Of a stretch of 31,789 nt of DNA, positions 1-31,789 are shown piece by piece. Numbering within the stretch: position 1 is the stretch's first letter; every line of letters begins with the position of its first letter. Made by a program: the position numbers and the translations under genes. Under the pieces are notes generated by a model. That model saw only the letters and a program-made list of their open reading frames with translations. It was not told the DNA's origin and did no database searches. The stretch is from Candidatus Methanoperedens sp. (GTDB taxonomy: Archaea; Halobacteriota; Methanosarcinia; Methanosarcinales; Methanoperedenaceae), in the NCBI GenBank assembly GCA_026552835.1, contig JAPMTY010000003.1, positions 1 to 31,789 on the forward strand. Direction: 5' to 3'.

Positions 1-389
1 AGGGTCACGCTCTCATTTTTTGCCACACGCTCGCTATAATCGGGCGGAATTATCAGGACGGCTTTATACGTGCCGGCGTTTATTTCCCCTTCAGCTTCGG
101 ATTGCCCCATATCCTTCGTGTAAGTTATCGAGAACATTTTGACATCGCCATATTTCGGGATGAAGCTTCCGATTTCCTGGACAAGGGAACTTGAGGCTGT
201 ACCTGTGTCATCATTGATAACGAGAATGTCGGCATTTTTGATCGAGCCGCCCATGCCATAGCCGAAAAAGACGATCATAACTATCGGGAACATGAACATC
301 GGGATCATGAATGCTTTTTTCCTGAGGATCTGCCTGAACTCCTTGATCATAATTATCCAGGATTTCCTGAGTTCATTTTTTAAATTCAT
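1..389 (-). CDS. ABC-2 type transporter permease, N-terminal part
   Basis: The first 129 residues of a membrane permease; the rest lies beyond the left edge. Residues 1-25 are a basic amphipathic cytoplasmic lead. A hydrophobic segment follows at about 27-45, then an extracytoplasmic stretch beginning ADILVINDDTGT. This is the arrangement of ABC-2 exporter permeases with a large external domain after the first membrane helix. The ATG at 389 lies just after the ATPase stop (391-393), so the two genes are translated together. An in-frame GTG overlapping that stop sits closer to a GGAGA and is an alternative start. With the ATPase it would form an exporter or drug/multicopper-type efflux system. 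The substrate cannot be told from sequence. Confidence 0.85.
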   Translation of the reverse strand, partial: MNLKNELRKSWIIMIKEFRQILRKKAFMIPMFMFPIVMIVFFGYGMGGSIKNADILVINDDTGTASSSLVQEIGSFIPKYGDVKMFSITYTKDMGQSEAEGEINAGTYKAVLIIPPDYSERVAKNESVT

Positions 390-390
390 T

Positions 391-1140
391 TCAATCACGT
401 ATCTCCTCGCCTGTCAGGTGAATGAAAACTTCTTCAAGACTCGTGCTGTTTGAAGCCTTCTTCAGGTTTTCAGGATTGTCTAAAGCCAGCAGTTTACCTG
501 CATTCATTACCGCCACCCTGTCGCAGAGTTTATCCGCCTCATCCATATAATGGGTTGTGAAAATAAGAGTTTTTCCTTCTGAATTAAATTTCCGTGCAAG
601 TTTCCATATTGCCTGCCTGGTCTGCGGGTCAAGTCCGGTCGTTGGCTCATCCCAGAAAATTATCTGCGGGTCATGTATCACCGCGCTTATCACGGAAAGG
701 CGCTGCTTCATGCCGCCTGAAAAGCCGCCCGTAAGGCGGTCTGCATGAGTTTCCAGATTGACCAGTTTCAGGTAGTACCCAATCCTTTCTTCCCTGACCT
801 TTTTAGGCACATCATAGAGGTTGCCCATAAGCTCCAGGTTCTCACGCGCCGTGAGGTCGGGGTAAAGGCTGAGCTTCTGGGGGACTATACCTATGATTGC
901 CCTTATCCTGTCATCCTCCTTTTCAACATCAAAACCTGCAACTTTTATGCTGCCGCTTGTAGGTTTTATCAAAGTTGTCATCATGGCAAATGCGGTGGAT
1001 TTGCCTGCCCCGTTCGGTCCTATCATGCCGAAAATCTCACCGTTGTTTACTTCAAAACTTATGTCATCTACAGCTATTACTTTCGCTCTTCTTGACACGA
1101 ATGTCTTTGTGAGATTCCTGACCTCAATAATGGGTTCCAA
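391..1140 (-). CDS. ABC-2 type transporter ATP-binding protein
   Basis: A 249-residue nucleotide-binding subunit that powers the permease encoded immediately downstream. It has Walker A GPNGAGKST (about residues 42-50), signature FSGGMKQRLS (about 142-151), Walker B IIFWDEPTTGLD and the switch histidine in TTHYMDEAD. The FSGGMKQR signature and the DEPTTGLDP box are those of the DRR/NodI/CcmA-type exporter ATPases. The start is TTG at 1138-1140. It is supported by a TGAGGA about seven bases upstream and by the first residues EPIIEVRNLTKTF, which match where the family's domain begins. The gene is first in a two-gene operon with the permease. Confidence 0.92.
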   Translation of the reverse strand: MEPIIEVRNLTKTFVSRRAKVIAVDDISFEVNNGEIFGMIGPNGAGKSTAFAMMTTLIKPTSGSIKVAGFDVEKEDDRIRAIIGIVPQKLSLYPDLTARENLELMGNLYDVPKKVREERIGYYLKLVNLETHADRLTGGFSGGMKQRLSVISAVIHDPQIIFWDEPTTGLDPQTRQAIWKLARKFNSEGKTLIFTTHYMDEADKLCDRVAVMNAGKLLALDNPENLKKASNSTSLEEVFIHLTGEEIRD

Positions 1141-1209
1141 TTATATATCCTCAGGATAGTTAATAATCGGGCTTGTGAATATATTTTTCCGGCTTCTTGT
1201 GGACAGGTG

Positions 1210-2106
1210 CTACCAGCCGCGCGCCTGGAGCACTTCCTTCTCCGTGAGGCTTCTTATATCGATGCCTTTCATGGCACCGCCAAGACCTTTTGAAACCTCT
1301 GCAAGCACAGAAGGATTATCGTAATTATTCACAGCCTCGACAATAGCTGAAGCCATCTTTTCCGGGTTCTCGGCCTTGAATATCCCAGAACCCACAAAAA
1401 CCCCATCAGCACCAAGGCGCATCATCAATGCCGCATCAGCAGGCGTGGCAATTCCGCCGGCGGCAAAGTTCACCACAGGAAGCCGCTGCAATTTGGCGGT
1501 TTCTTTAACAAGCTCAATCGGGGCCTCAATCTTGCGCGCCACAGCGATAAGTTCCTCTGAACCCTTGCCCTTCAGCTCCCTTATTGCGCCCATGATAGAG
1601 CGCATGTGCCTAACAGCCTCTTTCACGTCTCCCGTGCCGGCTTCTCCCTTTGTCCTTATCATGGCGGCGCCCTCGTTTATCCTGCGAAGCGCCTCGCCTA
1701 AGTCCCTTGCGCCGCATACAAAAGGTATGGTGAATCCGGTCTTGTCAATGTGGAAGCTCTCATCCGCAGGCGTCAGCACCTCGGACTCATCCACCATGTC
1801 AACGCCAAGCGTCTCGAGGATTTCAGCCTCGACAAAATGCCCGATGCGCGCTTTTGCCATTACCGGTATTGTAACAGAATCAATTATAGCCGCAATCACC
1901 TGCGGGTCTGCCATTCTTGCGACCCCGCCTGCTTTCCTGATGTCGGCAGGTACCTGGTGAAGCGCCATCACAGCCACCGCGCCGGCTTTTTCCGCAATCT
2001 GTGCTTCCTCTGGCGTTGTGACATCCATGATTACCCCGCCTTTTTGCATCTTTGCAAAACCGCGCTTTATGAGTTCTGTGCCGTGTCTTAGATTTTCAAG
2101 CTGCAT
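1210..2106 (-). CDS. pdxS: Pyridoxal 5'-phosphate synthase lyase subunit PdxS
   Basis: Builds pyridoxal 5'-phosphate from ribose 5-phosphate, glyceraldehyde 3-phosphate and ammonia (DXP-independent vitamin B6 route). It forms a cytoplasmic (beta/alpha)8 dodecamer. All 298 residues match the family end to end. The substrate-binding Asp lies in [10 protein letters not shown] (D28), and the two catalytic lysines are K85 (MAKARIGH) and K153 (RTKGEAGTG). The glutaminase partner pdxT is not adjacent, so ammonia supply must come from a gene elsewhere or from free ammonia. The ATG at 2106 has no Shine-Dalgarno sequence. A TATA-like TTATAA about 22-27 bases upstream suggests a very short or absent leader. 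Confidence 0.97.
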
Positions 2107-2190
2107 AATTGTTATTCTACCTTATAATGAGAGATATTATACTTTGTGCCATTTATCTTTATCTTTGGAATCCGAGACTGGTTTATTATT

Positions 2191-2838
2191 CTAACTGGAT
2201 TCTCCCCGTTTCACTCCGACGCGTCCATTATTTTCCATGATACCAAACCCCAGGTTTTTTAGATAACGCAGCGCGTGCCCTTTCCCGTGAAGCAAAACCT
2301 CAGCAAGGTCAGCGACCTCATCGATATCGGTGCTGAGGTTAAAAGAGTCAAAAACCAGGACATTGAGCCCGTTTTTTGATGCGATATCCACATGTTTTAA
2401 GAAACTCCCGCCGTAATAATCAACATGGAAGGTGGAAGGTTCGCGGATGAACAGGGCATTAGTGCCGCCCATTCTCCCTGGAACAATTACAAGGTCTGAA
2501 TAAGTATCCGCTATATCCCGGATGTTCTTTATCGAAACAAGCGGGATATCAGCCATTATTATCAAAACAGGCTCGTTTATGGAATGGGCTGACATTTTTT
2601 GCAGGTATTCGTTCAGGGCTTCGTTCAAACCTTTATCAGTCAGAACCAGATTTGCCCCATTAACTTCAACGACAGCGGTGGATAAAATATCAACTACAGA
2701 AAAGCATCCGGAGGAGAGCAAAGCTTCCGCGACGTCGTTTAGCATTGCCATTGCAAGCCCCTCGCGCTCTTTTTCGGAAAGCAGGCTATTTAATCTTGAT
2801 TTGGCGTTGTTTTTCTTGAATGGAATGACCGCCCTCAT
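2191..2838 (-). CDS. cofC: 2-phospho-L-lactate guanylyltransferase CofC
   Basis: Activates 2-phospholactate (or phosphoenolpyruvate) with GTP to give the dinucleotide precursor of coenzyme F420. The 215-residue protein opens with MRAVIPFKKNNAKSRL, the nucleotidyltransferase N-terminal motif of the family. It continues with the metal-binding Asp context IIMADIPLVS and the conserved VPGRMGGTNALFIREP block. F420 is the central hydride carrier in methanogens and anaerobic methanotrophs, so the gene is a metabolic marker for the host. The ATG at 2838 follows a GGGGAT. It is monocistronic as far as can be seen, with pdxS downstream in the same direction about 85 bases away. Confidence 0.93.
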   Translation of the reverse strand: MRAVIPFKKNNAKSRLNSLLSEKEREGLAMAMLNDVAEALLSSGCFSVVDILSTAVVEVNGANLVLTDKGLNEALNEYLQKMSAHSINEPVLIIMADIPLVSIKNIRDIADTYSDLVIVPGRMGGTNALFIREPSTFHVDYYGGSFLKHVDIASKNGLNVLVFDSFNLSTDIDEVADLAEVLLHGKGHALRYLKNLGFGIMENNGRVGVKRGESS

Positions 2839-2947
2839 ATCCCCTACAAGATAGGGTATATCAATAAAAAGCTTTGGAAAAGGTTTCAGGAAACAACAAA
2901 ATCAGCAAACGCACCATTTCAACATGGCTGGAAGCCCGCTGAAAATC

Positions 2948-2955
2948 TTTAAATA
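2948..2955 (+). promoter_or_regulatory. TATA box for the ammonium transporter gene
   Basis: TTTAAATA lies 41-48 bases before the ATG, which places the transcript start near 2975-2982. A GGAGG at 2987-2991 is then correctly spaced for the ATG at 2996. The spacing fits the archaeal TATA consensus geometry. Confidence 0.6.
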
Positions 2956-2995
2956 ATCATCTGTTCAATGCTTATAATAAAGTAGTGGAGGAAAT

Positions 2996-4591
2996 ATGAA
3001 CATAAAAAATATACAATGGCCGATAATGCGCTTTAGGCATATACTGCTCGCAGCGCTGTTTCTCGTTATATTTGCCAATGCCGCCTACGCAGCCCAAGAA
3101 CCCAAAGTAGATAGTGGCGACACTGCATGGGTTCTCGCGAGTTCAGCGCTCGTGATGATAATGACACCTGCCCTGGGCTTGTTCTACGGCGGCATGGTGC
3201 GAAAGAAAAATGCACTCTCAACCATAATGTTCAGCTTTGCAATACTTGCATTGATAAGCGTTCAGTGGGTGTTATTTGGTTACAGCCTTGCCTTCGGTCC
3301 TGACTTTCATGGTGTGATTGGCAGTCTTGAATGGCTAGGACTCAATGACGTAGGCCAGACGCCTAATGCTGACTACGCAGCCACCATTCCCGCGCTTGCA
3401 TATATGATATTCCAGGCAATGTTTGCAATAATTACAGTAGCTCTTATTTCAGGTGCATTTGTTGAGCGCATAAAGTTCAAAGCCTTCCTTGTGTTCTCCC
3501 TCCTCTGGTCGACTCTTGTGTACGATCCAATTGCCCACTGGGTATGGGGTGCAGGAGGCTGGCTCCACAAATTGGGTGTGCTTGATTTTGCAGGAGGCAC
3601 GGTTGTGCATATCAGCTCAGGCGTTTCAGCTCTTGCAATCGCTTTCGTTATAGGCTCACGCAAGGGCTATAGAAAGCAGGCGATGGAGCCGCACAACATA
3701 CCAATGGTTATTCTTGGCGCTGCACTCCTGTGGTTCGGCTGGTTCGGGTTTAATGGAGGTAGCGCCGTCGCAAGCAATGGACTTGCAACAAGCGCCTTTG
3801 TGGTAACCAACACAGCAGCAGCGGCGGCAGCGTTAATGTGGATACTTCTTAGCTGGTACCATAAGAGACCGAGTGTTCTGGGTGCGGCTACCGGTGGTGT
3901 TGTGGGCCTGGTAGCAATCACGCCTGCCTCGGGTTTCGTTACGCCGATGGCAGCGATAGTAATAGGAGTGGTTGCAGCGGCTATCAGTTACTATGCAATG
4001 CTTTTCAGGAGTAAGCAGAGTGTTGATGATTCCCTGGACGTCTGGGCTTGCCACGCGCTGGGTGGAACCTGGGGTGCAATAGCCACAGGAATATTCGCAA
4101 CCGTTGCTGTAAATTCTGCAGGTGCAAATGGCTGGTTCTACGGCAACCAGGGGCAATTTACGATACAGCTAACTGCAGTCGCAGCTACGTGGATTTACGC
4201 TTTCGTTATGACCTTTGTACTTGCAAAGATTATCGATGCAACCATAGGATTGCGGGTCACAGATAAAGAGGAATCCGTAGGTTTAGACATATCTCAGCAT
4301 GCAGAGAAGGCTTATTCGTGGGGTGTGCAGGATAAGAAAATTGAGGCAACAATAAGACCTGAAAAGCTTGATGACGTCCGTAAAGCGCTTGAAGAAAAAG
4401 GTTTCGTGGAAATGACTATGGCAGAAGTAAAGGGGCGCGGTGTGGATCCCAGGCTCAAGCTGGATATAATAGTGAACGACAAAGACCTTGAGACAGCAGT
4501 AACGGCGATAACCAAATCTGCTGGAACAGGACAGAATGGAGACTGCAGGATTTTTGTAAGTACAGGTGAACGAGGAAAGGAAGCCATTTAA
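2996..4591 (+). CDS. amt: Ammonium transporter with C-terminal PII-like domain
   Basis: Ammonium channel of the Amt/MEP/Rh family fused to a GlnK-like regulatory domain, 531 residues. A signal-like hydrophobic segment lies at about 15-32 and is followed by eleven predicted membrane helices. Conserved channel residues are present: D177 in VYDPIAHW, and the twin histidines H205 (TVVHISSG) and H353 (ACHALGGTWG). From about residue 447 the sequence KKIEATIRPEKLDDVRKAL matches the start of PII proteins, and the end TGERGKEAI matches their C-terminus. The PII part has only about 85 residues against roughly 112. The whole T-loop is missing between KGRG and LKLDIIV, and about eight residues are missing before TGER. 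No separate glnK is nearby. GGAGG at 2987-2991 supports this start. Confidence 0.93.
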   Translation: MNIKNIQWPIMRFRHILLAALFLVIFANAAYAAQEPKVDSGDTAWVLASSALVMIMTPALGLFYGGMVRKKNALSTIMFSFAILALISVQWVLFGYSLAFGPDFHGVIGSLEWLGLNDVGQTPNADYAATIPALAYMIFQAMFAIITVALISGAFVERIKFKAFLVFSLLWSTLVYDPIAHWVWGAGGWLHKLGVLDFAGGTVVHISSGVSALAIAFVIGSRKGYRKQAMEPHNIPMVILGAALLWFGWFGFNGGSAVASNGLATSAFVVTNTAAAAAALMWILLSWYHKRPSVLGAATGGVVGLVAITPASGFVTPMAAIVIGVVAAAISYYAMLFRSKQSVDDSLDVWACHALGGTWGAIATGIFATVAVNSAGANGWFYGNQGQFTIQLTAVAATWIYAFVMTFVLAKIIDATIGLRVTDKEESVGLDISQHAEKAYSWGVQDKKIEATIRPEKLDDVRKALEEKGFVEMTMAEVKGRGVDPRLKLDIIVNDKDLETAVTAITKSAGTGQNGDCRIFVSTGERGKEAI

Positions 4592-4602
4592 TTTGGCTTC
4601 CT
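4578..4602 (+). terminator. Hairpin spanning the amt stop codon
   Basis: Perfect 8-bp inverted repeat AGGAAGCC / GGCTTCCT with a 9-base loop that contains the TAA stop (4589-4591). The T-rich run follows only about 25 bases later, near 4629. It could serve as a terminator or a 3'-end stabiliser. Confidence 0.5.
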
Positions 4603-4696
4603 GACCATATCGAAATCCTCTACAATATACTTTATTTTTTCGTTCATGTCCAGCTTTCATAACAACAGGGTATTAATAAAACATTAGTGAATATTC

Positions 4697-5338
4697 ATGA
4701 ACATGAGAAAAAGTGAATTAATCATCTTTGGAATAATCATTCTATCCTTCGCTGTTAGCATCTATTATTATCCTCAAATGCCAGAAAAAGTGGCATCTCA
4801 CTGGAACGCAGAAGGCCAAGTTAATGGTTATATGTCAAAGTTCTGGGGATTATTTCTCATGCCGGTTATTTCAGTGGGATTGTTATTGCTCTTTATCTTA
4901 ATACCCAGGATAGACCCGTTAAAATCCAATATACAGGAGTTCAGAAAATATTATGATGGATTCGTGGTCTTGATAATGGTTTTCCTGTTTTATCTGCACC
5001 TCCTGACAATTTTCTGGAACTTGGGATATACATTCAATATTATTACTTTTTTATCACCTGCGTTTGCACTATTATTTTATTATTCCGGAATCTTAATCGA
5101 AAATGCAAAAAGGAACTGGTTTATCGGAATAAGAACACCCTGGACACTGAGTAGTGATAAGGTATGGGATAAAACCCATAAAATTGGCGGCAAGTTGTTC
5201 AAGCTTGCAGGAATATTGGCTCTTTTTGCAATATTTTTTGAGAGCTATGCAATATTGGTTATTGTTGTTCCTGTGATTATGGTCTCCATTTATACGGTTG
5301 TGTATTCGTATCTTGAATATCAGAAAGAGAACTCATAA
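4697..5338 (+). CDS. SdpI/DUF1648 family membrane protein
   Basis: A 213-residue integral membrane protein with six predicted helices. The N-terminal block MPEKVASHWNAEGQVNGYMSK is the DUF1648 signature. The later RNWFIGIRTPWTLSSDKVW followed by HKIGGKLF is the SdpI signature. Bacillus SdpI (about 207 residues) protects cells from the SdpC toxin and signals to a repressor. Archaeal relatives have no established role, and no toxin or SdpR-like repressor is next to this gene, so immunity is not implied. The start is ATG 4697 or the second ATG at 4703; neither has a convincing Shine-Dalgarno sequence. Confidence 0.85.
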   Translation: MNMRKSELIIFGIIILSFAVSIYYYPQMPEKVASHWNAEGQVNGYMSKFWGLFLMPVISVGLLLLFILIPRIDPLKSNIQEFRKYYDGFVVLIMVFLFYLHLLTIFWNLGYTFNIITFLSPAFALLFYYSGILIENAKRNWFIGIRTPWTLSSDKVWDKTHKIGGKLFKLAGILALFAIFFESYAILVIVVPVIMVSIYTVVYSYLEYQKENS

Positions 5339-5364
5339 TTGAAGGGGAAGAGCCAGCGCCTTAG

Positions 5365-5532
5365 TTATGAATTTTTAAAGCCACCGGTTCTTTTTTCAGA
5401 CTTTCTTTTAATCCGGCAGTCCTTGCACCTGATTGGCTCACTGTATCCCTTTTCTTCAAAGAATTGTTGTTCAGCTTCTGTGAAAACGAAACCTTTGTTG
5501 CAATCTATGCATAGTAACTTTTTATCTCCCAT
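5365..5532 (-). CDS. Small zinc-ribbon protein (zf-trcl type)
   Basis: A 55-residue protein beginning MGDKKLLCIDCNKGFVF, followed by TEAEQQFFEEKGY and then RCKDCR. The arrangement CxxC-x-GF.FT..EQ.F...KG and the later RCxxCR are those of the 'probable zinc-ribbon' family of very small bacterial and archaeal proteins whose function is unknown. Two CxxC pairs would bind one zinc. The ATG at 5532 is preceded by AGGAG 11 bases away. A TATA-like CTTTATAATATAC lies about 30 bases further upstream. The C-terminus is basic (IKRKSEKRTGG), compatible with nucleic-acid contact. Confidence 0.8.
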   Translation of the reverse strand: MGDKKLLCIDCNKGFVFTEAEQQFFEEKGYSEPIRCKDCRIKRKSEKRTGGFKNS

Positions 5533-5584
5533 ACTTTATCATGCTCCTGATGACGTGTATATTATAAAGCCGTTTTTCCGGGTA

Positions 5585-5739
5585 TTATTTTTTAGATATA
5601 TTCGAAGAATGACAGGCAGGACATTCAATATAATCTACCGGCAATCCTTTAAACTATTTCCACAATCCCTGCATATACATTCGTATAGTGCTATATCTCT
5701 CAAAATATTTATTTTAAATTCGTCTCTTGAACCACTCAT
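5585..5739 (-). CDS. Small zinc-ribbon protein, apparent -1 frameshift
   Basis: From ATG 5739 the frame reads MSGSRDEFKINILRDIALYE, then CICRDCGNSLKDCR, and stops at TAG (5635-5637) after 34 codons. This product has only one CxxC half of a zinc ribbon. A -1 shift continues with GLPVDYIECPACHSSNISKK to a stop at 5585-5587 and supplies the missing CPAC. The shift point is T TTA AAG (5647-5653), an exact X XXY YYZ slippery heptamer. The shifted product would be 51 residues with two CxxC pairs. No strong stimulatory hairpin is obvious downstream. Alternatives are a recently broken gene or a base-calling error. The neighbouring gene downstream is another short zinc-ribbon protein on the same strand. 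Confidence 0.5.
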
Positions 5740-5862
5740 ATTTTATACTCATTTATTTCATATAACGTTCATTTACAGAAACTTAAATCTTTCATTTTGC
5801 CATAGAATATTCTAATATGGCAAAATACTGGTTATATTGGCAAATTTGACTCAGGTGATGTT

Positions 5863-6306
5863 ATGAGTAAAATCCTCATTATATTTGCAATACTGCTCGC
5901 GGCATTAATATTTTTCATGATATCCCCACCGAAAAAGAGCGACGATACTGTCTGTTTTGAGGGTTCATGCATTAATACCGAGCTTGCAACAACTCCGGAA
6001 GAAAGGAAAATAGGATTGATGAACCGTGAAAGTCTTCCTGAAAACATGGGCATGCTCTTCATATTTGATAAAGAAGGCATCTATAAGTTCTGGATGAAAA
6101 ACACACTTATCCCTCTTGATATAATATGGCTTGATGAGAACGGAAAAATAATCTATATCGAAAAAAACGCCCGGCCCTGCAATGTACCTACATGTCCCCT
6201 CTTTGGTCCTGAATCCAGTTCAAAGTATACACTTGAGGTAAATGGAGGATATACAGAAAGGCATAAAATAAATGTAGGGGACAAAGCCAGAATCAATATT
6301 AAATGA
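5863..6306 (+). CDS. DUF192 family protein, membrane-anchored
   Basis: A 147-residue protein with an N-terminal hydrophobic anchor or signal (residues 4-20) and a DUF192 domain from about residue 30. The hallmark is KFWMKNTLIPLDIIWLDENG, and the start of the domain shows ELATTPEERKIGLMNRESLP. The family is common in bacteria and archaea, adopts a small beta-barrel fold and has no proven activity. The ATG is well supported by AGGTGA six bases upstream. A TATA-like GGTTATATTGG lies about 25-33 bases before the ATG, which implies a short leader. Cysteines in VCFEGSCI and RPCNVPTCP could form disulfides if the domain is outside the cell. Confidence 0.88.
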   Translation: MSKILIIFAILLAALIFFMISPPKKSDDTVCFEGSCINTELATTPEERKIGLMNRESLPENMGMLFIFDKEGIYKFWMKNTLIPLDIIWLDENGKIIYIEKNARPCNVPTCPLFGPESSSKYTLEVNGGYTERHKINVGDKARINIK

Positions 6307-6442
6307 ATAACCAATTTCAGCGTTTAAATGCACCGCTGCCTCGGTGGCGCCTATTGCCTTATGGATTCAGCTTTCAATTCTAGCGAATCTTTATATTCTA
6401 TTAGGTATATTAAACATTTGGGGTATTATCGTAATCATAAGC

Positions 6443-6460
6443 ATTCCTGAATTCAGGAAT
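6443..6460. promoter_or_regulatory. 18-bp perfect palindrome upstream of lipoprotein gene
   Basis: ATTCCTGAATTCAGGAAT is a perfect palindrome 17 bases before the ATG of the lipoprotein gene. Its position between the likely promoter and the start codon would suit an operator for a dimeric regulator. In RNA it could also form a hairpin. The regulator is unknown. Confidence 0.35.
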
Positions 6461-6476
6461 TAAAATGGGTGGGTAA

Positions 6477-8309
6477 ATGAAAAATATAATAGCTCTTTTA
6501 ATCATAGCATTCGTGATTTTTTCAGGTTGTACGGAAAAAGCTGAAACTGCGATCAAAAGTGATGAGGCCAAGGTTCCGATACGAGAAGAGACATTGTATG
6601 GTGGTTACAGCCCTATGATCGGGGCGACTACGAATTTCTATTCCCTGGCACCGGATGGCTCAAAGGACACCCTACTGGGAACCACTACTACGGACAATGA
6701 TGGTTTTTATTATGTTAAGCTGTCTCCAGAACAGGGCACTTCACTTCTGGTGGAGTTATCGGGTGGTTCTTATGTGGACAAAGCAAGAGGGACAAATGTA
6801 ACCCTTTCGGACTCGGATAAGTTATCAGCGGTTTTCAATATCTACACTACCGAAACTACTAAGATTGAAGTTTCGCCCCTTACTCACATGGCCGCTGCCC
6901 GAGCATTAGCCCAGGCGAAAGATGGAGTGCCCCTTGATACTGCAATATCCGCAGCCAATATCGGGGTGGAACAACAGTATAACCTGGACGATATCCGTGG
7001 ATGGACACCTGTTAATCCTAGCAATCAAGATGAAGTGGCTGAAGCCTTAATGGAACGAAGGACATATGGGCTTGTCCTTGCCGGGATAGATCAGCAGGCT
7101 AAGACCATGGGCGTCAGAGCCATAGACCTTTCAGCTGCGCTGGCAGATGATATGACAGACGGATTCCTAGACGGGAAAATGGGGGATTCTCCAATTGAAA
7201 TAAAGACCCTTTCAGGCGGTTCCGTCACAATGGCCGCATCGACCGGGACTGCTGATGTCCAGTCAGCTATTAATAATTACATGGCTTCCCCGAGCAATAA
7301 GGTCAAAATAGCGGCGGTGAGCATCCCTCTCCATGCCGTGCCTGTGGGTATAAATGGCGCCAGCCTTTTTTATACTACTACCACTGTTCTCCCGGCAGCA
7401 ATGTCAGGTCAGTACTACCTTGCCCCAGCGCTTGAAGCGAGAGGTGGAACGCGCCAATATAATTGGACAGTCAAAGCTGGATCAAGCCTGCCTTTTGGAT
7501 TATCGCTGGCAAAGAACGGCGTCATTTCCGGAACTGCTCCTGTCCTGACTGGGACAACCTTGAAGATCACGCCTCCTTTTACAGTTACAGTAACGGATTC
7601 AGCCGGGCAGAAGCAGGATCTGGAGCTTCGAATTACAATTGATATCCCCCCACCAACATTGACACTGAAATCAGGGAAATGTTCGGTCGGTAAATATTGC
7701 TCCATACCATTAATTGCTCAGGTATCGGGAGGTGATCCACCATATTATTATAAATCAGATACTTTTATGTCAGGTACTCCTCCACTTGGGATGATTGTTA
7801 ATAGTCGAGGTAATTTAGTGGGCACCCCTAAAAAAGAAGACGAATCTAAATTCGGTGTATGTGTAATAGATTTAGGGGGAAGATCTTCCTGTAAACAAAC
7901 AACTGTTTTTGTTGAGGACACCACCACTACCCCCCAACCGACTATCATTACTCCTCGTTATACCACACCGCAGCCTACGTACCAACCACCATCAAACCTG
8001 CCCCAAGGTTTTCCAACCAACCTGCCTACAGGGACATACTCGCTAACTATGAGAATGTGCTTCCCAGGATATGGATGTACTGATAACTATCTTGGTACCA
8101 TCTCTAATATCGATATTTACGAATTTTCGAAAGACTTAACAACGGCTCTTAATCAGGCAGCAAGTCAATGTGGTGGTTCAGGATCTTCCTGCAGGGTACG
8201 ATATTCAGCTTTCAACGGAAAATCCTTCACGGCTACCTACACTATTACTGTCTGTTCCGGGGGAAGTTGCGATTCTAGCACTATTGATTTCATAATCAGT
8301 AAGGTGTGA
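6477..8309 (+). CDS. Large Ig-like lipoprotein, unknown function
   Basis: A 610-residue secreted protein. A lipobox FSGC ends at C18, so it is likely lipid-anchored to the outer face of the membrane. Residues about 38-85 resemble a carboxypeptidase-regulatory-like beta domain (GGYSPMIGATTNFYS, then TTTDNDGFYYVKL). A mostly helical region runs to about 280. Two putative Ig/cadherin-like domains follow (about 305-395 and 395-480), with the FGLSLAKNGVISGTAP and GMIVNSRGNLVGTP motifs typical of He_PIG repeats. A Pro/Thr/Gln-rich linker (about 485-520) precedes a C-terminal domain. From residue 400 onward cysteines come in pairs spaced 5 to 10 residues apart, suggesting several disulfides. GGGTGGG just upstream acts as the likely ribosome binding site. 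No enzyme motif is seen; adhesion or cell-surface binding is inference. Confidence 0.75.
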   Translation: MKNIIALLIIAFVIFSGCTEKAETAIKSDEAKVPIREETLYGGYSPMIGATTNFYSLAPDGSKDTLLGTTTTDNDGFYYVKLSPEQGTSLLVELSGGSYVDKARGTNVTLSDSDKLSAVFNIYTTETTKIEVSPLTHMAAARALAQAKDGVPLDTAISAANIGVEQQYNLDDIRGWTPVNPSNQDEVAEALMERRTYGLVLAGIDQQAKTMGVRAIDLSAALADDMTDGFLDGKMGDSPIEIKTLSGGSVTMAASTGTADVQSAINNYMASPSNKVKIAAVSIPLHAVPVGINGASLFYTTTTVLPAAMSGQYYLAPALEARGGTRQYNWTVKAGSSLPFGLSLAKNGVISGTAPVLTGTTLKITPPFTVTVTDSAGQKQDLELRITIDIPPPTLTLKSGKCSVGKYCSIPLIAQVSGGDPPYYYKSDTFMSGTPPLGMIVNSRGNLVGTPKKEDESKFGVCVIDLGGRSSCKQTTVFVEDTTTTPQPTIITPRYTTPQPTYQPPSNLPQGFPTNLPTGTYSLTMRMCFPGYGCTDNYLGTISNIDIYEFSKDLTTALNQAASQCGGSGSSCRVRYSAFNGKSFTATYTITVCSGGSCDSSTIDFIISKV

Positions 8310-8536
8310 CAATAAATCCACAGGAAAAACAAGAGAACCACCATAGAAGTAAACGCCTCGGCGCCCACATATGCTCACACCGCATCATTCCCTTAAGTGG
8401 CGACAATCCTCTCTCAACCGCTTGCTCGATACTCCTTTTAAATTCTTCTCGATATCCGCGTTTATAATTTCCCCCCCTTAAAAACAACGCAAAACCTATT
8501 AACCCATAAAGCATAGGAAAACGGCGAGGCACGACA

Positions 8537-9016
8537 ATGAAAGAAATACTCGAGATACTGGAAAGCAATCCCAGAATAGCGCTTAAAGAAATTGCAGCCA
8601 TGACAGGAAGCACAGAAGCAGCCGTCGCCTCAAAAATCAAAGAGATGGAAAAAAAGGGGATAATTAGGAAATATAAGACAGTCATAGATTGGGAGAAGGC
8701 TGGCGAAGAATATGTTTATGCCATCATCGAATTAAAGGTCGCCCTGCGCTCAAGGACAGGCTACGATTCAATCGCAGAGCGGATTGCGAAGTTCCCGGAA
8801 GTAAGGTCAGTCCGCCTCATTTCAGGAGACCACGACCTCTCTCTTACAGTGCGCGGAAAGTCCATGAAAGACGTAGCCTTTTTTGTAGCTGAGAAAATAG
8901 CCACGCTTGAACAGGTGCAGGGGACTGTAACGCATTTTGTACTGCGCACATACAAGGAGGATGGAGATGTCTTATTCGAGAAAGAACGTTCAGAACGCCT
9001 TGCTGTATCCCCGTGA
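8537..9016 (+). CDS. Lrp/AsnC family transcriptional regulator
   Basis: A 159-residue regulator. The N-terminal winged helix covers residues 1-50 (ILESNPRIALKEIAAMTGST, then KIKEMEKKGIIRKYKTVIDW). A C-terminal RAM ligand-binding domain follows (about 60-145: YVYAIIELKVA, then RSVRLISGDHDLSLTV). Such proteins sense amino acids and usually regulate adjacent metabolic genes. The 3' end overlaps the aminotransferase gene by about 50 bases, so the pair is co-transcribed, and the regulator probably responds to a substrate or product of that enzyme. GAGG lies eight bases before the ATG. A TTTATAAT element at about 8460-8467 is a plausible promoter. Confidence 0.92.
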   Translation: MKEILEILESNPRIALKEIAAMTGSTEAAVASKIKEMEKKGIIRKYKTVIDWEKAGEEYVYAIIELKVALRSRTGYDSIAERIAKFPEVRSVRLISGDHDLSLTVRGKSMKDVAFFVAEKIATLEQVQGTVTHFVLRTYKEDGDVLFEKERSERLAVSP

Positions 9017-10181
9017 AGTCATGCCTGGAAAATTCATATCCGAAAAGGTAAGGGAAATCCCCCCTTCAGGAATACGGAAATTCTTTGACCTCGTCCTTGA
9101 AATGGACGATGTGATCTCACTCGGCGTGGGAGAGCCGGATTTTGTCACCCCGTGGCATATCAGGGAAGCATGCATCTACTCGCTTGAAAAGGGTTTCACA
9201 TCCTACACATCAAACCTCGGCCTTTTGGAATTGAGGGAATTGATATCAAAATCTTACATGTTGGATTACGGGATTGATTATAACCCGAAAAATGAGATTC
9301 TTGTTACAACAGGGGTAAGCGAGGCCGCAGACCTGGCGTTTCGGGCTGTAACAAACCCTGGAGACGAAGTAATAATCCCCGAGCCTTGCTACGTTTCGTA
9401 TAAACCCAGCGTTTCACTCGCAGGCGGTGTGCCCGTCCCGGTGCCCACATATAGTGATGACGAGTTCAGGGTCACGGCAGACCAGATTGAAAAAAGCATC
9501 ACAAAAAAAACCAAGGCGCTTGTGTTGAGTTACCCCAACAATCCCACGGGCGCTGTCATGAGAAAAAAAGACCTTGAAGAGATAGCTGATGTTGTGAATG
9601 AAAATGACATCGCGGTGATTTCGGACGAGGTTTACGCAAAATTGACCTACGATGGCGCACATACCTGTTTTTCCTCACTCCCGGGGATGAAAGAGAGAAG
9701 CATTATCCTGAACGGTTTTTCCAAATCGCATGCCATGACAGGTTTGCGCCTTGGTTATGCCGCAGGAAGCGAGGAGCTAATCGCAGCCATGACGAAAATC
9801 CACCAGTATGCAATGCTCTGTGCGCCGATTACAGCACAGATGGGAGCGATAGAGGCTCTCAAGAACGGCGACGGCGAGATGCAAAAGATGGTCAGGGAAT
9901 ACAACCGGAGGCGCCGCTTGGTTGTTAAGGGATTGAATAAACTCGGGCTTGAGACGTTTGAGCCAAAAGGCGCATTCTACGCTTTCCCCTCAATAAAAAG
10001 CACAGGATTGACCTCGGAAGAGTTCGCAGGCAGGCTTTTGAAAGAAGAGAAAGTGGCCGTTGTCCCAGGCAACGTGTTCGGGGAATGCGGCGAGGGGTAT
10101 CTGCGGTGCTCCTATGCAACATCGTATGAGGAACTTGTGAAGGCGCTTGCTAGGATTGAAGTGTTTATCGGGAAACTTTAG
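8967..10181 (+). CDS. PLP-dependent class I/II aminotransferase
   Basis: A 404-residue fold-type I aminotransferase that transfers amino groups between amino acids and 2-oxoacids. Visible family marks are GVGEPDFVTPWHI, the PNNPTGAVM loop, SDEVYAKLTYDG and the PLP-lysine motif NGFSKSHAMTGLRLGY. The substrate (aspartate, aromatic or branched-chain) cannot be fixed from sequence. Several in-frame starts exist inside the regulator gene. ATG 8967 is chosen because AAGGAGG (8954-8960) is spaced six bases before it; the family core begins about 17 residues later. The gene overlaps the Lrp gene upstream. Its stop overlaps the stop of the convergent membrane-protein gene by four bases. Confidence 0.93.
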   Translation: MSYSRKNVQNALLYPREVMPGKFISEKVREIPPSGIRKFFDLVLEMDDVISLGVGEPDFVTPWHIREACIYSLEKGFTSYTSNLGLLELRELISKSYMLDYGIDYNPKNEILVTTGVSEAADLAFRAVTNPGDEVIIPEPCYVSYKPSVSLAGGVPVPVPTYSDDEFRVTADQIEKSITKKTKALVLSYPNNPTGAVMRKKDLEEIADVVNENDIAVISDEVYAKLTYDGAHTCFSSLPGMKERSIILNGFSKSHAMTGLRLGYAAGSEELIAAMTKIHQYAMLCAPITAQMGAIEALKNGDGEMQKMVREYNRRRRLVVKGLNKLGLETFEPKGAFYAFPSIKSTGLTSEEFAGRLLKEEKVAVVPGNVFGECGEGYLRCSYATSYEELVKALARIEVFIGKL

Positions 10182-11101
10182 GTTTCTTGTTCAGATTTGA
10201 GCTTTGCAAGGTCATTCGGATGAAGGAGTAAATCATTGAAATAGACCTCTTTACCAGTTCTCGTCATGTACAGGCGAACCCAGAATACTGTGGTTAGAGG
10301 GGCAACAACAAAAACGTTTATGAATACATTGACGAGAGGCCAGATGAGATTCATAACAGGAGAGAATCTCATTAATTCCCCGATAATTGAGATAGCGACA
10401 ATGATTATACCCAGAATAAGCCACAGGACGAATACATCGGATTTATTTTTTTTGAAAAAATTAAAACCAGTGGTTATACCCTCTATGGGTTCGAGATTAT
10501 CCACAACCAGGGCATACCTGAAAACAGCAAATACAAGACCTAAAATAAGCAGATATAATACCCACAAAAAAATCCCTGCAATCAACAAAAACGGCGCACC
10601 GTTTTTTTCAGGGAATAAGAGTTGATTGATATCAAATTTCAAAGCGCCGGGCACTATGAACACTATACCAGCGAGCGAAAGCAGCCCGACAAGGACATCG
10701 GCCAGGAAGAGGTTCACAACGTTCTTTTTTCCCGCCTCTACCATCGTTGTTAGCTCACTTTTCCCTGTTTCCGTGGCCTGTCTGGCCATCCCGATAGCGC
10801 CTGCAGTAAAGAACGACTCGATAGCCAGGGAAATTAAGAAAAACGTGATGAGAAGGATAATAATTTGAGCAAGATGTGATATTACCATAGGAATAATAAT
10901 CAACAGGACTTCCTGTGGGGTGGTGGTATTTTCAAGTGTAGATAATGAAGGGCCAAAAATATTTAAAAACCCAAAACCAAGTATAATGATTGCAAGGAGG
11001 CTGGTTATTATTACATTCAGGGCAAAAGGAATGCCAAGATTGAGATTCTTAGTATATGTTTCAATTCCATTGTTTATGATTTTTCCGATATCTTCCACCA
11101 T
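10178..11101 (-). CDS. Polytopic membrane protein, DUF7847-like
   Basis: A 307-residue protein with six to seven hydrophobic segments (about 25-50, 65-100, 130-155, 170-200, 220-245, 255-280). Charged residues lie between the helices, and motifs such as GITTGFNFFKKNKSD recur in archaeal membrane proteins of the DUF4013/DUF7847 type. The role is unknown. It starts MVEDIGKIINNGIETYTKNL, a short cytoplasmic amphipathic lead common in that group. No partner gene is attached; it lies convergent to the aminotransferase with a four-base stop overlap. Confidence 0.7.
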   Translation of the reverse strand: MVEDIGKIINNGIETYTKNLNLGIPFALNVIITSLLAIIILGFGFLNIFGPSLSTLENTTTPQEVLLIIIPMVISHLAQIIILLITFFLISLAIESFFTAGAIGMARQATETGKSELTTMVEAGKKNVVNLFLADVLVGLLSLAGIVFIVPGALKFDINQLLFPEKNGAPFLLIAGIFLWVLYLLILGLVFAVFRYALVVDNLEPIEGITTGFNFFKKNKSDVFVLWLILGIIIVAISIIGELMRFSPVMNLIWPLVNVFINVFVVAPLTTVFWVRLYMTRTGKEVYFNDLLLHPNDLAKLKSEQET

Positions 11102-11154
11102 TGGTTAACTTTCCTCGGCTATCTAATGGTTTGATTATTTATTAAGGTATTCAT

Positions 11155-11424
11155 CTATTTCAGAAATAATATCAAAAGCAGCATCAACACAATCGCTAAA
11201 ATCATCATGAGGAGAGCAGATTTTTTATCGGTGCCAAAAACAACAGGTACAGGACCGATAAATATCACGCCTCCGCCTTTTACTCTGGTTTCTTTGCCCG
11301 CCTCTTCGGGTCTTTCCTCTTCCGCGCCTTTCTTTTCATTCCCTATCGTGCCAAAAGCAGCAAGAAGAAATCCCAGGATTATCAGGAAGCTTCCGGCTGT
11401 TATCAGGAAAGTCCAGTCAGGCAT
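11155..11424 (-). CDS. DUF131 (TIGR00304) family membrane protein, copy 2
   Basis: An 89-residue protein with two membrane helices (about residues 6-25 and 68-88). Between them lie a charged Glu/Lys linker and the family hallmark GVIFIGPVPVVFGTDKK. The start is taken at ATG 11424, which overlaps the end of the preceding DUF131 gene by eight bases. A longer reading would lie largely inside that gene. The family is confined to archaea and has no assigned function. It is the last gene of the pyrG-DUF366-DUF131-DUF131 run. Confidence 0.8.
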   Translation of the reverse strand: MPDWTFLITAGSFLIILGFLLAAFGTIGNEKKGAEEERPEEAGKETRVKGGGVIFIGPVPVVFGTDKKSALLMMILAIVLMLLLILFLK

Positions 11425-11641
11425 TTCTCTTCCCGAGCATAAAATAAGCAAGCATCAAAAATAAACCGATGACCATCGCAATCAATGTAATGCCGGGCGA
11501 TGAACCGAATGCAATGGGTATAGGGCCAATCATGATAAGTCCTGCAAAATCTGCATTTCGTGCTGATAGAAAGAATCCTGTAAAAACCAGCGCAAAACCT
11601 GCCAGTATTAAGACCAGTCCAATTTTGATTATATCGGTCAT
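11417..11641 (-). CDS. DUF131 (TIGR00304) family membrane protein, copy 1
   Basis: A 74-residue two-helix membrane protein with the hallmark GLIMIGPIPIAFGSSPG between the helices. The loop is much shorter than in the copy downstream, so the two are diverged tandem paralogues. They share I[GM]P[IV]P[IV][AV]FG and the same hydrophobic framing. The start codon overlaps the stop of the DUF366 gene by four bases (ATGA type), which implies coupled translation. Two small membrane proteins made side by side could form a heteromeric complex (inference). Confidence 0.8.
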   Translation of the reverse strand: MTDIIKIGLVLILAGFALVFTGFFLSARNADFAGLIMIGPIPIAFGSSPGITLIAMVIGLFLMLAYFMLGKRNA

Positions 11642-12195
11642 AGGCTTTTTGTTTTAGTAATGTCGCCTTCGATATCCTCTATTTCATGCAAAAATGTTTG
11701 GGAAATCTCCTCTGCGACAGGTTTCCAGTCCAGTCCGAACTCCCCAAGTGCTGCAGTCTTGACATCGCGGGGCGTCCCTTTTGTAGTGATGTTTATCCCG
11801 CAGTGAATCTTCTCGCTCGCAACCCCCGCGCTGGCAATGCTCACAGTGAGCTTCCTGTCATCGATAAAAAGGTCGTCGCCGTTCCTGGTCGTTTTTATCC
11901 CGTGCTTTTCAAGTACATCCTTTACGCAGATAATGAGGAGGCGCTGCATATAATAGGAAAGGCGCATGCTTGCAGGGGAATCGAACCTTTCCACAATAAT
12001 ATGGAGCAAATCATCGCCCTTTATGGTTTTCCCGGCTTTTTCATCCTCGAGATCTTTCATATTCTCAAATGTCACGTCCATGGGACCATGAAAGCACACA
12101 ATGGAATCGCCTTTTATTCCCATGCTGTAAGCCCAGAGAGGAGCTATCTGGGAGCCGTCGTATTTTATCAGGTCGGGGAGGATTTTGAATCTCAT
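11638..12195 (-). CDS. DUF366 family protein
   Basis: A 185-residue soluble protein recognised by its opening LPDLIKYDGSQIAPLWAY, typical of the archaeal DUF366 family. HCGINITTKGTPRDVKT lies further along. The family has no known activity; conserved Asp, Cys and His residues hint at a ligand-binding or catalytic site. AGAGG lies four bases before ATG 12195. The gene begins 15 bases after pyrG and overlaps the DUF131 gene downstream, so it belongs to one operon. Confidence 0.85.
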   Translation of the reverse strand: MRFKILPDLIKYDGSQIAPLWAYSMGIKGDSIVCFHGPMDVTFENMKDLEDEKAGKTIKGDDLLHIIVERFDSPASMRLSYYMQRLLIICVKDVLEKHGIKTTRNGDDLFIDDRKLTVSIASAGVASEKIHCGINITTKGTPRDVKTAALGEFGLDWKPVAEEISQTFLHEIEDIEGDITKTKSL

Positions 12196-12210
12196 TTTCC
12201 TCTTGGAATA

Positions 12211-13788
12211 CTACTCAAGCGCGGCCTTCACGAATGCCAGGAACGGAGGTGAAGGTTTTCCGGGGCGTGACCTGAATTCAGGGTGGAACTGCGAGCTGAA
12301 GAAGAACTTATGCCCCGGTATCTCGGCTATTTCCATCCTGTGGTCGTTGCGGCCAGTGAATTTCATGCCTTTTGCTTCAATCTGCGGGATGTATTCCGGA
12401 TTCACCTCATATCTGTGCCTGTGGCGTTCGACAAGTACTGTACCTCCGTATAATCTGCTTGCAAGCGACCCTTCCTTCAATATCGCCTCGCAGTTCCCAA
12501 GACGCATTGTTCCGCCTTTATTCCTGACATTTTCCTGCTCCGGAAGAATATCAATGACGGGATTTTCAGTCTGTGCAAGCTCGGAACTGTTCGCATCCGC
12601 AAGTCCAACCACATTCCGGGCGAATTCTATGACCGCAAGCTGCAGTCCGAGGCACAACCCAAGGTATGGGACATTATGTTCCCGTGCATATTTTACAGCA
12701 AGTATCTTGCCTTCTGTACCGCGAACTCCGAAACCACCAGGAACCAGAATGCCATTGTATTTCCCGAGCATTTCAATAGAAGCAGGTTTTCTCTCAAACT
12801 CCTCGGCATCTATCCAGTCAATATTGACCTGGCATCCGCACTCTATCCCTGCATGTTTTAGCGCTTCTCTTATACTGATGTAGGAATCCCCGAGATGTGC
12901 GTATTTTCCGACAACAGCTATACGTATTTCCCTGTCGATAGAAGCCATCTTGTTCATCAGTATATCCCATTCATGGGATATTTCCCGCGGGGTAAGTTTG
13001 AGTTTTCCCATTAAATAATCTGAGAGCCCTTCCTGTTCCATCAGGGCTGGAACGTAATAGATATCCTTTGCATCATGCGCGCTTATCACCGCGTTTGCAG
13101 GCACATCGCAGAAAAGCGCGATTTTTGATTTGGTATCTTCGAGCACGGGTTCCTTGCACCGCACCACGATTGCATCGGGTTGTAAACCCAGGCTCCGGAG
13201 TTCCTTGACCGAATGCTGCGTAGGTTTTGTCTTCTGTTCGCCCTGGGTGTCAAGAGGCACTAAAGTGACATGGACAAAAATAATATCTTCCTCTTTTTCT
13301 TCGCTGTGCATCTGGCGCACTGCCTCAAGGAAAGGCATGCTCTCTATGTCGCCAACCGTGCCGCCCACTTCTATTATACAGATATTAGCGCCGCTTTGTT
13401 TTGCAACTTTCCTGATTCTCTCTTTTATCTCGTTTGTTATATGCGGGATAATCTGAACAGTTTTCCCGAGATAATCGCCGCGGCGCTCTTTTTCAATAAC
13501 TGTCTGGTACACCTGTCCGGTGGTGATATTATGTTCGCGCGTGAGTTCGATATCAAGAAAACGTTCATAATTGCCAAGGTCAAGGTCCACCTCGCCCCCG
13601 TCCTTCAGTACAAAAACCTCGCCGTGCTGGTAGGGGCTCATGGTACCGGCATCGATATTGATGTACGGATCGATCTTGATGGCGGTCACATTGAAACCCT
13701 TATTTTTTAAAATGCGCCCGATAGAAGCAGCCGTTATTCCTTTCCCGAGCCCGCTCATCACACCGCCTGTGACTATGATGTACTTCAT
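12211..13788 (-). CDS. pyrG: CTP synthase
   Basis: Makes CTP from UTP, ATP and glutamine. The N-terminal synthetase domain (about 1-265) has the P-loop [17 protein letters not shown] and the CTP-binding [19 protein letters not shown] block. The C-terminal glutaminase domain has the oxyanion GGFGVRG, nucleophile C379 in LGLCLGLQL, and the His-Glu pair 502/504 in QFHPEF. At 525 residues it is standard length. In-frame GTG 13806 and ATG 13800 lie upstream. ATG 13788 is chosen because the protein then begins [10 protein letters not shown] like other archaeal enzymes, and because a CTATATTT (13813-13820) places the transcript start almost on it. First gene of a four-gene operon. Confidence 0.97.
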
Positions 13789-13875
13789 GCCCCTTTTCAT
13801 AGGCACGCATTGAAATATAGTTAATGGATGCTAAAATTTATATCCATACCAGCTAACATAGAGCAGGTGATTTCA

Positions 13876-14034
13876 ATGAAAGTTTACATCTGCGATAAAA
13901 GCTGCTGTCCTGCAGTTGAAGTTGTCGGAAATGAAGTATTGATAGGCGAAGATGCGAATACGGTGAGATTAAAGAAGAACGAATGGAATAAACTGGTTGA
14001 GAAAATCCAGTCAGGCGAGCTTCATTCAATCTAA
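13876..14034 (+). CDS. Small conserved CCP-motif protein
   Basis: A 52-residue protein, [18 protein letters not shown] at the start and then [27 protein letters not shown] lies six bases before the ATG, and a TTTATAT box (13837-13843) is correctly placed, so this is a real gene despite its size. Paired cysteines (SCCP) near the start could bind metal. The layout, a C[PV]xVEV strand, a short V-x-[IV] strand and then L...EW..L...I..GE, resembles actinobacterial DUF397 proteins, but this is only a visual resemblance. Its stop overlaps the convergent pcm stop by four bases. Function is unknown. Confidence 0.75.
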
Positions 14035-14669
14035 AAATCAGGGAAACCTTTTTTACCAACAAGGGGCACGAACACAACGCCCCCTTTCGCTTCTTTTTTT
14101 ATCCCGTCGATTTTTGTCACAAGATAAAGTTCCTGAAAATTTTTGCCTACAGGGATAACGAGTTTCCCCCCGATTCTGAGCTGGTCTGTTAACGTCTCCA
14201 GGATTTCAGGAGAGGCCGCTGCAACGCTGATGCGGTCGTACGGCGCATAACCTGCAAGTCCGAGAGAGCCGTCCTCTACTATCACGGTGACATTGGTGAT
14301 GCCTGCCTTTTTCAGGTTATCGCGGGCAAATTGGGCAAGGCCTTCTATCCGTTCCACAGTATAGACATGACCGCTTCCCGCAAGCACTGCCATCACGGCG
14401 GCATGGTAGCCCGAACCCGCGCCAATCTCAAGTATTTTCATGCCGTCCTGTATATCAAGGTTGTCGCACATGATCGCGACCATGTGAGGGGCTGAGATGG
14501 TCTGTCCCCACCCGATGGACAGAGGATAATCTGCATACGCATTCCTTTGTTCTTTTTCAGGGACAAAAAGGTAGCGCGGAACGCTTTTCATCGCACTCAG
14601 GACGCGTTCGCTTATCCCGTGCTGCCTTAATTCCTCTATCAATCTGCTTTTTTGGTTTTCAAACTCCAT
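14031..14669 (-). CDS. pcm: Protein-L-isoaspartate O-methyltransferase
   Basis: Methylates isoaspartyl residues in damaged proteins with S-adenosylmethionine so that they can revert to aspartate. The 212-residue protein has [20 protein letters not shown] and the Ser/Thr-rich [11 protein letters not shown] that defines the substrate site. SAM motif I is [15 protein letters not shown], followed by VEDGSLG and [12 protein letters not shown]. Its start lies inside the 3' end of the HVO_0476-type gene (31-base overlap), so the two are translationally coupled. Confidence 0.95.
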
Positions 14670-15310
14670 ACCGACTCCCGCTTTTTAATTATAACCCGCT
14701 CGCCACCTGCCCTTTTGATTTTCTTTGGACTCTTAAAACCCGAGTCTGCATAGATGCGTTTAATGTATTTTGCAGCAACTGCAACACCTTTCCTGCTTTT
14801 AAAGCAGCCGTCCCTTATTTTTATCCGTATGATTTTCAATTTGCGGTTATTTACCTCTACTTTATCCCCTATAACAAATTGCCGGTCGCCGGGCACGCGC
14901 ATCTCTACGGATTCGGTGGTTTCCCGGTGGCTGATTGCGATTTTTACCAAAACCTCGTCAATCGCCCTCGCCCATATCGTTTTAATATCTTCGGCATCGG
15001 CTTCATCCATTCGTTTGTCGCCGACCTCGACTGAAGTGACCTTTACAAGGGAAGCTTCACCCGTCGCCTCATCATCTATTACGAGTTCATCGCCTTTCCT
15101 AATAAGGCCTGAAAGCATCGCTCTGGTATGGAGCGATTCCCCTCTTTTGCTTACTATGACTCTCACGAGTGCATTTTTCGGTTTTTTCTGTTTGTGGACT
15201 GACCCGCATTCCTCGCATTGTAAAAGTACGTCCTTTGTACCTTTCAGGACAATATGCGGGACGGGTTCTGAGGGTGAGCATGAAGGGCATTCTGTTTCGA
15301 TTTTTTCCAT
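14639..15310 (-). CDS. HVO_0476 family zinc-finger protein
   Basis: A 223-residue protein with an N-terminal zinc finger ([16 protein letters not shown], then QCEECGSVH, residues about 8-37). A basic two-part domain follows, with [20 protein letters not shown] and [16 protein letters not shown], rich in beta strands and lysine or arginine. It fits the archaeal family annotated as HVO_0476 zinc finger (COG1326), whose role is unknown. A C-terminal basic tail ([19 protein letters not shown]) suggests RNA or DNA contact. Overlap with pcm suggests a link to protein repair or translation quality control, but that is inference. Confidence 0.85.
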
Positions 15311-15381
15311 AATTCAAAATTGGGCGCTCTCTACATATAAATATCCGATGAGGTATGAATAAAATAAGACGAACTAAGATA

Positions 15382-15390
15382 TATTTAAAT
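15382..15390 (+). promoter_or_regulatory. TATA box for the small coiled-coil membrane protein
   Basis: TATTTAAAT lies 40-48 bases before ATG 15430. The predicted transcript start near 15412 leaves GGAGGT (15417-15422) within the leader, eight bases before the ATG. Confidence 0.6.
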
Positions 15391-15429
15391 AGAAAGATAA
15401 CTTACACAGAGCAACCGGAGGTAAAAGGC

Positions 15430-15777
15430 ATGAGGCTGAGCAAACAAAGTTTAATTCTTGCAACAATTGTACCGATGATATTCGGAATAGTAATACTCTG
15501 GAATTTCATGGATGCAATTGGTATATTGCAGCCGCTGGGTCAATCCACGTCGCTGATATACAGTCAATTAGTAGTAATTGGTATATTTTCATTCCTGGCT
15601 CTCGCAGTGTACTGGTGCGTAATGATGTACCTGATATATCTGCTTCAGGAGAACCTGATGATACTGGATGCAAATCTTGACAAGGCTGCAGACATTGGCG
15701 CCAAGCATCTTACAGAATCAAAGAACCTGTTGAATCAGGTTATAGCCATCCTGAAAAGATACGAAACAAGCCAGTAA
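15430..15777 (+). CDS. Small two-helix membrane protein with coiled-coil tail
   Basis: A 115-residue protein. Two hydrophobic helices (about 9-32 and 48-75) are followed by a C-terminal amphipathic segment (LDANLDKAADIGAKHLTESK, then LLNQVIAIL) that looks like a cytoplasmic coiled coil. It has no recognised family. The start is set by GGAGGT eight bases upstream; the reading frame extends further upstream but lies in the leader. Strong TATA, strong ribosome binding site and a strong terminator mark this as a well-expressed single-gene unit. Confidence 0.8.
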   Translation: MRLSKQSLILATIVPMIFGIVILWNFMDAIGILQPLGQSTSLIYSQLVVIGIFSFLALAVYWCVMMYLIYLLQENLMILDANLDKAADIGAKHLTESKNLLNQVIAILKRYETSQ

Positions 15778-15813
15778 TATGCGAAACGCATATTACTGAT
15801 TTTTCTTTTTTTT
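15772..15813 (+). terminator. Intrinsic terminator with stop codon in the stem
   Basis: A perfect 12-bp stem CAGTAATATGCG / CGCATATTACTG with an AAA loop (15772-15798), followed by a T-rich run to about 15813. The TAA stop of the membrane-protein gene (15775-15777) lies inside the left arm. Confidence 0.85.
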
Positions 15814-15846
15814 TAATTTTCTGGTTACATGAAATGATTTTCAAAA

Positions 15847-15877
15847 TCTTTGCGCTCTTGGCGTCTTTGCGGTGAAT
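15847..15877. repeat. Intergenic repeat, 'CTTTGCGGTGAA' type
   Basis: The segment TCTTTGCGCTCTTGGCGTCT followed by TTGCGGTGAA belongs to a short sequence class that, from memory, recurs between genes in many unrelated bacteria and archaea. No function is established. Here it lies between the terminator above and leuD. Confidence 0.45.
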
Positions 15878-15926
15878 TAAGATACCCATCGCAGAAGTCG
15901 CAAAAAATTATAATAAAAACCATTCT

Positions 15927-16451
15927 TCACTGAACCATTTTTTGCGCATACCCGATAAGCCCGCCTGCATCCACTATGCCGCGCACGAAGTCGGGCAGCG
16001 GCGTCGCCTGGTAGGTCTGGCCTTTTGTGGTATTGGTGATAATCCCGGACCCAAAATCGACCTCTATGTGGTCTCCTTCCTCTATCTTATCCGTATCAGG
16101 GCACTCAAGAAGAGGAAGTCCGATATTTATTGCGTTCCTGAAAAAGATACGGGCAAATGTTTTTGCGATGATGCATTTTACATTCGCGCCCCGAAGCGCA
16201 AGAGGCGCATGTTCGCGCGATGAGCCGCACCCGAAATTAAAACCTGCCACAATAATGTCCCCATCCTCCACACCGCTTGCGAATTCAGGGCGAACGCCCT
16301 CAAAAGCGTGTTTTGCAAGCTCCCCGGGTTTATTGATGGTGAGGTATTTTCCCGGAATTATTGCATCCGTATCTATGTCGTCCCCGAATTTCCAGACGTT
16401 TGCGGGGAGTTTCAGGTCGGTTTCGAGGTTGACTGTGAGTTTTTGCTTCAT
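15927..16451 (-). CDS. leuD: 3-isopropylmalate dehydratase (or homoaconitase) small subunit
   Basis: Swivelling small subunit of an aconitase-family hydro-lyase that acts in leucine synthesis or in the related 2-oxoacid extension routes. The 174-residue archaeal short form shows VWKFGDDIDTDAIIPGKYL and NFGCGSSREHAPLALRGA. The four residues YLTI after GK correspond to the loop said to separate isopropylmalate (YLV-type) from homoaconitate (YLRT-type) enzymes, and they match neither well, so specificity is uncertain. The large subunit is not in the window. There is no Shine-Dalgarno sequence. CTTATAAAC about 25 bases upstream suggests a leaderless transcript. Confidence 0.92.
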   Translation of the reverse strand: MKQKLTVNLETDLKLPANVWKFGDDIDTDAIIPGKYLTINKPGELAKHAFEGVRPEFASGVEDGDIIVAGFNFGCGSSREHAPLALRGANVKCIIAKTFARIFFRNAINIGLPLLECPDTDKIEEGDHIEVDFGSGIITNTTKGQTYQATPLPDFVRGIVDAGGLIGYAQKMVQ

Positions 16452-16492
16452 GACGGGCTATTTTGGTTGCGGGGTTTATAAGATTTATTCCT

Positions 16493-16795
16493 TTAGTTAT
16501 ACTCTCTCCACGTCTTCCCGCATTTCGTGCACCTGAAAAACCTTACCTCGCTCTCATCAGCAGACCGAAGCTGCCGCAGCCACCAGTAAGCCAAATCATT
16601 CCCGCAATCCTCGCATCTGGCTTTGGTCGTGGGCATTCCCATCTCGCGCCCCTCAAGGACTGTTACCTCGCGCTCATCCCGTTTGGTCTTTGAGACAAAA
16701 CCCCCTTTTATCTCCATTTCATGCCCGCATTTCCTGCACTTATAGACATTTTTAGCTGGCATCATCATGCTTTTACATTTAGGACAAAATTCCAT
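16493..16795 (-). CDS. tfs: Transcription factor S (TFIIS/RPB9-like)
   Basis: Archaeal RNA-cleavage factor that rescues backtracked RNA polymerase. Residues 1-25 form an N-terminal zinc ribbon ([13 protein letters not shown], then [10 protein letters not shown]). Residues about 60-100 form the C-terminal ribbon ([20 protein letters not shown], then [13 protein letters not shown]). The catalytic acidic pair is the DE in RSADESE. ATG 16795 is chosen over an upstream GTG because the protein then begins as in its homologues and a GTGAT lies four bases before it. It overlaps the NUDIX gene end by 17 bases. Confidence 0.95.
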
Positions 16796-17231
16796 TAATA
16801 TCACTCTTGGCGTTTTCTATGATTTTATTATGGTCAAATGCAAGTTCGGGTATTTCATTCAAACCGAATAGCCCTATATCCTTAGCATCCGAACCTGCTT
16901 TAAGTTTTCCCCTCCCTTTTGCAAGATAACATACAGAAACAGTATGCCCCCTCGGGTCGCGCAAAGGGTCAGAATACACGCCAGTAAGCTTGATTATTTC
17001 TATATCAAGTCCCGTCTCTTCCTTTGCCTCGCGAACGACAGCCGCCTCAACCGTCTCCCCGACTTCAACGAACCCGCCTGGGAGTGCGAAATGGTTCTTG
17101 AATGGCGGATTCCCGCGCCTGATAAGGACAAGTTTTCCCTCAAATATAATAAGCGCGTCCACGGTCAGAAGAGGCGTAATAGGAAGAAATCTGTGTTCAT
17201 CTGCGTTCATCTGCGGTTTAATTTGTTTCAT
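16779..17231 (-). CDS. NUDIX hydrolase
   Basis: A 150-residue nucleoside-diphosphate-X hydrolase with a full NUDIX box, [20 protein letters not shown] followed by ETGL, after [18 protein letters not shown]. The closest named types are ADP-ribose pyrophosphatases or MutT-like house-cleaning enzymes; the substrate cannot be told. The first 16 or so residues ([15 protein letters not shown]) precede the fold and are encoded by an interspersed repeat. The ATG sits five bases after the GTPase stop, with GAGG 11 bases upstream, so translation is coupled. Confidence 0.9.
17189..17222. repeat. Intergenic repeat, 'CATCTGCGGTT' type, inside NUDIX 5' end
   Basis: The segment ATCTGTGTTCATCTGCGTTC followed by ATCTGCGGTTTAAT holds two in-phase copies of TTCATCTGCG. 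From memory, this class of short sequence is scattered between genes of many phyla. Here, read on the minus strand, it encodes [10 protein letters not shown] at the NUDIX N-terminus. Confidence 0.5.
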
Positions 17232-17235
17232 TTTT

Positions 17236-18327
17236 TCATTTCCTCAGCACAATAGTCAGGATATCATTATCGTACATCATATGGTCAAGACCGGCGCGCT
17301 GCCCCTCATGCTTAGCTGAATCGCCCCATATTTGCGCATACCTGAACCGCTTCTTGAAATCGCGGTGAAGCTTGTCGCATACATCGCCGATGGTGAAGCC
17401 TTCCCTCACTATCAGTGGTTCATCCATGTCTGCGGGCTTGCCCTGCGGCTTCAGGTAAATCCTGATAAATCCTAATTTTTCATATAATCTTTCTTTAAGC
17501 TCTTCGATATGAACCTTTTTGTCAGCAGAAACTAGGACAGCATCCGGGAATTTCTCTTTGCATTTCCTGAGTGTATATTCGTCGGCGAGGTCGATTTTAT
17601 TGATAACCACGATAATAGGGATATATTTCCTGTTGCCAAGGACAACATCTATCAACTGGTCGATGGTGATTGTCTCGCGTATCAATATGTTCGCGTTGTG
17701 GATCCTGTACTCGCCCAGGATAGCTTTTATGGTGTCCTCGTCAAGGCCAAGATCAACAGTGCTGCTTATAATAACTCCGCCCCTTGCTTTTTTCTTTATC
17801 GTGACATCAGGCGGCTTTGAATTGACGCGGATACCCGCTTCATTTAATTCCTCGACGAGAACATCATAGTGGACGAGCTGGAAAACATCGAGCAATATCA
17901 CGGCAAGGTCTGCGTTCCGTATTACAGCGATGACTTCTTTGCCCCGTCCCCTGCCTGAAGCAGCTCCCCGTACAAGTCCGGGCACGTCCAGTATCTGGAT
18001 TGTTGCCCCCCTGTATTCCATCGCCCCGGGCACTACGTCAAGGGTAGTAAATTCATAGGCCGCAACCGCAGATTCCGCACCCGTCATGCTGTTCAGGAGA
18101 GTGCTTTTGCCTACAGACGGGAATCCCACAAGCACTACAGAAGCATCGCCCGATTTCTTTACAGAAAATCCTTCCCCGCCGGTTTTTGAAGAAGCCCTTT
18201 TCTGCACTTCATCCCGAAGATGCGCAATCTTTGATTTAAGGCGCCCGATGTGACCTTCGGTAGCCTTATTATATTTAGTTTTTGAGATTTCTTCCGCAAT
18301 CGCCTTTATTTCTTCTTCAAGTGCCAT
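17236..18327 (-). CDS. DRG/OBG-type GTPase with TGS domain
   Basis: A 363-residue GTPase of the developmentally regulated GTP-binding family, linked to ribosomes and translation. A basic helical N-terminus (1-55) is followed by G1 [10 protein letters not shown]2 in [11 protein letters not shown]3 DVPGL, G4 NKIDL and G5 VSADK. A C-terminal TGS domain follows (about 285-363: [10 protein letters not shown] to [12 protein letters not shown]). The large insert between G3 and G4 is the usual one for DRG proteins. First gene of the GTPase-NUDIX-TFS operon. It is divergent from the M20 peptidase, with about 60 bases between the chosen starts. Confidence 0.95.
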
Positions 18328-18389
18328 CGGCTCTAATAGCTGTAATCAAGGCAAAAAGGATTTGGGTGATAAAGTCCTTTTGGAACCGG

Positions 18390-19664
18390 ATGAAGGAATT
18401 ATTCGATTACCTTGAATCAAGGGCTGATACGTCAATAAAGACGCTCGATGAACTTGTGCGCATTCAAACGCATGTCCCGCCGGGTGAGAACTACGGAAAA
18501 ATCATGGAACTGGCTGCCCGCATTCTCAGGGAGCTGGATTTTGAGGTTGAGATTATCCGCATGCCCCGCGAATTATTCGAGAAAAAAAATCCCCGCCTCT
18601 CCCACCTCAAGGCAGAACGTGTGAATCTATCGGCTAAATTAAACGTGGGCGCGCCGGAAACCCTATTAATCAATACGCATCTTGACGTCGTCCCTGCAAG
18701 CGCAAACTGGAGTGTGCCGCCGTTTGAGGTCACCGTGAAGGACGGGCGCATCTTCGGGCGCGGCGTAGCAGATTCAAAAGGGGGCGTCAGCGCGCTATTA
18801 ACCGTGCTTTCTGTCATGAAGGAACTGGGCATCAAACCCGGATACAACCTTAATATCGCTTTGACAACAGATGAAGAAATGGGCCCTTACTCAGGCCTCT
18901 GTTATCTTTCCGATATCGGAAAAATTTCGGGGGATTATTTCCTGAGCATGGACGGGGACAGCGACGATATCACCATCGCCTCGAACGGAAACGTGGACTG
19001 GCAGATTGATGTTTTCGGGAAATCGTATCACAGCGGCAGCAGTTTTCTGGGCGTGAATGCGATAGAGAAATCCGTACCCATCATGAATGAGTTACTGGAA
19101 CTCAAGGCAAAAGTTGAGATACGACGCTCAAACGTGCCTGCCAGTATTGCAATCAGCCGCAAAACAGGCATTGAGACTTTAATGCCGGTTCTCAATATCA
19201 CAATAATAAATGCGGGTGTTAAACAGAATATAGTGCCCGATAAGTGCACGATGAAAGGCGACCGCCGCTATATTCCTGAGGAGAAATTTGAGGATGTCTG
19301 CAAAGAGATGAACGCCGCTCTTTCACGAGTGAGGGAAAAATATCCGGATATCGATTTCAAGATGAGCTGTGATGATATTTACGCCCCCCTGCTCACTGAT
19401 ATGAACCATCCATGGGTTAAGGAAGTAAAGCGGGTGGCGGGCGAAGTTGCGGGAAGGGACGTGAGGCTTGCGGGTGCGCAGGGAAGCCTTGACGTGGCTT
19501 ATGTGGTCAAGGTGACGGGCCTCCCTGCATGCTGCTTCGGGATAGGAAGGAGGACAGAAAGCAATGCCCATGCGGATGATGAGAATATCCGGGTGGAAGA
19601 CCTTGTGATGTACATGAAATTCCTTGCAAAATTGCTGTTTGATAATGAAAAGTTTCATAAATAA
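18390..19664 (+). CDS. M20 family metallopeptidase/deacylase (ArgE/DapE type)
   Basis: A 424-residue zinc hydrolase of the ArgE/DapE/CPG2/ACY1 group. Metal ligands and the catalytic Glu are recognisable: His in INTHLDVVPA, Asp in GRGVADSKGG, the Glu pair in TTDEEMGP, Asp in SMDGDSDD and the final His in NAHADDEN. A dimerisation domain lies between about residues 205 and 315. The substrate could be an N-acyl amino acid, succinyl-diaminopimelate or a dipeptide. The frame stays open upstream into the divergent GTPase. ATG 18390 is preferred because it lies clear of that gene and the protein then starts as expected. Confidence 0.9.
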   Translation: MKELFDYLESRADTSIKTLDELVRIQTHVPPGENYGKIMELAARILRELDFEVEIIRMPRELFEKKNPRLSHLKAERVNLSAKLNVGAPETLLINTHLDVVPASANWSVPPFEVTVKDGRIFGRGVADSKGGVSALLTVLSVMKELGIKPGYNLNIALTTDEEMGPYSGLCYLSDIGKISGDYFLSMDGDSDDITIASNGNVDWQIDVFGKSYHSGSSFLGVNAIEKSVPIMNELLELKAKVEIRRSNVPASIAISRKTGIETLMPVLNITIINAGVKQNIVPDKCTMKGDRRYIPEEKFEDVCKEMNAALSRVREKYPDIDFKMSCDDIYAPLLTDMNHPWVKEVKRVAGEVAGRDVRLAGAQGSLDVAYVVKVTGLPACCFGIGRRTESNAHADDENIRVEDLVMYMKFLAKLLFDNEKFHK

Positions 19665-19684
19665 GAAAAAGTGTAGAGGTCGGT

Positions 19685-20443
19685 ATGAATAATTTCATGA
19701 AGAAATGGGGATTGACATTAAACGTACTGATCATTGTTTTCGTATTACTGGTCATAAAATGGCTAATCGACGTGTATAACCTCAATGCAGCTACGGCAAG
19801 CCCGCTCGTTACTGCTCTTGTGGGCGGGGTGATTTTCACCATAGCCATCATATTTACAGGCACACTTTCCGATTACAAGGAAAGTGAGAAAATACCGGGT
19901 GAACTGGCCGCATCCATCAAGGCTCTTTACAAGGACAGCGGGATTATAAGGGTTGATGATAGGAAAATTACAGAAGATCTACGCTCCCATGTTATTGACC
20001 TGCTCCGAATTATAAATTCAAATTTCAAGAATAATGCCTGGGACCTTGAAAAAATAAATTCCGCAATGGATGCAATAGACGGGGATATAAAACGCCTCGC
20101 TGAGAAGAACATTGCTCCTCAATTCCTTGTAAAATTGCGCACGGAATTGATCAATATTGACAGGACCTCCAACCGCGTAAGGACAATTGCGGAAACAACC
20201 TTCATTCCTGCAGCATACGGTATTGCAGAACTGGCAGTCGGGGCGGTTTTACTGGTGCTGCTGTTTGTAAAAACAGAGCCGTTTTATGAAGGACTGGCTT
20301 TGATCGGCGCAACATCATCCCTACTCATCGGCCTGATAATGCTCATTAAAGATATGGATAATCCCTTTGAAGTCGGTAAGAAAACCTACGCTGATGTTGA
20401 CATGAGCCTCCTCTTTAATCTTGAGGATTATTTGAAGAATTAG
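19685..20443 (+). CDS. Bestrophin-like/DUF4239 membrane protein
   Basis: A 252-residue membrane protein. Two helices lie near the N-terminus (8-30 and 42-62), a long soluble helical middle at about 70-170, and two helices at about 180-205 and 208-225. This 2+2 topology with a helical centre resembles DUF4239 'bestrophin-like' proteins, but no diagnostic motif is certain. AGAGGT lies four to five bases before the ATG. It starts 20 bases after the peptidase and may be co-transcribed with it. It is convergent with the pst operon. Confidence 0.6.
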   Translation: MNNFMKKWGLTLNVLIIVFVLLVIKWLIDVYNLNAATASPLVTALVGGVIFTIAIIFTGTLSDYKESEKIPGELAASIKALYKDSGIIRVDDRKITEDLRSHVIDLLRIINSNFKNNAWDLEKINSAMDAIDGDIKRLAEKNIAPQFLVKLRTELINIDRTSNRVRTIAETTFIPAAYGIAELAVGAVLLVLLFVKTEPFYEGLALIGATSSLLIGLIMLIKDMDNPFEVGKKTYADVDMSLLFNLEDYLKN

Positions 20444-20451
20444 TAATTTCT

Positions 20452-20482
20452 CTAACGATGTAGTTAAAAACCACAACGTTAG
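20452..20482. terminator. Bidirectional hairpin between convergent genes
   Basis: CTAACGATGTAGTT pairs with AACCACAACGTTAG over 12 of 14 positions with a three-base AAA loop. It sits between the convergent DUF4239-like and pstB genes. The pstB stop (20479-20481) lies within its arm. Confidence 0.5.
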
Positions 20483-21471
20483 CTTTGCTTCTTTATGATG
20501 ATCTCCCAATCCGTTTTATTTTGCTGGTTCACGCTCAATACCTCATGACCGTCGGCTTCCATGCCCCTCGGGACTTCGGTTACTGCCGTGGGGTCGTCCA
20601 CGATTATTTTCAGGATTTTTCCTTTAGGAAGTGCATTCAGCGCCTGTTTGGCATACACAAAATTATAGGGGCACACATTTCCTTTCAGGTTTATCTCCTG
20701 GTCCACTTTCACATCAACAAGGAAAGTCCCGTTAATATAAGCCCGCGTCCTCTCCTCCTTGGGGTTTTCAAACACTTCATTTGCGGGGCCATGTTCCACG
20801 ATTTCACCGAGGTATAGATGGATTACGTAGTCAGCAAGCCTCATTGCCTGGTGGATGTTGTGAGTTACTATCACGATGGTGTAATCCTTCTTGAGTTTCA
20901 GGAGCTGCTCCTCGATATGCTGCGATGAGACCGGGTCTAATGCTGATGTGGGCTCATCGCACAGGATAATTTCGGGCTCGACAGCCAGTCCTCTCGCAAG
21001 ACATAACCTCTGCTGCTGGCCAATAGAGAGTTTTGATGCCGGTGTCTTTAAGCGGTCTTTTACCTCGTCCCACAAACCAGCTATTTTCAGGTATTTCTCC
21101 ACTATTTCATCCAGTTCTTTCTTGTCCGGTTTTCCATGCAGCCTGGGCCCGTATGCAACATTATCGTATATCGACATTGGAAGCGGGTTTGGCCTCTGCG
21201 GCAAGAGGCCCATTTTGCGCCTTACATCCGTGACATCAATACTGCCGTTTAGCATATCCATGCCATCCACTATTATTTTCCCGGAAGCTCTTGCCCCGTC
21301 TGTGAGGTCAATGAGCCTGTTGAAGCATTTGAGCAAAGAACTCTTACCGCATCCTGAAGGACCTATGATGGCTGTTATTTGCTTTTCCGGTATATCGACT
21401 GTTATGCCTTTGAGAGCCTGATGGTCGCTGTAGAACGCATTGACATTCTGGATACTGATATGGCTTTTCAT
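20479..21471 (-). CDS. pstB: Phosphate ABC transporter ATPase PstB fused to a TusA domain
   Basis: The phosphate-uptake ATPase (residues 1 to about 250) has Walker A GPSGCGKSS, signature LSIGQQQRLCLARGL and Walker B EIILCDEPTSALDP, and matches PstB throughout. From about residue 257 to 330 it continues without a break into a TusA/SirA-like sulfur-carrier domain: INLKGNVCPYNFVYAKQAL, then KGKILKIIVDDPTAVTEVP. C267 is in the diagnostic Cys-Pro. TusA proteins carry persulfide sulfur on that cysteine. PstB normally ends near residue 255, so this is a true fusion. The frame is open further upstream, but ATG 21471 has GAGGTG seven bases before it and lies in a hairpin. No phoU follows. The role of the added domain is unknown. 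Confidence 0.93.
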   Translation of the reverse strand: MKSHISIQNVNAFYSDHQALKGITVDIPEKQITAIIGPSGCGKSSLLKCFNRLIDLTDGARASGKIIVDGMDMLNGSIDVTDVRRKMGLLPQRPNPLPMSIYDNVAYGPRLHGKPDKKELDEIVEKYLKIAGLWDEVKDRLKTPASKLSIGQQQRLCLARGLAVEPEIILCDEPTSALDPVSSQHIEEQLLKLKKDYTIVIVTHNIHQAMRLADYVIHLYLGEIVEHGPANEVFENPKEERTRAYINGTFLVDVKVDQEINLKGNVCPYNFVYAKQALNALPKGKILKIIVDDPTAVTEVPRGMEADGHEVLSVNQQNKTDWEIIIKKQS

Positions 21472-21536
21472 AAAGCGACACCTCGCTTTATGCGGTCTGG
21501 GGGTATGCGAAGCATACCCCTTCGTTTGATAAAACG
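21469..21536 (-). promoter_or_regulatory. Three tandem hairpins between pstA and pstB
   Basis: Reading leftward from pstA there are three. First, CGTTT/AAACG with loop TATC on the mRNA (21523-21536). Second, a perfect 9-bp GGGGTATGC/GCATACCCC with a three-base loop (21500-21520). Third, a perfect 10-bp CATAAAGCGA/TCGCTTTATG with loop GGTG (21469-21492). The third puts the pstB ribosome binding site in the loop and its ATG at the foot of the stem, so it could gate translation. Confidence 0.6.
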
Positions 21537-21552
21537 TAAGTTTTCCATGCAA

Positions 21553-22401
21553 TCACCTGATAATGTTTTTCATAAATCTCTTAGATAAATATCGTGATGC
21601 TATGCTCAATGCAAGCACGATTATAAGAAGTATCAACGCACTGGCATAAGCCCGCGCCTGCACCTCCGGGAATGGAGTTCCGAGCTGGAAGAACACAGCA
21701 AGCGGAAGCGAAGCCACAGGGTCAAAAAGGGAGCGCGGTAGGCTGTCTGTGTAACCTGCTGTGAAGAGTATCGAGGCCGCATCTCCTATTCCCCTGCCAA
21801 AGGAAAGAATCACACCTGTCACAATGCCTGGCAGAGCCTGCTTCACAACCACCCGTGTTGTCGTCTCAAATCGTGTAGCTCCGAGCGTATAGGAAGCTTC
21901 TTTCAATTCAGAGGGAACCATTTTTATGACCTCTTCCATTGATCTTATCATTATGGGAAGCTGCAAAATCGTAAGAACTATGATTCCACCAAGGAGCGAT
22001 GCTCTCATACCAAGATAAAGCATGATAATGAATCCAAATGCGCCGTACACGATAGAGGGAGTGCCCCAGAGCACATCAAGGGAGAGCCTGATATAATATG
22101 CAAGCCTTGTTTTCCCGATATAATCTTTTTGAAGCGCCAGCGCCGCAGGCAGGCTAATCATAAGGGCAAGAATCAGGCTGCCAAAAGCCAGATAGAGGGA
22201 GCCAACTATGGCATTCAGGATACCGCCCTCTTTCCCGAGATAGAATCCACCCTTCGGAGTTTGTGTAATCATAGATAGCGAAAGAGCAGGCAAACCATTC
22301 CAGACTATCACACCTACAACTAAGAAAAGACTGCCCACAACGATAGCCAGCGATAATATCATTAGAGCTTTGAAAAGCCTCTCCTCGCGGAGTTTATCCA
22401 T
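21553..22401 (-). CDS. pstA: Phosphate ABC transporter permease PstA
   Basis: A 282-residue permease with six membrane helices that pairs with PstC to form the phosphate channel. The family marks are TPKGGFYLGKEGGILNAIVG, a C-terminal EAA loop (KEASYTLGATRFETTTRVV) and FGRGIGDAASILFTAGYTDS. Its start overlaps the end of pstC by eight bases, so translation is coupled. The gap to pstB downstream is 81 bases and is filled with hairpins, which may lower or tune expression of the ATPase relative to the permeases. Confidence 0.95.
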   Translation of the reverse strand: MDKLREERLFKALMILSLAIVVGSLFLVVGVIVWNGLPALSLSMITQTPKGGFYLGKEGGILNAIVGSLYLAFGSLILALMISLPAALALQKDYIGKTRLAYYIRLSLDVLWGTPSIVYGAFGFIIMLYLGMRASLLGGIIVLTILQLPIMIRSMEEVIKMVPSELKEASYTLGATRFETTTRVVVKQALPGIVTGVILSFGRGIGDAASILFTAGYTDSLPRSLFDPVASLPLAVFFQLGTPFPEVQARAYASALILLIIVLALSIASRYLSKRFMKNIIR

Positions 22402-23314
22402 GCATCCTCCTCTCTATCCGTATCAAAATCAGTCTCGCGCCAAGATTGAAGAACAGGATTATCAGCATCAGTATAAGCGCAGCAAGCAGCAGGGCAGAAT
22501 CGTACATCGGTATGGACATCATTTCACCGTAGTTATTGGCGATAAGCGCAGTAAGGGGATAAGCAGAATCGAATATCGAGGAGGGAATTTTTACCACATT
22601 TCCTACCACCATGAGGACGGCCATGGTCTCTCCAATCGCGCGGGAGAAGCCCAGAATAACAGCGGCTGCTATGCCCGGCAGGGCGGTTCTTATTACAGCA
22701 TGTTTTATTGTCTGCCACCGCGTGGCGCCAAGCGAAAGCGAGGCTTCCCTCACCTCGAACGGCACTGCCTTGAATACCTCATAGGATATCGAAATAATTA
22801 TGGGGAACACCATGATAGCAAGCACGATGCCGCCGGCAAGTACGCTGTAGCCTGTGACATAGCTGCCGCCGCTCAACAGCGGTATTCCTGAATCTTTGAA
22901 TAAAGGTGCTATGCCAGCTACAAGAGGCACAATGGCCAACACCCCGAAAAGTCCGTATACTACAGGCGGTATGCCTGCAAGCAGGTCTATCAGGGGCAAA
23001 ATCATCGATTTCAATCTCTCATTAGCATATTCTGCAAGATAGACAGCACTCAGGATGGATAGGGGTATCGCAAAGACCATGGCAAGCGCAGTTACATAGA
23101 CCGTACCAAGGATGAAGGGAAAAAAGCCGAAATCGCCCTGGGAAGGCAGCCATGTAATGCCAAGCAGAAGGTCGCTTAGCGATTTCACCTCAAGAATCGG
23201 CTTTGACCTCAGGTAAAGGGCGAAAGCCACAATAAATAAAAGCACGCTTGAGAAAATAGCAGCGGCCAGCATGAGCCTGCCTGCAAAAGCGTCCTTTAGT
23301 TTTCTGATATTCAC
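22394..23314 (-). CDS. pstC: Phosphate ABC transporter permease PstC
   Basis: A permease of about 306 residues. It has six helices, the PstC-type SQGDFGFFPFILGTVYVTAL, the EAA loop REASLSLGATRWQTIKHAV and SRAIGETMAVLMVVGN. Two starts are possible. ATG 23374 overlaps the pstS stop (ATGA) and adds 20 residues, eight of which are encoded by a hairpin. GTG 23314 has AAGGATG upstream and gives a protein starting NIRKLKDAFAGRLM, the usual PstC lead. The GTG is preferred because the hairpin looks like an intercistronic element, but ATG cannot be excluded. Confidence 0.93.
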   Translation of the reverse strand: MNIRKLKDAFAGRLMLAAAIFSSVLLFIVAFALYLRSKPILEVKSLSDLLLGITWLPSQGDFGFFPFILGTVYVTALAMVFAIPLSILSAVYLAEYANERLKSMILPLIDLLAGIPPVVYGLFGVLAIVPLVAGIAPLFKDSGIPLLSGGSYVTGYSVLAGGIVLAIMVFPIIISISYEVFKAVPFEVREASLSLGATRWQTIKHAVIRTALPGIAAAVILGFSRAIGETMAVLMVVGNVVKIPSSIFDSAYPLTALIANNYGEMMSIPMYDSALLLAALILMLIILFFNLGARLILIRIERRMHG

Positions 23315-23345
23315 GAACTGCACATCCTTATCAAAATAAAAAACA

Positions 23346-23368
23346 AGGTTAAGGAAAAACCTTAACCT
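23346..23368 (-). promoter_or_regulatory. Intercistronic hairpin after pstS
   Basis: A perfect 9-bp stem AGGTTAAGG / CCTTAACCT with a five-base homopolymer loop, beginning three bases after the pstS stop. In the mRNA the loop is UUUUU. It may protect the pstS message or attenuate transcription into pstC, giving more binding protein than permease. Confidence 0.55.
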
Positions 23369-23370
23369 GT

Positions 23371-24393
23371 TCATTCAAGCTTTTTCAACTCTCCATCAAG
23401 CGTTTCCTTCGACAACTGTATGTAGCCTACCTCATCAACATACTTCTGTCCGTCAGTCAGAACCCATCTGATGAATTCTGAGGTAACTCCTGTGGGCTTG
23501 CCTTTGGTCACGAATAATTCAACTCTCGCAGGCGGACTCGGGAACACTCCGCTTTTAATGGCTGCAATTGTTTTATCCTTGGTGCTTATATTCTCATCAG
23601 GGTCAACGATGCCGTTTCCATTCACGTCAAAGGGTATTATCTGGATACCATCAACAGGCAACCCGCTGCTCATATTAAAGGCAAAGTTATAGTTGTTATA
23701 GCCTATGCCCAGGGGGTCTCTCTGTACCGCAGCAAGCAGGCCGGGGTCACCGTAAACGCCAGTGCCTTTGAGACTTTCCTGTTTACCGCCGAGATACTTT
23801 GCCCATATATCAGAGGCACCCGACGAATCGCTTCTTGTATATACATGAATTTCTGCCTTATTATCAGTCCCGACTACATTTCCCCATGTATTCACAGTCC
23901 CGTTGAGAAAAACGGCCGTAAAAGTCGATTTTTTGACACCTTTGCTCAAGAGATCGTTAAGCACAGGGTTCTTTGCATTGACCGTGGCTACAACGGCATC
24001 CTTGGTCACACCGATCGGGTATGCGCCCTTCTGGATCTCCGAGGGGTCAACGTCTCTTGAAATCATGCCGATATCAACAAGCCCGCCAAGTGTGTCAGCC
24101 ATACCCTTGCCTGCGCCGCCTGCCGAAACCTCTACCTTAACGTTGGGGTGCAGCTTCGTGAACTCATCGCCCCATCGCACAGCCATGGGATACAGGGCAA
24201 ATGCGCCCGATAGCGTTATCGTGCCCGAAAGTTCCTTTGAGCTTACAGCGGTCTGTGTAACCGTGGCTCCGGATGATGCCGGTGTTGCAGTAGCGGTAGG
24301 CTGGGTTTCGGACTTTGGATTACCGATGCATCCTGATAATAAGGCACCTGTGATTACTGTAATTAGAATAATTGTGATAATTTTTCCTTTCAT
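23371..24393 (-). CDS. pstS: Phosphate-binding lipoprotein PstS
   Basis: Solute-binding lipoprotein of the phosphate importer, 340 residues. The signal peptide ends in LLSGC, giving a lipid-anchored N-terminal Cys, followed by a Thr/Ala/Pro linker (about 28-55). The binding core starts TITLSGAFALYPMAVRWGDE and has VEVSAGGAGKGMADTLGG and the RSDSSGASDIWAKYLGG block that contacts phosphate. GAGGTGG lies five bases before ATG 24393; a GTG inside that site is not used. The ATG overlaps the stop of a small upstream ORF (TAATG). First structural gene of pstSCAB. Confidence 0.95.
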   Translation of the reverse strand: MKGKIITIILITVITGALLSGCIGNPKSETQPTATATPASSGATVTQTAVSSKELSGTITLSGAFALYPMAVRWGDEFTKLHPNVKVEVSAGGAGKGMADTLGGLVDIGMISRDVDPSEIQKGAYPIGVTKDAVVATVNAKNPVLNDLLSKGVKKSTFTAVFLNGTVNTWGNVVGTDNKAEIHVYTRSDSSGASDIWAKYLGGKQESLKGTGVYGDPGLLAAVQRDPLGIGYNNYNFAFNMSSGLPVDGIQIIPFDVNGNGIVDPDENISTKDKTIAAIKSGVFPSPPARVELFVTKGKPTGVTSEFIRWVLTDGQKYVDEVGYIQLSKETLDGELKKLE

Positions 24394-24537
24394 TAATTCC
24401 ACCTCGAATTTCTTAAAATGCTCTTCTGTTTCTGCAGGAAATCCCGGACATTCAGGAATTCTGCACTATGTTTTATAGATCGATTCATTAAATTGTCGTC
24501 ATCGGTGACGGCAAAGATGATTCCTTCTTGTATTCAT
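24393..24537 (-). CDS. Small ORF before pstS, apparent +1 frameshift near start
   Basis: ATG 24537 opens MNTRRNHLCRHR and stops at 24499-24501. The +1 frame, entered at ACA AGA AGG, reads EGIIFAVTDDDNLMNRSIKH and continues for 44 residues to a TAA whose last base is the first base of the pstS ATG. The +1 frame has no start codon until an internal ATG at 24488, because TGA stands immediately before it. A TATA-like element (24586-24595) and a weak AGGCG precede the ATG. The peptide EGIIFA matches three other genes in this window. It could be a translationally coupled regulator of pstS, a leader, or a degraded gene. Confidence 0.45.
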
Positions 24538-24546
24538 TATTAATTC

Positions 24547-24583
24547 GCCTGCTTATGAAATAAGCAAGTGCAAATGAGCAGGC
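24547..24583. promoter_or_regulatory. Overlapping inverted repeats in the pst promoter region
   Basis: GCCTGCT (24547-24553) is complementary to AGCAGGC (24577-24583), and GCTTAT (24551-24556) to ATAAGC (24560-24565). The two pairings share three bases and exclude each other. They lie between the TATA-like element and the first ATG of the pst transcript, a position suited to an operator. Confidence 0.4.
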
Positions 24584-24661
24584 ACTTATAAATATGCACA
24601 GAATCAGGCGATAATTGGAACGATGATTACAAAAACCGAATAATTGCGGCAAAAAATGCGA

Positions 24662-24814
24662 CTAATTCAAACCTGCATAATCCAGCACTGCTTTCTGGTC
24701 ATTCAGGAATTTAACAATCTTATCAAATCCGACATCACTTTTGAGTTTCTTACTTTCAACCTTCATCCGGCAGGAGTTATTTATTCGGGACGGGTTACAT
24801 ATTTCTTCAATCAT
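24662..24814 (-). CDS. Small protein, probably leaderless
   Basis: A 50-residue product starting MIEEICNPSRINNSCRMKVE and ending FLNDQKAVLDYAGLN. No family is recognised. Support for a gene is the long TATA run TTATATATATTT (24836-24847), whose spacing puts the transcript start on or beside ATG 24814, which has no Shine-Dalgarno sequence. The frame stays open further upstream, but that part overlaps the promoter. The C-terminus is helical and charged. The string KFLND resembles EFLNV in the neighbouring small ORF. Confidence 0.4.
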   Translation of the reverse strand: MIEEICNPSRINNSCRMKVESKKLKSDVGFDKIVKFLNDQKAVLDYAGLN

Positions 24815-24835
24815 ATCAATCGCAATTGAAAGGCA

Positions 24836-24847
24836 AATATATATAAT
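24836..24847 (-). promoter_or_regulatory. Strong TATA box
   Basis: TTATATATATTT on the minus strand, with its centre about 26 bases before ATG 24814, the standard archaeal TATA-to-start distance for a leaderless message. Confidence 0.5.
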
Positions 24848-24953
24848 CACAGAAAGAGGCAGATGTTGACACAATTATTCCGATGATAGAAGAAAAAAAT
24901 TAAACAGAATTATTTCAATTTTCTTGAGCTTCCGATATTGAGAGTCACAAAAT

Positions 24954-25035
24954 CTCCCTTACTTCCTAACTTTGCCCTGAAGGAAGGGAGCTGAATCTAT
25001 ATTTTGGTTCTGTGGGTGTAAGCACCGTACTGGTG
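24954..25035 (+). mobile_element. Possible remnant of an IS200/IS605-type end
   Basis: A bulged hairpin CTCCCTT..TTCCT / AGGAAGGGAG (24954-24990) followed by CTGAATC, then CACC-GTACT-GGTG (25023-25035). Purine-pyrimidine hairpins of this kind close the right ends and guide RNAs of TnpB-bearing IS605 elements. No transposase or tnpB is present, and the left end was not found, so this is a resemblance only. Confidence 0.25.
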
Positions 25036-25057
25036 TGGTTGAGAAGACAACTTTGAC

Positions 25058-25648
25058 ATGCCTACAGCAGAATCGAAACATTTAAGTATTATTAATAGTA
25101 TTAGTAAAAGTATGCAACCATCGACAAATTCAGAGATAGTAATAACAAATCAAAGTAATCCTTTATCCGTTCCTAAAGAATTACCGAATAATAAACTAAA
25201 AGATTTAATTGACAAATGGGCGCGGCCGGGTATTAGTAATAATTTGAAAATATGGATACATAAACCAAATAATATATTTATTCATCCTTCAATTGGAATT
25301 GGTCTAGGGACAAAATCTAAGCCCAACGTCTTTACATTTGTTGTACTAGATAATAATTCTGTCCAATGGTTAGAAAATGTTCTTAAAGAATCATTAGAAA
25401 TATATAACAACAATAAAAATTTAATAAATAATGCCGAAAACCGATTGACTTTGTGGGAAAAAAAGAAAGAATTAGACCGACTGCGAAAAATAAGTATATC
25501 AGTATCCGTAGTCAAAAAAGGAGACAATACATCAATTGTTTTAATGATTAATTCAAAGGCTTTCTTGTATACAGATTTGTGTTATGATGATATAGATTGG
25601 ATACTCACAACATTGCATATAGCAAAAAACAGTTTGGAGAGCCGTTAA
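25058..25648 (+). CDS. AT-rich ORF of unknown function
   Basis: A 196-residue soluble protein that I do not recognise. The first 40 residues are Ser/Asn/Gln-rich and look disordered (TNSEIVITNQSNPLSVPKEL). The rest alternates beta strands (NLKIWIHKPNNIFIHPSIG, VFTFVVLDNNSVQWL) with a charged helix (RLTLWEKKKELDRLRK). Codon usage is far richer in A and T than in the neighbouring operons, a usual sign of transfer. The ribosome binding site is poor (GAGAAG 11 bases before the ATG). A 57-residue membrane peptide gene starts three bases after its stop, so they form a two-gene unit. Confidence 0.65.
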   Translation: MPTAESKHLSIINSISKSMQPSTNSEIVITNQSNPLSVPKELPNNKLKDLIDKWARPGISNNLKIWIHKPNNIFIHPSIGIGLGTKSKPNVFTFVVLDNNSVQWLENVLKESLEIYNNNKNLINNAENRLTLWEKKKELDRLRKISISVSVVKKGDNTSIVLMINSKAFLYTDLCYDDIDWILTTLHIAKNSLESR

Positions 25649-25651
25649 AAT

Positions 25652-25825
25652 ATGCTTGAATATAATCAATATACGATTTCAGCCGTTACTGTAAGCTTAT
25701 TTGCTATATATGTAATAAAAAGATTATTCTTCAAGGATATGGACATCAGATTGAATAATCTAGACATGAATATTAGATTGAACAATATAGATATTAGGAT
25801 TAAAAAATTAAAGAGAAAATTTTAA
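25652..25825 (+). CDS. Small membrane peptide with repeated coiled-coil units
   Basis: A 57-residue protein. One hydrophobic helix (about residues 8-27: TISAVTVSLFAIYVIKRLFF) is followed by nine-residue repeats DMDIRLNNL, DMNIRLNNI and a shortened DIRIKKL, then a basic end. The repeats are also visible in the DNA as 27-base units. GGAGAG ten bases upstream and the three-base gap to the preceding ORF indicate co-expression. A single-span anchor with a polar coiled coil suggests oligomerisation at the membrane. It might act as partner or effector for the upstream protein; this is inference. Confidence 0.65.
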   Translation: MLEYNQYTISAVTVSLFAIYVIKRLFFKDMDIRLNNLDMNIRLNNIDIRIKKLKRKF

Positions 25826-25935
25826 TAGTATTTTTTTAATTCCCTTATACAGATGCACCAAGATATGTAAAATTCATTTAACGATTTGCAATAGAGATCT
25901 CTCACAAAAATATAATGGCATTCTAAGCGGCATGT

Positions 25936-26235
25936 TTACATCCCTACTAAAACAAGCTCGAACTTGATGCCCATACAGGATGAGCAGAACCCAAGGAATT
26001 CTTTTGCATTGACAGACATTTCATCGTACAGGGATTTTGATATGTAAAAAATAATATGGACTTTTCCGGGATTCCCTGCAATTCTCTTTCTTATCTCACC
26101 GTGAAGCTCCTCAAAAAGGGCTATGAGGGTCTTGAAATTTATCCTCTTCAGTACCCTGATGCGCCCAACTCCAGCCTCATCTACCCAGACTCTGTAATTG
26201 GCAGATTTCCTGACAAAAATATCACTCTCATTCAT
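25936..26235 (-). CDS. Unknown small soluble protein
   Basis: A 99-residue alpha/beta protein: SANYRVWVDEAGVGRIRVLK, KVHIIFYISKSLYDEMSV, then an FLGFCSSCMGIKFELVLVGM end. The layout (strand, strand, helix, strand, helix, strand) would suit a STAS-like or small regulatory fold, but no signature is definite. Its ATG overlaps the stop of the upstream gene (ATGA), so the two are translated together and probably act together. Confidence 0.6.
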   Translation of the reverse strand: MNESDIFVRKSANYRVWVDEAGVGRIRVLKRINFKTLIALFEELHGEIRKRIAGNPGKVHIIFYISKSLYDEMSVNAKEFLGFCSSCMGIKFELVLVGM

Positions 26236-26628
26236 ATTATTCTTTTCTTACTGGATTCTATATCCCATCTGACTTCTTCAGCCAGAGACCATCTTGCCGC
26301 TGCAACAATATCGAGCTGCTCATGGATATATCCGCGCAGGAATACATCTTCGATATTCTCTGCATCCCTCTCAACTTCATGCTGCCGGATGAGTACATTT
26401 TCAAGTTCCCGGAGCGCATGATGCCTGCCCGCTCGCTGCCAGCTTGTTTCAATTAACGCAAGCGTGCGGGCCAATCTTTCAAGGCTTATTCGCATGCGGC
26501 GGTATTGCGGTTTCCCCAACCTGTCCTTTGCGTAGTTCTCATATGCTGAAACCTTTTCCTCAGTACCCTCATCTATCGATGATTCTATGCCATCGATAGC
26601 AAAAACGATTCCTTCTTTTATCTGACAT
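26232..26628 (-). CDS. Unknown helical protein, apparent +1 frameshift near start
   Basis: The body of the gene is open from 26638 to 26232 but contains no ATG or GTG, and only a TTG at 26519, 40 codons in. Upstream, ATG 26628 with GGTGA eight bases before it and a TATA box GATATATATCC (about 26661-26671) opens MSDKRRNRFC and stops at 26569-26571. A +1 step at AAA AGA AGG gives MSDKEGIVFAIDGIESSIDE followed by 111 further residues. These are strongly helical with many Arg and Glu (RISLERLARTLALIETSWQR; HEQLDIVAAARWSLAEEVRW). I do not recognise the family. The stop overlaps the next gene (ATGA). Confidence 0.6.
26573..26599 (-). repeat. Perfect inverted repeat near the frameshift site
   Basis: CTATCGATG (26573-26581) and CATCGATAG (26591-26599) form a 9-bp stem with a nine-base loop. 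On the mRNA it begins 11 bases after the AGAAGG of the overlapping gene, roughly where a structure could influence decoding. Confidence 0.4.
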
Positions 26629-26832
26629 TGGTTTTTTCACCGCGTCTGTCAATGCGAACTGGATATATATCACCGGACATACAGGCATATTTTGTCACAA
26701 TCCAATGCAATACCTGAACCGTTCCGGGTAATTATTGACTTCCTTGTTCCTGAAAACCGCATAGAGCTGCCAAATATGGCCTGTTTACGTGATTTAAATA
26801 TGTATGAAAACTATGGAATTTCCGGTGTTAAA

Positions 26833-26965
26833 ATGACAAACCAGGAAAAAAGAAGGGGTTTACTTTGCCCCGGATGGTATAGTTAGCAGGGATGCAACGC
26901 TGGAGGAGCAGCATGAGCAGGATGATGCCTTGCACATATGGTGCAGGATCCTGTCAGGTGACTGA
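26833..26965 (+). CDS. Small protein, apparent +1 frameshift near start
   Basis: ATG 26833 has GGTG five bases upstream and a TTTAAATA box at 26793-26800. Its frame reads MTNQEKRRGLLCPGWYS and stops. A +1 step at AAA AGA AGG gives MTNQEKEGVYFAPDGIVSRD, then ATLEEQHEQDDALHIWCRIL and SGD, stopping at 26963-26965, 44 residues in all. The +1 frame has no ATG, GTG or TTG between the upstream TGA and residue 30. A zinc-ribbon gene follows one base after the stop with its own GGTGA site inside this gene. No family is recognised. Confidence 0.5.
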
Positions 26966-26966
26966 T

Positions 26967-27113
26967 ATGACCTCTACCACGCAATACAGGTGCCCCAACT
27001 GCAAGCATGCAATACCGGTAACAAGCGCAGATTTCATCAAAGGAATTGCTTTTGTGTCATGCGCGGGCTGCGGCATGGATGCTTTTGCCATAGAAGAGGC
27101 GCTGTTAAAATGA
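26967..27113 (+). CDS. Small zinc-ribbon protein
   Basis: A 48-residue protein with two CxxC pairs: YRCPNCKHAIPVTSADFIKG and then FVSCAGCGMDAFAIEEALLK. It is likely a single zinc ribbon of unknown role, perhaps a nucleic-acid or protein adaptor. GGTGA lies five bases before ATG 26967 (within the end of the preceding ORF), so translation is coupled. The stop overlaps a further ATG (ATGA at 27110). Confidence 0.75.
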   Translation: MTSTTQYRCPNCKHAIPVTSADFIKGIAFVSCAGCGMDAFAIEEALLK

Positions 27114-27119
27114 CAAAAG

Positions 27120-27164
27120 AAAGAGGGGCGCTTTTTTCCTATCCATTTGCGCCCATTTTTCCAA
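27120..27164 (+). terminator. Hairpin-rich stretch after the zinc-ribbon gene
   Basis: GGGCGC (27125-27130) is complementary to GCGCCC (27148-27153), followed by ATTTTT. Inside it, GAAAGAGG can also pair with CTTTTTTC. This may be a weak or conditional terminator before the acidic small gene. Confidence 0.4.
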
Positions 27165-27176
27165 TTTGAGGTTAAT

Positions 27177-27275
27177 ATGGATTATGAAAAAGACGAAATA
27201 AACGATGATGTAAACGAGAATGTTGATGATGAAGACCTGCGGCGCTTCCTGCGCGGAGGATTCGGGGCAAAATGA
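27177..27275 (+). CDS. Very small acidic protein
   Basis: A 32-residue product: MDYEKDEINDDVNENVDDED followed by LRRFLRGGFGAK. GAGGT four bases before the ATG is a strong ribosome binding site. An acidic N-terminal two thirds and a basic, Gly-ending tail (RRFLRGGFG) are distinctive. No homologue is recognised. It lies third in a run with the frameshift-type gene and the zinc-ribbon gene and is directly followed by a good terminator, so it closes this small operon. Confidence 0.55.
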   Translation: MDYEKDEINDDVNENVDDEDLRRFLRGGFGAK

Positions 27276-27276
27276 G

Positions 27277-27301
27277 GGAAAAAGGCAACTTTTTCCTTTT
27301 T
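27277..27301 (+). terminator. Intrinsic terminator
   Basis: A perfect 8-bp stem GGAAAAAG / CTTTTTCC closed by a GCAA tetraloop and followed by TTTTT. It starts two bases after the acidic gene's stop. Confidence 0.8.
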
Positions 27302-27395
27302 AATTCCAGAACTAGAAGATTTCTGGATAAAATAGCCGATTTATGAAGTTTGATAATTATATGGGTCTATTAGAATATGCCAATCACGGCAAATA

Positions 27396-27424
27396 GTGAA
27401 ATGTGCCGGGGAGTCACATTTCAC
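27396..27424. promoter_or_regulatory. Perfect 10-bp inverted repeat in intergenic region
   Basis: GTGAAATGTG (27396-27405) and CACATTTCAC (27415-27424) flank nine bases. It lies in the 250-base gap between the terminator above and the next promoter, about 65 bases upstream of that TATA box. No gene is supported in this gap. The repeat could be an operator. Confidence 0.4.
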
Positions 27425-27530
27425 CTCCTATTTTATTCATCTCATAAAAAATCATATCAATTGTGCCAATAATTGCTCCAATAAATAGGTTTATAAAGGT
27501 TAAATTCAAGTTTAAGCTGGAGAATTTTAA

Positions 27531-27822
27531 ATGAATTCAAGAAGGAATCGTCTTTGCAAACAATGGACAGCTATTTGAGTTAGTGAACGCGAAGATAGAT
27601 CATTTACCTCCCTCGGCAAAGCTTGTTTTTAAAGTGCTGGAATCCAGCGGATTTTTGACACAAAAGGATATTGCGAGGGAAACCTATCTTCCGGCAAGAA
27701 CAGTCAGATACGCCCTGAACAGATTAAAAGAAGAAAATATATTGCAGGAGCGCTTCTATTTCCAGGATGCGCGCCAGAGCCTCTACGGGCTAAATAATGC
27801 CCCGGGGGTGCCGACTGGATAA
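27531..27822 (+). CDS. Winged-helix protein, apparent +1 frameshift near start
   Basis: The helix-turn-helix body (DHLPPSAKLVFKVLESSGFL, ARETYLPARTVRYALNRLKE, QERFYFQDARQSLYGL) is an archaeal MarR/TrmB-like winged helix with a DNA-reading helix. A GTG at 27583 could start a 79-residue form. Upstream, ATG 27531 has GGAG eight bases before it and a TTTATAAA box at 27490-27497. It opens MNSRRNRLCKQWTAI and stops at 27576-27578. A +1 step at TCA AGA AGG gives MNSEGIVFANNGQLFELVNA, joining the winged helix without a stop. If translated this way the protein has 96 residues and an N-terminal tail shared with three other genes. Confidence 0.7.
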
Positions 27823-27835
27823 CTCCCCCATTTTT
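27804..27835 (+). terminator. Terminator overlapping the winged-helix stop codon
   Basis: GGGGG (27804-27808) and CCCCC (27825-27829) flank the TAA stop (27820-27822) and are followed by ATTTTTC. Confidence 0.5.
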
Positions 27836-27866
27836 CATATTTTGGTTAGCGCTATTTATATTCAGT

Positions 27867-27938
27867 GCCAGGATGGCGGAACGGCTACGCAATCGCCTGC
27901 AGAGCGATTCCATTCTGGTTCGAGTCCGGATTCTGGCT
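27867..27938 (+). tRNA. tRNA-Cys (anticodon GCA)
   Basis: A full cloverleaf fits. The acceptor stem is GCCAGGA / TTCTGGC, the anticodon stem ATCGC / GCGAT with loop CTGCAGA (anticodon GCA), and the T arm TCTGG-TTCGAGT-CCGGA. The discriminator base is T, as expected for cysteine tRNA. CCA is not encoded. A TTTATATT box lies just upstream (27854-27861) and a T-run (27948-27953) downstream. Confidence 0.92.
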
Positions 27939-27962
27939 TATATACTCTTTTTTCCCGGATAC

Positions 27963-28712
27963 TTAATCCAGGTCTTCCCGAAGCTGGGCCGCTTTCGTAA
28001 AAAAGCTCTCGGTAGAATAATGGAGCAGCAGGCTGGATGCCATAAAGCCTGCGGCAATAATCGCAGCGAATATGACTATCTGTATAGAAGCAGCCTCTAT
28101 GGGGTCGGCGCCGCTCAGGAGCATACCGGTCATGACACCGGGTATCCATACCAGACCAAGGTTCTTCATGTTATCTATTGAAGGAATCAGGGCTGAGAGG
28201 ATGCCCTGTTTAAGGCAGGCCGAAACTGCAAGCTCCGGCTTTGCGCCAAGGGCGAGGTAAGCTTCGACCTCAGGCCGGCGGTTCTTTATCTCACCCTTAT
28301 ACCTGTCTATGGCCAGCGAACTCACGTTCATGGCATTGCCTATCAGAATGCTGCCGGTCGGGACAATGTATCGTGCCTCAAACGGGAAGATACCGAACAG
28401 AAAGAAAGGTATCAGCAAAAGCACTGAAGAAGAAGCTATGGAAAGTATCGCCGGGGGCAAACCTCTTTCAAGTTTGCCCGATCTGGAATACGTGGTATGT
28501 CCTGCGATTGCAGCCATGGCCATCAGCACAAGAAAGCTCCAGTAAATGGGCAGCTTGAATAATAAGAGAATTACAGAGGCAAGAATCAGTACCTGGATAA
28601 GGGCTCTTGTCCCGGCTAAAGATATTTCCTTCCCTATGCCGAATCTTCGTGCATACGCCGCTGTCAGCACCACAAGCAGAACTGTCAGGCCAAGAGCAAG
28701 GATATCAGGCAT
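27963..28712 (-). CDS. fetB: ABC transporter permease, FetB (UPF0014) family
   Basis: A 249-residue membrane protein with seven hydrophobic segments. Family landmarks are SRSGKLERGLPPAILSIASS, TGSILIGNAMNVSSLAIDRY and IPSIDNMKNLGLVWIPGVMT with GMLLSGADP. In E. coli the FetAB pair exports iron and protects against oxidative stress. The substrate here is not shown by sequence. ATG 28712 is chosen over 28724 because GAGG lies six bases before it. It overlaps fetA by eight bases, so translation is coupled. Confidence 0.9.
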   Translation of the reverse strand: MPDILALGLTVLLVVLTAAYARRFGIGKEISLAGTRALIQVLILASVILLLFKLPIYWSFLVLMAMAAIAGHTTYSRSGKLERGLPPAILSIASSSVLLLIPFFLFGIFPFEARYIVPTGSILIGNAMNVSSLAIDRYKGEIKNRRPEVEAYLALGAKPELAVSACLKQGILSALIPSIDNMKNLGLVWIPGVMTGMLLSGADPIEAASIQIVIFAAIIAAGFMASSLLLHYSTESFFTKAAQLREDLD

Positions 28713-29379
28713 GATATTCCTCAAGCCTCCCGTCTTTGAGGATTAATCTCCTCCCGCCTATCCGGAGAGCCTGCTCTCTCTCATGTGTGACCCACAGCAT
28801 GGTCAGGTTCCGCTCCATGCGCAGGCGAAGCAGCAGTGCCTCCACTTTTTCGGCCGACGCGGCATCAAGCGAGGAAGTCGGCTCATCCAGCAGGAGCACT
28901 TCAGGCCGGTTTGCAAGCGCCCTGGCTATGCATACCCTCTGCTTCTCCCCAACCGAGAGCTGCCCGGCATCGGCATCCAGCAGATTTGCCGGTATTGCCG
29001 CATCCAGTGAAAGTGCCTCAAGATCGATATCATCTCCCCATAAGCTCATGCCGAACGCAAGGTTATCCCGCACACTTCCCTTAAAAACAACAGGCACCTG
29101 GAACACCATTCCCACCTTTCTTCTCAACTCCATGGGCTCATAGTCCCTGGTATCTTTGCCATTCAGCAGGATAATCCCCGAGTCAATCTCCGATAGCCTG
29201 TTGATCAACCTGAGCAACGTGGTCTTTCCTGAACCTGAGGCGCCCATAACGGTAACAAGCTCGCCCTTTTGTACCTGTAAGTCAAGGTTGGATAACACCC
29301 GGGTTTTAGCCTTTGTATTGTTTACCTTGCGTAAGATTGTCTTTGACACATCCTTTAACTCAAGGTGAGCATAATTCAT
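28705..29379 (-). CDS. fetA: ABC transporter ATP-binding protein, FetA-like
   Basis: A 224-residue ATPase with Walker A GASGSGKTT, Q-loop VFQVPVVFKGSV, signature LSVGEKQRVCIARAL, Walker B EVLLLDEPTSSLD and the switch His in WVTHEREQAL. The short length and the paired UPF0014 permease downstream identify it as the energising subunit of a FetAB-type exporter. First gene of the two-gene operon; the upstream gap to the S-layer gene is about 50 bases. Confidence 0.92.
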   Translation of the reverse strand: MNYAHLELKDVSKTILRKVNNTKAKTRVLSNLDLQVQKGELVTVMGASGSGKTTLLRLINRLSEIDSGIILLNGKDTRDYEPMELRRKVGMVFQVPVVFKGSVRDNLAFGMSLWGDDIDLEALSLDAAIPANLLDADAGQLSVGEKQRVCIARALANRPEVLLLDEPTSSLDAASAEKVEALLLRLRMERNLTMLWVTHEREQALRIGGRRLILKDGRLEEYHA

Positions 29380-29430
29380 CAGCTATAAAATGTCCTGCCA
29401 TAAATAATACCATTTGCTGCCGGAGAGGTT

Positions 29431-31569
29431 TTAATCTCTTCTCAACACCAGGTATCCTGTTGTAACAAGACCCGCGATTGCAAACAGAATCCAGTACTGC
29501 TTTGGTGCAGATGTGTTATTTTCTGTTTTTACCGGCACGGCTGTCTGTGCCGGAGCTAATGCAGCTTCCGGCGCTTTTGCTTGCAGCGATGATGATAGTG
29601 CAGACGACGTCTGTGTTATTGCGGGCACTGTAGTGGTTTGAACTGCACTTTCGGCTTTTAATTCCTTGTTGGATGGGATTGTTTGCTCTATAAAAGGATA
29701 GAACCGCAAAGCAGTATCCTTATCCGCTACCTTGAATTTCAAATCTCCGTATAACGGCAGGACAGTATTTTGGTTGAGGTCTATCTGCCTGTCTTTGTTA
29801 TAGAGGAGCAGGTAATTCTCATTTGCCTCCTTTACCTCAAATATCCCGAACTCATCTCCCGCTTTAACTTCAAACACGTTCTGGGAGATAAGCCATGTGT
29901 ACCTGAGCTGGACAAAGGCAGACATGCCTTCGCCGCCAGTGAATATGCTTTCAACGTAGGTTACAAATATCTGCACATCGGACTCACCGCTCACGCTTTT
30001 CTCGATGTATGTATAGACATCCCCCTCGTTCAAAACTTTGGTATCAAGAACTTTACCATTCCTGTCAAGGGAAAGCGATGCCTGTCTCGGCGACGTTCTC
30101 GTATCAAGGGCTTCAACCGTAAGGTTGTAGCCTTCCCCGAGGTTCCAGGTTGTACCGAGCCTTAAAATCTGCTTTTCTTCTTTTTTCTGCTCTTTAATCA
30201 GTCTGGCTAATTTGTTTGCTTTACCGTTCACAGCAACGTAACGCTCACCGAACCAGCCGAGTTGTGCATACTTGCCCCCGGCAGTGCTTTTTGTGAAGGT
30301 ATTTGCGGCGCTGTTGTAATTAAGACCGTTCTCCACTTTCAGGCCAATCTCATTGTACACTGTATAATTCTGGTCAGTGCGTGAGGTATTATAAAACAGG
30401 CTCTCCTTCTGGATAGTCCTGCTCGTGCTTTTCAGGCTGGATGCGGACTGGTTAATGCTGAGTGTTTCGCTTGACTTTCCCCCATTAAAGTTATAATAGA
30501 AGCTGGGGAACCTCTGGGCATCCCAGACAAGATTCTTGTATTGTGTCTGGTCATAGGCGCCTCCCCGTATCTCATACTTTCCGGGCGCTGTTTTTTCAAG
30601 AATCGGATAAAACCGCAAAGCTGTGTCTTTATCTGCTACCCTGAATTTCAGATCGCCATATAACGGCAGGACAGTATTCTGGTTGAGGTCTATCTGCTGG
30701 TCTTTGTTATAGAGGAGCAGGTAATTTTCATTTGCCTCCTTTACCTCAAACAAGCCGAACTTATCTCCAACTTTTACCTCAAGCACATTCCGGGAGATGA
30801 GCCAGGTATATCTGAGCTGGACAAGCACAGACATGCCTTCGCCGCCCGTAAAGATACTTTCCACATAAGTAACAAATATCGGGACATCTGACTCGCCGCT
30901 CACGCTTTTTTCAACGTAAGTATAAACTTCACCTTCATTCACTACTTTATTATCAAGAACTTTCCCATCCTTGTTAAGGGAAAGCCATGCCTGCCTTGGG
31001 GATGTTGTTGTATCAAGAGATTCAACCGTAAGGTTGTACCCTTCTCCGAGGTCCCATGCTGTGCCGAGCTTTAATGTCTGTTTTTCCTCTGTTTTCTGCT
31101 CTTTAATCAGTTTAGCTAATTTGTTTGCTTTCCCGTTTACAGCGACGTACCGATCGCCGAACCATCCGAGCTGTGCATAATAGCCCCCTGTGGTATTTTT
31201 TGTAAAAGTGTTTGTTGTACTGTTGTAATTAAGACCGTTTTCAACTTTCCTGCCTTTTGCAGTGAACAGGGTGTAGTTCTGGCTTGTGCGCGAGGTATTG
31301 TAAAACAGATTATCTTTCTGAATAGTCCTGCTGCTGGCTATTAAGCTTGAAGCGGATTGAGTGATGCTGAGGGTTTCACTTGATTTTCCTCCGTTAAAAT
31401 TATAATAGAATCCTGTGAAGTTCTGGGCATCCCACTGCAATGTGGTATTGTAGGTACTTGATTTTTCATCAAAAACCACGCCGTGAATTTCGACTTTTGT
31501 TACATTGGATGCTGTCGCTGGCATTATTAAAATAAGCGCGAGTGCGAATATTGTTATTATTTTTATCAT
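29431..31569 (-). CDS. S-layer protein with two tandem S-layer (DUF1608) domains
   Basis: A major cell-envelope protein of about 712 residues. Residues 1-20 are a signal peptide (MIKIITIFALALILIMPATA). Two homologous domains of about 300 residues follow (about 30-325 and 330-620). Each starts with an LxWDAQxFxxFYYNFNGG block and ends with LPLYGDLKFxVADKDTALRF. Next come an Ala/Pro/Thr/Gln-rich stalk (about 625-685), a membrane helix (WILFAIAGLVTTGYLVL) and a basic tail RRD. This is the layout of Methanosarcina S-layer proteins. Many NxT/NxS sites suggest N-glycosylation. ATG 31569 has AAGGAG eight bases upstream. TTATAT at about 31604-31609 is a likely TATA. Confidence 0.93.
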   Translation of the reverse strand: MIKIITIFALALILIMPATASNVTKVEIHGVVFDEKSSTYNTTLQWDAQNFTGFYYNFNGGKSSETLSITQSASSLIASSRTIQKDNLFYNTSRTSQNYTLFTAKGRKVENGLNYNSTTNTFTKNTTGGYYAQLGWFGDRYVAVNGKANKLAKLIKEQKTEEKQTLKLGTAWDLGEGYNLTVESLDTTTSPRQAWLSLNKDGKVLDNKVVNEGEVYTYVEKSVSGESDVPIFVTYVESIFTGGEGMSVLVQLRYTWLISRNVLEVKVGDKFGLFEVKEANENYLLLYNKDQQIDLNQNTVLPLYGDLKFRVADKDTALRFYPILEKTAPGKYEIRGGAYDQTQYKNLVWDAQRFPSFYYNFNGGKSSETLSINQSASSLKSTSRTIQKESLFYNTSRTDQNYTVYNEIGLKVENGLNYNSAANTFTKSTAGGKYAQLGWFGERYVAVNGKANKLARLIKEQKKEEKQILRLGTTWNLGEGYNLTVEALDTRTSPRQASLSLDRNGKVLDTKVLNEGDVYTYIEKSVSGESDVQIFVTYVESIFTGGEGMSAFVQLRYTWLISQNVFEVKAGDEFGIFEVKEANENYLLLYNKDRQIDLNQNTVLPLYGDLKFKVADKDTALRFYPFIEQTIPSNKELKAESAVQTTTVPAITQTSSALSSSLQAKAPEAALAPAQTAVPVKTENNTSAPKQYWILFAIAGLVTTGYLVLRRD
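29690..31440 (-). repeat. Tandem 909-bp coding duplication within the S-layer gene
   Basis: The two S-layer domains are still alike at DNA level: for example TATAACGGCAGGACAGTATT occurs at both 30660 and about 29751, offset by 909 bases (303 codons). The near-identity suggests recent duplication or ongoing gene conversion between the halves. Confidence 0.75.
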
Positions 31570-31789
31570 TTTATTCTCTCCTTGTGCCAGACATTTTCCC
31601 AAACTCATATAATGCTAGAGAAATCAGCAACAGTTGCTATTATAATTCCAAGAACCGAAGAAATCAGGCAAATTGCTCCGCATTTATTCCATGTCGTCTT
31701 AAAATACGATACAATATAGAATGAATCACAGATTCCAGAGGGTGAATGGATGAGGGTTGCGCGAGTGTTGGATGCTGAAATTCCATGAA

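Follow-up and report, generated by a model that had tools for sequence, protein, structure and literature searches.

The locus raises the question of why four genes in one stretch of DNA start with a short ATG-initiated frame and have their protein encoded in the +1 frame. The stretch analysed, here termed the window, comprises 31,789 nt of Candidatus Methanoperedens sp. (GCA_026552835.1, contig JAPMTY010000003.1, positions 1-31,789, forward strand) and harbours the genes concerned, referred to as A to D, at 24537 (-), 26628 (-), 26833 (+) and 27531 (+). Frame 0, read from the respective ATG to the stop codon, yields MNTRRNHLCRHR in gene A (12 codons), MSDKRRNRFCYRWHRIIDR in B (19 codons), MTNQEKRRGLLCPGWYS in C (17 codons) and MNSRRNRLCKQWTAI in D (15 codons); the +1 frame, counted from a TTT codon common to all four, is open over 40, 123, 33 and 89 codons, respectively. 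The original prediction had named these four sites, frame-0 lengths and +1 proteins, all of which were confirmed upon re-reading. The sequence AGAAGGNNTNNNYTTTGY occurs exactly four times in the window and never in 100 dinucleotide shuffles, and a looser signal pattern (up to two mismatches) yielded eight matches versus 4.43 expected, which is not significant (at least eight in 9 of 100 shuffles). A fifth copy proposed at 27110 was set aside, since the frame joined there has its own ATG at 27177 behind an SD-like GAGG; this small gene (27177..27275, +) is most likely an ordinary one, not frameshifted here. Among the listed relatives of its product, 13 are without the YTT-T core, 4 carry TTT-TCC and a single one (L199) has the full signal.

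The short frame 0 of gene D (27531..27578, +) is preceded by GGAG (27519-27522), eight bases before the ATG. Its frameshift signal, AGG-AAT-CGT-CTT-TGC (27543..27557, +), would permit a slip from CTT to TTT while the A site holds TGC, a Cys codon. The +1 frame (27553..27822, +; 89 codons from TTT including the stop) encodes a winged-helix protein matching Pfam HTH_24 (PF13412; E 2.4e-06, 27.4 bits, above the curated cut-off of 21.9). A tRNA-Cys (anticodon gca; 27867..27938, +; ARAGORN) is located 44 bases 3' of gene D.

The remaining genes carry exact matches to the signal pattern. In gene B (short frame 26569..26628, -; signal AGG-AAT-CGT-TTT-TGC, 26599..26613, -), the +1 frame of 123 codons plus stop (26232..26603, -) belongs to a family also present in other Methanoperedens-type genomes, and its product has no match in Pfam. 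A 99-aa protein is encoded immediately 3' of B (25936..26235, -); its relatives are likewise encoded close to gene D in other lineages (12 of 55 D loci). Gene C (short frame 26833..26886, +; signal AGG-GGT-TTA-CTT-TGC, 26854..26868, +) has a +1 frame of 33 codons plus stop (26864..26965, +), with family C members in other genomes, and is directly followed by a small zinc-ribbon-like gene (26967..27113, +; Pfam matches, all below cut-off), into which the C cassette continues in the +1 frame at two other loci (L140 and L220). In gene A (short frame 24499..24537, -; signal AGG-AAT-CAT-CTT-TGC, 24511..24525, -), the stop of the +1 frame (24393..24515, -; 40 codons plus stop) overlaps the ATG (TAATG) of a gene for a PstS-like binding protein (23371..24402, -; Pfam PBP_like_2, NCBIfam PstS families below cut-off). 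A PstB-type ATPase (20479..21552, -) carries at its C-terminus TusA, a sulfur carrier domain (Pfam TusA E 3.7e-18). It still passes the cut-off for phosphate PstB (NCBIfam, 345.8 bits vs 343.2), which was counted against the explanation favoured below.

Among 97 distinct homologues of gene D, 94 retain the signal, and 93 of these have the ATG; in some copies GTG, TTG or ATT occupies the same start position. The homologue L118 lacks the signal and was counted against the explanation favoured below. The exact pattern ATGAGNRATCNNYTTTGY was found in 46 of the 49 genomes of the phylum in which D was matched at E <= 2.0e-23 and in 5 of 343 others; the overlap was determined by manual counting, and the reversed pattern, used as control, gave 1. 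Across 93 D copies, the slippery sequence is either CTT-T (48) or TTT-T (45), corresponding to the CTTT and rarely TTTT of prfB, and the next frame-0 codon is TGC (47) or TGT (46), i.e., Cys in all copies instead of the prfB stop (TGA, rarely TAA). An SD-like triplet occupies the same place throughout (AGG 87, AGT 4, GGG 2). The Phe codon following the slip in the +1 frame is TTT in 93/93 copies, whereas within the HTH domain of these genes TTT accounts for 103 of 288 Phe codons. Some changes are silent in +1 (R of RAT, Y of YTT), and others are silent in frame 0 and alter the +1 residue (CGT/CGC/CGA 70/10/9, TGC/TGT 47/46); the signal stretch looks constrained as nucleotides. That differences concentrate at +1 third positions, as described in the original prediction, holds within the window, but not among the homologues, where frame-0-silent changes alter the +1 residue.

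Directly past the slip site, differences at +1 codon positions 1, 2 and 3 amount to 409, 318 and 553 for family D (160 pairs), 174, 98 and 243 for B (57 pairs), 23, 14 and 45 for F (8 pairs) and 19, 39 and 40 for C (11 pairs), with the pairs not being independent of each other and 9 of 160 distinct sequences that could not be placed in a family left out. Gene A gave 148, 144 and 129 (47 pairs) in the same test, hence no third-position excess in +1. The frame-0 codon is likewise TGC or TGT in families A, B, C and F (20, 19, 14 and 9 distinct cores), in a set biased for Cys codons by the TTTGY pattern through which most of these loci were retrieved. In a screen of signal sites covering part of those listed, 82 of 129 distinct sites passed; 8 of the 47 failing ones resemble the same families with another or damaged start (L011, L156, L170, L178, L180, L215, L233, L260). 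Most remaining failing sites look like chance matches, as may also be the case for the passing L216, L237 and L261.

The genomic surroundings of gene D point towards cysteine. Of 33 tRNAs encoded in 55 D loci, 28 are tRNA-Cys, a count in which duplicates remain (L025 and L191 represent one contig, so that one tRNA-Cys is counted twice). A Cys/sulfur marker is present in 30 of the 55 loci and absent from 25 within the DNA covered, and cysE, cysK, cysS and SepCysS were confirmed to adjoin D in L195, L191 and L188. The A/B/C/F loci have such a marker in only 5 of 21 cases and no tRNA; like the 25 D loci, this was counted against the explanation favoured below. Forty chance-pattern loci contained neither markers nor tRNAs; as they cover only 75 kb, compared with 552 kb for the D loci, the proportions of tRNA types are preferable as a control. 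The slip may gauge cysteine supply, given that gene D is often found next to cysteine genes and tRNA-Cys.

From the frame layout, its conservation and the placed start, we infer a ribosomal slip within the signal, operating as follows. Translation would initiate at the SD-placed ATG and proceed over a few codons to YUU, at which point UGY, a Cys codon, would occupy the A site. The SD-like AGGRAUC, its AGG starting nine bases 5' of YUU, would contact the 3' end of 16S rRNA (GGATCACCTCCT, read from two genomes); the predicted anti-SD pairing (-4.0 to -7.1) is weaker than that of the prfB piece (-10.4). With ample Cys-tRNA, Cys would be decoded and frame 0 soon be terminated, whereas with scarce Cys-tRNA slippage of the P-site tRNA from YUU to UUU would give the +1 protein. 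Synthesis of the winged-helix regulator D would then report Cys-tRNA supply, its probable targets being tRNA-Cys and sulfur genes. As judged from sequence, programmed +1 frameshifting soon after initiation, proposed originally as a property common to this gene set, is strongly supported by its conservation and very probable at these genes. The best explanation, a programmed +1 frameshift of the RF2 type by which Cys-tRNA is sensed, is probable as a whole, and cysteine sensing as such appears likely to a closely similar degree. With somewhat less assurance, the cassette may be regarded as a conserved +1 element of cellular archaea, acting as a Cys-tRNA sensor that drives a regulator of tRNA-Cys and sulfur genes and having spread in Methanoperedens to a number of small genes, among them a leader ahead of the TusA-linked transporter.

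Other explanations differ in where, or whether, the ribosome slips. A recurrent sequencing or assembly error in the one context common to the four window sites can practically be dismissed, and had already been called unlikely in the original prediction: the same layout recurs in the 94 homologous sequences and in many independent genomes, some of them represented by one contig each, 2 to 4.6 Mb long (L185-L188), and 19 of 20 more distant homologues read uninterrupted from an ATG without the signal. Slippage at AGA-AGG right after initiation, tied to AGA/AGG decoding, was the mechanism originally proposed. All four sites of the window have the tandem, but the junction xxA-AGA-AGG, constant among these four, turned out to be the Methanoperedens form: immediately 5' of the AGG position, 81 of the 93 D copies have ATG, 11 have AGA and one has CGG. 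Furthermore, AGG and AGA are common in the window (34 % and 20 % of Arg codons), and the invariant YTT-T and Cys codon lie 3' of the tandem and would be left unexplained. On these three grounds slippage at AGA-AGG is not supported; the tandem is probably the wrong slip site, Cys-tRNA is likelier to be the sensed quantity, and this mechanism altogether is very improbable. Rare tandem Arg codons as cause of the slip are excluded by the codon usage of the window.

The short frame might also represent a conserved leader peptide, with the main protein arising by reinitiation at an unusual downstream start. The frame-0 peptide indeed shows good conservation, many copies reading MRDR[FL]C, and candidate cysteine attenuator peptides exist in mycobacteria according to the accessible part of PMC4633059; nevertheless, reinitiation is improbable, considering that 74 of 93 D copies contain no ATG, GTG or TTG from the slip site up to the HTH domain (19 do), that no common alternative start codon was seen, and that TTT is invariant where TTC would do equally well for a peptide or start signal. 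Less remote, albeit still unlikely, is the same +1 shift occurring at a fixed rate, with Cys being merely a slow codon that senses nothing and the linkage reflecting the targets of D rather than its control. Cys is rarely encoded in the window (65/8323 codons), and slow A-site codons generally favour +1 shifts (accessible part of PMC5009743). A fixed rate is, however, difficult to reconcile with the retention of Cys in every D copy despite the use of both TGC and TGT and the altered +1 residue, with the occurrence of TGC/TGT also in families A, B, C and F (subject to the retrieval bias given above), and with the position of D among tRNA-Cys and cysteine genes.

With respect to what D may bind as a Cys-tRNA-controlled regulator, a palindrome (TTMACAATNGTKAA) precedes D in some genomes and there also tRNA-Cys, cysK, nifS and other genes. 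Allowing up to two mismatches, it ends 5-12 bases 5' of 10 of 28 tRNA-Cys genes versus none of 5 other tRNA genes. No such palindrome precedes the tRNA-Cys of the window, L001-L036, L190 or L191, and a DNA-pattern scan of the window for it yielded nothing exceeding chance. Counted genome-wide as distinct exact sites (reversed control, 1), all five sites of G301 fall inside 14 kb around D and six of seven in G199 inside 150 kb; in G119, 11 of 17 lie in the 44 kb ending at D, three cluster about 115 kb away and three are elsewhere; the six sites of G027 are scattered, one of them preceding D. By eye, the palindrome follows the TATA box and precedes the start of the gene, a placement expected of a repressor site. 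Were D this repressor and formed at scarce Cys-tRNA, the circuit would not be a simple homeostatic loop. The promoter/terminator scan was of the sigma-70 type and is uninformative for an archaeon.

Database entries for gene D show odd start positions and often miss the N-terminus, which the +1 layout would explain. Neither a description of this element nor an experiment on it was found in the literature searched, mostly without subscription papers, an absence which is not proof. If true, the present case would be a +1 frameshift retained in several methane-cycling archaeal lineages, as compared to one reviewed -1 case, and would represent an archaeal counterpart to T-boxes and attenuators that acts through frame choice. 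Sensing of cysteine and tRNA-Cys in these archaea would thereby become a testable question in Methanosarcina. To our knowledge, archaea have no RF2; the RF2-like layout found here despite this suggests that the ribosome trick arose twice.

Among known systems, recoding by archaeal ribosomes as such has precedents: as far as accessible, a 2021 review lists one reported programmed frameshift, a -1 case, and treats +1 frameshifting in a haloarchaeal virus and frameshifting of Mg chelatase as suggestions only (PMC8211752). The mycobacterial cysteine-rich leader peptides, candidate attenuators, resemble the present genes in having a short translated frame whose Cys codons have been proposed to signal how much cysteine is available (PMC4633059, accessible part), but differ from the single Cys codon within a slippery site and the change of frame seen here by employing separate downstream translation. 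In yeast Ty1 (CUU_AGG_C), a P-site CUU likewise slips to UUU with a slow sense codon in the A site (PMC5009743, accessible part); Ty1 belongs to a mobile element, whereas the present signal is archaeal, has a Cys codon and an upstream SD-like element, and stands at the start of regulator genes. In bacterial prfB (RF2), as described in the accessible text of PMC12421855, the signal is also close to the gene start, a P-site +1 slip is required for the full protein, the SD-like AGG starts nine bases 5' of the slippery YTTT, and a few genes also use TTTT. Unlike prfB, the present element is archaeal, has a Cys codon (TGC/TGT) in place of the stop TGA in the A site and a weaker SD-like part than AGGGGG, and yields winged-helix or small proteins instead of release factor 2.

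The frame from the ATG comprises 12 to 19 codons in genes A–D, with protein-like sequence found in +1 instead, as the original prediction had stated for all four sites (24537 (−), 26628 (−), 26833 (+) and 27531 (+), respectively). The frame-0 core common to them is AGG-NNT-NNN-YTT-TGC, and AGAAGGNNTNNNYTTTGY occurs in four copies in the window versus none in 100 shuffles. The fifth candidate proposed, at 27110, most likely reflects an ordinary gene that starts independently at 27177.

Gene D encodes a small winged-helix protein (HTH_24), its best relative (97 % identity over 95 residues) originating from a Candidatus Methanoperedens MAG, which places the window near Methanoperedens. Scanning genome contigs for gene D yielded 38 loci, chiefly from Methanoperedens and Methanothrix; among the 37 examined further, a short ATG frame with YTT-TGY precedes the D protein in all 36 with enough upstream DNA. 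With loci from further genomes of the class and phylum, 97 distinct D-type sequences were obtained, 94 of which carry YTT-TGY upstream in frame 0; the ATG is visible in 93 of these (the exception, L026, is truncated). The three sequences lacking the signal comprise a longer paralogue (L139), a copy located at a contig end (L282) and a gene that opens with a plain ATG (L301). D matches at E ≤ 2.0e-23 were found in 49 of 392 genomes of the phylum, and the exact pattern ATGAGNRATCNNYTTTGY in 46 of these 49 and in 5 of the remaining 343 (overlaps counted by hand; reversed-pattern control, 1). The three D-matching genomes without the exact pattern are G388 (contig end), G088 (L114, GGG variant) and G066 (L118, plain ATG). 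The D homologue of L118 combines a strong SD with a plain in-frame ATG; its line either lost the frameshift naturally or never possessed one. More distant homologues run straight through from an in-frame ATG (19 of 20; L287 has a signal variant), and other loci of the class (n = 23, mostly paralogues) show the signal in 6 cases and lack it in 16, one not being placed. Synthesis of the D protein very probably needs a +1 frameshift.

The position of the slip was approached by tallying frame-0 codons in 93 D sequences. Position −4 is ATG in 81, AGA in 11 and CGG in 1; position −3 is AGG (87), AGT (4) or GGG (2); position −2 is GAT (64), AAT (28) or GGT (1); and position −1 is CGT (70), CGC (10), CGA (9), CTA (3) or TTA (1). 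The slip codon is CTT (48) or TTT (45), followed by TGC (47) or TGT (46). Slippage on tandem AGA-AGG, as originally proposed, cannot be general, AGA occupying position −4 in just 11 of 93 sequences; the suggested tie to AGA/AGG decoding is disfavoured by the commonness of these codons in the window (AGG 34 %, AGA 20 % of Arg codons). The rarest sense codon there is CGT (4 %), and Cys is encoded by only 65 of 8323 codons. Since the variable positions are silent partly in frame 0 and partly in +1, neither frame's protein alone explains the signal pattern. The +1 Phe codon at the slip is TTT in 93 of 93 copies, whereas TTC accounts for 185 of the 288 Phe codons in the HTH domains of these genes. 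It is very likely that the slip occurs at YUU-U, where the P-site tRNA would re-pair one base on.

The codon then in the A site encodes Cys in all 93 D copies; it alternates between TGC and TGT even though this exchanges Ala for Val in +1. In the window, a tRNA-Cys gene begins 44 bases 3' of gene D. ARAGORN found 33 tRNAs in 55 D loci. Of these, 28 are tRNA-Cys, spread over 19 loci, with one tRNA-Cys entering the count twice. A cysteine or sulfur marker is present in 30 of the 55. The clearest case, L195, has the order cysE, cysK, tRNA-Cys, cysS, D, tRNA-Cys, radical SAM gene, tRNA-Cys, SepCysS; SepCysS and a TusA-like gene (L188) or cysS (L191) neighbour D elsewhere. Supply of Cys-tRNA is likely to set the frameshift rate, and D appears, on balance, to control tRNA-Cys and cysteine genes. 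The SepCysS proteins of L195 (9808–11172) and L325 (8255–9637) carry about 60 additional N-terminal residues before the family match.

Many D genes are preceded by palindromic TTMACAATNGTKAA-like sites. Allowing one mismatch, 50 are present in 18 D loci, whereas three mononucleotide-shuffled controls gave 2, 1 and 2. Exact sites concentrate around D in G301 (5 of 5 within 14 kb), G119 (11 of 17 in a 44-kb stretch with D at its end) and G199 (6 of 7 within 150 kb); the six of G027 are scattered. A site ends 5–12 bases before 10 of 28 tRNA-Cys genes versus 0 of 5 other tRNAs. Others precede cysK-cysE, nifS-nifU, sufS-like and thiM genes, and some precede genes without clear sulfur role. A scan of the window revealed no TTMACAATNGTKAA site. 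Judged from its placement before D, tRNA-Cys, cysK, nifS and other genes (L185–L202, L324–L335; e.g., L194 3444, L195 9685, L326 2898), TTMACAATNGTKAA is probably a cysteine/sulfur operator in some genomes, with D as a natural candidate for its binder. Adjacent to the palindrome, a small protein of the METPCQKIVWD... type is repeatedly encoded alongside nifS/sufS genes (L324 3158–3526, L326 3269–3637, L329 3055–3402, L330 1827–2147); it has no NCBIfam match, looks like an HTH protein and is a second candidate binder. On visual inspection, the palindromes sit between the TATA box and the start of the gene, a repressor-like position. Were D such a repressor and made at Cys-tRNA scarcity, no simple homeostatic loop would result, and this is the chief difficulty of the model.

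Of 34 Methanoperedens-family genomes, 32 contain the pattern in its AGAAGG form, a count that includes chance hits (the reversed control gave fewer). Of 129 distinct sites examined, 82 combine an ATG and an early stop in frame 0 with 25 or more codons in +1, most belonging to families A, B, C, D and a fifth, F (about 65 residues, C-terminal FRGR). The ATG is replaced by GTG (L156, L180), TTG (L233) or ATT (L170, L215, L260), as would be expected of a real initiation site; ACG stands there in L011 and L178. Just after the slip site, third-position excess in the +1 frame is evident for B, D and F. None was found there for A, whose cassette stop overlaps the start of a PstS-like gene (TAATG); the shift in A could therefore deliver ribosomes to this gene, and the +1 peptide of A may have no importance of its own. 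The A cassette of L156 (minus strand, GTG start) continues in +1 straight into a PstS-like protein of usual length. Most copies of A have an inverted repeat of the GCTTATTTCATAAGC type just before the SD (window about 24545–24575 (−); L041–L043, L141, L154), which might serve as an operator or form a hairpin close to the SD. The cassette of L233 heads a relative of the 99-residue protein following B in the window. This 95–99-residue protein has no Pfam match (window 25936–26235 (−); L185 7386–7673); several further lineages encode it in the neighbourhood of D, at 12 of the 55 D loci. A Methanothrix TPR gene (L191 5459 (−)) starts SD-ATG-AGG-GAT-CTA-CTT-TGT-TGA with its protein in +1, and L199 encodes a small protein carrying the same signal.

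For A, B, C and F as a set the sulfur link is weak, since only 5 of 21 loci have a marker and no tRNA was found in them. In the Methanoperedens-type locus L141, C, B and A follow one another alongside metY, metX and metW. The pst-like operon behind A encodes a PstB-type ATPase with a C-terminal TusA sulfur-carrier domain (window 20479–21552 (−); L140 1230–2225 (−)). The TusA fusion hints that the transporter may import a sulfur compound, although the ATPase of the window exceeds the phosphate PstB family cut-off.

A Cys-codon +1 frameshift element was not found described in the literature searched. A 2021 review of archaeal recoding reports one programmed frameshift, a −1 case, and further suggestions including a +1 event in a haloarchaeal virus (PMC8211752). 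Genes with shifted frames are mentioned in a Ribo-seq paper on M. mazei, the main text of which does not contain the word frameshift (PMC11456600). Slow A-site codons are stressed for +1 shifts in passages of a 2016 frameshifting review in which the word cysteine is absent (PMC5009743). Among the closest known systems is bacterial prfB, the signal of which is given as AGGGGG, three bases and CTTT-GA (PMC12421855); likewise, the AGG of the D signal starts nine bases before YUUU-G. With the 16S 3' end GGATCACCTCCT, as read in two genomes, the AUGAGGGAUC form is predicted to pair at −7.1 and the AGAAGG forms at −4.0 to −6.2, compared with −10.4 for a prfB piece. Thus, by predicted pairing, the archaeal signal has an SD-like stimulator as prfB does, but a weaker one.
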